DNA of 64,000 nt, taken from Asanoa ferruginea. GTDB lineage: Bacteria; Actinomycetota; Actinomycetes; Mycobacteriales; Micromonosporaceae. The translations under genes were made by a program, and so were the position numbers. The notes beneath the pieces are model-generated. The model was given only the letters and a program-made list of their open reading frames with translations, ran no database searches and was not told the origin of the DNA. Each line of letters starts with the position of its first letter. Position 1 is the stretch's first letter. This document shows, piece after piece, positions 1 through 64,000 of this stretch. The stretch is taken from assembly GCF_003387075.1 (NCBI RefSeq), contig NZ_QUMQ01000001.1, positions 5,456,001-5,520,000 on the forward strand. Direction: 5' to 3'.

Positions 1-768
1 GTTGGAGACCGGGTCGCCGGGCAGGGAGTGCCAGCTGATGATGTCCGGCACGACGTTGTTCGCGCGCACGTAGTCGAGATACTGGTTCCAGAACGCGTGC
101 GTCGTCGACGGCACACAGGCACAGCTCGGACCGACGATCAGGTGGTTCGGAAACGCCGCGCGGATGCGCGCGTAGCTGCGCCGCCAGAGCTCGAAATACT
201 GCGACTGCGGGCGGTTCCAGAAGAGCGTGATGTTCGGCTCGTTCCAGATGTCCCACTGCACGGCGATGCCGGCGGCCCGGACGTCGTTGATGACGCGGGT
301 CAGGAAGTTGTCGTAGTCGGTCCAGTCACCGTTGTCGCCCGGAAACCGGGAGATCGGATATCCGTCGGCGCCCCAGAGGTCGTGGGGGAGCAGGATGAAC
401 TGCCCGCCCAGCGCGATCGTCCGGCGGGCCTGCGCCACGGTGGCGTTCCACCGGCGCTCGTAGCCGCCGCTGACCCAGCCGCCCGGTGAGCCGAGCTGCG
501 CACCGCCGGCCCGCATGTAGCGGAACTTCACGTCGCGGTAGAAGTGGTCGGCGGGTCCCGAGGCGTTCTCGGTCATGCCGTAGATCCAGCCGGACGCCCG
601 GTAGCTCGGGGCGCTGCCGGCGCTGGCGAAGTTGACGCTGATCGACTCGTCGGCCGCGCGAGCGGGAGAGGGTCCGCCGGCGACCGCGGCGCCGGCCACG
701 AGCAGCCCGACGGCGATCCGGGCGACCAGCCGGGTGCGGCGGTGCCTGGTCCTGAACAGGGATCTCAC
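1..768 (-). CDS. Secreted GH39-like clan GH-A glycosidase, 3' end outside window
   Basis: The first 256 codons of an extracellular glycosidase are present; the gene runs off the left edge. It starts at GTG 768, with AAGGAG seven bases upstream. Residues 1 to about 40 form a signal peptide (RTRHRR, hydrophobic core, SPARA cleavage site). The catalytic domain has the motif WDIWNEPN, typical of the acid/base glutamate of clan GH-A families such as GH39; the nucleophile lies beyond the edge. A cysteine pair (SCAC) follows. It diverges from the sugar importer at 990, and LacI-type operators in the shared 221-base gap suggest co-regulation with it. The substrate cannot be read from this part. GH39-like is my best match; another clan-A family is possible. 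Confidence 0.75.
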   Translation of the reverse strand, partial: MRSLFRTRHRRTRLVARIAVGLLVAGAAVAGGPSPARAADESISVNFASAGSAPSYRASGWIYGMTENASGPADHFYRDVKFRYMRAGGAQLGSPGGWVSGGYERRWNATVAQARRTIALGGQFILLPHDLWGADGYPISRFPGDNGDWTDYDNFLTRVINDVRAAGIAVQWDIWNEPNITLFWNRPQSQYFELWRRSYARIRAAFPNHLIVGPSCACVPSTTHAFWNQYLDYVRANNVVPDIISWHSLPGDPVSN

Positions 769-800
769 TGGCAACTCCTTCGAGGACGGGGAAGGTGCGA

Positions 801-814
801 GCGAACCGATTCGC
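801..814. promoter_or_regulatory. LacI-family operator candidate
   Basis: GCGAACCGATTCGC has the AANCGNTT core with central CG that LacI-family proteins bind. It lies 33 bases upstream of the GTG of the leftward glycosidase and repeats the core found at 912-938. Confidence 0.5.
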
Positions 815-911
815 CGCGCAGCGTAGGACCACTCCATCACGACTGTCAATGTCTGGCCGATTCGCGAAGCGAGCGCTTCTTGACCGGCGCATCGCGGCGT
901 CCTATCTTCAT

Positions 912-938
912 GCGAACCGATTCGCCGAATCGGTTCGC
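912..938. promoter_or_regulatory. Double LacI-type operator in divergent promoter region
   Basis: Two copies of the GAACCGATTC core in opposite orientation, centred 13 bases apart (912-925 and 925-938), together make a near-perfect long palindrome. They lie 52 bases upstream of the importer start at 990. A repressor bound here could control both divergent units. Its gene is not evident next to the site. Confidence 0.55.
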
Positions 939-989
939 TCAAGCTTGGTCGGACCCATTCCCCGAAGATCGACTCAAGAGTGAGGCACA

Positions 990-2234
990 GTGCAGACATC
1001 CACCTTCCGGCGGCGCGCGGGCAGCGCCGCCGTGGTCGCGGTCGCCCTCGCCGCCATGTTGACGGCCTGTTCGTCCGATGAGGAGAAGCCCAGCGAGGGT
1101 GGCGGCAGCTACGCCATCTGGGATCCGTACCCGCAGTTCGCCGACGACTCCGACTGGGTCAAGCTGCTCAAGGACTGCGGCACCAGCGCCGGCGTCACCG
1201 TCGAGCGCACCGGCTACGACACCACCGACCTGACCAACAAGGCGCTGCTGGCGGCGCAACAGGACAACTCTCCCGACGTTCTCGTCGTCGACAACCCGGT
1301 GATCTCGACCCTGGCCGAGGCCGGCGCACTGACCACGACCGAGGACACCAAGCTGGACACCTCGTCGATGGAGCCGAACCTGCTGGGCGCCGGCCAGACC
1401 GGTGGCAAGACCTTCGGCGTCCCGATCGGCGCCAACACGCTGGCGCTCTACTACAACAAGGCTCTGCTCACCGGTGCCGGGGTCGACCTCGCCACCGTCA
1501 AGGACTGGCCCTCGCTCACCGCCGCCCTGGCCAAAGTCAAGGCGGCCGGCAAGAAGGGCATCACCTTCTCCGCGATCGGCACCGAGGAAGGCAGCTTCCA
1601 GTTCCTGCCGTGGTTCTGGGGCTCCGGCGCGCAACTGACCGCGCTGGACTCCGCGCCGGCGGTGGCGGCGCTGTCGCTGTGGACCGACTGGCTCAAGCAG
1701 GGCTACGCGCCCAACTCGGTCATCAACAACACCCAGACCACGAGCTGGCAGGAGTTCGCCAGCGGCGACTACGCGTTCGGCGAGAACGGCACCTGGCAAC
1801 TGGCCAACGCGGAGAAGCTCGGCTTCGACTACGGCATCATCCCGATCCCCGGCAGCTCGGGCGGCACGGCACCGGCGCCCACCGGCGGCGAGTTCGTCTC
1901 GATCCCGGTACAGAGCGACACCGGCCGGTATGCCACCTCGCAGAAGCTGGTCGCCTGCCTGACCAGCGGCGACAAACTGCTGGCCACCGACACGACCCTG
2001 TCCTACATCGCGCCGGTCGCGGCGGTGCAGGCGAAGCAGGTCGAGGCCAATCCCAAGCTGGCCGTGTGGGTCGACGCGGTGAAGGCGGCCAAGGGCCGCA
2101 CCGGCGACAACCTCGGCACCAGGTATCCCAGGATCTCCGAGCCGATGTGGACCGCGGTGCAGGCCGCACTCAGCGGTGCGAAGACGCCGCAGGAGGCGTT
2201 GTCGGCCGCGCACACCGCGGCGGGCACGAAGTAA
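990..2234 (+). CDS. ABC sugar transporter substrate-binding lipoprotein
   Basis: Family 1 extracellular solute-binding protein of 414 residues. It starts at GTG 990, with GAGG nearby. The N-terminus has a twin-arginine stretch, a hydrophobic core and the lipobox LTAC, so it should be lipid-anchored outside the membrane. The body (YYNKALL, WPSLTAALAKVK, GENGTW) is typical of oligosaccharide-binding proteins of CUT1 importers. It is the first gene of an operon with two permeases and a cytoplasmic glycosidase. No ATPase is encoded; CUT1 systems in actinobacteria commonly share an MsiK-type ATPase. The ligand is unknown, but the neighbouring glycosidases suggest a short oligosaccharide. Confidence 0.88.
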   Translation: MQTSTFRRRAGSAAVVAVALAAMLTACSSDEEKPSEGGGSYAIWDPYPQFADDSDWVKLLKDCGTSAGVTVERTGYDTTDLTNKALLAAQQDNSPDVLVVDNPVISTLAEAGALTTTEDTKLDTSSMEPNLLGAGQTGGKTFGVPIGANTLALYYNKALLTGAGVDLATVKDWPSLTAALAKVKAAGKKGITFSAIGTEEGSFQFLPWFWGSGAQLTALDSAPAVAALSLWTDWLKQGYAPNSVINNTQTTSWQEFASGDYAFGENGTWQLANAEKLGFDYGIIPIPGSSGGTAPAPTGGEFVSIPVQSDTGRYATSQKLVACLTSGDKLLATDTTLSYIAPVAAVQAKQVEANPKLAVWVDAVKAAKGRTGDNLGTRYPRISEPMWTAVQAALSGAKTPQEALSAAHTAAGTK

Positions 2235-2245
2235 CGCGACGACTG

Positions 2246-3223
2246 ATGGACAACGCAACCACGTCCTTGCGACAGGTGGCGCGCGACGCCGGTGGAAGGG
2301 CGACCAAAGCCCTCCCACCGGCACCGCGGAAGCCGGCCGGGCGCCACGGCACCCGCTGGGCCGGCTGGCTCTTCCTGGCACCGGTCGCGCTCTACCTGCT
2401 GGCGTTCTACGCCTACCCGGTCTACCGCAACATCGAGCTGAGCCTGCGCGAATACACGGTCCGCTCGTTCGTGCAGGGCGGTGCGCCGTTCGCGGGCCTG
2501 GGCAACTACGCGAAGGTCCTGTCCGATCCGACGTTCGGGCCGGCGCTCCTGCACACCGTCGTCTTCACCGCCGGGTCGCTGGCGTTCCAGTTCACCATCG
2601 GGATGGCGCTGGCGGTGTTCTTCCACCAGCATTTCCCGCTCTCCCGCACCCTGCGGGCGCTCTTCCTCATCCCGTGGCTGCTGCCGCTGATCGTCTCCGC
2701 GTCGACGTGGTCATGGATGCTCAACAGCGACGCCGGTGTCGTCAACGCCGGGCTCGGCGCGCTCGGTGTGAGCCCGGTCAACTGGCTCACCTCGCCGCAA
2801 TGGTCGCTGGTGTCGGTGGTCATCGCCAACGTCTGGATCGGGATCCCGTTCAACCTCGTGGTTCTCTACAGTGGACTCAAATCGATCCCGCCCGACGTCT
2901 ACGAGGCGGCCGCCCTCGACGGCGCCACCGGCTGGCAGCGGTTCCGGCGCATCACGCTTCCCCTGCTGCGACCGGTCTCCGCGATCACCCTGTTGCTCGG
3001 CCTGATCTACACCCTGAAGGTCTTCGACATCGTCTGGATCATGACGAAGGGCGGGCCGACCGACTCCTCGACCACTTTCGCCACCTGGTCCTACCGGCTC
3101 GGGTTCGGCAACATGCTGCCGGCCTTCGGCCCGGGTGCGGCGGTCGGCAACCTGCTCATCGGCATGGCGCTGGTCGCCGGCCTGATCTACATTCGCGTCC
3201 AGCGGAGGCAGCACCTGTCATGA
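2246..3223 (+). CDS. ABC sugar transporter permease (CUT1, MalF type)
   Basis: Inner-membrane permease of 325 residues, 11 bases after the binding-protein stop. A basic, proline-rich N-terminal tail of about 35 residues precedes six predicted membrane segments. The EAA loop that contacts the ATPase reads YEAAALDGATGWQRFRRITLPLL, near residue 220. The gene ends in an ATGA overlap with the next permease, which implies coupled translation. Its partners are the lipoprotein at 990 and the permease at 3220. Confidence 0.88.
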   Translation: MDNATTSLRQVARDAGGRATKALPPAPRKPAGRHGTRWAGWLFLAPVALYLLAFYAYPVYRNIELSLREYTVRSFVQGGAPFAGLGNYAKVLSDPTFGPALLHTVVFTAGSLAFQFTIGMALAVFFHQHFPLSRTLRALFLIPWLLPLIVSASTWSWMLNSDAGVVNAGLGALGVSPVNWLTSPQWSLVSVVIANVWIGIPFNLVVLYSGLKSIPPDVYEAAALDGATGWQRFRRITLPLLRPVSAITLLLGLIYTLKVFDIVWIMTKGGPTDSSTTFATWSYRLGFGNMLPAFGPGAAVGNLLIGMALVAGLIYIRVQRRQHLS

Positions 3224-4044
3224 CCGCCCACCGGCTGCACCGGCGGTGGAAGACCGCCGTGGGCGTGGCACTGACCGCGCTGATGCTCTTCCCCGTCTAT
3301 TGGATGATCAACGTCTCGTTCACCCGTGACCAGGACATGCGGGCCGACCCGCCGCACCTGATCCCGATCGGCGGCACGCTCGAGGGCTACCGGGCCGTGC
3401 TCCACCAGCAACTGCCCTACCTCGGGGTCAGCTTCCTGGTCGGTCTCGGCACCGTCGCGCTCACCCTGGCGCTGGCCGCGCCCGCCGGCTACGCGCTGGC
3501 CAAGCTGCGACCACCGGGCGGCGGCGCGCTCAGCTTCGTGCTGCTGATCGCCCAGATGATCCCGGGAATCATCATGGCGATGGGCTTCTACGCCATCTAT
3601 CTCAACCTGGGTGTGCTCAACTCGGTGGCCGGGCTGATCCTGGCCGACTCCACCTTGGCCGTGCCCTTCGGTGTGCTCATCTTCGCGGCCTTCATGTCCG
3701 GGATCCCGCGGGAGTTGACCCAGGCCGCCGTCGTCGACGGGGCCGGTGCCCTGCGGACCTTCTGGTCGGTCGTGCTGCCGGTCAGCCGCAACGCGCTGGT
3801 CACGGTCTCGCTGTTCGCGTTCCTGTGGTCGTGGTCGGACTTCGTCTTCGCGTCCACTCTGGATGGCGGAGGTGACCACCAACCGATCACCCTCGGGATC
3901 TACCACTACATCGGCAACAACAACCAGCAATGGAACGCCATCATGGCCACCGCGGTCGTCGCGTCCATCCCCGCCACCGTCCTGCTCATCCTGGCCCAGC
4001 GCTACGTCGCCGCCGGTGTGACAGCGGGCGCCGTCAAAGACTGA
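3220..4044 (+). CDS. ABC sugar transporter permease (CUT1, MalG type)
   Basis: Second permease, 274 residues, with its start codon overlapping the previous stop (ATGA). It has six membrane segments and the EAA loop TQAAVVDGAGALRTFWSVVLP, followed by the C-terminal AGVTAGAVKD typical of MalG-type subunits. It forms the membrane heterodimer with the product of the gene at 2246. The glycosidase gene follows after 33 bases. Confidence 0.88.
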   Translation: MTAHRLHRRWKTAVGVALTALMLFPVYWMINVSFTRDQDMRADPPHLIPIGGTLEGYRAVLHQQLPYLGVSFLVGLGTVALTLALAAPAGYALAKLRPPGGGALSFVLLIAQMIPGIIMAMGFYAIYLNLGVLNSVAGLILADSTLAVPFGVLIFAAFMSGIPRELTQAAVVDGAGALRTFWSVVLPVSRNALVTVSLFAFLWSWSDFVFASTLDGGGDHQPITLGIYHYIGNNNQQWNAIMATAVVASIPATVLLILAQRYVAAGVTAGAVKD

Positions 4045-4077
4045 CCCGACGAGCACCACGAAAGGCAGCTGCCACCC

Positions 4078-5781
4078 ATGACCGTCGCCCCAACCGGTCC
4101 GGCGTTCTCCGTCCAGGACATCCCGTTCAGCTACCGCGGATCCTGGCTCAACATCTCCCCGGTGGTAGCCGAGAACACCTACGACGACGACCTGCACCTG
4201 GTCTCACACCAGACGGGCCTCCATCCGATCCTTCGGTTCGCGCCGACCACCGCCGCGACCGTGCGGGCCACCGCCACCCTGCTGACCTGGAGCAGCGGGG
4301 ATGGCCGGATCGAGCTGACCTACGACGGCCCGAGCGCCGTCCGGCTGCGCGGAATGCGGCTCGGCATGCGGATCTCGGCCGCCAGCCGTTCGCTCACCCC
4401 GTTCAGCGGCACCTACCTCTACCGCGATCCCGTCGACGGCTCGCACGTGTTGACGTCGTACGAGACCGGGCGTCGCTACCGGCTCACCGTGCTCGCCGGC
4501 GACCTCGGCGTCGACGGTGCGCAGGCGCTCGGATCCGCGGACCGGGCCCTGACCCTCGCAGCCGGCCAGGCCTGGGAAATCGCGATCGAGGAGTACGCCA
4601 CCGCCCGGCGTCCCTACGCCAGCGAGGCCACCTTCGAGCAGCTGTGCCGGACCAACGCCGCCGATTTCCACGCCTTCGTCGACGCGGTCGCCCCCTGGCG
4701 CAGCGCGCGGACACCCGCCGCGGAGCTGGCGGCCTACGTGCTCTGGTCGGCCACCGTCGACCCGGCGGGCTTCCTCGCCCGGCCGGCCGTGCTGATGTCA
4801 AAGCACTGGATGAACAAGGTCTGGAGCTGGGATCACTGCTTCAACGCCATCGCCCTGGCTCCCGGTCAGCCGGACCTGGCCTGGCACCAGTTCCAGCTTC
4901 CCTTCGACCACCAGGACGAGGCGGGAGCGTTGCCCGACTCGGTGACCCACTCCGAGGTGCTCTACAACTACGTCAAGCCGCCGATCCACGGCTGGGCGTT
5001 GCGGCACCTGCGCCGCGGCCTGCCCCGGCCGGTCGAACGCGCGGAGCTCGCCGAGACCTATCGACGGCTCGCCCGCTGGACCGGGTTCTGGCTGGACAGT
5101 CGCCGGGTGCCCGGCCACGACCTCGCCCACTATCAGCACGGCAACGACAGCGGCTGGGACAACGCGACGACCTTCGACGGCGACCGCGTCATCGAGACGG
5201 CGGACCTCGCCGCGTTCCTGGTCATGCAGCTACGTTGCCTGGCCGGCCTCGCGGTCGAGCTCGGCGAGCCGCCGCAGCGATGGACCGAGACCGCCGACCG
5301 GATCCACGCCGCCATGCTCGAACAGCTCTGGAACGGTGAACGGTTCGCGGCCCGCAGTGCCCTGACCGGCCGGCGCCGCGCCAGCACCAGCCTGCTCGAC
5401 CTCATGCCCGTCGTGCTCGGCCCCGACCTGCCGGGCGACGTCGGGACCGCCCTGGCGCGCGGCATCGAGACCCACCTGACCACCCACGGCCTGGCGACGG
5501 AGCCGGTCGACTCCGCTCACTACGCCGCTGACGGCTACTGGCGCGGACCGATCTGGGCGCCCTCCACCGTGCTGATCGAAGATGGCCTGCGCCGGGCGGG
5601 CAACGTCGCGCTCGCCGACGAGATCAGCCTCCGGTTCCGGGCCCTGTGCGAGAAGTCCGGCTTCGCCGAGAACTTCGACGCCGAGACCGGGGTCGGCCTG
5701 CGCGACCGCGCCTACACCTGGACGGCGAGCAGCTATCTCATCCTCGCCGGTGCATACGAGCGCCGGGCGACCCGAGGCTGA
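4078..5781 (+). CDS. Cytoplasmic GH63/MGH1-like (alpha/alpha)6 glycosidase
   Basis: A 567-residue enzyme without a signal peptide, so it should act on sugars brought in by the importer just upstream. An N-terminal beta-rich domain (1 to about 185) precedes an (alpha/alpha)6-barrel domain. The motifs VWSWDHCFN, HGNDSGWDN and DGYWRGPIW are characteristic of the MGH1-like/GH63 group, which includes mannosylglycerate and glucosylglycerate hydrolases and glycogen-debranching-like proteins. AAAGG lies 12 bases before the ATG. It is the last gene of its operon and converges with the xylanase across a terminator. The substrate is not known, and trehalase-like or alpha-rhamnosidase-like specificity is not excluded. 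Confidence 0.72.
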   Translation: MTVAPTGPAFSVQDIPFSYRGSWLNISPVVAENTYDDDLHLVSHQTGLHPILRFAPTTAATVRATATLLTWSSGDGRIELTYDGPSAVRLRGMRLGMRISAASRSLTPFSGTYLYRDPVDGSHVLTSYETGRRYRLTVLAGDLGVDGAQALGSADRALTLAAGQAWEIAIEEYATARRPYASEATFEQLCRTNAADFHAFVDAVAPWRSARTPAAELAAYVLWSATVDPAGFLARPAVLMSKHWMNKVWSWDHCFNAIALAPGQPDLAWHQFQLPFDHQDEAGALPDSVTHSEVLYNYVKPPIHGWALRHLRRGLPRPVERAELAETYRRLARWTGFWLDSRRVPGHDLAHYQHGNDSGWDNATTFDGDRVIETADLAAFLVMQLRCLAGLAVELGEPPQRWTETADRIHAAMLEQLWNGERFAARSALTGRRRASTSLLDLMPVVLGPDLPGDVGTALARGIETHLTTHGLATEPVDSAHYAADGYWRGPIWAPSTVLIEDGLRRAGNVALADEISLRFRALCEKSGFAENFDAETGVGLRDRAYTWTASSYLILAGAYERRATRG

Positions 5782-5794
5782 CCGCGACGGGGGA

Positions 5795-5826
5795 GGCTGG
5801 CGGACGGGCGCCCCCGTCCGCCAGCC
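5795..5826. terminator. Bidirectional terminator between convergent genes
   Basis: A perfect 13-bp stem (GGCTGGCGGACGG with its complement) and a 6-base loop lie between two genes that converge. There is no strong T-run, as is usual in actinobacteria. Confidence 0.75.
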
Positions 5827-5840
5827 TGGTCGCTCGCCGC

Positions 5841-9823
<3,983 letters not shown>

Positions 9824-9906
9824 GGGACCTCCTGTTACCTGGGGACGGGACGCCGGTCGCGGGCCGCGTTGCCCGAGGTCGGCGTGCGCGCGCTGAGGGG
9901 CTCGTC

Positions 9907-10233
9907 CTACCCGGTGAGGTGCCAGACCTCGGTCATCGGCGCCCATCGCGAACCCGCAGGGGCGTCGTGCGGCGGCTCCTGGCAGGGGTCGGTCAGAGTC
10001 CACCAGCGCTGCGTTTCGGGGTCCTCGGCGATGCGGGCCTGGTCGGCGGCGTGGTCCTCGCCGACATACTCGTAGTAGCCGAAGAGCAGGTCGTCGTGCA
10101 GGAAGATGGTGAAGTTGCGGATGTTCGCGGCGACGAGCGTCTCTTCGACGGCCGGCCACACCGCGGCGTGCAATCGCAGATATTCCTCGCGTCGGTCGGG
10201 CCGCAACCGCGTCACCATGCCGTAGCGCTGCAA
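9907..10233 (-). CDS. rhaM: L-rhamnose mutarotase
   Basis: 108 residues, matching the roughly 104-residue RhaM family that interconverts alpha and beta anomers of L-rhamnose in the cytoplasm. The family start LQRYGMVTRLRP and the segment YLRLHAAVWP (catalytic His) are present, as is the C-terminal RWWTLTDPCQ-type segment. I chose TTG 10233 because it gives the conserved N-terminus and has GGAGGAGGA eight bases upstream; ATG 10218 would remove it. The start lies inside the end of the dehydrogenase remnant. It is the last gene of the operon from 14597. Related fucose mutarotases share the fold. Confidence 0.82.
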   Translation of the reverse strand: MQRYGMVTRLRPDRREEYLRLHAAVWPAVEETLVAANIRNFTIFLHDDLLFGYYEYVGEDHAADQARIAEDPETQRWWTLTDPCQEPPHDAPAGSRWAPMTEVWHLTG

Positions 10234-10406
10234 GGGGATCCTCCTCCGTCCGCGTCGACCTGGGTGATCAGCCGCTCGGCGCCCGAGGCGACCAGCCGGA
10301 TGGCGGTGTAGGCGACCGCGATGCGCACCTCTGCCGGCCCGGGTCGCCGGCCGTCGATCTCCTCGACGCCGAGCCGGCGTGCGGCCCGGTAGACCACCGC
10401 CTTCAT
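10212..10406 (-). pseudogene. Remnant of a zinc-dependent alcohol/sugar dehydrogenase
   Basis: A 64-codon frame starts at ATG 10406, overlapping the dehydratase stop (ATGA). Residues 1-36 (MKAVVYRAARRLGVEEIDG..PGPAEVRIAVAYT) are the canonical N-terminus of medium-chain zinc dehydrogenases. Where GICGTDLH should follow, the frame jumps to IRLVASGAERLIT, which resembles a segment near the C-terminus of the same family, and then ends out of register. This looks like an internal deletion of roughly 250 codons, including all zinc and NAD sites. It cannot be active. The original enzyme probably oxidised the sugar handled by the operon. Confidence 0.7.
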
Positions 10407-11572
10407 CGACCCGCCTCGCTGTCGGACGGTGCGGGCGCCAGCAGCCGCTGGCCGGCGCGCTCCGGACGCACGTTCGGCCCGTCGCCGCCGGTGACGTGTG
10501 GCTGCCGGGCCGCCGCGGCGATGGCGGCCTCGTCGATGGCCACGCCGAGGCCGGGTGAGTCGCCGAGGACGAACGCGCCGTCTTCGACGGACAGGTCGAG
10601 GGACACCCCTACCGGCGGGTGCAGGTCCTGCAACTCGCTGGCGATGTGGTTGGGCACCGACGTCGCCGCGTGCAGCAGCCCCAGGGGAGTGGTGCCGATC
10701 GGGCTGACCGGCAGATCGTGGGCGTGCGCCAATGCGGAGACCCGCAGGAAGTGCGTGATGCCCCAGACGGCGGCGGTCTGGACGATGTCGACAGCCCCGG
10801 CGGCGATCAACGGGCGGAACTGTTCGAGGCCGGTGAGGTTCTCGCCGGTGGCGACCGACGCGGCCACGCCGCGGCTGACGGCGGCGAGGCCCGCGGCGTC
10901 CCAGCGCCGCACGGGCTCCTCGACCCAGGTGAGGTCGACGGTGCGCTCGAGCTCGCGGACGTGGCGCACGGCCTGCTTGCGGGTCCAGCACTCGTTGGCG
11001 TCGAGCATGAGGCTGGGCCGCAGCCCGTGTGCGGCGTCGGTGAGGACCTCGCGCACCAGCATCAGGCGCCGCAGGTCGCGCTCGACGTCGAGGCCGCCCT
11101 TGAGCTTCGCGGCGCGCAATCCGCGCTTGGCGTAGGCGGCGTAGGCGGCGACCAGTTCTTCGTCGGTCAGGCCGATATCCAGACCGGAGGCGTACGCCGG
11201 AACGGCGCGGTCCCGGCCACCGAGCAGGCGCCAGAGTGGCTCACCGGCGGCGCGGGCCTTGATGTCCCACAGCGCGGTGTCGAGAGCGCCGATGGTGCCG
11301 AACACGGGCCCGGCATGGCCGGCCTTGAAGGTCTGCCGGAGCATCCGGTCGTAGAGTGCCGTGACGCCGCGCGGGTCCTCACCCTCGATCGCCGCGAAGA
11401 CGGATTCGATGTGGGAGTGGGGACCGAGCCCGATGCCGGTGATCCCTTCGTCGGTGTCGACCATGATGATCGGCACTGGGACAACGCCGTCGGCGAAGAC
11501 GCCGTTGGCGTCACCGACGGGTCGACCCCACTCGTGGACCGTCGTCAGCGTGCGATAGCCGGTGATGCGCAT
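10403..11572 (-). CDS. Enolase-superfamily sugar acid dehydratase (mandelate racemase/muconate lactonizing family)
   Basis: 389 residues from ATG 11572, which lies directly after the permease stop (GCTGACATG). An N-terminal capping domain is followed by the barrel. AKLKGG supplies the KxK lysine, DANECW and VEEPV supply metal ligands, and ATGEN is the third. These place it among acid-sugar dehydratases such as rhamnonate, fuconate or galactonate dehydratases, which remove water from the aldonic acid to give a 2-keto-3-deoxy acid. With rhaM and the lost dehydrogenase, a rhamnose or fucose oxidation route is likely. It could also be a dipeptide epimerase-like member, but the operon argues against that. 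Confidence 0.82.
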   Translation of the reverse strand: MRITGYRTLTTVHEWGRPVGDANGVFADGVVPVPIIMVDTDEGITGIGLGPHSHIESVFAAIEGEDPRGVTALYDRMLRQTFKAGHAGPVFGTIGALDTALWDIKARAAGEPLWRLLGGRDRAVPAYASGLDIGLTDEELVAAYAAYAKRGLRAAKLKGGLDVERDLRRLMLVREVLTDAAHGLRPSLMLDANECWTRKQAVRHVRELERTVDLTWVEEPVRRWDAAGLAAVSRGVAASVATGENLTGLEQFRPLIAAGAVDIVQTAAVWGITHFLRVSALAHAHDLPVSPIGTTPLGLLHAATSVPNHIASELQDLHPPVGVSLDLSVEDGAFVLGDSPGLGVAIDEAAIAAAARQPHVTGGDGPNVRPERAGQRLLAPAPSDSEAGR

Positions 11573-11573
11573 G

Positions 11574-12401
11574 TCAGCCTTTCGTGGCGCCGGCGGTGAC
11601 ACCGTCGGCGATCTGGCGCTGGAGGAACAGGTAGAGCAGCAGGACGGGGGCCGCCGCGATCAGCACGCCGGCGGCGAAGGTGGGAATGTTGGCCGAGTAC
11701 TGCCCACGCAGGGCGGTGACACCGACCATCAGGGTGCGGTGCTCGGCCGACGGCATCATCAGCAAGGCGATGAGCACGTCGTTCCAGCAGAACAGGGCGT
11801 TCAGGATGCCCACCGACAGCAGGGCCGGAGCGCCGATCGGGAGCATGATCCGCCGGTAGACGCCGTAGAGGCTGTTGCCGTCGATCCGGGCCGCGTCGAT
11901 GATCTCGGGTGCGACCGTCCGGTAGTAGCTGGTCATCAGGAAGACCGTGAACGGCAGGAACTGGGCGACGTAGGCGAGGACGAGCCCGGGGTACGTGTCG
12001 ATCAGGCCGGTGTCCGCCATGACCCGGGCCAGCGGGACCATGATCACCTGGAAGGGGATGAACAGTGCCGCGAGGCAGCCCAGGAACAGCACGGACGAGC
12101 CGCGGAACCTGCTCTGGCTCAGCGCGAAGCCGGCCATGGAGCCCAGCAGCAGGAGCAGCACGACCGCCGCGGTGACCACCACGACGGAGTTCAGGAAGTA
12201 GCGCCCCATGCCCACGCTGGTCCAGGCGCTGGTGATGTTGTCCAAACGTACGGCGCCGGCGACGGAGAACCGGTCGAGCACATATTCACGCCGGGTCTTC
12301 ATCGCCACGTTGGCGGTGAACAGCAACGGATAGATCGTCGCGACGGCGAGGATGCCCATCGGCAGGGCGGCCAGCCAGCGGCCCCCGCGGTTGCCCGACA
12401 T
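11574..12401 (-). CDS. ABC sugar transporter permease (MalG type)
   Basis: 275 residues. ATG 12401 overlaps the preceding permease stop (TGATG). It has six membrane segments, the EAA loop IIDAARIDGNSLYGVYRRIMLP and the terminal GVTAGATKG that marks MalG-type subunits. It works with the permease at 12401-13324 and the lipoprotein at 13329. Confidence 0.88.
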   Translation of the reverse strand: MSGNRGGRWLAALPMGILAVATIYPLLFTANVAMKTRREYVLDRFSVAGAVRLDNITSAWTSVGMGRYFLNSVVVVTAAVVLLLLLGSMAGFALSQSRFRGSSVLFLGCLAALFIPFQVIMVPLARVMADTGLIDTYPGLVLAYVAQFLPFTVFLMTSYYRTVAPEIIDAARIDGNSLYGVYRRIMLPIGAPALLSVGILNALFCWNDVLIALLMMPSAEHRTLMVGVTALRGQYSANIPTFAAGVLIAAAPVLLLYLFLQRQIADGVTAGATKG

Positions 12402-13324
12402 CAGGACTCCTTCACGGCACGGCGGAGCAGGCTGAGTTGCAGCAGGCCGACGACCAGCATGATCACGAAGAGCACGGTGGAGGCCGCCGACGCCAGCGCC
12501 GGTCGGTTCATCTGTCCCTGCTGGATCCAGATGTAGTACTCGGGGAGATAGGTCGACCCCTCCGGTCCACCGCTGGTCATCACGTAGAGCAGGCCGAACA
12601 TCGACGTCAGCATCCCGATCATCGTGGTGACGAAGACGAACTGGATGGTCCGCGAGAGGCCCGGGATGATCACGTGCCAAATGGTCTGGGGTAGCGACGC
12701 GCCGTCGACCCGGGCCGCGTCCAGCAGCGCACCGTCCAAAGTGGCGAAGCCGGCGAGGAACACCACCAGCGCCATCCCGAACGTCGCCCAGACGTGCACG
12801 CCGACAACGGCGAACATCGCCACGTGCGGGTCACCGAGCCAGTCGATCGGCCCGAGGCCGACCGAGCCCAGGACGGCGTTGACCGGGCCGTCGAAAGCGA
12901 GCAGGAGGTTGAAGATCGCGCCGACGATGACCGGCGACAGCACGGCCGGGAAGAAATAGACGCTGCGGAAGAACCGGTGGCCGGGCACCCGTAGGTAGAT
13001 GAACGTCGCGAGCAGTCCGGGGATGGCCACGGCGATCGGCAGGAGCAGCACCAGCAGGCCGACGTTGCGCAGTGCCGTCTGGAACAGGGGGTCGCGAAAG
13101 AGGTCGGCGTAGTTGTCGAGACCGACCGATGCCCCGTCGCGCTCGCCGTCACCGGTGAACGAGAAGTTGACGCCCAGCAGCAGCGGCCACAGCCGGAGGC
13201 CGACGATGACCAGGATCGCCGGCGCGACCAGGACATAGGGTGCCAGCCGTTCGCCCCGCAGACCGGCGCCGGCCCGCCCGGCCGCAGCCCGACGGACCGA
13301 CGGTCGCGAGATGGTGTTCGACAT
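12401..13324 (-). CDS. ABC sugar transporter permease (MalF type)
   Basis: 307 residues from ATG 13324, four bases after the binding-protein stop. The EAA loop reads LLDAARVDGASLPQTIWHVIIP. The N-terminal tail is basic and Ala/Gly-rich, with six membrane segments after it. A longer frame start exists upstream but lies inside the binding-protein gene and lacks homology. Confidence 0.87.
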   Translation of the reverse strand: MSNTISRPSVRRAAAGRAGAGLRGERLAPYVLVAPAILVIVGLRLWPLLLGVNFSFTGDGERDGASVGLDNYADLFRDPLFQTALRNVGLLVLLLPIAVAIPGLLATFIYLRVPGHRFFRSVYFFPAVLSPVIVGAIFNLLLAFDGPVNAVLGSVGLGPIDWLGDPHVAMFAVVGVHVWATFGMALVVFLAGFATLDGALLDAARVDGASLPQTIWHVIIPGLSRTIQFVFVTTMIGMLTSMFGLLYVMTSGGPEGSTYLPEYYIWIQQGQMNRPALASAASTVLFVIMLVVGLLQLSLLRRAVKES

Positions 13325-13328
13325 GACC

Positions 13329-14597
13329 TCAGGCCGGCTTGTCGGAGGCGGCCAACTGCTTGAGGGCGTTGTCGACCGTGACGGAGCCACTGAGCAACTG
13401 CTGGGACAACCGTCCCATCAGGTCGATGGTCTTCGAGGACAGCGCGACGTGCAGGGCCGGCTTTCCGGACTTCAGGTCGGCGACGATCGTCGAGACCGCC
13501 GCGCCGGCCTTGGACACGTCGATCGTGGTGTCGGAGGCGATCGCGCCGGCATCGGCGTAGAAGGCGGCCAGGGCGTCGGTTGAGGTGAGGGACCGCACGA
13601 GGTCGGCGGCGAGCTTCGGGTCCTTCGTCCACTTGGCGACCCCGTAACCGATGCCACCGTCGTAGGGAAGGCTCGGCGTGGCACCGGTGGTGACGACGGG
13701 TGCGATCATGACGCCGACGTTCTCCGGCTTCAGGAACTCGTTGAAGTCTTTCCAGTGCCCGATGTCGGACATCAGGCCGATCATGTGAGCGGCCTTGCCC
13801 GCCTCGAACATCCCGAAGGCGTCGTTGAACATCGCGGTCGAGTTGGCCCCGTCGGTGTTGAGGCCGGCGTCGTTGACCTCTTTCCACAGCTCGAAGAGGC
13901 GTTTGACGTTGGGTGACTGCCAGTTGCGCTTGCCGGCGATCCAGTCGTCGTACTCCTGGGGTGTCAGGATCCCGGAGCCCAGGCCCGACATGAAGAACTG
14001 GATGGCGATGCCTTCCTTGTTGCCCTGCGCGAAGCATTTCGCGCCGACCTTGGCGATGGCCGCGCAATTGGCGAGGAAGTCCGCCCAGGTCGTGGGCGGG
14101 TTGTCGGGGTTGAGCCCGGCCTTCGTGTAGAGCGCCTTGTTGTAGTAGATCGGGTGTCCCTGGAGGGTCACCGGTGCCGCATAGGTCTTGCCGTCTTTGC
14201 TGAAGGCGTCCCAGCCGGCCAGTCGCTGCCGGTCTTCGCCGACGAACTCGTCGAGGGCCACGAGCGAGTCGACGCGGTCGCGGATCTGCCCGCCACCGTT
14301 GAAGAGCATCACGTCGGGACCTTTGCCGGACTGGATCGCCGCGCCCAGCAACGTGTAGTACTGGTCGAACGGCTGCGCCACGAACTCGACCGTGGTGTCC
14401 GGGTGTTTCTTCGCGAAGTCGGCCTTCGCCTTCTGCACATAGGACGCCGCGGTGGCGTCGCCCGACTTCCAATCCCAGACGACGAGCTTGGTGCTGCTCG
14501 AGCCGTTGTCCTTCTCCTTGGGTCCGGAGGCGCTACCGCACCCGGACATCGCCAACGCCGCTATCAGGACCGCAGACCAAAGTGCTCGCTGCTTCAT
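13329..14597 (-). CDS. ABC sugar transporter substrate-binding lipoprotein
   Basis: 422-residue family 1 binding protein, first gene of the leftward operon that ends with rhaM. The lipobox MSGC at about residue 20 makes it a lipoprotein. Typical features are KLVVWDWKSGD at the mature N-terminus, YYNKALYTKAGLNPDNPPTTWADF and a Trp-rich C-terminal lobe. The promoter region is shared with a divergent GntR gene. The ligand is probably a deoxysugar-containing oligosaccharide or a sugar acid, judging from the rhaM/dehydratase context. Confidence 0.87.
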   Translation of the reverse strand: MKQRALWSAVLIAALAMSGCGSASGPKEKDNGSSSTKLVVWDWKSGDATAASYVQKAKADFAKKHPDTTVEFVAQPFDQYYTLLGAAIQSGKGPDVMLFNGGGQIRDRVDSLVALDEFVGEDRQRLAGWDAFSKDGKTYAAPVTLQGHPIYYNKALYTKAGLNPDNPPTTWADFLANCAAIAKVGAKCFAQGNKEGIAIQFFMSGLGSGILTPQEYDDWIAGKRNWQSPNVKRLFELWKEVNDAGLNTDGANSTAMFNDAFGMFEAGKAAHMIGLMSDIGHWKDFNEFLKPENVGVMIAPVVTTGATPSLPYDGGIGYGVAKWTKDPKLAADLVRSLTSTDALAAFYADAGAIASDTTIDVSKAGAAVSTIVADLKSGKPALHVALSSKTIDLMGRLSQQLLSGSVTVDNALKQLAASDKPA

Positions 14598-14664
14598 CGC
14601 TGCTCACTCTCCAACGGTGCGGGGGAGGGGCCGTCGCCTCAAAGTGCCGAGAACGTAACTCGTA

Positions 14665-14679
14665 TGACGTTAGACGTCA
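14665..14679. promoter_or_regulatory. Perfect palindrome, likely GntR/FadR-type operator
   Basis: TGACGT-TAG-ACGTCA lies in the 144-base gap between the divergent importer operon and the GntR gene. A -10 like TATACT (14691-14696) follows for the rightward gene, so the palindrome overlaps its -35 region and would permit autoregulation. Confidence 0.65.
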
Positions 14680-14741
14680 ACACAGTGCCGTATACTCTCC
14701 GGATCGGGCCAAGAGCCCGCCACGGGCGGCCGGAGGGAAAG

Positions 14742-15509
14742 ATGACGGCATCGAGTCACCTGAGCGCGGCGGCTGTCGCGCCCCCGGCCTGGGCGCGACG
14801 GTCGACCAACCTCGCGAAGGCGATCACCGCGGAGCTGGTGGAACGGATCGTCCGTGGCGTTCATCAGCCGGGCACGCCGCTGCCGCCGGAGCCGGCGCTC
14901 TGCGAGACGTTCGCGGTGAGCCGGACGGTCGTCCGTGAAGCGGTCAAGATCCTTCAGGAGAAAGGCCTGGTGCAGGTCCGTCAGGGCACCGGCACGATCG
15001 TCACGGCCCCCTCGGAGTGGGACATGCTCGACGAGCTCGTGCTCGGCGCCACGATCGCCGAAGACGAGAGCCTGGCGATCCTCGACGATGTGGTGGTCAC
15101 CCGTCGCGTCCTCGAGTCAGACATGGCCAACGTCGCCGCACGCCAGGTTGACGAGGAGACGCTCGATCGGCTGCGGGCGCAGGTCGACCGCATGGACGAG
15201 CTCGTGGGCGACCACGTGACCTACGAGGAACACGACCGCGAGTTCCACGACACGATCATGCGAGCATCCGGCAACCGCGTGGCCCGTGCCGTCGTGCGCT
15301 CCCTGCAGAGCCAGGTCATCCGGACCGCTGCCTATTTGGGGCGCACCGAACGCGCGCTGTGTGTCGCTTCCAACGCGGGCCATCGACGGATCTATGAACG
15401 GATCGCCGCGCATGACCCGGCCGGCGCGGCCGAAGCGATGTTCACCCACATCACCGACGCCTGGCTGGTGCGGCGCAGCGGCCCGGAACCCTCGCGCTTG
15501 CAGCGCTAG
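14742..15509 (+). CDS. GntR-family regulator, FadR subfamily (FCD domain)
   Basis: 255 residues from ATG 14742, behind CGGAGGGAAAG. The winged helix (about 25-95) contains PLPPEPALCETFAVSRTVVREAVKILQEKGLV; the all-helical FCD ligand domain (about 110-240) contains EHDREFHDTIMRASGN with metal-type His/Asp positions. FadR-subfamily members in sugar-acid operons respond to uronates, aldonates or their products. It is divergent from, and likely represses, the importer-dehydratase-rhaM operon through the palindrome at 14665. Confidence 0.88.
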   Translation: MTASSHLSAAAVAPPAWARRSTNLAKAITAELVERIVRGVHQPGTPLPPEPALCETFAVSRTVVREAVKILQEKGLVQVRQGTGTIVTAPSEWDMLDELVLGATIAEDESLAILDDVVVTRRVLESDMANVAARQVDEETLDRLRAQVDRMDELVGDHVTYEEHDREFHDTIMRASGNRVARAVVRSLQSQVIRTAAYLGRTERALCVASNAGHRRIYERIAAHDPAGAAEAMFTHITDAWLVRRSGPEPSRLQR

Positions 15510-15642
15510 CTGGCTTGCCCGGCCTGTTGAGAACGCTCACATCCCGCGACCTCGATGCTGCCACACCAGTTCTCATGAACGCAATGCGTCGCGTTCGCAC
15601 CGGCGGCCTTTCCGTGCGGCGACCAGCGAGCCGTTCACCGTA

Positions 15643-15652
15643 TAACAGAAAG
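15643..15652 (+). repeat. Recurring TAACAGAAAG motif
   Basis: The same 9-10 bases occur at 7378, 20861 and 34663, each within 100-210 bases of a secreted glycosidase start. At three sites a CGCGATG/GCGGAATG-like stretch follows 15-25 bases later. The role is unknown. Confidence 0.4.
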
Positions 15653-15685
15653 CCTGTGCCGATCTTTCTCCGCGATGGACGACCG

Positions 15686-15701
15686 CCGAAAAAGTTTTCG
15701 G
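15686..15701. promoter_or_regulatory. CCGAAAA-AG-TTTTCGG palindrome
   Basis: A perfect inverted repeat just upstream of the promoter block. It resembles the GAAA/TTTC palindromes known as negative elements ahead of Streptomyces xylanase genes. Confidence 0.45.
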
Positions 15702-15707
15702 ACTGCT

Positions 15708-15743
15708 CTTGAAACCTTTGAAACCCTGTGGCAATAATCGTCG
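15708..15743 (+). promoter_or_regulatory. Shared glycosidase promoter block
   Basis: CTTGAAAC...GAAAC...GGCAA..ATCGTCG. TTGAAA as -35 with CAATAA as -10 at 17 bases fits a housekeeping promoter. Related blocks are at 20969, 26065 (reverse) and 34592 (reverse). Confidence 0.55.
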
Positions 15744-15750
15744 CACCTCG

Positions 15751-15766
15751 ATGTGAGCGTTCACAT
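15751..15766. promoter_or_regulatory. LacI-type operator ATGTGA-GCGT-TCACAT
   Basis: Perfect 6-bp arms with central CG, seven bases after the promoter block and 44 bases before the GH27 start. The same arrangement is found at 21012 and 34569. Confidence 0.6.
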
Positions 15767-15810
15767 CACTGGTCCGGGCGAGGTCCAGGTCATCGAAGGA
15801 GTCACCTCAG

Positions 15811-17454
15811 ATGAGGCACGCGTCGTGGTTAACCCGGGCGGCGACCGGACTGCTGCTCGTCGCCGGCGGGATCATCTCTATCGCGCCGGCCGCGCAGGCT
15901 CTCGACAACGGTGTCGCCCGCGTCCCACCCATGGGGTGGAACAGCTGGAACACCTTCGGCTGCAATATCAACGAAACGCTGATCCGGCAGATGGCCGACG
16001 CGCTGGTCAGCACCGGGATGCGCGACCTGGGATACCAGCACGTGGTGGTCGACGACTGCTGGTTCAACCCCAACCGGGACTCGGCCGGCAACCTCCAGGG
16101 CGACCCGACCCGGTTCCCGAGCGGGATGCGCGCCCTCGGCGACTATCTGCACGCCAGAAACCTGAAGTTCGGGCTCTACCAGGTGCCCGTCGACCGCACC
16201 TGCGCGCAATACTTCGGCGGCTATCCCGGTGCGACCGGCAGCCAGGGGCACGAGGCGCAGGACGCGCGCCAGTTCGCGGCCTGGGGCGTCGACTACCTGA
16301 AATACGACTGGTGCTCGCCCAACGGGAGCATCAACGACCAGGTGACGACGTTCGCCCGGATGCGCGACGCGCTCGCCGCGACCGGGCGGCCGATCGTCTA
16401 CAGCATCAACCCCAACAGCATCCACGCCAAGACGGGACCGTTGCGCGACTGGAGCGACGTCGCCAACCTCTGGCGCACCACCGAGGACATCACCAACGCC
16501 TGGGACACCGGGCAGACCAACGGCTATCCCATGGGCATCCAGAACATCGTCAACGTCACCGTTCCGTTGGCGGCGTATGCGCGTCCGGGCGGCTTCAACG
16601 ACCCCGACATGCTCGAGGTCGGCCGCGGCGGCATGTCGGACACCGAGATGCGTAGTCACTTCGCCCTGTGGGCCATGCTGGCGGCGCCGCTGATCGCGGG
16701 CAACGACGTGCGCTCGATGACCTCGGCGACGCAGGCCATCCTGAAGAACCAGAATCTGATCGCCATCAACCAGGACTCGCTGGCGCTCCAGGCCAACCAG
16801 GTCTCCGGCGACAGCACCCGCCGCGTGTTGGCCAAACGGCTGGCCAACGACGACGTCGCCGTCGCCGTCGCCCTGTTCAACCAGAGCGGGTCGACCAGCA
16901 CCATCTCCACCACCGCGGCTGCCATCGGCAAGACCGGCTCGTCGTTCACCCTGCGGGATGCCTGGACGAACGCGACCAGCGACACCACCGGGGCGATCAC
17001 CGCGACGGTGCCCGCACACGGCACCGCCGTCTACCGCGTCTCCGGTGGCGGCAGCGCACCGCCACCGAGCGCGGGAACGCTCGTCAGCGGGGCCTCCGGA
17101 AAGTGTCTCGACGTGCCACAGAGCAACGCGGCCAACGGCACCCAGCCGGTCATCTGGGCCTGCAACGGCGGCGCGAACCAACGCTGGACCGTCAGCGGCC
17201 AGACCGTCCAGGCCTTCGGCAAGTGCCTCGACGCGCCACTCGGCGCCACGGCCGGCGCGAAGACGCAGCTCTGGGACTGCAACGGCGGCGCCAACCAGCG
17301 CTGGAGCTTCGGCTCCGACGGAACCCTACGCGGCGAAGCGTCCCGGTTGTGCCTCGACGTCGACCGCAACCTCACCGCCAACGGCACCGCGGTGCTGCTC
17401 TGGACCTGCACCGCGGCGGCGAACCAACGGTGGACGCGGGGTAGCACCTCATGA
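15811..17454 (+). CDS. Secreted GH27 alpha-galactosidase with CBM13
   Basis: 547 residues; ATG 15811 follows GAAGGAG. Signal peptide 1-30. GH27 domain 31 to about 300: PPMGWNSWNTFGC at the start, nucleophile D166 in YLKYDWC, acid/base D226 in WRTTEDI, and NDPDML. A C-terminal beta-sandwich (to about 410) precedes a three-repeat CBM13 (GKCLDVPQ, GKCLDAPL, RLCLDVDR with QRW ends). It removes alpha-galactosyl groups (or beta-L-arabinopyranosyl, which some GH27 members prefer) outside the cell. It overlaps the following GH43 gene and carries the full promoter block upstream. Confidence 0.93.
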   Translation: MRHASWLTRAATGLLLVAGGIISIAPAAQALDNGVARVPPMGWNSWNTFGCNINETLIRQMADALVSTGMRDLGYQHVVVDDCWFNPNRDSAGNLQGDPTRFPSGMRALGDYLHARNLKFGLYQVPVDRTCAQYFGGYPGATGSQGHEAQDARQFAAWGVDYLKYDWCSPNGSINDQVTTFARMRDALAATGRPIVYSINPNSIHAKTGPLRDWSDVANLWRTTEDITNAWDTGQTNGYPMGIQNIVNVTVPLAAYARPGGFNDPDMLEVGRGGMSDTEMRSHFALWAMLAAPLIAGNDVRSMTSATQAILKNQNLIAINQDSLALQANQVSGDSTRRVLAKRLANDDVAVAVALFNQSGSTSTISTTAAAIGKTGSSFTLRDAWTNATSDTTGAITATVPAHGTAVYRVSGGGSAPPPSAGTLVSGASGKCLDVPQSNAANGTQPVIWACNGGANQRWTVSGQTVQAFGKCLDAPLGATAGAKTQLWDCNGGANQRWSFGSDGTLRGEASRLCLDVDRNLTANGTAVLLWTCTAAANQRWTRGSTS

Positions 17455-19259
17455 TGAGGATGCGCTGGCTGGCCGGGCCGTTGGCGCTGCTGTGCGTGCT
17501 GACGGCGGCGCCGACGACAGCCCGTGCCGACAATCCGATCGTCCAGACGATCTACACCGCCGATCCGGCTCCGCTCGTCTACAACGGACGGATCTACCTC
17601 TACACCGGACACGACGAGGACGGGTCGACCTACTTCACCATGAAGCAATGGCGGGTCTACTCGTCGGCCGACCTGGTCAACTGGACCGACCACGGCTCGG
17701 CGCTCAGCCTGACCACCTTCGCCTGGGCCGACGCCAACGCCTGGGCCGGCCAGGTCGTCGCCCGCAACGGCCGGTTCTACTGGTATGTGCCGGTGCGCAA
17801 CAGGGCGACGGGCGGCATGGCCATCGGGGTCGCCGTCGCGGACAGCCCGACCGGTCCGTTCGCCGACGCCCTCGGGCGGCCGCTGGTCGAGAACGGCGAG
17901 ATCGACCCCACCGTCTTCGTCGACGACGACGGGCAGGCCTACCTCTACTGGGGCAATCCCCGGCTCTGGTATGTGCGGCTGAACGCGGACATGACGTCGT
18001 TCTCGGGCTCGCCCACCCAGATTCCGTTGACCACGAGCGGTTTCGGCACCCGCACCGGCGATGCCAACCGGCCCACCCTCTACGAGGAGGGCCCGTGGGT
18101 CTACAAGCGCGGTGGCCTCTACTACAACGTCTTCGCGGCCAAGTGCTGCTCCGAGTTCATCGGATATTCGACCGCGCCCGGGCCGACCGGACCGTGGACC
18201 TACCGCGGGACGGTGATGCCCACCCAGGGCAGCAGCTTCACCAACCATCCGGGAGTCATCGACTTCAACGGCGGCTCCTACTTCTTCTACCACAACGGCG
18301 CGCTGCCCGGCGGTGGCGGCTACACCAGATCGGTCGCCGTGGAACGGTTCGCCTACAACGGCGACGGCACCATCCCGGCGATCAACATGACGGCCGCCGG
18401 TGCGCCGCAGGTCGGCACGCTGAACCCATACGTCCGCCAGGAGGCGGAGACGATGGCGTGGGAATCCGGTGTGGAGACGGAGCCCGCCGGCGAAGGTGGC
18501 GTGAACGTCGGCTGGATCGAGAACGGCGACTGGATCAAGGTCAAAGGGGTGGCCTTCGGCACCGGCGCGACCTCGTTCAGCGCCCGGGTCGCGTCCGCTA
18601 CCAGCGGCGGGCGGATCGAGGTGCGCCTCGACGCGAGCAACGGTCCGGTCGCCGGCACCTGCACCGTTCCCGGCACCGGCGGCTGGCAGACGTGGACAAC
18701 GGTCTCCTGCGGCGTCAGCGGCGTCACCGGCACCCACGACCTCTACCTGCGCTTCGCCGGCGGGACCGGGACGCTCTTCAACGTCAACTGGTGGCAGTTC
18801 GGCGGCGGGAGCGGCGGTGGCAACCTGCTGACCAACGGCACCATGGAGAACGGCACCACCGGGTGGACGACCTTCGGTTCCGGCACGCTGTCGGCGAGCA
18901 CCGCCGTCGCACATGGCGGCTCCCGGTCACTGTCGATCACCGGGCGCACCGCTTCGTGGAACGGGCCCGCCCAGGACCTCACGGCGAAGCTCAGCAACGG
19001 CAGGAGCTATGCGACGACGGCGTGGGTGCGCAGCCAGAGCGGCAACCCGTCGGCCAAGATGACGCTCGCCCTGACGGCTGGCGGCACCACGAGCTACGTC
19101 GCGCTGACCCCGGCCGCGTCGGTCGGCACCGGCGGTTGGACGTTGCTGTTCGGGACGGCGGCCGTCTCCTGGACGGGCACCCTGTCCGCGGCCACCCTCT
19201 ACGTCGAGACCGCGGCGGGCACCGACGGTCTCTACGTCGACGACATCGCGATCCAGTAG
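17451..19259 (+). CDS. Secreted GH43 arabinofuranosidase/xylosidase with CBM6 and CBM22-like modules
   Basis: 602 residues. The start overlaps the GH27 stop (ATGATGA); ATG 17454 is an equally possible start. Signal peptide 1-26. The GH43 five-blade propeller (about 27-320) has the base aspartate in YTADPAPL and the acid glutamate in YEEGPWV. A CBM6 (about 325-455, RQEAETMAWESGV...GIENGDW type) follows. A C-terminal beta-sandwich (about 462-602, NLLTNGTMENGTTGWTTFG) resembles CBM22 or CBM4/9. The set fits an arabinoxylan-debranching enzyme. A strong hairpin follows the stop. Confidence 0.88.
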   Translation: MMRMRWLAGPLALLCVLTAAPTTARADNPIVQTIYTADPAPLVYNGRIYLYTGHDEDGSTYFTMKQWRVYSSADLVNWTDHGSALSLTTFAWADANAWAGQVVARNGRFYWYVPVRNRATGGMAIGVAVADSPTGPFADALGRPLVENGEIDPTVFVDDDGQAYLYWGNPRLWYVRLNADMTSFSGSPTQIPLTTSGFGTRTGDANRPTLYEEGPWVYKRGGLYYNVFAAKCCSEFIGYSTAPGPTGPWTYRGTVMPTQGSSFTNHPGVIDFNGGSYFFYHNGALPGGGGYTRSVAVERFAYNGDGTIPAINMTAAGAPQVGTLNPYVRQEAETMAWESGVETEPAGEGGVNVGWIENGDWIKVKGVAFGTGATSFSARVASATSGGRIEVRLDASNGPVAGTCTVPGTGGWQTWTTVSCGVSGVTGTHDLYLRFAGGTGTLFNVNWWQFGGGSGGGNLLTNGTMENGTTGWTTFGSGTLSASTAVAHGGSRSLSITGRTASWNGPAQDLTAKLSNGRSYATTAWVRSQSGNPSAKMTLALTAGGTTSYVALTPAASVGTGGWTLLFGTAAVSWTGTLSAATLYVETAAGTDGLYVDDIAIQ

Positions 19260-19284
19260 GACGCCGAACAGCTGGATCGCGAGG

Positions 19285-19319
19285 GCCGGCTTCCGCGCCG
19301 CTGGGGCGCGGAAGCCGGC
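19285..19319 (+). terminator. Terminator after the GH27/GH43 operon
   Basis: A perfect 15-bp stem (GCCGGCTTCCGCGCC and its complement) and 5-base loop, 25 bases after the GH43 stop. Confidence 0.8.
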
Positions 19320-19327
19320 AGCCGGGC

Positions 19328-19372
19328 TTGACGGCGACGGTGACCTCGTTCACAGTCGACGCGCGAGTCGAC
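19328..19372 (+). promoter_or_regulatory. Promoter and repeat ahead of the sigma-AbfB gene
   Basis: TTGACG (19328) and CACAGT (19351) are 17 bases apart. AGTCGAC occurs twice (19354 and 19366) separated by GCGCG, just past the putative -10, where a regulator could bind. Confidence 0.4.
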
Positions 19373-19392
19373 TTCCAAAGCGCGAGGTGGAG

Positions 19393-20829
19393 ATGCGGGC
19401 CTCCGGCGTGGACGTGACGGAGCTGGTCGTCGCGGCCCGAGACGGTGACCGGCAGGCGCTCGACGAGCTGGTCGTCCGGTTCCTGCCGCTGGTCTACACC
19501 GTGGTCCGCCGGGCCCTGCGAGGCGACCCCGACGTCGACGACGTCGTGCAGGACACGATGCTGCGTGCCGTTCGAGACCTGCCGGCCCTGCGCGACGCGG
19601 GCAGCTTCCGCCCCTGGCTGATGGCGATCACCGTGCGCCAGGTCGGCACTCACCTGCATCGCCGGCGGACGGCCGACCAGCGGAGTGCCCCCCTTGGCGA
19701 GGATCTCGACCTCGCGGACCGGGACGCCGGCGTGGAAGACGTGACGATGCTCCACCTGGCGCTTTCCGACCAGCGCCGGCAGATCGCCCGGGCCAGTCGC
19801 TGGCTGGATCCGGCCGACCGGATGCTGATGTCGCTCTGGTGGGTGGAGCACGCCGGGCACCTGACCCGGGCCGAGCTCGCCGACGCCACCGGGCTGACCG
19901 CCGCACACGCCGGGGTCCGGATCCAGCGGGCGCGGCAGCAGCTCGAGGTGAGCCGTTCGGTGGTCGCCGCGCTGGAGGCCCGACCAGGCTGCCCGCGGCT
20001 CGGCGCTGCCGCGTCCGGGTGGGACCGCGTCCCGAGCCCGCTGTGGCGCAAGCGGCTGAGCCGCCACGTGCGGTCGTGTCGGGTGTGTGGCCAGGCCACC
20101 ACCGGGCTGATCCCGACCGACCGGTTGCTCGCGGCCGCGCTGCTCCCGGTGCCCGCGGCGGTGACGATGGGGATGCTCGGCAACATCAAGGCAACGGCGG
20201 CCGGCGCCGGCGGTGCCCTGCCCGCCAAGGGCCTGATCTTCAAGATCGCAAGCGCCGTGGGTACGCGTCCGGTGCTGGCGCTGCTGGCCGCCGGAGTGGT
20301 CGTCGCCGGCGTGGTCGCCGCCGCGGTGCCGCAATGGCCGCAGTCCCACCCACCCGGACCGACCGCCGCACCGTCGCCGAACTCGGCGGAGTTGCGGCCA
20401 GGAAGTGTCTCGTTGGAAGCGGCCGATCAACCCGGCCGATACGTCGCGATGGAAGCCGACCTCGGCGTGCTGGCGAAAGTGGACGCCGCCACCTCGACCG
20501 TCACCCGGCGGCTCGCGACCTTCGACGTGACGCCCGGCCTCGCGAAGCCCAGCTGCTTCACGCTGCGGGCCTGGGACGGGCGGTATGTGCGGCACATGTC
20601 CTGGCGGCTGCGGTTGAGCGAGCCAGACGGCAGCACGCTCTTCCGGGGCGACGCCACCTTCTGTCCCCGGCCAGGCGTGCTGCCCGGCTCGATCGCCCTC
20701 GAGTCGGCCAACTACCCCGGCTGGTATCTGCGGCATCGCGACGACGAGTTGTGGGTCGACCGGGTCGACGGGCGCACCGCGTTGGGCGCCGACGGCGCGT
20801 TCCTGGTCCGCCCGGCCCTGGCCGGCTGA
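19393..20829 (+). CDS. ECF-like sigma factor fused to zinc-finger, membrane segment and AbfB (CBM42) sensor domain
   Basis: 478 residues from ATG 19393 (GAGG five bases before); GTG 19387 is an alternative. Order of domains: sigma region 2 (about 22-92, with DVDDVVQDTMLRAVRDLP and SFRPWLMAITVRQV); sigma region 4 (about 138-190, RAELADATGLTAAHAGVRIQRARQQL); an anti-sigma-like ZAS motif HVRSCRVC (H225, C229, C232); a hydrophobic segment at about 292-311 (LALLAAGVVVAGVVAAAV); a Pro-rich linker; then an AbfB beta-trefoil (about 336-478, SIALESANYPGWYLRHRDDEL). AbfB domains bind arabinofuranosyl side chains. The topology puts sigma inside and AbfB outside. C-terminally extended ECF groups with ZAS and carbohydrate-binding parts have been described; pairing with AbfB inside an arabinofuranosidase island suggests direct polysaccharide sensing. 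No separate anti-sigma gene is adjacent. Confidence 0.87.
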   Translation: MRASGVDVTELVVAARDGDRQALDELVVRFLPLVYTVVRRALRGDPDVDDVVQDTMLRAVRDLPALRDAGSFRPWLMAITVRQVGTHLHRRRTADQRSAPLGEDLDLADRDAGVEDVTMLHLALSDQRRQIARASRWLDPADRMLMSLWWVEHAGHLTRAELADATGLTAAHAGVRIQRARQQLEVSRSVVAALEARPGCPRLGAAASGWDRVPSPLWRKRLSRHVRSCRVCGQATTGLIPTDRLLAAALLPVPAAVTMGMLGNIKATAAGAGGALPAKGLIFKIASAVGTRPVLALLAAGVVVAGVVAAAVPQWPQSHPPGPTAAPSPNSAELRPGSVSLEAADQPGRYVAMEADLGVLAKVDAATSTVTRRLATFDVTPGLAKPSCFTLRAWDGRYVRHMSWRLRLSEPDGSTLFRGDATFCPRPGVLPGSIALESANYPGWYLRHRDDELWVDRVDGRTALGADGAFLVRPALAG

Positions 20830-20860
20830 GCGCCGAGGGACCACGCGGGTGCCCCGCGGA

Positions 20861-20870
20861 TAACAGAAAG
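20861..20870 (+). repeat. Recurring TAACAGAAAG motif, copy 3
   Basis: Lies 99 bases upstream of the promoter block of the GH43/GH62 operon, in the same orientation as the copy at 15643. Confidence 0.4.
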
Positions 20871-20968
20871 CCGGCTGGTCGGTTTCGCGGAATGCATCGA
20901 ACCACGCGCCCGGAAAGTGTTACCGACCAGAACCGAAAATGGTCGCCGGTTCAATTCTCGGGAACGCC

Positions 20969-21004
20969 CTTGAAACTATCGGAAATAGTCTGGCAACATC
21001 GTCG
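20969..21004 (+). promoter_or_regulatory. Shared glycosidase promoter block (GH43/GH62 operon)
   Basis: CTTGAAAC, CGGAAA, then TGGCAACATCGTCG. TTGAAA and CAACAT stand 18 bases apart as -35/-10. Alternatively GGAAAT, 16 bases, CGTA resembles an ECF-type promoter. Confidence 0.55.
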
Positions 21005-21011
21005 TACCTCG

Positions 21012-21027
21012 ATGTGAACGCTCACAT
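21012..21027. promoter_or_regulatory. LacI-type operator ATGTGA-ACGC-TCACAT
   Basis: Same palindrome as at 15751 with the centre reversed, again seven bases after the promoter block and 16 bases before the start codon. Confidence 0.6.
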
Positions 21028-21043
21028 TTCGGAGAGGACAACG

Positions 21044-23083
21044 ATGACGAGACGCGTCCTGGCGGCGGCCGCCGCGGCGATCCTGCTCACCGGCGCGCTG
21101 GTCGGCTTCGGCGCGGCTCCCGCGTCGGCGGCGAGCGTGGACCCGAGCGGCTGGTACGTGTTGGTCAATCGCAACAGCGGCAAGGCGTTGGACGTCTACA
21201 ACCTGGCGACCAACGACGGTGCCCGGATCACCCAATGGACCCGCAATGACGGCGCACAGCAGCAGTGGCAGTTCGTCGATTCCGGCGACGGCTTCTACCG
21301 GCTCAGGTCGCGGGTTTCCGGAAAGGTGCTCGACGTCTACAACCGGTCGACCGCCGACGGCGGTGCGATCGTGCAATGGGCCGACAACAACGGCACCAAC
21401 CAGCAGTTCCGGCTCGCTGACTCGGCGGGCGGCTACGTGCGGCTGGTCAACCGCAACAGCGGCAAGGTGGTCGAGGTGCAGGGCGCCGCGACCACCGACG
21501 GGGCCAACGTCGTGCAATACACCGACTGGGGCGGCAACAACCAGCAGTGGCAACTCGTCCCCGTCGGCGGTGCCGGCGGCGGTGGCACCTACGCCAACCC
21601 CGTGGTCTGGCAGGACTTCGCCGACGGCGACATCATCCGGGTCGGCGACGCCTACTACTACTCGGCGTCCACCATGCACTACTCGCCCGGAGCGCCGATC
21701 CTGCGCTCCTACGACCTGGTCAACTGGGAGTACGCCGGCCACTCGGTGCCCAGCCTCGACTTCGGCTCGAACGCCTACAACCTGAGCGGCGGCCGGGCGT
21801 ACGTGAAGGGAATCTGGGCGTCGACGCTGAACTACCGGCGCAGCAACGGCACCTATTACTGGCTCGGCTGCGTCGAGTTCAACCGCACCTACGTCTACAC
21901 GGCCACCGCGGTCGACGGCACGTGGCAGAAGCGCGCACAGATCAACAACTGCTACTACGACGCCGGACTGCTGGTCGACGACAACGACACCATGTATGTC
22001 GCGTACGGCAACACGAACATCAGCGTCGCCCAACTCTCGGCCGACGGCCTGAGCCAGGTGCGCAGCCAGCAGGTGTTCAGCACCCCGTCGAGCGTCGGCA
22101 CGCTGGAAGGCGCCCGGTTCTACAAGCGCAACGGCAGCTACTACATCTGGCTGACCCGCCCGGCCAACGGCCAGTACGTGCTCAAGTCCAGCAGCCCCTT
22201 CGGCCCGTACGAGATGCGGCAGGTGCTCCTGGATCTTCCCGGCCCGATCGCCGGTGGCGGTGTGCCACACCAGGGCGGCCTGGTGCAGACCCAGAACGGC
22301 GACTGGTACTACATGGCCTTCGTCGACGCCTATCCCGGCGGCCGGATGCCGGCGCTGGCTCCGATCACCTGGAGTTCCGACGGCTGGCCGACCGTGCAGA
22401 CCGTCAACGGCGCCTGGGGCAGCAGCTATGCCAAGCCCAACATCCCGGCCTCCGGGCGCACCGTGCAGTCGATGATCGGCCCCGACACGTTCGGCACCAC
22501 CGCGCTCGGCCCCCGGTGGGAGTGGAACCACAACCCCGACAACACCCGCTGGTCGGCCGGCAACGGCCTGCGGCTCCAGACGGCGACCGTCACCAACGAC
22601 CTCTACGCGGCCCGCAACACCCTCACCCATCGGATCCAGGGGCCGTCGTCCACCGCGACCATCGAGGTGGACTACTCCGCGATGGCCAACGGCGACCGCG
22701 CGGGTCTGGCCATGCTGCGCGACTCGTCGGCCTGGATCGGCGTCCGCCGCGACAACGGCGTCAGCCGCGTGTCGATGACCAATGGGCTCACGATGAACAG
22801 CAGTTGGGCCACCACCGGCACCGGCACCGAGCAGGCCGGTGCCACGGTCACCGGCGGCCGGATCTGGTTGCGGGTCAACGCCGACATCCGGCCCGGATCC
22901 GGCCGCCAGGCCCGGTTCTCCTACAGCACCGACGGCACCACCTTCACCAGCCTCGGGCCCGCGTTCACGCTCAACAACGCCTGGCAGTTCTTCATGGGCT
23001 ACCGGTTCGCGATGTTCAACTACGCCACCCAGGCGCTCGGCGGCTCGGTCACGGTCCGCCGTTTCGACCTCACCACCCCCTGA
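21044..23083 (+). CDS. Secreted CBM13-GH43 (beta-xylosidase/arabinofuranosidase type)
   Basis: 679 residues from ATG 21044, behind GGAGAGG; a longer frame upstream would cross the operator and is not used. Signal peptide 1-31. An N-terminal RICIN/CBM13 trefoil (about 34-180, QQQWQFVD and NQQWQLV ends) precedes the GH43 propeller (about 185-475, [24 protein letters not shown] with the base Asp; [20 protein letters not shown] with the acid Glu). A C-terminal beta-sandwich (about 490-679, [19 protein letters not shown]) is the usual companion of beta-xylosidase-like GH43 enzymes. It is transcribed with the GH62 gene 20 bases downstream, whose N-terminal module is nearly the same. Confidence 0.9.
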
Positions 23084-23103
23084 ACGTGAACGGAGGAATC
23101 GAC

Positions 23104-24603
23104 ATGACGAACCAATCCAGCCGGCGACGTTGGTGGTTGCCACGGGTCGTCGCCGGCGGTGTCGCGGCGGTTATGGTCGCTGTCGCCGCCGCGGCGGTGC
23201 TGGCGACGCCGGCCGCCGCGGCGACGGTCGACACGAGCGCGTGGTATGTGTTGCTCAACCGCAACAGCGGCAAGGCCTTGGACGTCTACAACCTCGCGAC
23301 GAACGACGGCGCGCGGATCACCCAGTGGGCACGGAACAACGGCAACCAGCAACAGTGGCAGTTCGTCGACTCCGGCAGCGGCTACTACCGGCTGAGGTCC
23401 CGGTTGTCCGGCAAGGTGCTCGACGTCTACAACTTCTCGACCGCCAACGGCGGGTCCATCGTGCAGTGGACCGACCTCAACGGGACCAATCAGCAGTTCC
23501 GGTTGGCCGACTCCGACAGCGGCTACGTGCGGTTCATCAACCGCAACAGCAACAAGGTGGTCGAGGTCCAGGGCGCCTCGACCGCCGACGGTGGAAACAT
23601 CGTGCAGTACGACGACTGGAATGGCAGCAACCAGCAGTGGCAACTCGTCCGCGTCGACGGCGGGTCAAACCCCACCACACCGCCGCCGAGCGGGAGCTGC
23701 TCTCTTCCCTCCACCTACCGCTGGACCTCGACCGGTTCGCTGGCGACTCCGAGGTCTGGGTGGGTCTCGCTAAAGGACTTCACCTACGCCCCCTACAACG
23801 GCCGGCGTCTGGTCTATGCGACGAACCACAACACCGGCACGGCGTGGGGCTCGATGAACTTCAGCCTCTTCACGAACTGGTCCGACCTGGGCTCGGCGAC
23901 CCAGAACGCCATGCCGTTCGCCGCGGTGGCACCCACCCTGTTCTATTTCGCGCCGAAGAACATCTGGGTGCTGGCCTATCAGTGGGGTGGGACCGCCTTC
24001 TCCTACCGGACGTCGAGCGATCCGAGCAACGTGAACAGCTGGTCATCGCAGCAGGTGCTCTTCAACGGCAGCATCTCCGGCTCTGGCACCGGCCCGATCG
24101 ACCAGACCCTGATCGGCGACAGCACGAACATGTACCTGTTCTTCGCCGGAGACAACGGCAAGATCTACCGGTCGAGCATGCCGATCGGTAACTTCCCCGG
24201 CAGCTTCGGCTCGTCGACGACGACGATCATGAGTGACTCGACGAACAACCTGTTCGAGGCCGTTCAGGTCTACAAGCTCCAGGGTGAGACCCGCTACCTC
24301 ATGATCGTGGAAGCCATCGGCTCGCAGGGCCGCTACTTCCGCTCGTTCACTGCCACCAGCCTGAGCGGCTCGTGGACACCGCAGGCCGCGTCCGAGAGCA
24401 ACCCGTTCGCCGGCAAGGCCAACAGCGGTGCGACCTGGACCAACGACATCAGCCACGGCGATCTGGTACGCAGCAACGCCGACCAGACGATGACCGTCGA
24501 CCCCTGCAACCTGCAACTGCTCTACCAGGGACGGTCTCCGAGCTCGGGCGGCGACTACGGCCTGCTGCCCTACCGGCCAGGTGTCCTGACCCTGCAACGC
24601 TGA
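23104..24603 (+). CDS. Secreted CBM13-GH62 alpha-L-arabinofuranosidase
   Basis: 499 residues; ATG 23104 follows ACGGAGGAATC. Signal peptide about 1-39. CBM13 trefoil about 40-190. After a PTTPPPSG linker comes the GH62 domain (about 195-499), starting [24 protein letters not shown]. Family landmarks [36 protein letters not shown] and a C-terminal [14 protein letters not shown] are all present. GH62 enzymes remove arabinofuranose from singly substituted xylose in arabinoxylan. Second gene of the operon; a hairpin separates it from the convergent GH10 gene. Confidence 0.93.
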
Positions 24604-24612
24604 CCGCATGTT

Positions 24613-24642
24613 GGCCGGGCGCCCGTCCCTGGGCGCCCGGCC
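24613..24642. terminator. Bidirectional terminator
   Basis: A perfect 12-bp GGCCGGGCGCCC stem with a 6-base loop lies between the convergent GH62 and GH10 genes. Confidence 0.8.
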
Positions 24643-24652
24643 GACAGGCCCT

Positions 24653-26032
<1,380 letters not shown>

Positions 26033-26064
26033 TCACGCACCTTTCCAAAAGGGTTGCTGCATTT

Positions 26065-26100
26065 CTTGCGAGATTGCCTTATTGTTTCCGGGCATTCAAG
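26065..26100 (-). promoter_or_regulatory. Shared glycosidase promoter block (GH10-CBM13)
   Basis: Read leftward: CTTGAATG, CCGGAAAC, AAGGCAATCTCG. TTGAAT and CAATCT are 17 bases apart. It lies 36 bases upstream of the xylanase start. Confidence 0.5.
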
Positions 26101-26140
26101 AGGTGAAATGTGTTATGGGATCGACCCCAATAAAGTCGTA

Positions 26141-26170
26141 TTGACACTCCGCGATGTCCGACGACATGCT
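26141..26170 (+). promoter_or_regulatory. Candidate promoter of the CBM13 esterase
   Basis: TTGACA (26141) and CATGCT (26165) are 18 bases apart. The palindrome ATGTC-CGAC-GACAT (26154-26167) sits between them and could be an operator. Confidence 0.4.
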
Positions 26171-26196
26171 CGTCCTGAGACGAATGGAGTGAATCA

Positions 26197-27519
26197 ATGG
26201 CCAAGCGCACCGATCCGCATCGTTGGCGCAGACTGCTCGCGATCACGGGAAGCGTCGTGCTGGCCGGTGCCGGGATCACCGGCATCCGGCTCGGCTCCGC
26301 GGCCGCGGACGCCGTTCCCCTCGCAGCGACGGCCGGCTGTGGCAGGGCCCCGGCGTTGAACAGTGGCACCCAGACGATCCAGAGCAGCGGTCAGAGTCGC
26401 AGTTTCATCCTGCGGGTTCCCGCCAACTACAACAGCAATAATCCGTACCGGTTGATTTTCGCGTTCCACTGGCGCGGTGGCACGATGAATGACGTCGCCT
26501 CGGGCGGAAGCAGTGGAAGCGCCTGGGCCTACTACGGGATGCAGGAGCAATCGGCCAACAGCGCGATCCTGGTGGCGCCGCAGGGCCTCGGCAATGGCTG
26601 GGCCAATTCCGGCGGTCAAGACATCACCCTGGTCGACGACATCATGAAGCGAATCGAAGACGCCCTCTGTGTCGACCCGACGCAGCGCTTCGCGATGGGG
26701 TTCAGCTACGGGGGTGGCATGAGCTACGCGATCGCGTGCACCCGTGCCACCGTCTTCCGGGCGGTTGCGGTCTACTCCGGCGCGCAGCTCAGTGGATGCA
26801 GCGGTGGCACCCAGCCGATCGCATACTTCGGGATCCACGGCATCTCGGACAATGTCCTCAACATCTCCGCAGGACGTTCGTTGCGTGACACGTTCGTGCG
26901 CAACAACGGCTGCACCGCCCAGAGTCCGCGCGAGCCGGGCGCGGGAAGCGGGTCACACATCACCACCGCCTACTCGTGCCGAACGGGATATCCGGTGCAG
27001 TGGGCCGCCTTCGACGGCGGTCACGGGCCCGGTCCCGTCGACGGCTGCTCCGGCTGTGAAGACGGCACCAGGACCTGGACCAAGGGCGAAGTGTGGCGGT
27101 TCTTCGCCCAGTTCGGGGCCACCACTCCGACGCCCAGCCCGAGCGGTAACCGGTTGCGCAACGAAGCCTCCGGCCGCTGCCTGGACGTCAGCCAGGCCTC
27201 CACGGCCAACGGGGCACAGCTCCAGATCTGGGACTGCCACACCAACGCCAACCAGCAGTTCACCCAGAACGGCAACGCCCTACAGGTGACCGGGAAGTGC
27301 CTGGACGCCCCACCCAACGCCGCCGCCGGCACCCGGGTGCAGATCTGGGACTGCAACGGCGGCGCCAACCAGAGCTGGGTCTTCAACAGCAACGGCACGA
27401 TCAGCAGCGCCCAGACCGGCCTGTGCCTCGACGTCAACGGCGCCGCCACCACCAACGGCTCCGCGGTCATCGTCTGGACCTGCCACGGCGGCACCAACCA
27501 ACGCTGGACCCGGGCGTAG
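26197..27519 (+). CDS. Secreted CE1/PHB-depolymerase-type esterase with CBM13
   Basis: 440 residues; ATG 26197 behind TGGAGTGA. Signal peptide about 1-38. The alpha/beta hydrolase domain (about 45-305) shows LIFAFHWRGG (oxyanion region), nucleophile S170 in GFSYGGG and a His in FDGGHGPG. This group includes feruloyl esterases and acetyl xylan esterases of CE1 as well as polyhydroxybutyrate depolymerase-like proteins. Fusion to a xylan-type CBM13 (about 315-440) and the divergent xylanase favour a feruloyl or acetyl xylan esterase. The CBM13 is a near-copy of that in the xylanase at 24653. Confidence 0.86.
   Translation: MAKRTDPHRWRRLLAITGSVVLAGAGITGIRLGSAAADAVPLAATAGCGRAPALNSGTQTIQSSGQSRSFILRVPANYNSNNPYRLIFAFHWRGGTMNDVASGGSSGSAWAYYGMQEQSANSAILVAPQGLGNGWANSGGQDITLVDDIMKRIEDALCVDPTQRFAMGFSYGGGMSYAIACTRATVFRAVAVYSGAQLSGCSGGTQPIAYFGIHGISDNVLNISAGRSLRDTFVRNNGCTAQSPREPGAGSGSHITTAYSCRTGYPVQWAAFDGGHGPGPVDGCSGCEDGTRTWTKGEVWRFFAQFGATTPTPSPSGNRLRNEASGRCLDVSQASTANGAQLQIWDCHTNANQQFTQNGNALQVTGKCLDAPPNAAAGTRVQIWDCNGGANQSWVFNSNGTISSAQTGLCLDVNGAATTNGSAVIVWTCHGGTNQRWTRA
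27148..27512 (+). repeat. 365-bp inverted repeat, right arm (CBM13 module)
   Basis: Partner of 24660-25024. The 2,123 bases between the arms hold both catalytic domains and the divergent promoters, so inversion by recombination would leave both fusions intact. Confidence 0.9.
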
Positions 27520-27544
27520 CCACCGGTCTCGCGAGGAACCACCG

Positions 27545-27577
27545 GGTGGGCCGGCGACCAGAGGTCGCCGGCCCACC
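27545..27577. terminator. Bidirectional terminator
   Basis: A perfect 15-bp stem GGTGGGCCGGCGACC with a 3-base loop lies between the convergent esterase and GH95 genes. Confidence 0.8.
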
Positions 27578-27626
27578 AAGGCCAGTCGGCTAGCGAACCG
27601 CGGCGTCGGGAGCGTAGGTCGGACGG

Positions 27627-30600
27627 CTAGCTGAAGACGATCGTCCACTGTAGGTTGACGCTGCCGTCCCAGGCCCACTGTTTCAGGTTCGACCCGGACG
27701 CGACGTTTCCGCCGCTGTCGAGGGCCAGCCCGGTCGACCTGTTCGTGATCCGGTAGCGGCCGGCGCCGAGGTGGTCGATCTGCCACTGCTGGTTGGTGCC
27801 GCCGTTCCAGGCGCCCTGCCGTGCCGGTGAGCCGTTGGCGGTCGCGCCCCAGCCGTCGGCGACCATGCCGTTGGCGCGGTTGACGATGCGGCAGTAGCCG
27901 GCGCCGGTCTCGACGAGCTGCCATTGCAGGTTGTTGCTTCCGTTCCAGGTCCACTGCTTGAGGTTGGCGCCCGAGGCGACGTTGCCACCGCTGTCGATCA
28001 CCAATCCGTTGGCCACGCTGGCCAGCCGCACATACCGGGACGGCGCGAAGGTGACCCGCAAGGAGGCGATCGCGTCGTTGTTGCCGGTGGACCGCAGGTC
28101 GGCATTGTCGGCGGTGAACACCCAACTGGTGCCGGCGAAACCGTCATTGGCGTAGCCGACGACCTGGTATCCCGAGGTCACCCGCAGCGAGGAGGCGACG
28201 CGCAGCCCGAGGCCGGCCGACTGGAGCTGCGCCGCGGTGTAGTTGCCGACCGCCAGCGCCACGCCCGTGCCGCCGTAGCTCACGTCGGGGTAGATGACCA
28301 CCGAACCGGAGACGGGCGGCGACGTCGCGGTGATGCGGTAGCCGCGACCGGCCAGCACGGGCAGCGTGATGACGTCGTCTTCTGGCTTGACGACCGTGAG
28401 GCTGCCGCCGCTCGTGGTGTCGACGACCTGGAAGGAACCGGCGAAGAGCCGGCCGCGGATGTTGACGGTGCCGGCGCGGTCGGCCCGCACCTGAACCTCG
28501 CTGGCCTGACCGGCGCTCCACGTGATGTCCACGGTGTAGCCGCCCCGCCCGCGCAGCCCCTGCACCCGGCCCGCCGGCCAGGCGGCCGGCAGCGCCGGCA
28601 GCACGTGCAGCTCGCCGGCGTGGCTGTGCAGCAGCATCTCCGCGATGCCCGACGTGGCGCCGAAGTTGCCGTCGATCTGGAAGGGCGGGTGCAGGTCGAA
28701 CATGTTGGGTGCCAGCCGGTCGGGCGTGGCGAGCAGGCGGACCAGGTCGTGAGCCCGGCTGCCTTCCTCCATCCGCGCCCAGTAGTTGATCTTCCAGGCC
28801 AGTGACCAGCCGGTGCCGTCGTCGCCGCGCAGTTCGAGGGTCCGGCGGGCGGCGTTGAAGAGGGTCGCGTTGCCGCGTTTGGTGATCTGGTTGCTGGGAT
28901 GGAGCCCGTAGAGGTGCGAGACGTGGCGGTGGTTGGTCTCCGGCTCGACCCAGTCGTAGAGCCACTCCATGATGTTGCCGCGGGAGCCGACCCGCATCGG
29001 GGGCAGCCGGTCCCGGGTGGCCAGCACCCGGGTGCGGAAGTCGGCGTCGACGCCCAGCACCTGGCTGGCCTGGGCGCAGCCGTTGAACAGGTCGCGGAGG
29101 ATCTGGTTGTCCATCGTCGGCCCGGCGCACACGCTCACGCCGGAGTGGTGTGCGAGCTCCGGCGAGTTGGACGGGTTGGTGACCAGGTAGCCCAGGCTGG
29201 GCTCGGCGACGAGGGTGTCGAGGAAGAACTGCGCGGCACCCTTGAGCGCCGGGTAATTCTGCCGCAGGAAGTCGAGGTCGCCGGTGAAGCGGTAGTGGTC
29301 CCAGATGAGGGTGGCCAGCCACGCGCCGCCGGTCTGCCACATGCCCCACAGCGCCCCGTCGACAACGGAGCTGCCCCGCCACGCGTCGGTGTTGTGGTGG
29401 GTCACCCAGCCGCCGGCGCCGTATTGGACCTGGGCGGTGCGGGCGCCGGTCACGGACAGGTCGTTGATCATCCGGAAGGCCGGCTCGTAGCACTCCGAGA
29501 GGTTCGTGGTGTCGGCCGGCCAGTAGTTCATCGGCAGGTTGGCGTTGATGGTGTATTTCGAGTCCCACGCGGGCGCCAGCGAGTCGTTCCAGATGCCCTG
29601 GAGATTGGCCGGTTGGCTGCCCGGTCGCGACGACGAGATCAACAGATAGCGGCCGTACTGGAACAGCAAAGCGGAGAACTGCGGATCGTTGACGCTCGCG
29701 TGCTGCGAGATCCGCACGTCGGTCGGTTGGTCCGCCGCGGAGGTGCGCCCGAGGTCGAGCGTCGTCCGGCCGAACAACGCCTGGTAGTCGGCCACGTGCC
29801 GGCTGCGTAGCTGGTCGAAGGATCGGCCCTGTGCGGCATTGAGTTGCCCGCGTGCGATGCCCTGGTAGTCGCCGTTCGCGTTCGCGTAGTTGACGTAGCT
29901 GGTGCCGATGGAGATCAGCAGCGTCACGCTGTCGGCGTTGCGGACCTGCAGCGTGCCACCGGAGCTGCTGACGCTGCCACCGGTGGCGACGGCCCGGGCC
30001 AAGGCCAGGAACCTGACCCGGCCGGTGACGCCCTCCATGTCGCCGGAGACACCGTCGACCGCGACCGTCGCACTGTCGGGGCTCGACAGGGTCGTGCGTT
30101 GGGGGCTGTCGAAGCGCGCCGAGAAGATGATGGAACCGGCCCGGTCGGCGGTCAGCCGCACCACGATCACCTGATCCGGCGCGCTGGCGAAGACCTCGCG
30201 TTGAAACCCGACACCGCTCTGCGTGTACGACACGGAGGTGGTCGCCGTGGTGAGGTCGAGATGCCGGTAGTAGCCGGAGACTCCGCTGCCGCTCGGAAAG
30301 GTGAGCCGCAGGTTGCCGACGGTCTGGTAGGCGAGCTGGCCCGCAGGCCGACCCAGCATGGCCTGGTCGACCAGCGACTGGGCCTGGCTCCACTGGTTGG
30401 CGAAGACCAGCCGCCGGATCTCCGATAGCGCTGCCGCGCCCTGGGTGTTGCTCGAGTCGTAGGGGCCGCCGGCCCACACCGTGTCCTCGTTGAGCTGCAA
30501 CCGTTCGACGTCGGTGTTGCCGAACACCATCGCGCCCAGCCGCCCGTTGCCGACCGGCAGCGCCCGCAGCCAGTCGGTGCCGGCGCTCTCGTCATACCAG

Positions 30601-30728
30601 AGGGCCAGGTCGTTGGCGGCCAGCACGGCCGCGGGCGCCGCTGACGCGGGTCGGGGAAGGGCGAGCCAGGGCAGAAGCGTGGCGCCCGCGCCGAGTTGGA
30701 GCACCTGCCGTCGGGTCAGATCAGACAT
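27627..30728 (-). CDS. Tat-exported GH95 glycosidase with beta-gamma-crystallin-like and CBM13 domains
   Basis: 1,033 residues, the last gene of the GH127-GH54-GH95 operon, 21 bases after GH54. The start has a Tat signal (TRRQVLQLG, RR at 6-7). GH95 (about 38-780) shows NGRLGAMVFGN, NEDTVWAGGP, LQGIWND, NANLPMNYWPA, HHNTDAWRGS and HVSHLYGLHPSNQI. GH95 enzymes are alpha-1,2-L-fucosidases or alpha-L-galactosidases. A two-motif crystallin-like segment (about 795-885, YPDVSYGGTGVAL and YANDGFAGTSWVF) is followed by a RICIN/CBM13 domain (about 890-1033). Export by Tat implies folding before secretion. The target is probably a fucosylated or L-galactosylated plant polymer. Confidence 0.9.
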   Translation of the reverse strand: MSDLTRRQVLQLGAGATLLPWLALPRPASAAPAAVLAANDLALWYDESAGTDWLRALPVGNGRLGAMVFGNTDVERLQLNEDTVWAGGPYDSSNTQGAAALSEIRRLVFANQWSQAQSLVDQAMLGRPAGQLAYQTVGNLRLTFPSGSGVSGYYRHLDLTTATTSVSYTQSGVGFQREVFASAPDQVIVVRLTADRAGSIIFSARFDSPQRTTLSSPDSATVAVDGVSGDMEGVTGRVRFLALARAVATGGSVSSSGGTLQVRNADSVTLLISIGTSYVNYANANGDYQGIARGQLNAAQGRSFDQLRSRHVADYQALFGRTTLDLGRTSAADQPTDVRISQHASVNDPQFSALLFQYGRYLLISSSRPGSQPANLQGIWNDSLAPAWDSKYTINANLPMNYWPADTTNLSECYEPAFRMINDLSVTGARTAQVQYGAGGWVTHHNTDAWRGSSVVDGALWGMWQTGGAWLATLIWDHYRFTGDLDFLRQNYPALKGAAQFFLDTLVAEPSLGYLVTNPSNSPELAHHSGVSVCAGPTMDNQILRDLFNGCAQASQVLGVDADFRTRVLATRDRLPPMRVGSRGNIMEWLYDWVEPETNHRHVSHLYGLHPSNQITKRGNATLFNAARRTLELRGDDGTGWSLAWKINYWARMEEGSRAHDLVRLLATPDRLAPNMFDLHPPFQIDGNFGATSGIAEMLLHSHAGELHVLPALPAAWPAGRVQGLRGRGGYTVDITWSAGQASEVQVRADRAGTVNIRGRLFAGSFQVVDTTSGGSLTVVKPEDDVITLPVLAGRGYRITATSPPVSGSVVIYPDVSYGGTGVALAVGNYTAAQLQSAGLGLRVASSLRVTSGYQVVGYANDGFAGTSWVFTADNADLRSTGNNDAIASLRVTFAPSRYVRLASVANGLVIDSGGNVASGANLKQWTWNGSNNLQWQLVETGAGYCRIVNRANGMVADGWGATANGSPARQGAWNGGTNQQWQIDHLGAGRYRITNRSTGLALDSGGNVASGSNLKQWAWDGSVNLQWTIVFS

Positions 30729-30749
30729 TCGCGGACTCCAAAGGAAAGT

Positions 30750-32234
30750 TCAGCGGTAGCCGGCGGCGACGATGTTCGCCTGCACGGCGTTCTCGGTGGC
30801 GTCGGACGGGTATCCGGTCACGATGGCTCCTTCGTAGAAGGTGCCGGCGCTCAGGTTGGCGCCCCCGTTGGGCTTGCAGCAGTCTCCGCCGCTGCCCAGG
30901 ATGATCGCCCCCTGCTTCTTCATGGGGCTGTATCCGCCGGGGAGAGCACCGTCCCAGAGCGTGTAGCGACTGCCGGACTGGGCGTTGCTGCCCTTGATGG
31001 CGAAACGCGACGTGCCGTTGTTCTTCAGCGTGGCGCTGACGAACTTGCTCGTGAACGCGCGCTGGTTGGTGTTCCAGGATTGGCTGCCGCCGGGGTAGAG
31101 ACCCCACTCCAGGTCGGCCTGGACCCACGGCCCGGTGCCGGAGCATCCGCCGAACCAGCATTGGGTGCTGAAGTTGATGGCGTCCATCGCGCCGGCGGCG
31201 TCGGCCGACCGCGTCGTCTCGCTATTGCCGTAGTCGAAGCAGCAGCCGTTGTTGACGTGGGTGCCGCTGGTGACCATGTACATGCCTTCGGGTGCGCTGC
31301 CGGTCGGCACGCCGGTCAGGTGGCCGTCACGCCAGTAGCTGTTGCCCGGGTTGATGTAGAGCGAGTAGGCCTTGCTCCCCGCGACCGTGAGGGATTCGGT
31401 GGTCGCGACCGCGGGTCGGCTCTGTGGCGATCCGGGAACGACGCTCGAACCCTGATACCACAGGTCGTTTCCCCGCCCGGACTGGTCGAAGACGACGGTG
31501 ACCACGCACGTGGTGCCGGAGCAGAAGGAGTCCTGGGTGGCGGCGTTGGCGGGACCGCCCGCGCGGAGCACACCGATGTTGCGGGTCGTGCTGTCCGAGG
31601 AGCGCCGGACCTGGTAGAGGGAACCGTTGTAGCTGCCGTAGAGCGCGCGGGTGGTGCTGTGCGCGGCGACGCACGGTGTCCCGCCAGACGCGTAGATGTC
31701 GCAGGTCCCGGCACCCGACGGTGTCGTCGGTGTGCTCCACTGCTGGTTGCTCTGGCCGTGGCAGCTCCAGAGGATGATTCGCGTGCCGTTGGTCGTCCCG
31801 GCGGCGTAGGCGTCCAGACATCGGCCCGACTGCACTCCGGTGATCGTGCCGTTGGTGTTCACGTTCCACTGCTGGTTCGCTTGGCCGTTACAGTCCCAGA
31901 TGATCACCGAGGTGCCGTCGCCGGTCCCTTGCTGGAAGGCGTCCAGGCACTTGTTGCCGTACACCATCAGCTGTTTGCTCGTGGTGTAGGTCCAGGTCTG
32001 GTTGGCGGCACCGGTGCAGTCCCACAACTGCGCCTGTGCGCCGTTGGTGGAGCTGGGTACATCCAGGCACCGTCCGGATTGGACGCTCGTGATCGGCGCG
32101 CTCTGCCCCGGCTGGATGGGCGCCGCGACTGCGGTGCCGGGCACGATAAGGAGAAGGAGGGCGGCGCCCAGCAAGGGCAGTCGCCGCCGGTGTACGAGGA
32201 CCATCGCGGTCACCTCACGTCGGGAGCTGGTCAT
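30750..32234 (-). CDS. Secreted CBM13-GH54 alpha-L-arabinofuranosidase
   Basis: 494 residues. ATG 32234 overlaps the GH127 stop (ATGA). A signal peptide (about 1-36) is followed by a CBM13 (about 40-160; GRCLDVPS, NKCLDAFQ, GRCLDAYA) and then the GH54 catalytic domain (about 170-494): CDIYASGGTPCVAAHSTTRAL at its start, CFDYGNSET, LWDGALPGGYSPMKKQGAI and GGDCCKPNGG. These match fungal AbfB catalytic domains closely. GH54 is mostly fungal and uncommon in bacteria. Fungal AbfB has a C-terminal CBM42; here that module is missing and a CBM13 sits in front. Confidence 0.9.
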   Translation of the reverse strand: MTSSRREVTAMVLVHRRRLPLLGAALLLLIVPGTAVAAPIQPGQSAPITSVQSGRCLDVPSSTNGAQAQLWDCTGAANQTWTYTTSKQLMVYGNKCLDAFQQGTGDGTSVIIWDCNGQANQQWNVNTNGTITGVQSGRCLDAYAAGTTNGTRIILWSCHGQSNQQWSTPTTPSGAGTCDIYASGGTPCVAAHSTTRALYGSYNGSLYQVRRSSDSTTRNIGVLRAGGPANAATQDSFCSGTTCVVTVVFDQSGRGNDLWYQGSSVVPGSPQSRPAVATTESLTVAGSKAYSLYINPGNSYWRDGHLTGVPTGSAPEGMYMVTSGTHVNNGCCFDYGNSETTRSADAAGAMDAINFSTQCWFGGCSGTGPWVQADLEWGLYPGGSQSWNTNQRAFTSKFVSATLKNNGTSRFAIKGSNAQSGSRYTLWDGALPGGYSPMKKQGAIILGSGGDCCKPNGGANLSAGTFYEGAIVTGYPSDATENAVQANIVAAGYR

Positions 32235-34558
32235 GCGCTGGCCACCAGTCGCCAGCGGTTGTCGGTGGTGCCGTTGTCGGCGTCCTGCACGGCCTGCGCG
32301 CCCCAGGCCGTCGAGCCGCCCTGGATGCCGAGGAGCTTGCCGCTGTTGACGTTGCGGATGCGGTAGGTGCCGTCGCCGTTGTTCAGCAGTTGCCAGCGGT
32401 GGTCGGCGGTGCCGTTGTCGGCCCACTGGAGGACACGGGCGTTGTCCACGGTGGACATGTTCTCCACACCGAGGACCTTGCCGCTGTTGACGTTACGGAA
32501 GCGGACGGCGTCGCCGTCGGTCACGACGATCCAGTTGTGGTCGGCGGTGCCGCTGTCGCCCCACTGCACGGCGAGCCCGCCGTCGGCGGTCGACATGTTC
32601 TGGATGCCGAGGACCAGCCCGGTCCCGACGTTGACCAACCGGACGCTGCCCGCACCGCCGCCGGTGTTCCAGTAGACGGCGTAGTTGAAGCCCTGCGCGT
32701 CATGGAAGGGACCGAGACTCACGCTGGATCCGTTGGCGGTGGCGGTGAACGCCAGCGCGGTGGCGCTGGTTCGGGTGATCGACGAGGCGGTCAACGCCGG
32801 GGGAGCGGAGAGCGTCGCGCTGCCGTAGTTGCCACAGAGCACGACCGGGCCGTACCCGATGGCGACGATGTTGGGGTTGTCGTTCGCCGGCTGCGTGGTG
32901 ACCCGCATCGGCACGCGCACGGTGACGACGTCGCCGGCGGCCCAGGTCCGGGTGACGGTGGTATAGCTGCCCGGTGTCGTGCTGACGCTCTGGGTCGTGC
33001 CGTTCACGCTGATGGTGGCGCCGCTGGTCCATGCCGGGATCCGCACCCGGATGCTCCATGAGCCGCTCATCGCACCGGCCAGGGTGAGCGTGGTGGTGTC
33101 GCTGGCCGGGTAGCTCGTGCTCTGGGTCACCGTGATGCCGCGTTGCGACCACGTCAGCACCGACGGCACGAAGAGGTTAACGGTCAGCGTGGTGCCGTTG
33201 TAGAAGTAGATCGAGTCCGTCAGCTTGGTGTTGGTCTCGATACCGGTGCCCTGGCAGCACCAGAACGAGTTGTAGTCCGTGCTCCAGGTGCCGCCGCCCC
33301 ACGCGGGCCCGACGCCGCGGCGCCCGCCGGGTCGCAGCGGGGTGAAGTAGGTGATGTGGCCGTGGCTGTCGGCCGGGTTCTGCGCGCCAACCAGGTGGTT
33401 GAGCAGGGCGCGTTCGTAGAAGTCGAAGTAGGCGACCCGGTTCGGGTCCAGCAGCCAGAGCTCCCGGGTCAACTTCAGCATGTTGTACGTGTTGCAGTGC
33501 TCGCAGGTGTCGTTGGTGAGATAGCCGGCGATGGCGTTCGGCGCACGGAAATGCTCGGCCTGGCTGTTGCCGCCGATGGCGTAGGTGTGCGCGCCGACCG
33601 CGATGTTCCACGCGTTGCCGGCGATGTCGCGGTAGCGGGTCACGCCGGTCGCCTTGTATTCCCGGGCCGCGCCCACCCACTTGGGCACCTGGGTGTTGGC
33701 GTGCAGACCGGCGAGCTGGTCCGAGTTGGCGGCCAGCGGGTTGAACACGGCGGCGTGGTCGAACCGCTGTGCGGCGGTCAGCCAGCGTCCGTCGCCGGTC
33801 TGCTGGTAGAGGTCGGTCAGCACCTCGTTCATGCCGCCGAACTCGGTGCCCAGCATCGCCTGCATCTGGCTGGAGCTCAGCCGGGCGGTGCGGGTGTCGA
33901 CCCAGCCGGCCAGCGCGAGCAGCACCGAGCGGGCCTGGGTGTTGCCGGTGTGGCGCCAGACGTCGAGTAGGCCGGCCATGGTCTTGTGCACGCAGTAGTA
34001 GGGCACGTTGCCGTTGGCGAGCGTGCGTGCCTCGAGCGCGGTGAAGTCAGACTCGGGGAAGCCCGACAGGTAGCCGGAGGAGAACCCGGCGGCACCGTTG
34101 TTGGCCTGGCACTTGGCCAGCTCGGCGACCAGGTATGCGGCCTTGTCGCGGCAGGTGGTGTCGCCGAGTACGGCGTAGGCCTGCGCCCAAGCTGTGAGGA
34201 AGTGCCCCTGCATGTGGGTCCGGAAGGGGAACGACGGCGCGTCCCAGCCGCCGTTGGCCGCGGCGCCGTTGGTGGCGAGGCGATGGTTGGCGCGGAAGTT
34301 GTAGAGCAGCCGGTCGACGTCGACGAAGCGCAGATAGGTGAGCGTCCGGGTCTGGTTGTCGAGCAGGCGCCCGGTGGTCAGGCGCACCTGCCCGAGATCG
34401 AACGGATAGGCGGCGACACCGATGTCCGAACGGGCCGGTGGCACCAGCGTGGCCGCCGCCGGTTGTCCAGACGTCAACGCGGTGCCGGTCGCGGAGAGCA
34501 CCGCGGTGGCGGCGGTGGCCTGGAGCAGACCGCGGCGGGTGAGAGGCAGAGATGGCAC
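32231..34558 (-). CDS. Tat-exported GH127 beta-L-arabinofuranosidase with CBM13-like trefoil
   Basis: 775 residues from GTG 34558, five bases after ACGGAGG. An in-frame ATG at 34582 lies inside the operator and is unlikely. Tat-type signal LTRRGLLQ at about 4-11. The (alpha/alpha)6 GH127 domain has the zinc-thiolate site of the family: E353 and C355 in CEHCNTYN, and C434-C435 in FWCCQGTG, where the second of these is the nucleophile-associated pair in HypBA1. A beta-sandwich region follows (about 460-625), then a RICIN trefoil (about 635-775) with three LGIQ/LGVE repeats. First gene of a three-gene operon. Secreted GH127 would act on beta-linked arabinofuranose outside the cell. Confidence 0.9.
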   Translation of the reverse strand: MPSLPLTRRGLLQATAATAVLSATGTALTSGQPAAATLVPPARSDIGVAAYPFDLGQVRLTTGRLLDNQTRTLTYLRFVDVDRLLYNFRANHRLATNGAAANGGWDAPSFPFRTHMQGHFLTAWAQAYAVLGDTTCRDKAAYLVAELAKCQANNGAAGFSSGYLSGFPESDFTALEARTLANGNVPYYCVHKTMAGLLDVWRHTGNTQARSVLLALAGWVDTRTARLSSSQMQAMLGTEFGGMNEVLTDLYQQTGDGRWLTAAQRFDHAAVFNPLAANSDQLAGLHANTQVPKWVGAAREYKATGVTRYRDIAGNAWNIAVGAHTYAIGGNSQAEHFRAPNAIAGYLTNDTCEHCNTYNMLKLTRELWLLDPNRVAYFDFYERALLNHLVGAQNPADSHGHITYFTPLRPGGRRGVGPAWGGGTWSTDYNSFWCCQGTGIETNTKLTDSIYFYNGTTLTVNLFVPSVLTWSQRGITVTQSTSYPASDTTTLTLAGAMSGSWSIRVRIPAWTSGATISVNGTTQSVSTTPGSYTTVTRTWAAGDVVTVRVPMRVTTQPANDNPNIVAIGYGPVVLCGNYGSATLSAPPALTASSITRTSATALAFTATANGSSVSLGPFHDAQGFNYAVYWNTGGGAGSVRLVNVGTGLVLGIQNMSTADGGLAVQWGDSGTADHNWIVVTDGDAVRFRNVNSGKVLGVENMSTVDNARVLQWADNGTADHRWQLLNNGDGTYRIRNVNSGKLLGIQGGSTAWGAQAVQDADNGTTDNRWRLVASA

Positions 34559-34568
34559 GGAGACCTCC

Positions 34569-34584
34569 GTGTTAGCGCTCACAT
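34569..34584. promoter_or_regulatory. LacI-type operator GTGTTAGCGCTCACAT
   Basis: Read leftward: ATGTGAGCGCTAACAC, seven bases after the promoter block and 10 bases before the GH127 start. It belongs to the 15751/21012 set with one arm diverged. Confidence 0.55.
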
Positions 34585-34591
34585 CGAATGA

Positions 34592-34627
34592 CGCCGATGT
34601 TGCCAGATGGTTTCCGGGAGATTCAAG
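34592..34627 (-). promoter_or_regulatory. Shared glycosidase promoter block (GH127 operon)
   Basis: Read leftward: CTTGAATC, CCGGAAACC, TCTGGCAACATCGGCG. TTGAAT and CAACAT are 18 bases apart. GGAAAC, 16 bases, CGTC also fits an ECF-type promoter. Confidence 0.55.
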
Positions 34628-34662
34628 GGGTGCGCCCGCAGACCATTTGCCGAAGGCCCGCG

Positions 34663-34672
34663 TAACAGAAAA
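34663..34672. repeat. Recurring TAACAGAAA motif, copy 4
   Basis: Lies between the GH127 operon and the first tandem esterase gene. Its sequence orientation matches the rightward esterase. Confidence 0.35.
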
Positions 34673-34712
34673 GTCGGGACCGTCTCTGCGATGCGTCAGC
34701 CGGCAGCCGTAC

Positions 34713-34747
34713 TACTACGTTGTAAAGAACTTCTTTACAACGTCGTA
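34713..34747. promoter_or_regulatory. Twin LacI-type operators upstream of the first tandem esterase
   Basis: TACTACGTTGTA (34713-34724) and TACAACGTCGTA (34736-34747) are centred 23 bases apart. They sit inside an 11-bp-arm perfect palindrome (GTTGTAAAGAA, centre C, and its complement, 34719-34741). TTTACA (34734) with TAACGT (34757) at 17 bases is the likely promoter, so bound repressor would cover the -35. Confidence 0.65.
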
Positions 34748-34793
34748 AAGCGACAGTAACGTGGCGCGCACCGTCAGCCATCGGGAAGGGATA

Positions 34794-37037
34794 GTGAGAG
34801 TCTTGCAACTGCGTAGGCGCTTCCGAAGGGCTCTGAAACCGGTCGCGGCTGTCATGCTCGCCTCGGCGATGGCGCTGAGCATGTCGAGCGTGGCGCACGC
34901 CGAGGACGGGGTCGACCTGACTCCGGGCCCGCACGTCGTCGCGGATCCCAACTCGCCGACTGGCTACACGGGACATTTCGTGTATTACAACCCGACCGCA
35001 ACCAGTGTGCGGTTCGTCGGTGACATGCTGCTGCGCAACTGGGCGGATCCCACCGACACCACGGTCTACCAGCCCCAGCAGTACCGGCCGGGTCTGATGC
35101 GCGGTGCCGGCGCGTACGACGTGCAGATGACCAACGCCGGCGACGGCTACTGGGTCACCGACGTTCCCCTGGCGGCCGGCCCGAACCAGTACTGGTTCTA
35201 CGTCAACAACAACACGAGCCTGTGGGTGGCCGACCCGGCGAACTCGCCGATCTACCCACCGGACGGCCTGACCGGCACCGCCCGGCGCGCGTTCAACAGG
35301 GTCAACGTGCCCTACGACGCGGAGAAGCAGAACTACGCGCCGCTGGCGGAGCGGGTGATCGCGAACCCGCGGCCGGACACACCGAAGGGCACCTGGAGCT
35401 ACGTGCCCATCCAGATCGGCACGGCCACCCGCACGCTGGGCGTCTACCTCCCGCCGGGATATGACCCCAACCGCGCCGAGCCCTACAAGACGATCTACTT
35501 GCAACACGGCAGCGGTCAGGACCAGTCGGACTGGCTCAACATGGGCAGCGTGCCGGTCATCATGGACAACCTGATCGCCGACGGGCAGACCGAACCCGCG
35601 GTCATCGTGACGACGAACTCCCAGTACATGGGTTCTTCGCCGTACACGACCAACCTCGAGGGCATCATCATCCCGTTCGTGCAGAGCCACTACAACGTCT
35701 CGACGGACCGGATGGACAGGGCGTTCGCCGGCCTGTCGATGGGTGCGTCGATGACGATCAACATCATCAACAACAACCCACTGCGCTTCGGCTACTACGG
35801 CGTCTTCAGCTGGACCCCGCCGCCGCGCACGACCACCGCGAACATCAAGCAGGCCTACATCTACCTGGGCTGCGGTGCGTGGGACAACCTGAACCTCTGC
35901 GTGACGCAGGCCCAGCTCAACGCGCTCAACGGTCTGGTCAACTACAAGTTCGACAAGATCGCGGGTGGCCACGACTTCAACGCCTGGCCCCAGCTCTTCG
36001 CCAACTTCGCCAAGAACTACGTGTGGCAGCGGGGCGCGTTCGTCAACGGTGCCCCGGTGTTCGCGGCCGGTGGTGAGGCGCAGTCGGTCGACGCGAGCCA
36101 GGCGCTGTCGTTCGAGGTGGCGGCGACGGATCCCGACGGTGACGCGCTGACCTACTCGGCCAGCGGGCTGCCGGCCGGTGCGAGTTTCGACCCCGCGACG
36201 CGGCAGTTCTCGTGGACTCCTGGTTTCACGCAGGCCGGCACCTACACCGTCACCTTCGAGGCGAGCGACGGCACGAGGTCCTACAGCCTGTCGGCCACCA
36301 AGGACGTCACCATCACGGTCCGGGATGTGCCGGCGCCGGTGGCCCAGACGGCACCGTCCATCAGCGGCGCCGCCGAGGTGAACGGGGTCCTGACCGCCGA
36401 ACCCGGCACGTGGGACGTCGAGAACACCACGTTCGGCTACCAATGGTCGGCCGATGGCCAGGCGATCGCCGGTGCCACCAGTGCCAAGCTGGTGGTGACG
36501 CCGGGCCTGTCCGGCAAGGCGGTCACGGTCACCGTGACGGCGAGCGCCGCCGGTCGTCCGGACGGCAGCGCCACGTCCCAGCCGGTCGCCATCACGGCGG
36601 TCGCGGCCTGGAACTCGACGGCCGTCTACAACACCGGCGATCTGGTCATCTACCAGGGGAAGCTCTTCCAGGCCGGCTGGTGGACGCAGAACCAGGCGCC
36701 GGGCGACCCGTCCGGTTCGTGGGAGGAACTGGCCGTGACGGCGGACGGGTCCACGGCGTGGACGGCGTCGCGCACCTTCAACGCCGGTGACCAGGCCTAC
36801 TACGACGGCAAGCTCTACCGGGCACAGTGGTGGACCCGCAACCAGACCCCTGGGGACCCGAACGGGCCCTGGGCCGAGGTCGTGACGACGCCCGCCGGCG
36901 CGCCCAATTGGACCGCGACCACGATTTACCACGCCGGTGACAAGGTCACCTATCAAGGCCACGTCTACCAGGCGCAATGGTGGACACGAAAGGTGGCCCC
37001 CGGGGTCCAGAGTGGCCCCTGGAAGCTGATCTCGTAG
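34794..37037 (+). CDS. Secreted CE1-type esterase with Ig-like and three CBM5/12 modules
   Basis: 747 residues from GTG 34794 (GGGAAGGG upstream), chosen because it aligns with the paralogue start MIRVLQLRRR. Signal peptide about 1-37. An N-terminal beta-sandwich (about 40-150) precedes the alpha/beta hydrolase domain (about 175-420): nucleophile S315 in GLSMGAS, His in GGHDFNAW. A cadherin/Put-Ig-like repeat (DPDGDALTYSASGLPAG) and a second Ig-like domain (about 515-600) follow, then three CBM5/12 (ChtBD3-type) modules with YNTGDLVIYQGKLFQAGWWTQNQ signatures. The fold suits acetyl xylan or feruloyl esterase activity. CBM5/12 usually bind chitin or cellulose. Probably controlled by the LacI protein at 39106. 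Confidence 0.83.
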   Translation: MRVLQLRRRFRRALKPVAAVMLASAMALSMSSVAHAEDGVDLTPGPHVVADPNSPTGYTGHFVYYNPTATSVRFVGDMLLRNWADPTDTTVYQPQQYRPGLMRGAGAYDVQMTNAGDGYWVTDVPLAAGPNQYWFYVNNNTSLWVADPANSPIYPPDGLTGTARRAFNRVNVPYDAEKQNYAPLAERVIANPRPDTPKGTWSYVPIQIGTATRTLGVYLPPGYDPNRAEPYKTIYLQHGSGQDQSDWLNMGSVPVIMDNLIADGQTEPAVIVTTNSQYMGSSPYTTNLEGIIIPFVQSHYNVSTDRMDRAFAGLSMGASMTINIINNNPLRFGYYGVFSWTPPPRTTTANIKQAYIYLGCGAWDNLNLCVTQAQLNALNGLVNYKFDKIAGGHDFNAWPQLFANFAKNYVWQRGAFVNGAPVFAAGGEAQSVDASQALSFEVAATDPDGDALTYSASGLPAGASFDPATRQFSWTPGFTQAGTYTVTFEASDGTRSYSLSATKDVTITVRDVPAPVAQTAPSISGAAEVNGVLTAEPGTWDVENTTFGYQWSADGQAIAGATSAKLVVTPGLSGKAVTVTVTASAAGRPDGSATSQPVAITAVAAWNSTAVYNTGDLVIYQGKLFQAGWWTQNQAPGDPSGSWEELAVTADGSTAWTASRTFNAGDQAYYDGKLYRAQWWTRNQTPGDPNGPWAEVVTTPAGAPNWTATTIYHAGDKVTYQGHVYQAQWWTRKVAPGVQSGPWKLIS

Positions 37038-37057
37038 CCGTTCCATATCGAATGGGA

Positions 37058-37085
37058 GCCGGGGCCGATGTTATTCGGCCCCGGC
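37058..37085 (+). terminator. Terminator after the first tandem esterase
   Basis: An 11-bp stem GCCGGGGCCGA with a 6-base loop, 20 bases after the stop. Confidence 0.75.
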
Positions 37086-37112
37086 CAATTCGGCGTTCTC
37101 GAAAAACGCTTT

Positions 37113-37148
37113 ATCAACGTCGCGAAACGCCTTCTTTACAACGTCGTA
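37113..37148. promoter_or_regulatory. Twin LacI-type operators upstream of the second tandem esterase
   Basis: A degenerate copy (ATCAACGTCGCG, 37113-37124) and a good copy (TACAACGTCGTA, 37137-37148) are centred 24 bases apart, mirroring the first esterase. TTTACA (37135) and TAGCTT (37158) form the promoter. Confidence 0.6.
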
Positions 37149-37210
37149 AATCGACGATAGCTTTGGTCTCGAGCGCCACTCGGCGCTCACCGGCCGTTCA
37201 AGGAGGAACG

Positions 37211-39049
37211 TTGATACGCGTTCTGCAATTGCGGAGACGACCCGGAGGGGATTCGGGCAGTCGCGCCCTGGTCCGCAAGTCGGTCACGGCTGTCGCGCTC
37301 GCTTCAGCGATGGTGCTGAGCATGTCGAGCGTGGCGCACGCCGAGGACGGGGTGGACCTGACTCCGGGCCCGCATGTCATCGCGGACCCGAGCTCGCCGA
37401 CGGGTTACACAGGGCATTTCGTGTACTACAACCCGACCGCGACCAGTGTGCGGTTCGTCGGTGACATGCTGCTGCGCAACTGGGCGGACCCCACCGACAC
37501 CACGGTCTACCAGCCACAGCAATACCGCCCCGGCATGATGCGCGGTGGCGGCGGCTACGACGTGCCGATGACGAACGCGGGCGACGGTTACTGGGTGACC
37601 GACGTGCCCCTCGCCGCGGGCGCGAACCAGTATTGGTTCTATGTGGACAACAACACGAACCTGTGGGTGAGTGACCCGGCGAACTCGCCGATCTACGCAC
37701 CGGACGGCCTGACCGGCACCGCCCGGCGTGCGTTCAACAAGGTCTTCGTGCCCTACGACGCGGAGAAGCAGAACTTCGCGCCGCTGGCCGCGCGGCAGAT
37801 CGAGCTCCTCCGGCCGAACGCGCCGCACGGCACGTGGAGCTACGTGCCGATCCAGATCGGCACGACCACGCGGACGGTTGGCGTCTACGTCCCGCCCGGC
37901 TACGACCCGAACCGGGCCGAGCCCTACAAGACGATCTACATGCAGCACGGCGGCGGCCAGGACCAGTCCGACTGGATGAACATGGGCGACGTGCCGGTAA
38001 TCATGGACAACCTGCTCCAGGACGGCCTCACCGAGCCCGCGGTCGTCATCACCACGAACACCAACTACCTCGGCAGCTCCGCACAGGGTTACCCCAACCT
38101 GCGCGACGTCGTGATCCCGTTCGTCGAGAGCAACTACCACGTCTCGACGCAGGCGAAGGACCGGGCGTTCGCCGGCCTGTCGGCGGGCGCGGCGGTCACC
38201 TCCAACCTCATCAACTTCGACGCGACGAAGTTCGGCTACTACGGGGTGTGGAGCGGTGGCGTCGGCGTCCGCAACACCACGGCGAACCTCGGCGTGCCCT
38301 ACATCCTCTTCGGTGGCGGGGCATGGGACTTCGGGTTGCCCAACCCCAACCAGGTGGCCGCGCTGACCAACGCCAACGTGAAGAACGTCGTGGTCGCCGG
38401 TGCACACGACTTCAACACCTGGAACCAGCTGTTCACCACCTTCGCGCGCGACTACCTGTGGCAGCGGGGGGCGTTCGTCAACGGCGCACCGGCGTTCGCC
38501 ACCGGCGGTGAGTCGCAGTCGGTCGACGAGAACCGGACGCTGAAGTTCGCCGTCTCGGCGACGGATCCTGACGGTGACGCGCTGACCTACTCGGCCGACG
38601 GCCTACCGGCGGGTGCGACCTTCGACCCGGCGACGCGGCAGTTCTCGTGGACCCCGGGCTACAACCAGGCGGGCACCTACACGGTCACCTTCAAGGCCAG
38701 CGACGGCACGAAGTCATACAGCCTGTCGGGGACCAAGCAGGTGACGATCACCGTGCGGGACGTGCCGGCCTGGAGCTCGTCGACGGTCTACACCGAGGGC
38801 AACCAGGTGAGCTACCACGGTTCGACCTGGCTGGCCTCGTGGTGGACGCAGAACCAGACTCCGGGCGATCCCTACGGACCGTGGCAGGAGCTGCTGGTCG
38901 CCGGTGACGGCACCGCGATCTGGACGCCGACGCGCATCTTCGTGAGCGGGGATGTCGTCGTCTACCAGGGCAAGCGCTACGTGGCGCAGTGGTGGACCCG
39001 CAACCAGCGGCCCGAGACACCTTACGGACCTTGGCGGCTCGCGTCGTAA
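37211..39049 (+). CDS. Secreted CE1-type esterase with Ig-like and two CBM5/12 modules
   Basis: 612 residues from TTG 37211, seven bases after AAGGAGG, which decides the start. It is a close paralogue of the gene just upstream. Signal peptide about 1-45; hydrolase nucleophile S324 in GLSAGAA, His in GAHDFNTW. One Ig-like DPDGDALTYSADGLPAG repeat is followed directly by two CBM5/12 modules; the second Ig domain and one CBM of the paralogue are absent. The catalytic region has drifted most around the presumed substrate loops (WSGGVGVRNTTANLGVPYI against the paralogue's WTPPPRTTTANIKQAYI), so the two may differ in specificity. Same operator type upstream. Confidence 0.83.
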   Translation: MIRVLQLRRRPGGDSGSRALVRKSVTAVALASAMVLSMSSVAHAEDGVDLTPGPHVIADPSSPTGYTGHFVYYNPTATSVRFVGDMLLRNWADPTDTTVYQPQQYRPGMMRGGGGYDVPMTNAGDGYWVTDVPLAAGANQYWFYVDNNTNLWVSDPANSPIYAPDGLTGTARRAFNKVFVPYDAEKQNFAPLAARQIELLRPNAPHGTWSYVPIQIGTTTRTVGVYVPPGYDPNRAEPYKTIYMQHGGGQDQSDWMNMGDVPVIMDNLLQDGLTEPAVVITTNTNYLGSSAQGYPNLRDVVIPFVESNYHVSTQAKDRAFAGLSAGAAVTSNLINFDATKFGYYGVWSGGVGVRNTTANLGVPYILFGGGAWDFGLPNPNQVAALTNANVKNVVVAGAHDFNTWNQLFTTFARDYLWQRGAFVNGAPAFATGGESQSVDENRTLKFAVSATDPDGDALTYSADGLPAGATFDPATRQFSWTPGYNQAGTYTVTFKASDGTKSYSLSGTKQVTITVRDVPAWSSSTVYTEGNQVSYHGSTWLASWWTQNQTPGDPYGPWQELLVAGDGTAIWTPTRIFVSGDVVVYQGKRYVAQWWTRNQRPETPYGPWRLAS

Positions 39050-39063
39050 CCAACCCGTAAGGA

Positions 39064-39097
39064 GCCGGCCGCGTCACCGAGAGGTGGCGCGGCCGGT
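39064..39097. terminator. Bidirectional terminator
   Basis: A 15-bp stem (GCCGGCCGCGTCACC, two G-U pairs) with a 4-base loop lies between the convergent esterase and lacI genes. Confidence 0.7.
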
Positions 39098-39105
39098 CTG
39101 CTGAC

Positions 39106-40191
39106 CTACGAACCCTCCGCCGGTTCCGCCAGGACAGACGGGCTCACAGCCGACGCGATGCCGGGCTCCGGGTCCACGAATCCCGTGGACTCGCGCGCCG
39201 CGACCCGGAAGTCGGCCAGGATCTGCCGCGGCGGCGCCGGGTCGCCCTTCTCGTTGATCCGCTCGATCAACAGGTCGACGGCGACCTCCGCGATCTGGTC
39301 CCGGCCCGGGTCGACGCTCGACATCGACGGGACCGAGAAGCGGGCCTCGTCGATGTTGTCGAGCCCGATCACCGCGACGTCTTCCGGGACCCGGACTCCG
39401 GCCTGCCCCAGCGTGCGGAGGGCGCCCAGCCCGAGCGTGTCGTTGAACGTGAACACGGCGTCGAACTCGACACCGGCGGCCAGCAGGTCGCGCATCGCGG
39501 CGGCGCCGTTCTCGCGATGCCACGGTGCGGCGACCCGCACGAGCGCCGGGTCGTAGGGGATGCCGGCCGCGGCCAGGGCCTCCCGGTAGCCGCGTACGCG
39601 AAGGTTCGCCGACCGGATGTCGTCTTGATGGGTCGGGTGCGCGCCGATCACCGCGATGCGCCGGCGGCCGATCTCGAGCAGGTGCTCGGTGGCCGCGCGG
39701 GCCGAGCCCACGTTGTGCATGGTGACGTGGTCGGTGGGGCCGTCGAACATCCGCTCGCCGAGCAGCACCAGCGGGAACGGCACCTGGAGCAGCGCGATGT
39801 CGTCTTGCCCGAGCTGCTCGGGACTGAAGAGGAGCCCGTCGGTCAGCCGCAGCCGGTGCCCGGCCAGCACCGCGATCTCGCCTTCCCGCGTGGCTCCGGT
39901 CTGATCGACGAGCACCGCCACGTTGCGCCGCTCCGCCGCCCGGATGACGGCGTCGGCGAGCTCGGCGAAGTAGTTCTGCCGCAGCTCCGGGATCGCGAGC
40001 CCGATGACCCCGGTCTTGCCTGAACGCAGCCCGCGCGCCGAGAGGTTGGGCCGGTAGTCCAGCGCCGCGATCGCCGAGCGCACCCGTTCGCGGGTCGCAT
40101 CGCGCACGTATGGATAGTCGTTGATGACGTTGGAAACCGTCTTGACCGATACCCCGGCGACGCGCGCGACGTCGTGCATGGTGGCGGCCAT
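39106..40191 (-). CDS. LacI-family transcriptional repressor
   Basis: 361 residues from ATG 40191, behind GAGGGAG; an earlier ATG at 40206 overlaps that ribosome site. The helix-turn-helix with hinge helix is at about 4-55 (MHDVARVAGVSVKTVSNVIN...LSARGLRSGKTG). The periplasmic-binding-like effector domain (about 60-340) has FTFNDTLGLGALRTLGQAGVRVPEDVAVIGLDN. It is divergent from the ABC/GH51 operon. Its likely operators, TACAACGTTGTA variants, occur in pairs at that operon and at both tandem esterase genes. The effector is probably an arabino- or xylo-oligosaccharide or its monomer. Confidence 0.9.
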   Translation of the reverse strand: MAATMHDVARVAGVSVKTVSNVINDYPYVRDATRERVRSAIAALDYRPNLSARGLRSGKTGVIGLAIPELRQNYFAELADAVIRAAERRNVAVLVDQTGATREGEIAVLAGHRLRLTDGLLFSPEQLGQDDIALLQVPFPLVLLGERMFDGPTDHVTMHNVGSARAATEHLLEIGRRRIAVIGAHPTHQDDIRSANLRVRGYREALAAAGIPYDPALVRVAAPWHRENGAAAMRDLLAAGVEFDAVFTFNDTLGLGALRTLGQAGVRVPEDVAVIGLDNIDEARFSVPSMSSVDPGRDQIAEVAVDLLIERINEKGDPAPPRQILADFRVAARESTGFVDPEPGIASAVSPSVLAEPAEGS

Positions 40192-40340
40192 TGGAAACTC
40201 CCTCATCGCGCGGCGCCCGCAGGGACGCGGACTTGAAAAGAGTGTAGCGGCGTGTTGTCGGCCGGCGAGTTGGCCAGAAGCAAGTCCCTCTTGCCGGCGT
40301 CTATGCCTGCGACGGGTGCATTCGGCGGTGTCCCGCAGTC

Positions 40341-40369
40341 TTGACAGCGCGCGTGTGCTCCGCGATAGT
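40341..40369 (+). promoter_or_regulatory. Promoter of the ABC/GH51 operon
   Basis: A consensus TTGACA (40341-40346), 17 bases, then GATAGT (40364-40369). Transcription should start within the first operator. Confidence 0.65.
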
Positions 40370-40375
40370 CGCTCC

Positions 40376-40401
40376 TACAACGTTGGAAATACAACGTTGT
40401 G
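40376..40401. promoter_or_regulatory. Twin LacI operators at the ABC/GH51 promoter
   Basis: TACAACGTTGGA (40376-40387) and TACAACGTTGTG (40390-40401), centred 14 bases apart, lie immediately downstream of the -10. This is a classic repressor position. Confidence 0.7.
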
Positions 40402-40515
40402 AAACGCGTCCAGGACGCGGATCGGGTAAGCGAAGAAGTCCCCCTTCGCGGTTACCCCGGTCCGCGGATGCGCCTGCACTGACGATGACGTTCCGCATCC
40501 GAAAGGAATCGAACA

Positions 40516-41871
40516 GTGAAGACGAAGCAAGTCCTCGCTGCGTCGCTGGCCCTCTTGCTGACAGGCGCGATTGCGGCATGCGGCGGCGACGGCGACGGCG
40601 ACGGTGGCGCCGCCCAGAAACCGACGAACTGCACCAACAAGATCTCCAAGCCCGACGCCCCGGTCGTGACGCTCTGGGCGTGGTACCCGAACACGCAGCT
40701 CGTGGTCGACAACTTCAACAACGCGCACGACGATGTCCAGGTCTGCTGGACGAACGCGGGCGCCGGCGGCGACGAATACGACAAGTTCCAGACGGCGGTC
40801 ACCGCCGGCAAGGGCGCTCCCGACGTCGTCATGCTGGAGGCGGACCGGATCGCGACCTTCCAGGTGCAGAAGGCCCTCGTGGACCTCACCGACAAGGGCT
40901 ACCAGGACGTCAAGGCCAACTTCAGCGACGGCGCCTGGAAGGACCTCTCGGTCGGCTCGGGCGTCTACGGCGCACCGATCGACGGTGGGCCGATGGGCAT
41001 GATCTACCGCAAGGACATCTTCGACAAATACCAGATCACCCCTCCGACCACCTGGGCCGAGTACGAGGCGGCGGCGCAGAAGGTCAAGGATGCCGGCGGG
41101 CCGCTGTTCGGTGACTTCCCGGCGAACCAGCCGGCCTATGTCACGGCGTTGCTCTACCAGAACGGCGCGCAGCCGTTCACGTACGACCCCGCCAACAAGG
41201 GTGAGATCAGCATCAAGCTGAACGACGACGCCAGCAAGAAGGTGCTCGACTACTGGGCCGGGCTGGTCAAGAAGGGCCTGGTCGGCAAGCAGGACCAGTT
41301 CACGCCCGAATACATCGCGGGTGTGATCGGCGGCAAGTACGGCACCTACCTGTCGGCGGCATGGGCACCGGGTTACCTACAGGGTGCGGGCGTGGGCAAG
41401 GGTGCCGACGCGAAGGTGTGGGCCACGGCCCCGCTGCCGCAGTGGGACCCGGCCAACCCGGTCTCGGTCAACTGGGGCGGCTCCGCCTTCTCGGTGACCA
41501 CCCAGGCGAAGGACCCGGCGCTCGCGGCCAAGGTCGCGTTCGGGGTCTACGCCGACGACGCGTCGCTCAAGGACGGCTGGACGAACCAGATCATCTTCCC
41601 GCTCAACCTCAAGGTGCTGAAGGACCCGGCGTTCGTCGACGCCAAGGTCGCCTTCTTCGACGGCCAGCAGGCCAACAAGGAGGTGTACGTCCCGGCGGCC
41701 AACGCCTACAAGGGCATGACCTACACGCCGATCGGACAGTACTTCTACACGGCGTTCACGAAGCAGATCGCCGCGATCAACGACGGGTCCAAGACCGGGT
41801 CCGAGGCCGCGGACGCGCTACAGGAAGACGTCGTGAAGTACGCGAAAGAGCAAGGGCTGACCGTCAAGTGA
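40516..41871 (+). CDS. ABC sugar transporter substrate-binding lipoprotein
   Basis: 451-residue family 1 binding protein from GTG 40516 (GAAAGGAATC upstream). Lipobox IAAC near residue 20. It is Lys/Asp-rich, with WAWYPNTQLVVDNFNNAHDDVQV, DKYQITPPTTWAEYEAAAQKVK and WGGSAFSVTTQAKDPALAAKVAF. First gene of a LacI-controlled operon with two permeases and intracellular GH51, so its ligand is probably an arabino-oligosaccharide. Confidence 0.88.
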   Translation: MKTKQVLAASLALLLTGAIAACGGDGDGDGGAAQKPTNCTNKISKPDAPVVTLWAWYPNTQLVVDNFNNAHDDVQVCWTNAGAGGDEYDKFQTAVTAGKGAPDVVMLEADRIATFQVQKALVDLTDKGYQDVKANFSDGAWKDLSVGSGVYGAPIDGGPMGMIYRKDIFDKYQITPPTTWAEYEAAAQKVKDAGGPLFGDFPANQPAYVTALLYQNGAQPFTYDPANKGEISIKLNDDASKKVLDYWAGLVKKGLVGKQDQFTPEYIAGVIGGKYGTYLSAAWAPGYLQGAGVGKGADAKVWATAPLPQWDPANPVSVNWGGSAFSVTTQAKDPALAAKVAFGVYADDASLKDGWTNQIIFPLNLKVLKDPAFVDAKVAFFDGQQANKEVYVPAANAYKGMTYTPIGQYFYTAFTKQIAAINDGSKTGSEAADALQEDVVKYAKEQGLTVK

Positions 41872-41882
41872 CCTGACACGGC

Positions 41883-41912
41883 GGGCCGGCCTGTGCACAC
41901 CTGGGCCGGCCC
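41883..41912 (+). promoter_or_regulatory. Intercistronic hairpin between binding-protein and permease genes
   Basis: GGGCCGGCC and GGCCGGCCC arms (9 bp) enclose a 12-base loop that is itself palindromic (TGTGCACA), 11 bases after the stop. Such hairpins often protect the binding-protein message or reduce readthrough into permeases. Confidence 0.6.
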
Positions 41913-41940
41913 TCCGTTCCTTCCCGGACCCGGAGACATC

Positions 41941-42870
41941 ATGACCGCCTCAACCAGCGGCGCCGTGCCAACGAGGAAACGACGCCGACGCACGAACTTA
42001 CGGCAGAACGTGGCCGGCTGGCTCTTCGTCGGGCCCTTCGGCATTGTCTTCCTCGCCCTGCTCGTGCTCCCGATCGGCTACGCGCTCTACCTGAGCCTGT
42101 TCCAGAAGACGCTGATGACCGGCACCACTTTCGCCGGCTTCGACAACTACCTGAAGGCGTTCGACGACCCGTCGTTCCTCAAGGGACTCTGGTTCGTGCT
42201 CCGGTTCTCGCTGGTGCTCATCCCGATCCAGATGGCCATCTCGTTGGCCATCGCGCTGATCCTCGACACGGTGACGAGCAAGTTCGCCCGGTTCTCGCGC
42301 CTCATGATCTTCCTGCCCTACGCGATCCCCACGGTGATCGGCGCCCTGATGTGGGGGTTCCTCTACAGCCGGAACTTCGGACCCATCGCCGACGTCTTCG
42401 GCGCCTTCGGTGCGGCCGGACCGGACTTCCTCAGCAACAATCTCATCTTCTACGGCCTGCTGAACGTGGTGACCTGGCAATGGGCCGGGTACTACATGAT
42501 CATCCTGTACGCCGCGCTCCAGGGCATCGATCCGACCCTCTACGAGGCCGCCCGCATCGACGGCGCCTCCGGTTGGCAGATCATCACCAAGATCAAGATC
42601 CGGTTGCTCACACCGGCGCTGGTCCTGATCCTCGTGTTCGCCCTCATCGGAACGCTCCAGTTCTTCAACGAACCGAAGATCCTTCAGCAACTCGCCGCCG
42701 GCGCCATCCCGGATGACTTCACACCGAACATGTACGCGTATCAGCAGGCGTTCACGCTGGCGAACCCCAACTACAGCTCGACGATCTCGTTCGCGCTGGG
42801 CGCCGTGGTGTTCCTCTGCGTCTACATCTTCATGTTCGCCACCCGCAAGCGAGGGAACTTCCTGTCATGA
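41941..42870 (+). CDS. ABC sugar transporter permease (MalF type)
   Basis: 309 residues from ATG 41941 (CGGAGAC upstream). A basic KRRRRTN tail precedes six membrane segments; the EAA loop is YEAARIDGASGWQIITKIKIRLL. It ends in an ATGA overlap with the next gene. Confidence 0.88.
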   Translation: MTASTSGAVPTRKRRRRTNLRQNVAGWLFVGPFGIVFLALLVLPIGYALYLSLFQKTLMTGTTFAGFDNYLKAFDDPSFLKGLWFVLRFSLVLIPIQMAISLAIALILDTVTSKFARFSRLMIFLPYAIPTVIGALMWGFLYSRNFGPIADVFGAFGAAGPDFLSNNLIFYGLLNVVTWQWAGYYMIILYAALQGIDPTLYEAARIDGASGWQIITKIKIRLLTPALVLILVFALIGTLQFFNEPKILQQLAAGAIPDDFTPNMYAYQQAFTLANPNYSSTISFALGAVVFLCVYIFMFATRKRGNFLS

Positions 42871-43751
42871 GTGCCAACCACACCGAGCGCAGGCGACCTC
42901 GCCGGACACCGAGGCACATCCCGCTGCATCTCGTGCTCGCGGCGCTGGTGATCTACTTCCTGATCCCCTTCTGGTGGGTCGTCGTGAACAGCTCGAAGGA
43001 CTCGGCCGCGCTGTTCGGCGGCACCAGCGCCCTCTGGTTCGCCCCCAACATCGACTACGTCGAGAATCTCAAGCAGCTCTTCACCTACAACGGCGGGCTC
43101 TACGCGCGCTGGCTGGCCAACTCGGCCCTCTACGCGTTCGCCGGCGGCATCGGGGCGACGGTGCTGTCGGTGCTCGCCGGATACGGTTTCGCGAAATACA
43201 GCTTCGTCGGCCGCCGTGCCGGGTTCTCGATCCTGCTCGGCGCGGTCATGGTGCCGGCCACCGCGCTGGTCATCCCGACCTTCATCCTGTTCTCCCAGGC
43301 GGGGCTGACCGACACGATCTGGGCGGTGATCCTGCCGACCCTGCTCAACCCGTTCGGTGTGTTCCTGGTGAACCTGTTCGTGCGTGACGCGGTGCCCGAC
43401 GAGCTCCTGGATGCCGCACGCGTGGACGGTGCGGGAGAGTTCCGGACGTTCGTCAAGGTCGCGCTGCCGCTCATGCGGCCGGTGATCGTCACGGTGCTGC
43501 TGCTGTCGGTCGTGTCGTCGTGGAACAACTACTTCCTGCCGCTGGCGATGCTCGTGGACAACCGGCTCTTCCCGGTGACGGTCGGGATCGGACTCTGGCA
43601 GTCGACCGCGTCCACCTACGGCGCCGCGGGAACCAACCTGTGGAGCATCATCATCCTCGGCTCGTTGGTGTCGATCATCCCGCTGATCATCGCGTTCCTC
43701 TCGCTTCAGCGGTACTGGCGAGGAGGGCTGACCGTTGGCTCCCTGAAGTAG
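42867..43751 (+). CDS. ABC sugar transporter permease (MalG type)
   Basis: 294 residues, start overlapping the upstream stop. Six membrane segments; EAA loop LLDAARVDGAGEFRTFVKVALP; terminal RGGLTVGSLK. It pairs with the permease at 41941. No ATPase gene is present, as in the other two CUT1 loci here. Confidence 0.88.
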   Translation: MSANHTERRRPRRTPRHIPLHLVLAALVIYFLIPFWWVVVNSSKDSAALFGGTSALWFAPNIDYVENLKQLFTYNGGLYARWLANSALYAFAGGIGATVLSVLAGYGFAKYSFVGRRAGFSILLGAVMVPATALVIPTFILFSQAGLTDTIWAVILPTLLNPFGVFLVNLFVRDAVPDELLDAARVDGAGEFRTFVKVALPLMRPVIVTVLLLSVVSSWNNYFLPLAMLVDNRLFPVTVGIGLWQSTASTYGAAGTNLWSIIILGSLVSIIPLIIAFLSLQRYWRGGLTVGSLK

Positions 43752-43801
43752 CCCGCTCGCCTCGCCACCATCGATCAGCCACTAGCGAAACCGAGGACAC
43801 C

Positions 43802-45334
43802 TTGATCTCCGCGCATCTCACCATCGACCCGCATTTCGTCGTGGGGCCGATCAACCGCAGGCTCTTCGGCTCCTTCGTCGAGCACCTGGGGCGATGCGTT
43901 TACGACGGCATCTACGAGCCCGAGCACGCCGAGGCCGACAAGGAGGGGTTCCGGCGCGACGTGATCGCGCTCGTCAAGGAGCTCGGTGTGAGCACGATCC
44001 GCTACCCCGGCGGCAACTTCCTCTCGGGATACCGCTGGGAGGACGGCGTCGGGCCGCGCGAGAAGCGGCCCCGGCGGCTCGACCTCGCCTGGCACTCGAC
44101 GGAGACCAACGAGATCGGTCTCGACGAGTTCGCGAGCTGGCTCGAGAAGGTCGACAGCGAGCTCATGTACGCGGTGAACCTGGGCACCCGCGGCGTGCAG
44201 GATGCGCTCGACGTGCTCGAGTACGCGAACATCCGGTCGGGCAGCACGTTCTCCGACCAGCGGATCGCGAACGGCGCGGTCGAGCCGTACGCCATCCGCA
44301 TGTGGTGTCTCGGCAACGAGATGGACGGTCCCTGGCAGCTCGGGCACGGCTCTCCGGAGGAGTACGGGCAGCTGGCGGTCAAGACCGCGCGCGCGATGCG
44401 GCAGCTCGACTCCACACTGGAGCTTGTCGTGTGCGGGAGCTCGAACGCGCAGATGCCGCTGTTCGCGAACTGGGAGCGGGTCGTGCTCGAGGCGACCTAC
44501 GACGAGGTCGACTACATCTCGTGCCACGCCTACTACGAGCCGCACGACGGTGACTACGCGAGCTTCCTGGCGTCCGCCGTCAACATGGACCGGTTCATCG
44601 ACTCTGTCGTCGCGACCGCCGACCATGTCAAGGCGGTGCGCGGCAGCAAGAAGACGATCAACGTCTCGTTCGACGAATGGAACGTCTGGTATCACTCGCG
44701 CTACGCTGAGGTCGACCGCATCACCGGGATCGACGACTGGCCGGTCGCACCGCGCCTGCTCGAAGACGCCTACTCGGTCGCCGACGCGGTGGTCGTCGGC
44801 AGCCTGCTCATCTCGTTGCTGCGGCACGCCGACCGGGTCACGTCCGCGAGCCTCGCGCAGTTGGTGAACGTGATCGCGCCGATCATGACCGAGCCCGGCG
44901 GCCCGGCCTGGCGCCAGACGACGTTCTTCCCGTTCGCCCTGACCTCACAGCTCGCCCGTGGCGTGACCCTGGAGCTCAAACTGGAGAGCCCGACCTACGA
45001 CACCGTCCTGCACGGTGAGGTCTCCGTGGTGGACGCCGTCGCGACCCACGACGCGGGCACGGGCGACACGGCGGTCTTCATGGTCAACCGCAGCCTGACC
45101 GAGGCGGTCGAGCTGGCGGTCGACGTCAGCAACCTCGGCCAGGTGGCGGTCGTCGACGCGCGGACTCTCCACGACGACGACATCCACGCGAAGAACACGC
45201 TCGACGATCCGGAACGCGTCGGCCTCGCTCCCAACACGTCGCACTCCATTGAGGACGGCCGGCTGCGGATCACGCTGCCGCCGGTCTCGTGGACCGCGGT
45301 GCGCCTGCACGCCGACGGCGCGGCCGGGGAGTAA
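43802..45334 (+). CDS. Intracellular GH51 alpha-L-arabinofuranosidase
   Basis: 510 residues from TTG 43802, preceded by CCGAGGAC. There is no signal peptide, as is normal for GH51. The (beta/alpha)8 barrel has acid/base E173 in CLGNEMDG and nucleophile E292 in SFDEWNVWY; the C-terminal beta-sandwich runs from about 385. It releases terminal arabinofuranose from imported arabino-oligosaccharides. Last gene of the LacI-controlled ABC operon; it ends four bases from the convergent dioxygenase gene with no room for a terminator. Confidence 0.93.
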   Translation: MISAHLTIDPHFVVGPINRRLFGSFVEHLGRCVYDGIYEPEHAEADKEGFRRDVIALVKELGVSTIRYPGGNFLSGYRWEDGVGPREKRPRRLDLAWHSTETNEIGLDEFASWLEKVDSELMYAVNLGTRGVQDALDVLEYANIRSGSTFSDQRIANGAVEPYAIRMWCLGNEMDGPWQLGHGSPEEYGQLAVKTARAMRQLDSTLELVVCGSSNAQMPLFANWERVVLEATYDEVDYISCHAYYEPHDGDYASFLASAVNMDRFIDSVVATADHVKAVRGSKKTINVSFDEWNVWYHSRYAEVDRITGIDDWPVAPRLLEDAYSVADAVVVGSLLISLLRHADRVTSASLAQLVNVIAPIMTEPGGPAWRQTTFFPFALTSQLARGVTLELKLESPTYDTVLHGEVSVVDAVATHDAGTGDTAVFMVNRSLTEAVELAVDVSNLGQVAVVDARTLHDDDIHAKNTLDDPERVGLAPNTSHSIEDGRLRITLPPVSWTAVRLHADGAAGE

Positions 45335-45338
45335 CCGC

Positions 45339-46466
45339 TCAGCGCGCCTGCCGGTCGCGCTCCAGCGCGGTGACCTGGCGGGCCGACAGGGCGAGCAGCG
45401 GGTGGGCACCGAGAGCGGTCAGCGCGTCGAAACTGTCGCCCTCGAGCAGCGCCGCCCGCTCCGCGTCGCGCAACGGCGCCTCGGCCACGACGGCGCCGCG
45501 GTCGCGGACGAACGCGGCGCGATAGTCGGCCTCGACGATGATGCGGTGCAGCAGGCGGTTGAGCTCCAGGCTCGCCGGTTCGGGGAAGCGGTAGTACTTG
45601 TAGTCGGTCTGGGTGAACTCGTGACCACCGAAGCGGGGCACCTCGCGGTCGAGCGTCGCCTGGTCGGCCGGCAACGGCGGCAGGAACTGGACGACGCCGT
45701 GGCCGTGGTGGGATAGCTCCTGGTAGGTCAGCAGCCGGCCCGGGACGTCGCCGATCAGGCCCAGCATGACGAACCAGGTCATCAGCTCGCTCTCACCGAC
45801 CTCGTCGAGGTTGACCGGGGTGAGCGCCAGCAGGTCGTCGGTGCGGCCGCGGGCGATCTCGGAGATGACCCACTCGTCGAAGGCGAAGTTCGGCGCCTCG
45901 TAGCGCGCCGTGCCGGGGAAGTGGGACATCCCGCCGCTGGCGATGACCGCGATCCGCTCGTCGCGGTCGGAGAGCGCTTCGCGCAGGGCCTTGCCCAGGG
46001 CGTACGCCCGGCGTGGGCTCGGAATCGGCGGCAGGTAGGTGTTGACCAGCAGCGGCACGATCGGGATGTCGCGGTCGCCCACGACGAACTCGAGCGGCGT
46101 GAGGAACGCGTGGCCGAGCAGCGCGTCCTGCGAGTAGGTGAGGTCGAAGTCGCGGGCGATCGCGCCGCGCAGCAGATGGGTGGCGAGCTCGGTGTGCACC
46201 CGCGCCCGTCGGGTGCGTGTCGTGTAGTGCGCGGTGACCTCGGGGGAGAGCACGATGGTGAACGCCGGCACGGCCTCGAGCCAGAAGGTCTCCAGGTGGT
46301 CGAGGCCGATCAGGATGATCGCGTCGGGCTCGGCCGCGCCGAGCACCTCCCCGAACGCGCGCAGCCCGTTGGTGCTCGCGTCGAGCTTGCTGGCGTCTTC
46401 GTGGGGCGGGCGGCTCAGCAGCTGCGGAGCGTGTACGGCGGCGCCGGCGGCGACGATCTCTGCCAC
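45339..46466 (-). CDS. Class III extradiol ring-cleavage dioxygenase (gallate/protocatechuate 4,5-dioxygenase type, fused LigB-LigA-like)
   Basis: 375 residues from GTG 46466, behind AAAGGAGCACC. The N-terminal 285 residues are LigB-like with iron ligands H12 (VHAPQLL) and H57 (GLDHLETFW) and a later Glu. The C-terminal part (about 290-375, FPEPASLELNRLLHRIIVEADYR...ALTALGAHPLLAL) resembles the small LigA subunit, so both are fused as in gallate dioxygenases. It opens the aromatic ring of gallate or a related acid using Fe(II) and O2. Third gene of a set with an oxalomesaconate hydratase and a carboxy-hydroxy-oxoadipate aldolase, which favours gallate: no LigC or LigI is needed. Confidence 0.83.
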   Translation of the reverse strand: MAEIVAAGAAVHAPQLLSRPPHEDASKLDASTNGLRAFGEVLGAAEPDAIILIGLDHLETFWLEAVPAFTIVLSPEVTAHYTTRTRRARVHTELATHLLRGAIARDFDLTYSQDALLGHAFLTPLEFVVGDRDIPIVPLLVNTYLPPIPSPRRAYALGKALREALSDRDERIAVIASGGMSHFPGTARYEAPNFAFDEWVISEIARGRTDDLLALTPVNLDEVGESELMTWFVMLGLIGDVPGRLLTYQELSHHGHGVVQFLPPLPADQATLDREVPRFGGHEFTQTDYKYYRFPEPASLELNRLLHRIIVEADYRAAFVRDRGAVVAEAPLRDAERAALLEGDSFDALTALGAHPLLALSARQVTALERDRQAR

Positions 46467-46494
46467 GGTGGTGCTCCTTTGTCGTGGTCGTGCT

Positions 46495-47184
46495 TCAGGC
46501 GTCGGTCGCGTCGCGGTAGACGACGCCGAGCGATTCGAGCAGCGGGCGCAGGTGGTAGAGGTCGAGACCGAGCTCGCCGGCCGCGAGTTTGGCCCGCTTT
46601 GTGGCCTCGTTGGCCTCGCGGGCGGTCGACTTCGCGGCCACCTCGGCCGCGGCCGCGCGCGGGACCACCACGACGCCGTCGTCGTCGGCCACGACCACGT
46701 CGCCCGGGTTGACCAGCGCGCCCGCGACGACGACCGGGACGTTGACGGAACCGCCGGTGGCCTTGACCGTGCCCTGCGCGGAGACGGCCCTGGACCACAC
46801 CGGGAAGTCCATCCCGGTCAGCTCGGCGACGTCACGGACGCCCGCGTCGATGACCACGCCGAGCGCGCCGTGTGCCCGCAGCGAGGTGGCCAGCAGCTCG
46901 CCGAGGGCGCCGTCGGTGGTGGCCGAGTTGAACGCGACGACCAGGACGTCGCCGGCGCGGACCTGCTCGACCGCCGCGTGGATCATGAGGTTGTCGCCCG
47001 GGTGGGAGAGCACGGTGACCGCCCGGCCGGCGATGCGCTTGCCGGGGTAGATCGGGCGTAGATAGGGGGCGAGCAGCCCTGTGCGGCCCTGCGCCTCGTG
47101 CGCGGTCGCCACGCCGGCGGCGGCCAGCACCTCCACGGCCGCGGGGTCGGCGGCGGCGGTGCTGCGCACGACGACGCCGCTCAC
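46495..47184 (-). CDS. RraA-like 4-carboxy-4-hydroxy-2-oxoadipate aldolase
   Basis: 229 residues from GTG 47184, overlapping the upstream stop (GTGA). The RraA/LigK/GalC fold is shown by [28 protein letters not shown] with the conserved Arg-Asp pair and by [17 protein letters not shown]. Pathway members split 4-carboxy-4-hydroxy-2-oxoadipate into pyruvate and oxaloacetate with a divalent metal. RraA-like proteins can have other roles, but the flanking dioxygenase and hydratase make the aldolase role likely. Confidence 0.83.
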
Positions 47185-47906
47185 CGCAGGCTCCCGGCGA
47201 CCGTCGGGAAGACCCGCTCGTAGGCCTCGGCATGGGTGATGGTGCTGGCACCGCCGTTGCGCCTGGCCTGCACCCCGCGCCGGCCACCGAGCTCGTCGTA
47301 GTAGGCGACGAGGTGTCCCTGTGCGCCCTCCATCGCCTCCATGGCCCTGCGTTTGAGCGGGAAGACGTCGCTCACGTCGAGCAGCAGGTCGGGTTTGAAG
47401 CCACACTGCTCGGGCTGGTGCGGCTCGAACTGGAGCACCTGCGGCGCGCCGATCGGCCTGGTGTCGGGGTCGTGGCCGGCGGCCTGCGCGATCATCCGGG
47501 ACCGGAGCACGACCTCGTGGACCAACGAGTGGTCGAGGTTGTAGGGGTCGCGCGCCGGATGGGTGAGGATGACGTCGGGCCGCACCCGCCGCATCGTGGC
47601 CACCAGCGCGGCGTAGAGCTCGTCGGTTGGGCGGATGGGATAGTCGCCCAGGTCGAGGAACTCGATCTCGGCGCCGAGCACGGCGGCCGCGGTGCTGGCC
47701 TCCTCGTGCCGGCGGGCCTTGACGGTCTCGAGCGTCATGCCGGGTTGCTTCCACAACCCCTGCGACTCGCCCTTCTCGCCGTAGGTCAGGCAGACCACGT
47801 GGGCCCGGCCGCCCTGCCGGACGAACGACGCGATGCCCCCGCTGGCACGCCACACGAAATCGGCCGCGTGTGCACTGACGACGAGCATGGCGGGTTGGTC
47901 GGTCAT
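47181..47906 (-). CDS. galB: PIG-L/LmbE-family 4-oxalomesaconate hydratase
   Basis: 241 residues from ATG 47906, six bases after AAGGAGG. The usual PIG-L motif AHPDD is replaced by [14 protein letters not shown], which is characteristic of GalB, the zinc-dependent 4-oxalomesaconate hydratase of gallate catabolism. The second metal motif is [15 protein letters not shown]. First gene of the galB-aldolase-dioxygenase operon, with a promoter at 47968-47996. Confidence 0.8.
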
Positions 47907-47967
47907 GATGGCCTCCTTGCGTGCCAGCGGGCCGGAGGCGGTTACCTGCGACGACTCGCTCACGCTG

Positions 47968-47996
47968 AAGGTATCGACTGCTCCCAAGATTGACAA
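47968..47996 (-). promoter_or_regulatory. Promoter of the gallate-type operon
   Basis: Read leftward: TTGTCA (47996-47991), 17 bases, TACCTT (47973-47968). The -35 overlaps ATTGACAAT, and the site at 48000 abuts it. Confidence 0.5.
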
Positions 47997-47999
47997 TAG

Positions 48000-48013
48000 A
48001 ATCGTTAGCAATT
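48000..48013. promoter_or_regulatory. Candidate GntR site AATCGTTAGCAATT
   Basis: It occurs in the divergent galB/gntR gap. A matching AATCGTTGGCTATT lies at 54618-54631 upstream of the Rieske gene. Confidence 0.45.
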
Positions 48014-48041
48014 CCGCTGGACGCAATGAGGGGACGACGCC

Positions 48042-48725
48042 GTGACGACGACGCCACGCCAAGGAGAACGCCTGCGGGACACCGCTTCCGTGGTGCACGC
48101 GATCCGCGAGGCGATCCTCGTCGGCGAGTTCAACCCCGGCCAGCGGCTGATCGAAAGCGAGCTGTCGCAACGGTTTTCGGCATCGCGGGGCACCGTGCGC
48201 GAGGCGCTCGCGTTGCTGGGCAACGAAGGCCTGGCGGTGCGCGAGGTCAACCGTGGCGCGCGGGTGCGCCCGGTCTCCAAGGAAGAGGCGATCGAGATCA
48301 CCGAGGTGCGTGCCGTCCTCGAAGGACTGTGCGCCCGCCGGGCCGCCACCCGGGCCACCGCGGCCGAGCGCAAGGAGCTGCGCGAGCTCGGCACCACCAT
48401 GCAGGCGGCGGTGAAGCGGGGCGACATCATGACCTACAGCCAGGTCAGCCAGGATGTGCACCTGCGGATCCGCGAGCTGTCCGGCCAGAGCACCGCGGCC
48501 GACGTGCTCAACCGCCTGCGGTTCCGCAGCGTCCGCTACCAGTTCAGCGTGGCCTTGCTGCCCGGCCGGCCGGCCGAAGGCCTCAAGGAGCACCTCGGTG
48601 TCATCAAGGCCGTCGTGGCCGGCCAGGCCGACCTCGCCGAAACCGTGATGCGCGAACACCTGGAGAGCGTGATCGAGGCGATCAGCCAGCTCCCGGAGTC
48701 GCTGCCGACGATGCACGTCGGCTGA
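48042..48725 (+). CDS. GntR-family regulator (FCD domain) of aromatic catabolism
   Basis: 227 residues from GTG 48042 (GAGGGGACG upstream). Winged helix about 15-85 with [35 protein letters not shown] domain about 90-210 with [18 protein letters not shown]. Divergent from the gallate-type operon and probably its repressor, with an aromatic acid or ring-cleavage product as effector. It converges with the muconolactone isomerase-like gene with no gap. Confidence 0.87.
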
Positions 48726-49016
48726 TCAGCCCGGCTTCTGCTCCTGCGGGTGGGTGGCGAGCGCCTCGACCGAGATCTCCATCCACGGAAACATCGGCAA
48801 CGACGCCAGCGCCTCGTGCAGCGCGGTCGCGTCGGCGGCCCGGTAGAGGCCGATGGAGTCGCGGGTCCCCGGCACTCTCCACAGTCGCACCAGGATGCCC
48901 GCGTCGCGAAGCTCCTGTGCGCGCTCGCGTTCGAGCGGCTGGAGCCGCGCCCGCAACTCCTTGCCCTCCGAGGTGGCGGGCACCCGGTTGGACTGGCGAA
49001 CCAGAAACTCGTTCAC
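48726..49016 (-). CDS. Muconolactone delta-isomerase-like small protein
   Basis: 96 residues from GTG 49016, overlapping the upstream hydrolase stop (GTGA). The sequence (NEFLVRQSNRVPAT, RLWRVPGTRDSIGLYRAADATALHEALASLPMFPWM) matches the roughly 95-residue ferredoxin-like muconolactone isomerase family, which shifts the double bond of a lactone in ortho-cleavage pathways. No ortho-cleavage dioxygenase or cycloisomerase is nearby, so it may act on another lactone. Last gene of the leftward Rieske/ABC operon. Confidence 0.8.
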   Translation of the reverse strand: MNEFLVRQSNRVPATSEGKELRARLQPLERERAQELRDAGILVRLWRVPGTRDSIGLYRAADATALHEALASLPMFPWMEISVEALATHPQEQKPG

Positions 49017-49735
49017 GCCGGGGCCTCCGTGCGGTCGGCCGCCGACAGCAGTGCCACGGCGAGCAGGTCGGGGTTGGTCAGCGGGACCTCGTGGTCGGCC
49101 GGAATCCGCTCGACCGGCCAGCCGAGCCGCTCGGCCTTGTCGGCGAACCCGGCGAACGGGGTCTTCCACCCCGCGCACAGCACGTAGGCGCCGGGGACGG
49201 TCAGCGCTCCCGCGTCGCCGGGTGAACCGTCCAGATAGGTCTGCAACGGATGCGGAGTCAGTCTCGGCGTGACCGCGGCCACCACCGCCGGGTCGGTGAC
49301 ACCGAGGTTGACCATCGGGCGCGGCGGGATCATCCACACGCCGGCGGCGTTGGGCGTCGCCGACTCGCGATAGTGCGCGGCGGCGTGCGGCGGCAGGAGC
49401 TCGATCGCCTGCTCGCCGGCGTCGGGCAGGAAGCCGTCGACGATGACGAGGCGCCGCAGCCGCTGGGGGATCAGGGCGGCGACACCGGTGACCACCATGC
49501 CGGCGTAGCTGTGTCCGACCAGGACGACGTCGCGCAGGTCGTCGTGCTCGATCACCGACGTGACGTCGCGCACGTGCGTCGAGAGGTCAACGCCCACGGT
49601 GAGGTGGGCGCGCTCGGCGAGCCCGGTCAGCGTCGGGGCCACCACGTCGTGGCCGGCCGCGCGCAACCGGTCGGCCACCGGGCGCCAGCACCAGGCGCCG
49701 TGCCAGGCACCGTGCACGAGCACGTAAGTCGTCAT
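49013..49735 (-). CDS. Alpha/beta hydrolase (esterase type)
   Basis: 240 residues from ATG 49735 (ATGGAGC upstream). It has YVLVHGAWHGAWCW (oxyanion HG), nucleophile S76 in GHSYAG and a C-terminal His in PADHEVPL. The layout resembles the small methyl-esterase/salicylate-esterase-like group. Stop overlaps the next gene. Placed in an aromatic acid operon, it may open a lactone or cleave an ester. Confidence 0.82.
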   Translation of the reverse strand: MTTYVLVHGAWHGAWCWRPVADRLRAAGHDVVAPTLTGLAERAHLTVGVDLSTHVRDVTSVIEHDDLRDVVLVGHSYAGMVVTGVAALIPQRLRRLVIVDGFLPDAGEQAIELLPPHAAAHYRESATPNAAGVWMIPPRPMVNLGVTDPAVVAAVTPRLTPHPLQTYLDGSPGDAGALTVPGAYVLCAGWKTPFAGFADKAERLGWPVERIPADHEVPLTNPDLLAVALLSAADRTEAPA

Positions 49736-49778
49736 CGCGGGGTTCGCTCCATCTCGCGCTCTATCGGTTACGGTAAAT

Positions 49779-50564
49779 CTAGCCGGGGTGTCGGCCCAGC
49801 GCCCGCCCCAGCCGGTCGACAACGACGTCGCGGATCGCGAGGTTGGTTCCCGCGTCGACCGGCGTGGTGGTGTTCCAGTGGTGGGTCTGCTCCGGCACCG
49901 GCACTATGCGCACGTCGGCGCCGCGGTCGCGCAACACGGCCGCGAACGCCTGCGACTGGTCGGGCGGCACGACCGGGTCCCGCTCGCCGTAGACCAGCGT
50001 CCAGGTCACCGCGGCGGCCCGATCGGTGGTGGCGGCGAGCGCGGTCGGTGACGCGGCCGCGTAGATGGCGGGAGCGTCCTGCGGGCTCGCGCCGATCAGA
50101 CCGTCGACCGCGTTGGGGCCGCCGCGGGCCACCGACGCGTCGTGCTGGGCGCGCAGGTCATAGACCCCGTTCACGAGTACGGCGGCCGCGACGCCGCTGT
50201 CGGCGCTGAGCACGGCCGTGGCGCTCAGGTGTGCGCCGGCGGAGGTCGCCAGCACACCGATCCGATCGCCGTCGACGCCGAGTTCCCGCCCGTGTGAGCG
50301 GACGAACCGGAACGCGCCGGCGACGTCGTCGAGGGCGGCCGGCCACGACGGCGCTCCGGGCGCGGCCAGCGTGTAGTCGATCGACAGGGTCGCGAAGCCC
50401 GCCCCGCCGAGGGCGGTCGCCCAGCCGGCGTAGTCGGTGCGGGAACCGAGCCGCCACCCTCCACCATGGACCAGCACCACGACCGGGGCACCGGGTTCGG
50501 GGTGCAGGACCAGCTCCGCGGGCACGGAGCGGCCGCCCGCGCCCGGGAACTGGAGGGTGGTCAC
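49779..50564 (-). CDS. Alpha/beta hydrolase (HGGGW carboxylesterase / kynurenine-formamidase-like)
   Basis: 261 residues from GTG 50564, overlapping the permease stop. LVHGGGW (33-37) forms the oxyanion hole, S108 in ATSAGAH is the nucleophile, and the Asp (YGERDPVVP) and His (EQTHHW) are near the C-terminus. Related to BD-FAE/arylformamidase-like esterases. It is the first enzyme gene after the transporter, so it may hydrolyse the imported aromatic ester or amide. Confidence 0.82.
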   Translation of the reverse strand: MTTLQFPGAGGRSVPAELVLHPEPGAPVVVLVHGGGWRLGSRTDYAGWATALGGAGFATLSIDYTLAAPGAPSWPAALDDVAGAFRFVRSHGRELGVDGDRIGVLATSAGAHLSATAVLSADSGVAAAVLVNGVYDLRAQHDASVARGGPNAVDGLIGASPQDAPAIYAAASPTALAATTDRAAAVTWTLVYGERDPVVPPDQSQAFAAVLRDRGADVRIVPVPEQTHHWNTTTPVDAGTNLAIRDVVVDRLGRALGRHPG

Positions 50565-51424
50565 CTCTCCACCCCGCGCCGCCACGGGATCAGCAGGCGC
50601 TCGAGCAGGTCGATGACGAGGAAGCTGAGCCAGCCGAGCAGGGCGGTGACGACCAGGCCGGCATACATCGAGTCGATGTCGAAGACCTGCCAGGAGTTGA
50701 GGATCATCCGGCCGAGGCCGGTGTCGGAGCTGGTGAACTCGGCGGCGACGTCGATGACCAGCGCGATGCCCCACGAGGTGCGCAGCGAGGCGAAGATGAC
50801 CGGCAGCGCGCCGGGGATCGCGATGGTGCGCAGGTAGCGGAAGCCGCGCACGTCGAGGGTCCGCGCCACGTCCTGGAAGATCATCGGGATGTTGCTGACC
50901 CCGGCCACGGTGTTCATCAGCACGACGTAGAACACCGAGATGGCCACCACCAGGTAGATGCTGGTGTCGCCGGTTCCGAAGATCAGCAGCAGAACGGGGA
51001 GCAGGGCGATCTTCGGCACCGGGTAGGTGGCCGCGACGATCGGGTTGACCACGGCCCGCACGATCCACGACCGGGCCGACGCGACGCCGATGAGCGCGCC
51101 CGCGACCGCACCGATCACGAAGCCGACCAGCGCCCGCTGCCCGGTGGCGCCGATCGCCGTCCAGAGCGCCCCGTCGCCGGCCATCTTCCACAGTGTCCGG
51201 ACGATGGCCGTCGGCGCGGAGAAGAAGCGCTGGTCCAGCGCGCCGCTTTCCACGAGCACCTGCCACAGGGCCAGGAGCACGAACGGCATGACCAGGTTGA
51301 CGTACTGGGTGCGGCGGTAGCGGCGCGCGACCAGCCTCAGGTCCAGCGGCTTGGCGGGGTAGGCGACCTCGCGCAGCCCAGATCCCTCGGAGGGCGGTGC
51401 CGGTGCCGCGTTGACCCGGGTCAT
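50561..51424 (-). CDS. ABC transporter permease (SsuC/TauC family)
   Basis: 287 residues; ATG 51424 overlaps the ATPase stop. About six membrane segments. The permease motif has the spacing typical of nitrate/sulfonate/taurine importers (DVARTLDVRGFRYLRTIAIPGALPVIFASLRTSWGIA). Related systems import aromatic acids such as phthalates and aromatic sulfonates, consistent with the Rieske oxygenase beside it. Confidence 0.87.
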   Translation of the reverse strand: MTRVNAAPAPPSEGSGLREVAYPAKPLDLRLVARRYRRTQYVNLVMPFVLLALWQVLVESGALDQRFFSAPTAIVRTLWKMAGDGALWTAIGATGQRALVGFVIGAVAGALIGVASARSWIVRAVVNPIVAATYPVPKIALLPVLLLIFGTGDTSIYLVVAISVFYVVLMNTVAGVSNIPMIFQDVARTLDVRGFRYLRTIAIPGALPVIFASLRTSWGIALVIDVAAEFTSSDTGLGRMILNSWQVFDIDSMYAGLVVTALLGWLSFLVIDLLERLLIPWRRGVER

Positions 51425-52230
51425 GCGTCGCTCCCCTGCTTGGCGCTGTCGTGGCCGTCGCCGACGAGCGCGTCGTGCAGCTCGGCGGCGAGTTCCGCGA
51501 AGGCCGGGTCCCGGCCCAGGTCGAAGGCATTGCGCGGGCGACCGAACGGCACCTCGCGGGAGAGCACGATCCGCCCGGGTCGCGAGCTCAGCACCAGCAC
51601 CCGGTCGGCGAGCACGATCGCCTCCTGGATCGAGTGGGTGACGAACACGATCGTCTTGCGGGTCTGCTCCCAGATCCGGATCAGGTCCTGCTGGAGGGCG
51701 AGCCGGGTCTGCTCGTCGAGCAGACCGAACGGCTCGTCCATGAACAGGATCTCGGAGCCGACGGCCAGCGCCCGGGCCACCGCGACCCGCTGCTTCATGC
51801 CGCCGGAGAGCTCGTGCGGGTAGGCGTCGGCGAACGCGGACAGGCCCACCATCTCCAGCAGGCGGTCGACCTCCCGGCGCTGTTCGGCCCGGCCGACACC
51901 GACGGCCCACATGCCGTACGCGATGTTGCGGCGCACGGACATCCACGGGAAGGCCGACGGCTCCTGGAAGACCGTCGCGGAGGGCGGCCTTCCCGAGCCG
52001 GTGTCCGCGGCCCGCACGACGAGCTGGCCCTCGGTGTGCTCCTCGAGCCGGGCGAGGACCCGCAGCAGCGTCGTCTTGCCGCCGCCGGAGGCACCCAGGA
52101 TCGCGACGAACTCACCGTGCCCGACCCGCAGGTCGATGCCCGCGAACGCCTTGACCTCGCGCCGGCCCACGGCGAAGGACTTGCCGAGGCCGGTGCCCTC
52201 GATGGCGTACCCGCTCGTCGTGCGTGCCAC
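51421..52230 (-). CDS. ABC transporter ATPase (SsuB/TauB family)
   Basis: 269 residues from GTG 52230, behind GCGGAGGCTG. Walker A GASGGGKTT (46-54), Q-loop FQEPSAFPWM, signature LSGGM (141-145), Walker B ILFMDEP, H-loop VTHSIQEA. It energises the permease at 50561 with the binding lipoprotein at 52233. Confidence 0.92.
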   Translation of the reverse strand: MARTTSGYAIEGTGLGKSFAVGRREVKAFAGIDLRVGHGEFVAILGASGGGKTTLLRVLARLEEHTEGQLVVRAADTGSGRPPSATVFQEPSAFPWMSVRRNIAYGMWAVGVGRAEQRREVDRLLEMVGLSAFADAYPHELSGGMKQRVAVARALAVGSEILFMDEPFGLLDEQTRLALQQDLIRIWEQTRKTIVFVTHSIQEAIVLADRVLVLSSRPGRIVLSREVPFGRPRNAFDLGRDPAFAELAAELHDALVGDGHDSAKQGSDA

Positions 52231-52232
52231 CG

Positions 52233-53336
52233 TCAGCCTCCGCTGGCCGCGCCGGTCGAGGCGCCGAGCGCACGCTGCGCCGCCTCACCGAACGAGGTGT
52301 CGATGTATTTCTTGTAGTCGACGTTGGGTGCGGTGACGAGGCCGAGCTCCTTGAAGGCGCCCAGGAACATGTCGATCGACGCCGTGTCGACGTCGGCCGA
52401 GCCGCCGGTGACGTAGTAGCCCTTGAGCGCGTCGGCGCTCTTGACCGTCTGCACGTGTGCCATCAGGCCTTTGGCGACGTCTTGCAGCGCGGTCGGGTCC
52501 TTGTCGCCGAACGCCTTGTTGACCATGTTCGACGCCTTGAGGTAGGCCATCATGAACCGGCTGGCGGTATCGGTCTTGCCGCTGAACTGCGGCGAGTAGA
52601 GGACGCCGGCGATCTGGTGCTCGGTGTTGCCGGCCATCTCGTAGTTGGTGGCGAACTTCTTGCCGGTGCCCTGGCCGAGGACGGCGCCGGTCAGCGGGTC
52701 GACCAGGAAGGCGCCGTCGATGGCGCCGCTGGCCAGCGCCGCGACCTGGTTCGGCAGCGACAGCACCTGCACGTTGACCGACTTGTCGTCGATACCGTTC
52801 TTCTTGAGCATCATGTGCAGGTAGGCCTGGGCGCCCAGGCCCTGACCGTTGACGGCCAGCTTCTTGCCGGCCAGCCCGGCCGCGTCGCCCGGCGCGAGGC
52901 CCGACTTCGTGCTGACGTAGAGACCGCTGGTGGTCTTGGCGTCGACGCTGCCGGCACTGGCGACCAGCTTGACGTCGATGCCTCGGCCGAACGCGTTGAA
53001 CAGGCCGGCGGTGTATTGCCCCCAGCCGACGTCGAGCTGCCCGCTGGCGATGGCCGGGATCATGTCGGCGCCGGACTGGAAGGTCTGGAAGTCGACGGTG
53101 ATGCCCTGGTCCTTGAAGTAGCCGAGGGTGTCGGCGACGAAGAAGGGCGCGTCGGCGACCAGGCCGAGGACGCCGACCTTGACGGTGGTAGTGGAGGTGG
53201 GTGCCTTGGTCAGGTCGAGCGTGGCGGTGTCGGCGGAGGAGCCACCGCCGGAGTCGGATCCGTTGCCGCAGGCGGTCGCGAGCAGAACCGTCGCCACCGC
53301 CGCGGCACATATCTTCAGTGCGTTCTTCGCTCTCAT
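52233..53336 (-). CDS. ABC transporter substrate-binding lipoprotein (SsuA/TauA/NMT1 family)
   Basis: 367 residues from ATG 53336 (AAAGGTCG upstream). Lipobox ATAC near residue 23. The body (KVGVLGLVADAPFFVADTLGYFKDQGITVDFQTFQSGADMIPAIASGQLDVG) is the NMT1/ssuA-like type-2 binding fold. Proteins of this kind bind small anionic compounds such as sulfonates, thiamine precursors and aromatic carboxylates. It ends just before the ATPase start. Confidence 0.88.
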   Translation of the reverse strand: MRAKNALKICAAAVATVLLATACGNGSDSGGGSSADTATLDLTKAPTSTTTVKVGVLGLVADAPFFVADTLGYFKDQGITVDFQTFQSGADMIPAIASGQLDVGWGQYTAGLFNAFGRGIDVKLVASAGSVDAKTTSGLYVSTKSGLAPGDAAGLAGKKLAVNGQGLGAQAYLHMMLKKNGIDDKSVNVQVLSLPNQVAALASGAIDGAFLVDPLTGAVLGQGTGKKFATNYEMAGNTEHQIAGVLYSPQFSGKTDTASRFMMAYLKASNMVNKAFGDKDPTALQDVAKGLMAHVQTVKSADALKGYYVTGGSADVDTASIDMFLGAFKELGLVTAPNVDYKKYIDTSFGEAAQRALGASTGAASGG

Positions 53337-53371
53337 CGAACGACCTTTGCTGTCAGGGGTGGGGGAGCGCG

Positions 53372-54496
53372 TTAGTCGTTGTGCGGGACCTCGTTGCGTC
53401 CGGTCAGCGGGCGGGCTTGGCCGGAACGGAGGTCGGGAACGCCGGCACCGCGGGGCTCCAGCGACTCGATCTTGCGGGTCCAGATGTGCCGCAGCTTGAT
53501 CACGACGCGGTCGGAGCGGCCCAGCCGCTCGTTGGTGCGGTCGGCCACGCGGCCCTGCCCGACCATCGCGGTGTAGTCCTCTTCGGTCACGCTCTCGGGG
53601 CCGCGCTCGGCGTTCATCAGCTCGTGGTGGGAGTTCTCCGACCAGCCTCGGCCGGCGCCCTTGATGAAGCCCGGCACCTGTTCGACGAGGTGCTTGGGGA
53701 TCACCGTGTTGCTGATCATGAGGGTGTTCTCGTCGTCGATCGGGACGAACCAGATGTAGTGGTTGAACTGGTGGTCCTCGCCGGAGACCAGGTAGATGGT
53801 GATCCGGGAGAGGTTGGGGAAGAAGTAGTGCGTGACCCGCACGTCCTTGACCCCGTCGTGGTTGACCCGGGTGGCGGTGATCTCGAGGCCCTCGTCGGTC
53901 TCGATGCCGTCGACCTCGGGTACGCCGTTCCAGTGCGGCTCGCTCTTGCTGTGCACGAACGCGGTGTGCACCGGGTCGACACCGTTCTCGAGCGCCTGGA
54001 AGTAGTTCATCGGCCACACGCCCGGCGGACGGATGCTGGAGACCAGGTGGTTGCCGGGATCGTCGAACTGCGGGAAGCTCCACATCGGAGGCGGAACGTC
54101 CTCGTCGCCGAAATAGCCGAAGATCAGGCCGGCATAGTCGACCGCCCGGTAGTGCGGAATCTTGATCTTCTTGGCGAACGCCTCGTTCTCCGCGGGCATC
54201 TCGATGCACTGGCCACCGCCGTCATACTTCCAGCCGTGGTAGAAGCAGCGGATGTTGTCCTCTTCGACCCAGCCGGTGTGCAGCCAGGTGTAGCGGTGTG
54301 CGCAGCGAGAGCCGACGATATAAGGCTTCCCGCTCCGTCCACGATAGAGGGTGAACTCCTCACCCAGGATGCGCAGCGGTCGGGCCTTGCCAGGCTCGAG
54401 ATCCGCGGACACGCCGATCGGGTGCCACGACTGCCGGAGCACCTGGCCGGCTGGGGTGCCGGGACCCACGCTCGTCACTGGAACCGAATAGACCAT
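53372..54496 (-). CDS. Rieske non-heme iron oxygenase, large subunit
   Basis: 374 residues from ATG 54496. The Rieske 2Fe-2S site is C65-x-H67 and C84-x2-H87 (SRCAHRYTW, CFYHGW). The mononuclear iron site has D174, H177 and H182 in NGVDPVHTAFVH. Its length and C-terminus resemble the phthalate 4,5-dioxygenase / vanillate O-demethylase group of single-component oxygenases. These take electrons from a FMN/2Fe-2S reductase; one is encoded at 58715. First gene of the leftward operon with the importer and hydrolases. The substrate is unknown. Confidence 0.9.
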   Translation of the reverse strand: MVYSVPVTSVGPGTPAGQVLRQSWHPIGVSADLEPGKARPLRILGEEFTLYRGRSGKPYIVGSRCAHRYTWLHTGWVEEDNIRCFYHGWKYDGGGQCIEMPAENEAFAKKIKIPHYRAVDYAGLIFGYFGDEDVPPPMWSFPQFDDPGNHLVSSIRPPGVWPMNYFQALENGVDPVHTAFVHSKSEPHWNGVPEVDGIETDEGLEITATRVNHDGVKDVRVTHYFFPNLSRITIYLVSGEDHQFNHYIWFVPIDDENTLMISNTVIPKHLVEQVPGFIKGAGRGWSENSHHELMNAERGPESVTEEDYTAMVGQGRVADRTNERLGRSDRVVIKLRHIWTRKIESLEPRGAGVPDLRSGQARPLTGRNEVPHND

Positions 54497-54549
54497 CGCT
54501 TATCTCCTTGACCGATGTCGCCGTGTTCCGCCTGCGGCTAGGTTGCTCA

Positions 54550-54579
54550 CGCTAAGGAGCGACCCGGTGATCGGTCAAG
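54550..54579 (-). promoter_or_regulatory. Promoter of the Rieske operon
   Basis: Read leftward: TTGACC (54579-54574), 18 bases, TAGCGT (54555-54550). Confidence 0.45.
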
Positions 54580-54585
54580 AGATTG

Positions 54586-54631
54586 TCAACATTCCAGTTG
54601 ACGTTTGGGTTACCTAAATCGTTGGCTATTG
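54586..54631. promoter_or_regulatory. Candidate operators upstream of the Rieske promoter
   Basis: GTCAAC-ATTCCA-GTTGAC (54586-54603) is a perfect 6-bp-arm inverted repeat. AATCGTTGGCTATT (54618-54631) matches the site at 48000 in the galB/gntR region. Confidence 0.45.
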
Positions 54632-54641
54632 ATGTCCGGAG

Positions 54642-55433
54642 TCAGGGTGATACCTCCTCCTGGCGGAGCCGCCGGATGATCTCGTTGCGGGCGGCGAAAA
54701 TCATCGGGGCGAACTCGTCGCCGGCCTCCTGTGTGGGCATCCGGGTCGTCGGCACCGCCACCGCGATGGCCGCCAGCGGCGCCCCGATGAGGTCCGGCAC
54801 CGCCATGCCGACCGCGCTGATGCCCGACTCGCCCTCGCCGACGTTGAGCGCGTGCCCCGCGGCCCGCACCCGGTCGAGCTCGGCGAGCAGCTCGTCCCAG
54901 TTGCCGATGCTGCTGGCGGTGCGGACCTCCAGGCGCCGGTCGGGGTAGCGGCGCTCGAGCTCGGCCTCGGACAGCGCCGCCAGGATGGCCTTGCCGCCGG
55001 CCGTGCAGTGCGCCGGGAGCACGACCCCGGTGCGGCTGCCGACCCGCACCGACCGGGGGCTCTCGACGCAGTCGATGAACCGCACCTGGTTGCCCTCCAG
55101 GAACAGCAGGCTGGCGGTCTCCCGCGTCGAGAGGCTCAGCTCGTGGAGCGCCGGCAGCACGACCCGGCGGATGTCGGTGCGCCCGATCGCGGACAGGGCG
55201 ATCTCGTAGAGCGCCGGCCCGGGCCGGTAGGTGCCGTTGGGCCGATCCTGGGTCACGAAACCCCGGCTCTTGAGCGTCGCCAGCAGCCGGTGAGCCGTCG
55301 AACGGGCCACCCCGAGCTCCTCGGCGGCGCCCGCCACGCGGATCGCGTTGCGCGATCCGACGAGCTGGAGCAGGAGCAGGGCGTTGTCGACCGAGGACAT
55401 GACCGGGTCGGCACCGAGGCGACTGTTCGACAT
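54642..55433 (-). CDS. IclR-family transcriptional regulator
   Basis: 263 residues from ATG 55433; a GTG at 55451 and an ATG at 55400 are alternatives, and none has a strong ribosome site. Winged helix about 15-75 (VAGAAEELGVARSTAHRLLATLKSRGFV); effector domain about 85-255 with ETASLLFLEGNQVRFIDCVESPR and HCTAGGKAILAAL. IclR members commonly activate aromatic catabolic operons in response to the aromatic acid. It diverges from the hydroxylase operon and may also act on the Rieske operon. Confidence 0.88.
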   Translation of the reverse strand: MSNSRLGADPVMSSVDNALLLLQLVGSRNAIRVAGAAEELGVARSTAHRLLATLKSRGFVTQDRPNGTYRPGPALYEIALSAIGRTDIRRVVLPALHELSLSTRETASLLFLEGNQVRFIDCVESPRSVRVGSRTGVVLPAHCTAGGKAILAALSEAELERRYPDRRLEVRTASSIGNWDELLAELDRVRAAGHALNVGEGESGISAVGMAVPDLIGAPLAAIAVAVPTTRMPTQEAGDEFAPMIFAARNEIIRRLRQEEVSP

Positions 55434-55440
55434 GAAGGAA

Positions 55441-55486
55441 TTGTTTACCACAACTCTTCACTTCAGCGGAATACCCCGCTTACATT
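55441..55486 (+). promoter_or_regulatory. Divergent IclR/hydroxylase control region
   Basis: TTGT-TTACC-ACAA (55441-55453) is a small palindrome. TACATT (55481-55486) as -10 ends seven bases before ATG 55494, which would give a leaderless message. Confidence 0.4.
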
Positions 55487-55493
55487 CGGCGCC

Positions 55494-56747
55494 ATGCGAT
55501 CAACCGAGGTCACCCAGTCGTCGCCCATCGTGATCGTCGGTGGGGGACCGGTCGGGATGACCGCGGCCACGGCCCTGTCCGGCGCGGGCCTGCCCGTCGT
55601 CCTGGTCGAGGCCACGCCGACCGTGCAGACCGACTGGCGCGCCTCGACGTTCCACCCGCCGACGCTGGAACTGCTGGCCGAGCTCGGCGTCGCCGACGAG
55701 ATGCGGGCCGAGGGCCTCGCGGTCCCGCGCTACCAGTTCCGCGACCGGACGGACGGCCTGGTCGCCGAGTTCGACTACGGCCTGCTCGCCGGCGAGACCC
55801 CGTTTCCCTACCGGCTCCAGCTCAACCAGCAGCGCCTCGTGCGGATGCTGGCCGACCGGCTCGCCGCCCGCCCGGGCGTGACCGTGCGGTTCGGGGCCCG
55901 CGCGGTGGCATTGCGGCAGGACCGTGCCGGCGTGACCGTGCGCATCGAGAGCGACCAGGGGCCCGAGGAGCTGCACGGCTCGTTCGTCATCGGCGCCGAC
56001 GGCGCCCGCAGCACCGTGCGGGGCCTGCTCGGCGTGCCGTTCGAAGGCTTCACCTACGAGCAGCGCTTCGTCATCGCGAGCACCTCGGCCGAGCTGAGCG
56101 AGCTGCTGCCCGGGATCGCCGACGTCAACTACGTCGCCGACCCCGAAGAATGGATCTTCCTCCTGCGTACGCCGGAATCGTGGCGGGCCGTTTATCCCGT
56201 GCCTGCACAGCAGAGCGTCGAGGAAGCCACCGACCCCGTCTCGATCCAGGCCCACCTTCAGGGCATCGCGGCCAACCCGGCGGGATATCCGATCGACGAC
56301 TTCCAGATCTACAACGTCCACCAGCGGGTCGCGACGACCTTCCGGACCGGGCGGGTCGTGCTCGTCGGCGACGCCGCCCACGTCAACAGCCCACTCGGCG
56401 GCGTCGGCCTCAACAGCGGCATCCACGACGCGGTCGACGTCGCCCGCCGCATCGCCCGCCTCCAGGCCGACCCGGACCCGGCCGCGGACCGCCTCGACGC
56501 CGAGCTCGACGAGTTCGACCGGGTCCGCCGGCAGGTCGCCGTCGAGTACGTCCAGGCGGACACCAAGCGCAACACCGAACGGCTGATGGAACGGGACCCG
56601 GCCCGACGCGCCGCGAACTATGCCGAGCTGCGCGCCACCGCGGCCGACCCCGAGCTGGCCCGGGCCTGGTGCCGCCGGGCGTCGCTGCTGGAGAGCGTCA
56701 ACCGCTTCGGCATCGGCCGCCCACCGACGCCGGTCCCGGCACTCTGA
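55494..56747 (+). CDS. FAD-dependent aromatic hydroxylase (PHBH family)
   Basis: 417 residues from ATG 55494. FAD-binding VIVGGGPVGM (12-22), the IGADGARSTVR motif near 165 and GDAAHVNSPLGGVGLNSG near 290 define class A flavoprotein monooxygenases. These hydroxylate a phenolic acid with NAD(P)H and O2. The following cupin dioxygenase and fumarylacetoacetase-family genes fit 3-hydroxybenzoate 6-hydroxylase or salicylate hydroxylation to gentisate; this assignment is inference. Confidence 0.88.
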   Translation: MRSTEVTQSSPIVIVGGGPVGMTAATALSGAGLPVVLVEATPTVQTDWRASTFHPPTLELLAELGVADEMRAEGLAVPRYQFRDRTDGLVAEFDYGLLAGETPFPYRLQLNQQRLVRMLADRLAARPGVTVRFGARAVALRQDRAGVTVRIESDQGPEELHGSFVIGADGARSTVRGLLGVPFEGFTYEQRFVIASTSAELSELLPGIADVNYVADPEEWIFLLRTPESWRAVYPVPAQQSVEEATDPVSIQAHLQGIAANPAGYPIDDFQIYNVHQRVATTFRTGRVVLVGDAAHVNSPLGGVGLNSGIHDAVDVARRIARLQADPDPAADRLDAELDEFDRVRRQVAVEYVQADTKRNTERLMERDPARRAANYAELRATAADPELARAWCRRASLLESVNRFGIGRPPTPVPAL

Positions 56748-56761
56748 TGGAGAAGGACACC

Positions 56762-57853
56762 ATGACGTACGACTCCGCGCCCACCGACGACGAACTCGAC
56801 GAGTTCTACGCCGACCTCCGCTGGGCGGATCTCTACCCGCTCTGGACGATCACCGACGAGCTGCTGACACCCACTCCGCAGCCGAAGGCCCAGCCGTGGC
56901 TGTGGTCGCACAAGACGCTGCGCGAGCTGGCCGACCGGGCGCTGCGTTTGATCCCGGTCGAGCGGGGCGGCGAGCGGCGGGTGCTGAGCCTGGGCAATCC
57001 GGGGCTCGCCGGCACCCCGTACGCCGCGGGCACGCTCTGGGGTGCGGTCCAGTGCCTGCGCCCGGGCGAGCTCGCGCCCGCGCACCGCCACTCGCCGGGC
57101 GCGATCCGGTTCGTCCTCGAGGGCGACGGCGTCTGGACCACGGTCAACGGCGACGCCTGCGACATGCGCGCCGGCGACCTGGTGCTGACCCCGTCGTGGA
57201 ACTGGCACGAGCACACCGGCGGCGCCGAGTCGGGCATGCTCTGGTTCGACGGCCTCGACCTGCCGATCGTCCAGGCGCTCGACGCGATCTTCTTCGAGCC
57301 CTATCCCGAGCTGCGCCAGCCGGCCCCGGAGATCCATAACGTCTCGCTGACCACCTACGGCGACCGGGAGCGGTTCGTCACCGGCGCCGTCACCGACGCC
57401 CTGCACCCCGGCCATTCGCCGCTGCTGATCTACCCGTGGACCGACACCGACGCCCGGCTCGGCGCAATCGCCGCGCAGAGTGACGAGCCGATGGTCAGCC
57501 TGGAGTACGTGAACCCGCTCAACGGCGCCAGCGTGCTGCCTACATTGAGCTGCGCCATGCACCGCATCCGGCCCGCCGCGCACACCCACCCGGTTCGGCG
57601 TACCGGAAACACGATCTTCGTGGTCTTCGCCGGCAGCGGGTCGAGCGTCGTCGACGGCATCCGCTACGACTGGTCGGCCGGCGACATCTTCGTCGTGCCG
57701 TCGTGGTCGGCCGCCGAACATCGCTCCGACGAAGGTGCCGACCTGTTCGCGCTGTCGGACACGCCCGTGCTGCGGGCCCTGGGCCTGCACCGCGAGCAGC
57801 ACCTCGACGAGCCGCAGCCGGTCACCGGCACCTTCACCCCGCGGGGCGCCTGA
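56762..57853 (+). CDS. Bicupin ring-cleavage dioxygenase, gentisate 1,2-dioxygenase-like
   Basis: 363 residues from ATG 56762, behind GAGAAGGAC; ATG 56747 overlaps that site. The two cupin domains have metal-binding HRHSPGAIRFVLEGDG (about 107-123) with SWNWHEH, and a second barrel with HTHPVRRTGNTIFVVFAG. The N-terminal PLWTITDELLTPTPQPKAQPWLW segment is typical of gentisate and 1-hydroxy-2-naphthoate dioxygenases. It would cleave gentisate or a related acid to a maleylpyruvate-type product. Confidence 0.87.
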   Translation: MTYDSAPTDDELDEFYADLRWADLYPLWTITDELLTPTPQPKAQPWLWSHKTLRELADRALRLIPVERGGERRVLSLGNPGLAGTPYAAGTLWGAVQCLRPGELAPAHRHSPGAIRFVLEGDGVWTTVNGDACDMRAGDLVLTPSWNWHEHTGGAESGMLWFDGLDLPIVQALDAIFFEPYPELRQPAPEIHNVSLTTYGDRERFVTGAVTDALHPGHSPLLIYPWTDTDARLGAIAAQSDEPMVSLEYVNPLNGASVLPTLSCAMHRIRPAAHTHPVRRTGNTIFVVFAGSGSSVVDGIRYDWSAGDIFVVPSWSAAEHRSDEGADLFALSDTPVLRALGLHREQHLDEPQPVTGTFTPRGA

Positions 57854-57854
57854 G

Positions 57855-58715
57855 ATGCGGCTCGCCATCTTCGACGACCACCGCCTCGGCGCGGTCACCG
57901 ACGCCGGCGTCGTCGACGTCACCGCCGCACTGCCCTGGGCGGTCGACCCCGACCCGCTGACCGCGGGCTGGTGGCGGCGGCTGTGCCGGGACTTCGACGC
58001 GGTACACGACGACCTGCGCCAGGCGGCCGCGGACGGTGTCGCCGTCTCCGGGGCCACCCTGCGCGCGCCCGTGCTCAACCCATCGAAGATCGTGGCTTGC
58101 GCGAGCAACTACGCCGCGCACGTGGCCGAGATGCACGACGTGCAGCAGCGCACCCTCGGCCGGGTGGAGAGCTGGATGATGGACTTCGACGTCTTCCTCA
58201 AAGCCCCGTCGTCGGTGATTGGCCCGAATGACGACATCCGCCTCCCGCCCGAGGTGGTCGCCGCCGGCCACGAGATCCACCACGAGTCGGAGCTCGTGAT
58301 CATCATCGGCCAGGGCGGCACCGACATCCCGGAGGACCGGGCGATGGCGCACATCCGCGGCTACACGATCGGGCTCGACATCACCGTCCGCAGCCCCGCC
58401 GACCGGTCGCGGCGCAAGAGCCACGACACGTTCAGCCCGCTCGGCCCCTGGCTGACCACCGCCGACGAGATCACCGACCCGGGCGACCTGGACATCCGCC
58501 TCGCCTGCAACGGTGAGACCCGCCAGGAGGTCAACACGTCCGGACTGCTCACCTCTATACCCCGGATCGTGTCGTACGCCTCCCGCATGATGACCCTGCT
58601 CCCCGGCGACGTGATCTTCACCGGCGCACCGCCCGGCGTCGGCCCGATCCACGCGGGCGACATTCTCGAGACGTCGATCAGCGGTCTCGGCGCGATGCGC
58701 CACCAGGTGCGTTGA
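57855..58715 (+). CDS. Fumarylacetoacetate hydrolase-family enzyme (fumarylpyruvate hydrolase-like)
   Basis: 286 residues from ATG 57855, one base after the previous stop. The metal-binding ExE is in HHESELVI, with KAPSSVIGPNDDIRLP and PGDVIFTGAPPGVGPI typical of the family. In gentisate catabolism it hydrolyses fumaryl- or maleylpyruvate to pyruvate and a C4 acid. No maleylpyruvate isomerase gene is adjacent, so direct hydrolysis is possible. Confidence 0.88.
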   Translation: MRLAIFDDHRLGAVTDAGVVDVTAALPWAVDPDPLTAGWWRRLCRDFDAVHDDLRQAAADGVAVSGATLRAPVLNPSKIVACASNYAAHVAEMHDVQQRTLGRVESWMMDFDVFLKAPSSVIGPNDDIRLPPEVVAAGHEIHHESELVIIIGQGGTDIPEDRAMAHIRGYTIGLDITVRSPADRSRRKSHDTFSPLGPWLTTADEITDPGDLDIRLACNGETRQEVNTSGLLTSIPRIVSYASRMMTLLPGDVIFTGAPPGVGPIHAGDILETSISGLGAMRHQVR

Positions 58716-59638
58716 TGCGCCTGTTGGTGGACCGGGTCACCTGGGAGGCCGAGGACGTGGTGTCGGTCCGGCTCCGCGGCGCGGACCTGCCGGCCTGGAC
58801 CCCGGGCGCACACCTTGAGGTGGTGCTGCCCAGCGGACTCATCCGGCAATACTCGCTGTGCGGGGACCCGGCCGATCGCACCTCTTATCTAGTAGCCGTC
58901 CTGCGCGAGCGCGCCGGGCGAGGCGGCTCGGCCGAGATCCACGACAGCGCGCTGGTCGGGCGGGCGCTCGAGGTGCGGGGTCCGCGCAACCATTTCGCGC
59001 TCGAACCCGCACCCGCGTACGTGTTCGTGGCCGGCGGCATCGGGGTCACCCCACTCGTCGCGATGGCCCGCGCCGCGGCCGGGTCCGGCACACCGTGGCG
59101 GCTGCACTACGGCGGCCGTAGCCGGGGGAGCATGGCGTTCGTCGCCGAGCTCGGCCGGCTGTCCGGGGGCGAGGTCGTCTACGCGCCGCAGGACGAGGTG
59201 GGGCTGCTCGACCTGGACGCGATCGTCGCCGGTGCCCCGCCGGGGGCGGCCATCTATGCCTGCGGCCCGGAGGGGATGCTCCGCGCCGCGCAGGCGGCCG
59301 GTGATGCTGTCGGGCGCACGGTCACCGTCGAACGCTTCGCCTCGTCCGGCAATGCGGTGCGTGGCACGTCGGGCGCTTTCGAGGTCGATCTTCGCCGCAG
59401 CGGCCTCCGGCTGGCCGTTCCGGCTGACCGGAGCATGCTCGAGGTCATCCGGGATGTGCTGCCGGATGTGCCGTACTCGTGTGAAGAGGGTTATTGCGGC
59501 ACGTGCGAGGTCCGGGTGATCGACGGGGCGCCCGAGCATCGCGACGACATCCTCAGCCCCGACCAGCGCGCGGCCGGCGACCTGGTGATGATCTGCGTGA
59601 GCAGGTCGGCCTCGCCGGTGTTGTCGCTCGACCTCTAA
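58715..59638 (+). CDS. Oxygenase reductase (FMN/NAD and C-terminal 2Fe-2S, phthalate dioxygenase reductase type)
   Basis: 307 residues; ATG 58715 overlaps the previous stop by one base. Flavin domain about 1-97 (RQYSLCGDP), NAD domain about 100-205 (GGIGVTPLVAMA, CGPEGML), plant-type ferredoxin domain about 222-307 with C256, C261, C264 and C294 (CEEGYCGTC). It is the natural electron donor for the Rieske oxygenase encoded across the IclR gene. This ties the two divergent operons together. Confidence 0.92.
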   Translation: MRLLVDRVTWEAEDVVSVRLRGADLPAWTPGAHLEVVLPSGLIRQYSLCGDPADRTSYLVAVLRERAGRGGSAEIHDSALVGRALEVRGPRNHFALEPAPAYVFVAGGIGVTPLVAMARAAAGSGTPWRLHYGGRSRGSMAFVAELGRLSGGEVVYAPQDEVGLLDLDAIVAGAPPGAAIYACGPEGMLRAAQAAGDAVGRTVTVERFASSGNAVRGTSGAFEVDLRRSGLRLAVPADRSMLEVIRDVLPDVPYSCEEGYCGTCEVRVIDGAPEHRDDILSPDQRAAGDLVMICVSRSASPVLSLDL

Positions 59639-59670
59639 CGTTGCGGCCCGTGGCCGTCCACACTGGGCAG

Positions 59671-59961
59671 ATGAAGGATCCATCGAGCCCGGCCGTCCGA
59701 CCGGGCCTGGCCGGCCGTTTCCTAGGCTGGATCGGCATCGTCGGACACGTCGTGGTCCTGTTCCTATACGTGGTCAGCGGGCTGGTAATGCCGGCATGGG
59801 CAGTGGGCGTCCTGCTGGTCATCTGGGCAGGCCTACTGGCGATCGCGATCGCCCTGCTACGCACCCGTCCGCCCTGGACCCTGGTCATCCCGGTCGGGGC
59901 CGTGGCCATCTGGATCGCGGTTGTCTCGGCCGGCGACGCCTGGCTCGGATGGACCGCCTAG
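59671..59961 (+). CDS. Small membrane protein, function unknown
   Basis: 96 residues from ATG 59671. Three hydrophobic segments are visible: about 21-42 (IGIVGHVVVLFLYVVSGLVM), 44-64 and 71-93. The ribosome site is weak (TGGGC). No family recognised; it may be cotranscribed with the next gene, 19 bases away. Confidence 0.6.
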   Translation: MKDPSSPAVRPGLAGRFLGWIGIVGHVVVLFLYVVSGLVMPAWAVGVLLVIWAGLLAIAIALLRTRPPWTLVIPVGAVAIWIAVVSAGDAWLGWTA

Positions 59962-59980
59962 CGCAGCGCGTCCCAGTGGG

Positions 59981-60643
59981 ATGCCAATCGCGCGGGTGCG
60001 CATTTTCGACCTGTTGTGGCAGCCTGATCTTGTGGATCAATCAGCGTGGTCGGACGTGACAGCCGCCGTAGCAGCAGCGCCCTACCCGATCCGAGTGCTG
60101 CCGGCCGATCCGGACCGGGCCACCACCTGTTCCGCGGCGCTGGGTATCACCACGCGATCGTGGCTCGGCGCCGTGGTTGCCAATGCCGGAGGTCTGCTGG
60201 TGGACCATGGCTGGGTCCGCGTTCTGGGATGCGGCTACGACCGCCTGCCGGACGTCGTCACCGCGGCCGGCGTGCTCACCGTCGGCTACGACGTCATGGG
60301 CGGGCAGTTCGCATGGCTGCAAGCGGATCCGAACGCGCGCCCGACCGTGCACTACTTCGGGCCTGACGATCTCGGTTGGCTCGACCTCGAACAGGGGTAT
60401 GCCGAGTGGCTGAATGCGATCCTCGGCGGTTCGCTGACCCGTTTCTACGAGACTTTGCGCTGGCCGGGGTGGGAGGCCGAGACCGAAGGCCTCAACCTCG
60501 ACGAGGGTTTCAGCGTCTGGCCCCCGCCGTTCACGAAGGAAGGGAAGGACGTCTCCGCCGCATCCCGGAGACCCATTCCCATGGCGGAGCTGGTCTCGTT
60601 CTACGAGGATGCCGCGCGGCAACTCGGCGGGCCTTCTCGCTAG
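59981..60643 (+). CDS. DUF2625-family protein
   Basis: 220 residues from ATG 59981; a GTG at 60032 is an alternative. The core LGITTRSWLGAVVANAGGLLVDHGWVRVLGCG followed by FGPDDLGWLDLEQGYAEWLNAILGGSLTRFY matches the DUF2625 family, whose function is unknown. It is soluble, with no signal peptide. A short hairpin (60651-60665) follows the stop. Confidence 0.75.
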   Translation: MPIARVRIFDLLWQPDLVDQSAWSDVTAAVAAAPYPIRVLPADPDRATTCSAALGITTRSWLGAVVANAGGLLVDHGWVRVLGCGYDRLPDVVTAAGVLTVGYDVMGGQFAWLQADPNARPTVHYFGPDDLGWLDLEQGYAEWLNAILGGSLTRFYETLRWPGWEAETEGLNLDEGFSVWPPPFTKEGKDVSAASRRPIPMAELVSFYEDAARQLGGPSR

Positions 60644-61346
60644 ACCGCGGCCGTCGCCCCGACGGTGAACCGGCGTGAGGCGCCGAGACACCTCATCGCG
60701 ATGTGAGCACGGCGGAGGCCCTACGGAGGCGGGGTCAGCCCTCTGGCAGCGTGGAGATACAGCAGCAAGGCGCAGCTCAATCTCGGTCGTGTCGGGACGC
60801 CAGACGGCACCTACCAACCAGGTCCAGAAACAATGATCGCCAAGGTGATATCCCGGAGATCGATCGTGTCTTTGATATGCGTCCGAGGACCAGCACGGGC
60901 ATTCACACTGTGATCGCGGCTGGCGAGCTGGTGTGCGCGCCGTGACTGCCGCAGCATCTCCCCGTCGCTGCCCGTGGCGGACAACGTGCGGACCAATAAC
61001 GGAGCCGTCGCCCCTGTTCTGGTGATGCGGCGGGCCATGCCAGCGATCGCAGCCCAGCGGGCGGGCCGGTGAACCGGTTAGACAGGACGGCGGAGCAACC
61101 CAGATCTCGACCTCGTCGGCGTACCGCGCCCGGCGCCGGTGTCGAGGAGGGATCCAACGTGCGCGCGTCACGATTCGGGTCGCTGGGCCTACCGCCTTCA
61201 GTGGCTACGGCCAGCGCTCACCAGAGCCTTAAGCCATCGGCGAGCAAGAGTCAAGGTGATAAATTCGTCAATATAATTTGGTGGCAAGTCGCTAGACTGC
61301 GGTTTCGTCAATCAGTCTCATCTGTGCGAGAAGCCGGGGGATCGAT
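60644..61346. other. 703-base stretch without a convincing gene
   Basis: A short hairpin CCGTCG-CCC-CGACGG follows the previous stop (60651-60665). Open frames here are short and lack ribosome sites or recognisable motifs. The last 100 bases are AT-rich (around 61256-61300) and probably hold the promoter of the next gene. Confidence 0.5.
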
Positions 61347-61814
61347 ATGCGGGTAAAACGGGCGGTCTTAGGGACGGCTGTCGCCATAATTGCGAGTTTC
61401 GGGCTGAGTGTCGTTTCCGCCAGCCCCGCCGCTGCGGACGCCGGCATCTGGCGTGCTTTCGGCAACACGAACCCGATCTCGTCTAGCGCAAGTCTCTGGC
61501 GTTGCGGCGCCACCAAAACGATTACCACCAACGTGGTCGCTCAGGGTTGCGCGATCAGAGCGGCCGGGGGCGCCAACTATGCACAGATCGCAATGATCGT
61601 TCGAAACAACCGATCTAGCCTTTTTGGGGCCGGCGTCACAATGTGGGGGGACACAACCGACTCCACACCATTTCTTATCATCTGCAACGCTTCGGGCGTC
61701 GCGGCCAACTCGTGGTCAGTGTGTTTTTCAAACACCTTTCAAAGCAGTGCCGCGGTCCAAATGTTTGACGGCAGCGTCAACGGTGTATACGTCGCCGATT
61801 CACCGTGGGTCTAA
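61347..61814 (+). CDS. Small secreted protein, function unknown
   Basis: 155 residues from ATG 61347, behind GGGGGATC. Clear signal peptide (1-31, KRAVLGTAVAIIASFGLSVVSASPAAA). The mature 124-residue protein is Ser/Asn/Ala-rich, with four cysteines (WRCGATK, QGCAIR, IICNAS, SVCFSN) that could form two disulfides. It has no recognised domain. Codon use is less GC-rich than in the neighbours and the upstream DNA is AT-rich, suggesting acquisition. Confidence 0.65.
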   Translation: MRVKRAVLGTAVAIIASFGLSVVSASPAAADAGIWRAFGNTNPISSSASLWRCGATKTITTNVVAQGCAIRAAGGANYAQIAMIVRNNRSSLFGAGVTMWGDTTDSTPFLIICNASGVAANSWSVCFSNTFQSSAAVQMFDGSVNGVYVADSPWV

Positions 61815-62146
61815 ATTGGAACACGTTTGCGCGAATTGCGCTGATGTCCTGTGCTGCACCGCGTAATCCCGAGCGGCGAACGTAGTCACTCTATTCCTGC
61901 TTGGCCGCCGTCAACTCCTGCAGCGCCCACTCCGCAAATCCTCGCCAAGTCCGTCCCCGCCCGATTGCCGCGGGGCTGGGCCAGAGGAGTCGTCAGCGGC
62001 CGACCTGCACGAACCGCCGGCGTATGCAGGCGTGCCCGTGGACCCAGGGTGTTCCGTAAGCGCGGAAGCACGCGCCGGGCAGGACCGGTGCGGACGGACG
62101 TGCCACTCGAAGCGGCACGTTCGTCGGTCCGGAGTTTCCGTACCGA
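61815..62146. other. Intergenic stretch, nothing recognised
   Basis: 332 bases between the secreted protein and the convergent membrane protein gene. I see no clear gene, promoter or strong hairpin. Confidence 0.4.
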
Positions 62147-62680
62147 TCATGCAGGCACATCGGGCTCCCCGGATCGCTCGGCTTGCGGAAACACCACCCA
62201 CTCCGCCCGCTCGGGAAACACGCGGTCAGGATGCCTCAGGCCGAGATCTTTCCGCATCTCGATGAGGAGGGTGGTGAACCACTGGTCGAGTAGTTGGACG
62301 GGATGCCTGTCCTGCTCGTCTGGTCGTGGTTCGCGGCCCTGCGCCAGTCGGAGGAGCCCGTATGCGTAGCGCAATGCGTAGCGTGCTGCCTCTTGGACGC
62401 CCATCGAGGCTGATGTCAGTCGGAGACGTTCCAGGATGGATCTGGCGGTCATATGAGAGTCGTAAATCCGAGATCGGAGTAGCTCGTCCTCCGGTGTGCG
62501 CGAGACTTCGAACGCAACCGCCTTTATCTCGGCTATTGCCGCCGCGTACTCGGCGAATGTGGAGCGTAGTTGGGCTTCCTGGTGCTTGCGGTCTTCTCGG
62601 CGACCGCGAAGGAGGTCGGTCCCCAACGAGCCCAGCAGACCGATCAGGGCACCGGCCAGAGCGAACCATGCCTCAGACAT
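62147..62680 (-). CDS. Membrane-anchored protein, function unknown
   Basis: 177 residues. One N-terminal membrane segment (about 5-25, FALAGALIGLLGSLGTDLL) is followed by RGRREDRKHQEAQLRSTFAEYAAAIAEIKAVAFEV, a charged, probably coiled-coil cytoplasmic stretch. This layout is common in actinobacterial hypothetical proteins. The start ATG 62680 has no strong ribosome site. Confidence 0.6.
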   Translation of the reverse strand: MSEAWFALAGALIGLLGSLGTDLLRGRREDRKHQEAQLRSTFAEYAAAIAEIKAVAFEVSRTPEDELLRSRIYDSHMTARSILERLRLTSASMGVQEAARYALRYAYGLLRLAQGREPRPDEQDRHPVQLLDQWFTTLLIEMRKDLGLRHPDRVFPERAEWVVFPQAERSGEPDVPA

Positions 62681-63053
62681 CGCGACCTCCGAGCGCCCGG
62701 CGGCGATCTGCCGTCGGTCGGGTGTGCTTTCATCTTGAGCGTTGCTCGCAAGGTCTGCGGATGTCGTAGCGGCAGGGGCGGGGCTCCGAGATCGCGGCCG
62801 TGGGGTTCAACTCGGGGAACGACCGACGATCATCGACCTGCCTGAAGTGGACCGATCGTCTAAAGTGGGGCGGCCAGACCGGATACGGGCCTGACGCGAC
62901 CTCGGCCAGTTTTCTGATACTGGTCTTCCGGTCCTCGGCGATCCGATCTACAAACCTTCGCTGGGCCCGCCATGCGCACCTCGAGTCCTTCGCAGATCAG
63001 GCACCGCCGCGCTGCCGTGGTGCCGGAGGGGGCGAGATCGGCGGCCGCGACCT
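62681..63053. other. Intergenic stretch, nothing recognised
   Basis: 373 bases without a supported gene. It should contain the promoter of the leftward membrane protein gene. Confidence 0.4.
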
Positions 63054-63347
63054 TCAGCGACCCGCCTGATAGCCCCAAATCCACGCGCCCAGGGCTACCA
63101 GCGGCATGAGCGCCCACGGCAGCCACCTCCAAGACCGCTTCGTCGGAGGCGCGGGCGCGAGATGGTAGTTCCAGTACGTCTCGAGGGCGGCGTGGAGGAT
63201 GTGATAACCCCGCAGCCCATTGCGGGTGGTGATTTGATTGAGGACCTCGAACTCGGTCTCGGATGGCACGAACTCGATGCGGCCTCGGTTCGGCTCGAAG
63301 TCGGGGTGCATCTGCCGAGGGTCGCGCACGACCAGCAACAGAGACAT
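63054..63347 (-). CDS. Small C-tail-anchored protein, function unknown
   Basis: 97 residues. A soluble N-terminal part (MSLLLVVRDPRQMHPDFEP, FEVLNQITTRNGLRGYHIL) is followed by a single C-terminal membrane segment (about 73-92, WLPWALMPLVALGAWIWG). No family recognised. Kept as a gene because of the coherent hydrophobicity pattern and high third-position GC. Confidence 0.5.
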   Translation of the reverse strand: MSLLLVVRDPRQMHPDFEPNRGRIEFVPSETEFEVLNQITTRNGLRGYHILHAALETYWNYHLAPAPPTKRSWRWLPWALMPLVALGAWIWGYQAGR

Positions 63348-63748
63348 CGGCCGATAGGTTGTCGCCCGTCAAGGGTCCATCGTTCGGCTAGACGTACCTG
63401 AACCATGGGTTTGGTCGGCGACGCCAAAACGCGTGCGCCTAGCTGCCATCGCCGCGGTGCTGTCGCTCGGGGATCGGTACCTCACTGGTTTTGTCGGGCT
63501 TGGCGGAATCGTGGTCGCGCGCTGCGCCGCGATCTCTTCTCGGAGGTCCGGCAACGCCGCCTGCAAACGCAGTCGAGTGCTGCGGTCCGCAGTGCGCCAG
63601 CAGGCCATTCCCGGCCCTGTCCTTCCACGACTGCCGCAGGCAACCAGGAACGCCACCGAAGACCAAGCCGTAACAGGACCGCGGCGCCCTTTCCTGCCGC
63701 CACGGGCTCCGGCGACCCCGGCATGGGGACGGCCGGAGCACGACGCGG
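63348..63748. other. Intergenic stretch with one weak open frame
   Basis: 401 bases. A leftward 95-codon frame (63369-63656) contains a helical-looking segment (LRLQAALPDLREEIAAQ) but no domain or ribosome site. It may be a gene remnant, and I do not call it. Confidence 0.35.
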
Positions 63749-64000
63749 TCAGGTATCGGAACTCTCGAGATAGCCGGGCGGCGCGATCACCACGCTCGTG
63801 AAGTAGACGGCCAAGTCCTCCCCATCTCGCTCGTCGCCGTCCTCGCGGTTGAAGCCCAGCGTGATCCGGTGTGCCGTCGGATTGAACAGGTCCGTCTCGT
63901 CGATCTCGTCACCGTTCTCGCGCAGGCGGGTCATGATCTCGCGCGCCTGCATGCCGAACAGGTCCATGCCTTCGAAGGTCACAAGGGCGGCGTTCTCGCC
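63749..64000 (-). CDS. Hypothetical protein, 5' end outside window
   Basis: The last 83 codons of a leftward gene; the frame stays open to the window edge. Residues visible include GMDLFGMQAREIMTRLRENGDEIDETDLFNPTAHRITLGFNRE and a C-terminal VYFTSVVIAPPGYLE. Acidic and soluble. I do not recognise the family. The pattern resembles small cytoplasmic proteins of polymorphic-toxin immunity or SMI-like type, but this is only an impression. Confidence 0.5.
   Translation of the reverse strand, partial: GENAALVTFEGMDLFGMQAREIMTRLRENGDEIDETDLFNPTAHRITLGFNREDGDERDGEDLAVYFTSVVIAPPGYLESSDT

What the first reader, a model, noticed from the sequence alone, without database searches (positions are those of the whole stretch)
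19393..20829. Sigma factor with its own zinc-finger, membrane anchor and extracellular arabinose-binding AbfB domain
Seen: sigma regions 2 and 4, an HxxxCxxC anti-sigma-like motif, one hydrophobic segment and a C-terminal AbfB (CBM42) trefoil in one 478-residue frame, with no adjacent anti-sigma gene. Known: AbfB modules bind arabinofuranosyl decorations, and ECF groups with C-terminal ZAS and carbohydrate-binding extensions exist. Inference: sugar binding outside, or proteolysis triggered by it, frees the sigma domain to transcribe the surrounding GH43/GH62/GH54/GH127 genes. That would be a single-protein polysaccharide sensor.
Basis: partly seen in the sequence, partly recalled or inferred. 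Interest (0 to 1): 0.9.

Follow-up and report, generated by a model that had tools for sequence, protein, structure and literature searches.

The report
Membrane sigma factor with arabinose-binding sensor
A soil bacterium encodes one membrane-anchored protein that joins a gene-switching sigma factor to an outside domain expected to grip arabinose side chains of plant fibre, and in most relatives examined its gene sits next to enzymes that digest that fibre, so it is probably a one-piece sensor for plant food.

Summary
Observation confirmed: 19393-20829 (+) encodes 478 aa with ECF sigma regions 2 and 4, a Cys/His zinc-binding anti-sigma-like segment, one convincing membrane helix, a Pro-rich linker and a C-terminal AbfB/CBM42 domain; both neighbours are GH43 genes. 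The general kind (ECF52/ECF53: sigma, zinc finger, membrane helix and carbohydrate domain in one chain) is already predicted in print, so this is a new member of a known kind. Added here: 102 of 175 distinct relatives examined carry AbfB; their zinc ligands, disulphide cysteines and one sugar-pocket His/Asp pair do not vary. An adjacent gene is GH10/43/54/62 in 72 of 99 Micromonosporaceae loci, against 0 of 44 and 0 of 13 loci with two other sensor domains. Two specific DNA elements mark the regulon's promoters and track AbfB-sigma across genomes (element 2: 55 of 97 against 1 of 120). This supports a sensor tied to an arabinoxylan regulon. That the sigma domain itself transcribes the neighbouring enzymes is not shown: the elements resemble, or lie helically phased upstream of, housekeeping promoters, and LacI-type operators sit beside them in the window. 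Sugar binding, localisation and proteolysis are untested.

The parts
19393..20829 (+). single-chain ECF sigma / zinc anti-sigma-like / membrane helix / AbfB protein, 478 aa (P0001)
19468..19668 (+). sigma region 2 (residues 26-92)
   Evidence: Pfam PF04542 E 1.1e-12
19735..19977 (+). sigma region 4 helices (about residues 115-195)
   Evidence: NCBIfam TIGR02937 to residue 185; helices in the model; Pfam region 4 model does not match this protein
19990..20100 (+). zinc-binding anti-sigma-like segment, C200, H225, C229, C232
   Evidence: identical in 102 of 102; helices at pLDDT 91-97; no Pfam zf-HC2 match in this protein
20269..20325 (+). predicted membrane helix, residues 293-311
   Evidence: not modelled with confidence (pLDDT below 50)
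20326..20400 (+). Pro/Ala/Ser-rich linker
   Evidence: sequence; family linkers 70% P+A+S+T over 99 proteins
20410..20808 (+). AbfB / CBM42 beta-trefoil, residues 340-472; disulphide pair C388-C424 and pocket H401/D420
   Evidence: model and Foldseek matches to CBM42 structures; conservation
20919..20945 (+). element 2 (GTTAC-N18-GTCG) upstream of the GH43/RicinB gene
   Evidence: PWM 23.5
20832..20874 (-). inverted partner of element 2, 55 bp away (the modal family spacing); weaker score 13.8, last base of GTCG differs
20970..20996 (+). element 1 (TTGAAA...GAAA...TCTGGCAA), housekeeping-type promoter layout
   Evidence: 0 mismatches
21013..21026 (+). TGTGAACGCTCACA palindrome, LacI-type operator candidate
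21044..23083 (+). RicinB-GH43-GH43_C2 gene, next gene downstream
   Evidence: start read
23086..24603 (+). RicinB-GH62, the only GH62 match in this genome
17451..19259 (+). GH43-CBM6-CBM4_9 gene, next gene upstream
15811..17454 (+). GH27-RicinB gene overlapping the start of the GH43 gene; element 1 at 15709-15734 and palindrome at 15752-15765 upstream
15620..15646 (-). element 2, exact, no gene in the sense direction nearby
26112..26138 (+). element 2, exact and best-scoring (30.7), 58 bp before the esterase/RicinB gene at 26197
7355..7381 (-). element 2, exact (17.0), before the GH10-CBM2 gene (5841-7361)
34600..34626 (-). element 1 (1 mismatch) before the GH127 gene, with palindrome at 34570-34583 (1 mismatch)

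Best explanation
It is a one-protein transmembrane signalling system for arabinoxylan-type polysaccharides. Shown by sequence or comparison: an ECF sigma domain, a four-ligand zinc segment of anti-sigma type, one good membrane helix, a Pro-rich linker and a CBM42 (AbfB) domain in one chain, conserved as a set; arabinoxylan enzymes beside it; a regulon-like pair of DNA elements whose presence follows it. Inferred: the zinc segment holds the sigma domain inactive at the membrane; the AbfB domain outside binds arabinofuranosyl side chains; binding exposes the protein to site-1 and site-2 proteolysis (or a conformational change); the freed sigma domain joins RNA polymerase and switches on the arabinoxylan regulon, directly or through another regulator. 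Which step meets the DNA elements is open.
For: Architecture. Zinc ligands, C388/C424 and pocket H401/D420 identical in 102 of 102; by alignment to 1wd3 these fall on Cys401/Cys439 and His416/Asp435 of A. kawachii AbfB (offset and role of these residues recalled). CBM42 folds are the best structural matches, among them 9fnk, named RsgI5 in the sequence search. Direct neighbours of AbfB-sigma genes: GH43 37, GH62 30, GH10 22, RicinB 64 of 203; distal genes of the same loci: GH43 2, GH10 2 of 100 sampled from 543. GH10/43/54/62 adjacent in 72 of 99 Micromonosporaceae loci, 85 of 99 within five genes (GH127 counted too), 0 of 44 CAP-type, 0 of 13 glycosidase-like-type. Element 2: 163 cross-validated hits against 7 in reversed sequence, most frequent beside the sigma gene (34 of 101 genes at -1, 24 of 102 at +1, 17 of 102 at the sigma gene, 1-7% at other offsets). 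Genomes with AbfB-sigma 55 of 97, without 1 of 120. Within genus g4, 5 of 10 against 2 of 96. Away from the known loci, 18 of 38 genes behind the element carry RicinB, 9 CBM2, 7 GH10, 5 GH62.
Against: No wet evidence. Element 2 in tandem intergenic regions is 43 sense to 30 antisense, unlike a plain promoter; it forms inverted, helically phased pairs and is phased to downstream promoters of housekeeping type. So the sigma may not bind it. No element-2 site was found before the sigma gene of this window, and only 16 of 102 loci have one before their sigma gene. Element 2 is absent or weak in 42 of 97 AbfB-sigma genomes (strict pattern, insensitive: this genome itself has 0 strict hits). Directly before GH62 genes it is rare even in AbfB-sigma genomes: 4 of 30 loci, against 0 of 30 in genomes without. 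The second pocket (H448/D467) is kept in only 58 and 67 of 102. In 2 of the 3 Streptomyces AbfB-sigma loci the neighbours are GH95 and GH2 genes, in the third neither neighbour is a glycosidase.
Confidence: 0.6

Rival explanations
1. The enzymes are run by other regulators: an unidentified activator at element 2, housekeeping sigma at element 1, and a LacI-family repressor at the palindromes. The AbfB-sigma gene is a fellow member or a parallel sensor of the regulon, and its sigma domain serves other targets.
For: Element 2 has one rigid spacing (75 hits at 18 bp, 0-2 at each other spacing from 12 to 25), weak strand bias (43:30), inverted pairs 37 to 1 convergent with 10.5-bp phasing (R 0.66), and phasing to element 1 (54 pairs, R 0.58). 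A promoter of TTG[AC]-N17-[TC]A...T form lies 25-120 bp downstream in 29 of 39 sense sites with element 1, 13 of 56 without, 1 of 41 sites with neither gene nor element 1, and 13 of 926 background stretches. LacI-type palindromes beside element 1 at three window genes and a LacI-family gene at 39106-40206.
Against: Among gene clusters tabulated around the sigma genes no other regulator recurs at a fixed place (inspected by size and position; members not all annotated). Element 2 follows AbfB-sigma genomes closely. Its layout, A-tract, -35-like block, fixed spacer and GTC block, also fits ECF promoters (recalled).
Confidence: 0.27
2. AbfB is an anchor, not a sensor: it ties the cell surface to arabinoxylan, and the sigma is controlled by something else.
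For: CBM42 domains normally serve as binding modules of enzymes (family knowledge). Sigma and AbfB could be linked only to keep the cell near its food.
Against: In relatives the same sigma-zinc-membrane chassis carries different outer domains (CAP 44, glycosidase-like 13, others), and in the loci examined the enzyme neighbourhood goes with AbfB, as expected for a sensor.
Confidence: 0.08
3. The zinc segment is the input: an oxidative or thiol signal frees the sigma, as in RsrA-type systems, and AbfB only modulates.
For: All four zinc ligands identical in 102 of 102.
Against: Redox zinc anti-sigma factors need no conserved outer sugar domain; the neighbours are glycosidases, not redox genes.
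Confidence: 0.05

Closest known systems
ECF52 / ECF53 sigma factors of Actinobacteria (SCO4117 of Streptomyces coelicolor is the characterised ECF52)
   Same: sigma domain, zinc finger, membrane helix, Pro-rich stretch and carbohydrate-binding domain in one chain; Actinobacteria; proteolytic release proposed (passages of PMC8999054, PMC5826349, PMC10766802)
   Different: SCO4117 carries smart00776 instead of AbfB and controls development and secondary metabolism; here AbfB and an arabinoxylan neighbourhood. Group number of this protein not tested
SigI5/RsgI5 of Clostridium thermocellum
   Same: a CBM42 domain outside a membrane regulator of a sigma factor; RsgI5 CBM42 is among the best sequence and fold matches; RsgI systems signal by autocleavage, RseP and ClpXP (passages of PMC12203970)
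   Different: two proteins, SigI and RsgI; RsgI_N instead of a zinc segment (RsgI_N-UNK-CBM42 in PMC4711584); different sigma family; here everything is in one chain
AbfB / CBM42 of GH54 and GH43 arabinofuranosidases (1wd3, 3kmv, 9nxg)
   Same: fold, disulphide positions and one His/Asp pocket
   Different: there it is a targeting module of an enzyme, here the outer domain of a sigma factor
IutY of Pseudomonas putida (ECF243)
   Same: sigma and anti-sigma fused in one protein, released by proteolysis (passage of PMC8999054)
   Different: iron-siderophore signal and outer-membrane receptor

Membership tests
ECF sigma factor | regions 2 and 4 only, over the curated cut-off of the ECF model | tested here: met
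   TIGR02937 63.1 bits, cut-off 42.9, residues 22-185; PF04542 over cut-off. Pfam region 4 model alone does not match this protein
ECF52/ECF53-type (fused zinc anti-sigma, membrane, carbohydrate domain) | C-terminal zinc segment with Cys/His ligands | tested here: met
   C200, H225, C229, C232 in 102 of 102; Pfam zf-HC2 itself not matched
ECF52/ECF53-type (fused zinc anti-sigma, membrane, carbohydrate domain) | one to two membrane helices | tested here: met
   one convincing helix 293-311, a second hydrophobic stretch unlikely to insert; prediction only. Over 102 proteins the C-terminal stretch is the more membrane-like in 74 (insertion scale) or 47 (hydropathy)
ECF52/ECF53-type (fused zinc anti-sigma, membrane, carbohydrate domain) | Pro-rich stretch and carbohydrate-active outer domain | tested here: met
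ECF52/ECF53-type (fused zinc anti-sigma, membrane, carbohydrate domain) | assignment to group 52 or 53 by the published sigma-domain models | not tested
   models and classification papers not held
AbfB / CBM42 | curated profile, fold, disulphide and arabinose pocket | tested here: met
   PF05270 130 bits, cut-off 22.8; Foldseek 9fnk TM 0.86 by target length; C388/C424, H401/D420 102 of 102
AbfB / CBM42 | binds arabinofuranosyl side chains | not testable with these tools
   needs a binding assay
RsgI anti-sigma factor | separate protein with RsgI_N domain, paired with SigI | tested here: not met
   one chain with ECF sigma regions; no RsgI_N among Pfam matches
Regulated intramembrane proteolysis substrate | site-1 and site-2 cleavage on signal | not testable with these tools
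   M50 proteases exist in the genome, but also in 14 of 14 control genomes, so this says little

The most novel reading that the evidence does not exclude
A sigma-fold protein released from the membrane by a plant polysaccharide acts at element 2 not as an ordinary promoter-recognition factor but as an activator: polymerase carrying it, or the protein itself, sits at inverted, helically phased pairs and boosts neighbouring housekeeping-type promoters of the arabinoxylan regulon. That would be a sigma factor used like a class I activator, in a single-protein glycan sensor.
Probability: 0.1. Interest if true: 0.88.

Novelty: new member of a known kind. Interest (0 to 1): 0.6.

Why it matters
For ECF52 and ECF53 the sugar-sensing idea is said to lack experimental validation (PMC10766802, passages). 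The AbfB branch makes it testable: a defined ligand family, a defined set of target genes and two sharp DNA elements. If true, Actinobacteria sense polysaccharides with one protein where Clostridium thermocellum uses two, with the same CBM42 module, and the outer domain of such sigma factors would predict which plant polymer a strain is equipped to eat.

Tried and rejected
Chance or frame artefact: rejected, the whole frame aligns with 102 AbfB-type relatives. Two-helix topology with a cytosolic AbfB: disfavoured for this protein, not excluded for every relative: charge before the last hydrophobic stretch exceeds charge after it in 66 of 102, equal in 18, lower in 18. A first membrane count was faulty, it skipped segments, and was replaced.

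Element 2 as a simple ECF promoter was my first reading; weakened it. Element 1 as the sigma's promoter: less likely, its layout (TTGAAT, 17 bp, TGG-CAATAT) is housekeeping-like (judged from recalled consensus), yet it too tracks AbfB-sigma (66 of 97 against 3 of 120; 7 of 120 if TTGACA variants are not dropped). GH62 genes as a genome-wide test of the regulon gave little. The genome-wide test used E-value proxies for 'has AbfB-sigma' (sigma match 1e-75 or better and AbfB match 1e-35 or better; without: sigma match weaker than 1e-60 or none); 83 of 300 genomes fell between and were set aside, 6 of them with element 2 and 18 with element 1. Of 88 genomes with the strict element-2 pattern I dropped 26 whose only hits read GTTATT, a different conserved sequence in many of them; undropped, 63 of 97 against 1 of 120. 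The cross-validation folds were random, not by clade, so related loci share folds.

Gene calling was my own script; in L019 the sigma gene was split, so one of the 203 'neighbours' is a piece of its own sigma gene and was left in. The 80 named and 100 unnamed loci are best matches, so counts are not population frequencies. The 40 unlinked sites were picked by hand from the list as lying away from AbfB-sigma loci I knew; 2 had no called gene, one (G209) is 19 kb from a sigma locus, and one (L326) precedes a gene that itself looks like a sigma of this family.

Full report
What is there. The frame 19393-20829 (+) encodes 478 residues. Region 2 of sigma-70 (26-92) and AbfB (340-472) pass Pfam cut-offs; the ECF model of NCBIfam spans 22-185. 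Between them lie C200...H225-x3-C229-x2-C232, a predicted membrane helix at 293-311 and a Pro/Ala/Ser-rich linker. The AlphaFold model (28 sequences, mean pLDDT 81, pTM 0.39) is confident for the sigma helices, the zinc segment and the beta-trefoil, and has no confidence for 287-331, so it says nothing on membrane or relative placement. Foldseek finds CBM42 structures first. The Pfam models of region 4 and of zf-HC2 do not match this protein.

The family. By protein search, 223 of 300 family genomes hold a match at E<=1e-12 to some part. I took 80 named loci and about 19 kb around 100 unnamed hits, giving 175 distinct proteins with the window. Their outer ends are AbfB in 102, CAP in 44, a glycosidase-core domain (PF11790) type in 13, three of an unknown type, one beta-helix, two single odd ends, and ten with almost no outer part. 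A second copy in this genome, at 7.06 Mb, is of the PF11790 type. On a sigma-domain tree the labels need 15 changes against at least 61 in 200 shuffles; AbfB sits on two separate branches, 99 Micromonosporaceae proteins and 3 of Streptomyces nested among other types, so the outer domain has probably been exchanged. The window protein's nearest named relative is Asanoa siamensis (61%), whose protein is identical to that of a genome the tool lists in the window's own genus.

Sensor anatomy. In 102 of 102 AbfB-type proteins the four zinc ligands, C388, C424, H401 and D420 are identical; H448 and D467 are kept in 58 and 67. The alignment with A. kawachii AbfB puts these on its disulphide and on its two pockets; the roles of those residues are recalled, not looked up. 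An invariant disulphide pair and a Pro-rich linker argue for an outside AbfB domain. The best solved sequence relatives include a domain named RsgI5 of Clostridium thermocellum, 9fnk, so a CBM42 module is used in another sigma-regulating membrane protein.

Neighbourhood. Of 203 direct neighbours of the 102 AbfB-sigma genes, 37 are GH43, 30 GH62, 22 GH10, 64 carry RicinB and 24 CBM2. Of 100 genes five or more places away (sampled from 543), 2 are GH43 and 2 GH10; GH62 and RicinB are not among the 25 families listed, a list that ends at two members. Of 87 neighbours of CAP-type sigma genes none of these is among the 25 families listed; of 26 neighbours of the PF11790 type none is a glycosidase. 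With seeds from the window, an immediate neighbour is GH10, GH43, GH54 or GH62 in 72 of 99 Micromonosporaceae AbfB loci, 85 of 99 within five genes with GH127 also counted, 0 of 44, 0 of 13, 0 of 3 Streptomyces AbfB loci, and 3 of 10 loci whose sigma lacks an outer part (GH10 only). Two of the three Streptomyces loci adjoin GH95 and GH2 genes instead. In this genome 2 of 4 GH43 genes flank the sigma gene and the only GH62 lies two genes on.

DNA elements. Comparing 250 bases upstream (plus 60 inside) of 403 near genes with 543 far genes gave two elements. Element 2 is GAAAAnTGTTATG-N16-TGGTCG, with the distance from GTTAT to GTCG fixed at 18 (75 hits, 0-2 at each other distance from 12 to 25). 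A cross-validated scan of 102 loci gives 163 hits at score 12 or more against 7 in reversed sequence; 115 lie before a gene in its sense, most at -1 (34 of 101), +1 (24 of 102) and the sigma gene (17 of 102), 1-7% at other places. Density is 157 hits in 1.94 Mb of AbfB loci, 5 in 0.84 Mb of CAP loci, 6 in 0.26 Mb of PF11790-type loci (not cross-validated). Element 1 is TTGAAT-N5-GAAACATTCTGG-CAATAT, 85 hits at score 14 or more against 0 in reversed sequence, 81 in AbfB loci at score 12 or more, 0 in CAP and 0 in PF11790-type loci.

Do the elements belong to AbfB-sigma? Over 300 family genomes, the strict element 2 is present in 55 of 97 with AbfB-sigma, 1 of 120 without, 6 of 83 undecided; element 1 in 66 of 97, 3 of 120 and 18 of 83. 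Inside genus g4, where most genomes lack AbfB-sigma, the figures are 5 of 10 against 2 of 96 and 6 of 10 against 4 of 96. Forty element-2 sites away from the sigma loci I knew were fetched; of 38 genes behind them 18 carry RicinB, 9 CBM2, 7 are GH10, 5 GH62, 4 GDSL-like, 3 GH59. In this genome 19 sites match GTTAT-N18-GTCG (7 with the reversed control pattern), and 3 of the 19 lie in the 64-kb window. The window has 5 GTTAY forms against 0.49 expected. A weak result: directly before GH62 genes element 2 appears in 4 of 30 loci (3 sense) of AbfB-sigma genomes and 0 of 30 of others.

Does the sigma read element 2? Its layout would suit an ECF promoter. But in tandem intergenic regions it is 43 sense to 30 antisense; copies form inverted pairs (37 divergent, 11 same-strand, 1 convergent) spaced near 23, 34-38, 44-45, 52-58, 74-75 bp, a 10.5-bp rhythm (R 0.66); and element 1 follows it on the same strand with the same rhythm (54 pairs, R 0.58). 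Element 1 is more clearly oriented (27 sense, 6 antisense). A housekeeping-type promoter lies 25-120 bp downstream of sense element-2 sites in 29 of 39 with element 1 and 13 of 56 without, against 13 of 926 background stretches and 1 of 41 sites with neither gene nor element 1; 8 of 14 sigma genes with element 2 have one too. This is how activator sites behave. The window shows the full set before the GH43 gene: inverted pair 55 bp apart, element 1 51 bp on, then a TGTGAACGCTCACA palindrome. Similar palindromes follow element 1 at the GH27 and GH127 genes, and a LacI-family gene lies at 39106-40206. So at least one other regulator probably acts on these genes.

Known and new. Passages of PMC8999054, PMC5826349 and PMC10766802 describe ECF52 and ECF53 as sigma factors with fused zinc finger, one or two membrane helices and, in some, carbohydrate-binding or glycosidase domains, propose proteolytic release, and say that validation is lacking. 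PMC4711584 and PMC12203970 (passages) cover RsgI5 with CBM42 and the RsgI proteolysis steps. Searches for ECF sigma with AbfB, for ECF52/ECF53 with glycoside hydrolases and for Micromonosporaceae, xylan and sigma factor gave no paper on this combination in the held library, which lacks the classification papers. I therefore call the protein a new member of a known kind; the AbfB-to-arabinoxylan match over many genomes and the two elements are, as far as these searches reach, new.

Noticed in passing
G000:C1:7058039 (L002:1399-3432, P0003): Second fused sigma factor in the same genome, with a PF11790 glycosidase-core domain outside; 26 neighbours of 13 relatives of this type are not glycosidases (luciferase-like and HATPase genes recur).
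   Followed up: partly
L034 and 43 further loci of L039-L093: Sigma-zinc-membrane proteins, mostly of Streptomyces, whose outer domain is CAP (PF00188 in the one tested, L034); what they sense is unknown.
   Followed up: partly
L022, L024, L025, L200, L201: Close relatives with sigma and zinc segment but no membrane helix or outer domain; GH10 genes adjoin 3 of the 10 loci without an outer part.
   Followed up: no
L075:9983-12103: Relative with a right-handed beta-helix as outer domain.
   Followed up: no
window 20832-20951 and 36 further pairs in AbfB loci: Inverted element-2 pairs with 10.5-bp phased spacing; one copy often points antisense into the 3' end of the sigma gene.
   Followed up: partly
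window 15752-15765, 21013-21026, 34570-34583, 15528-15541: TGTGARCGYTCACA-like palindromes, three of them just after element 1; LacI-family gene at 39106-40206.
   Followed up: partly
many genus g4 genomes, e.g. G196, G198, G161: A different conserved sequence, AAACCGTTATTCGATCT...GTCG, one copy per genome in many Micromonospora-like genomes, unrelated to element 2.
   Followed up: no
G195, G213, G223, G241, G245, G255, G199: Conserved sequence AAACAGTTATTGACTAGAGG...GTCG in genus g29, unexplained.
   Followed up: no
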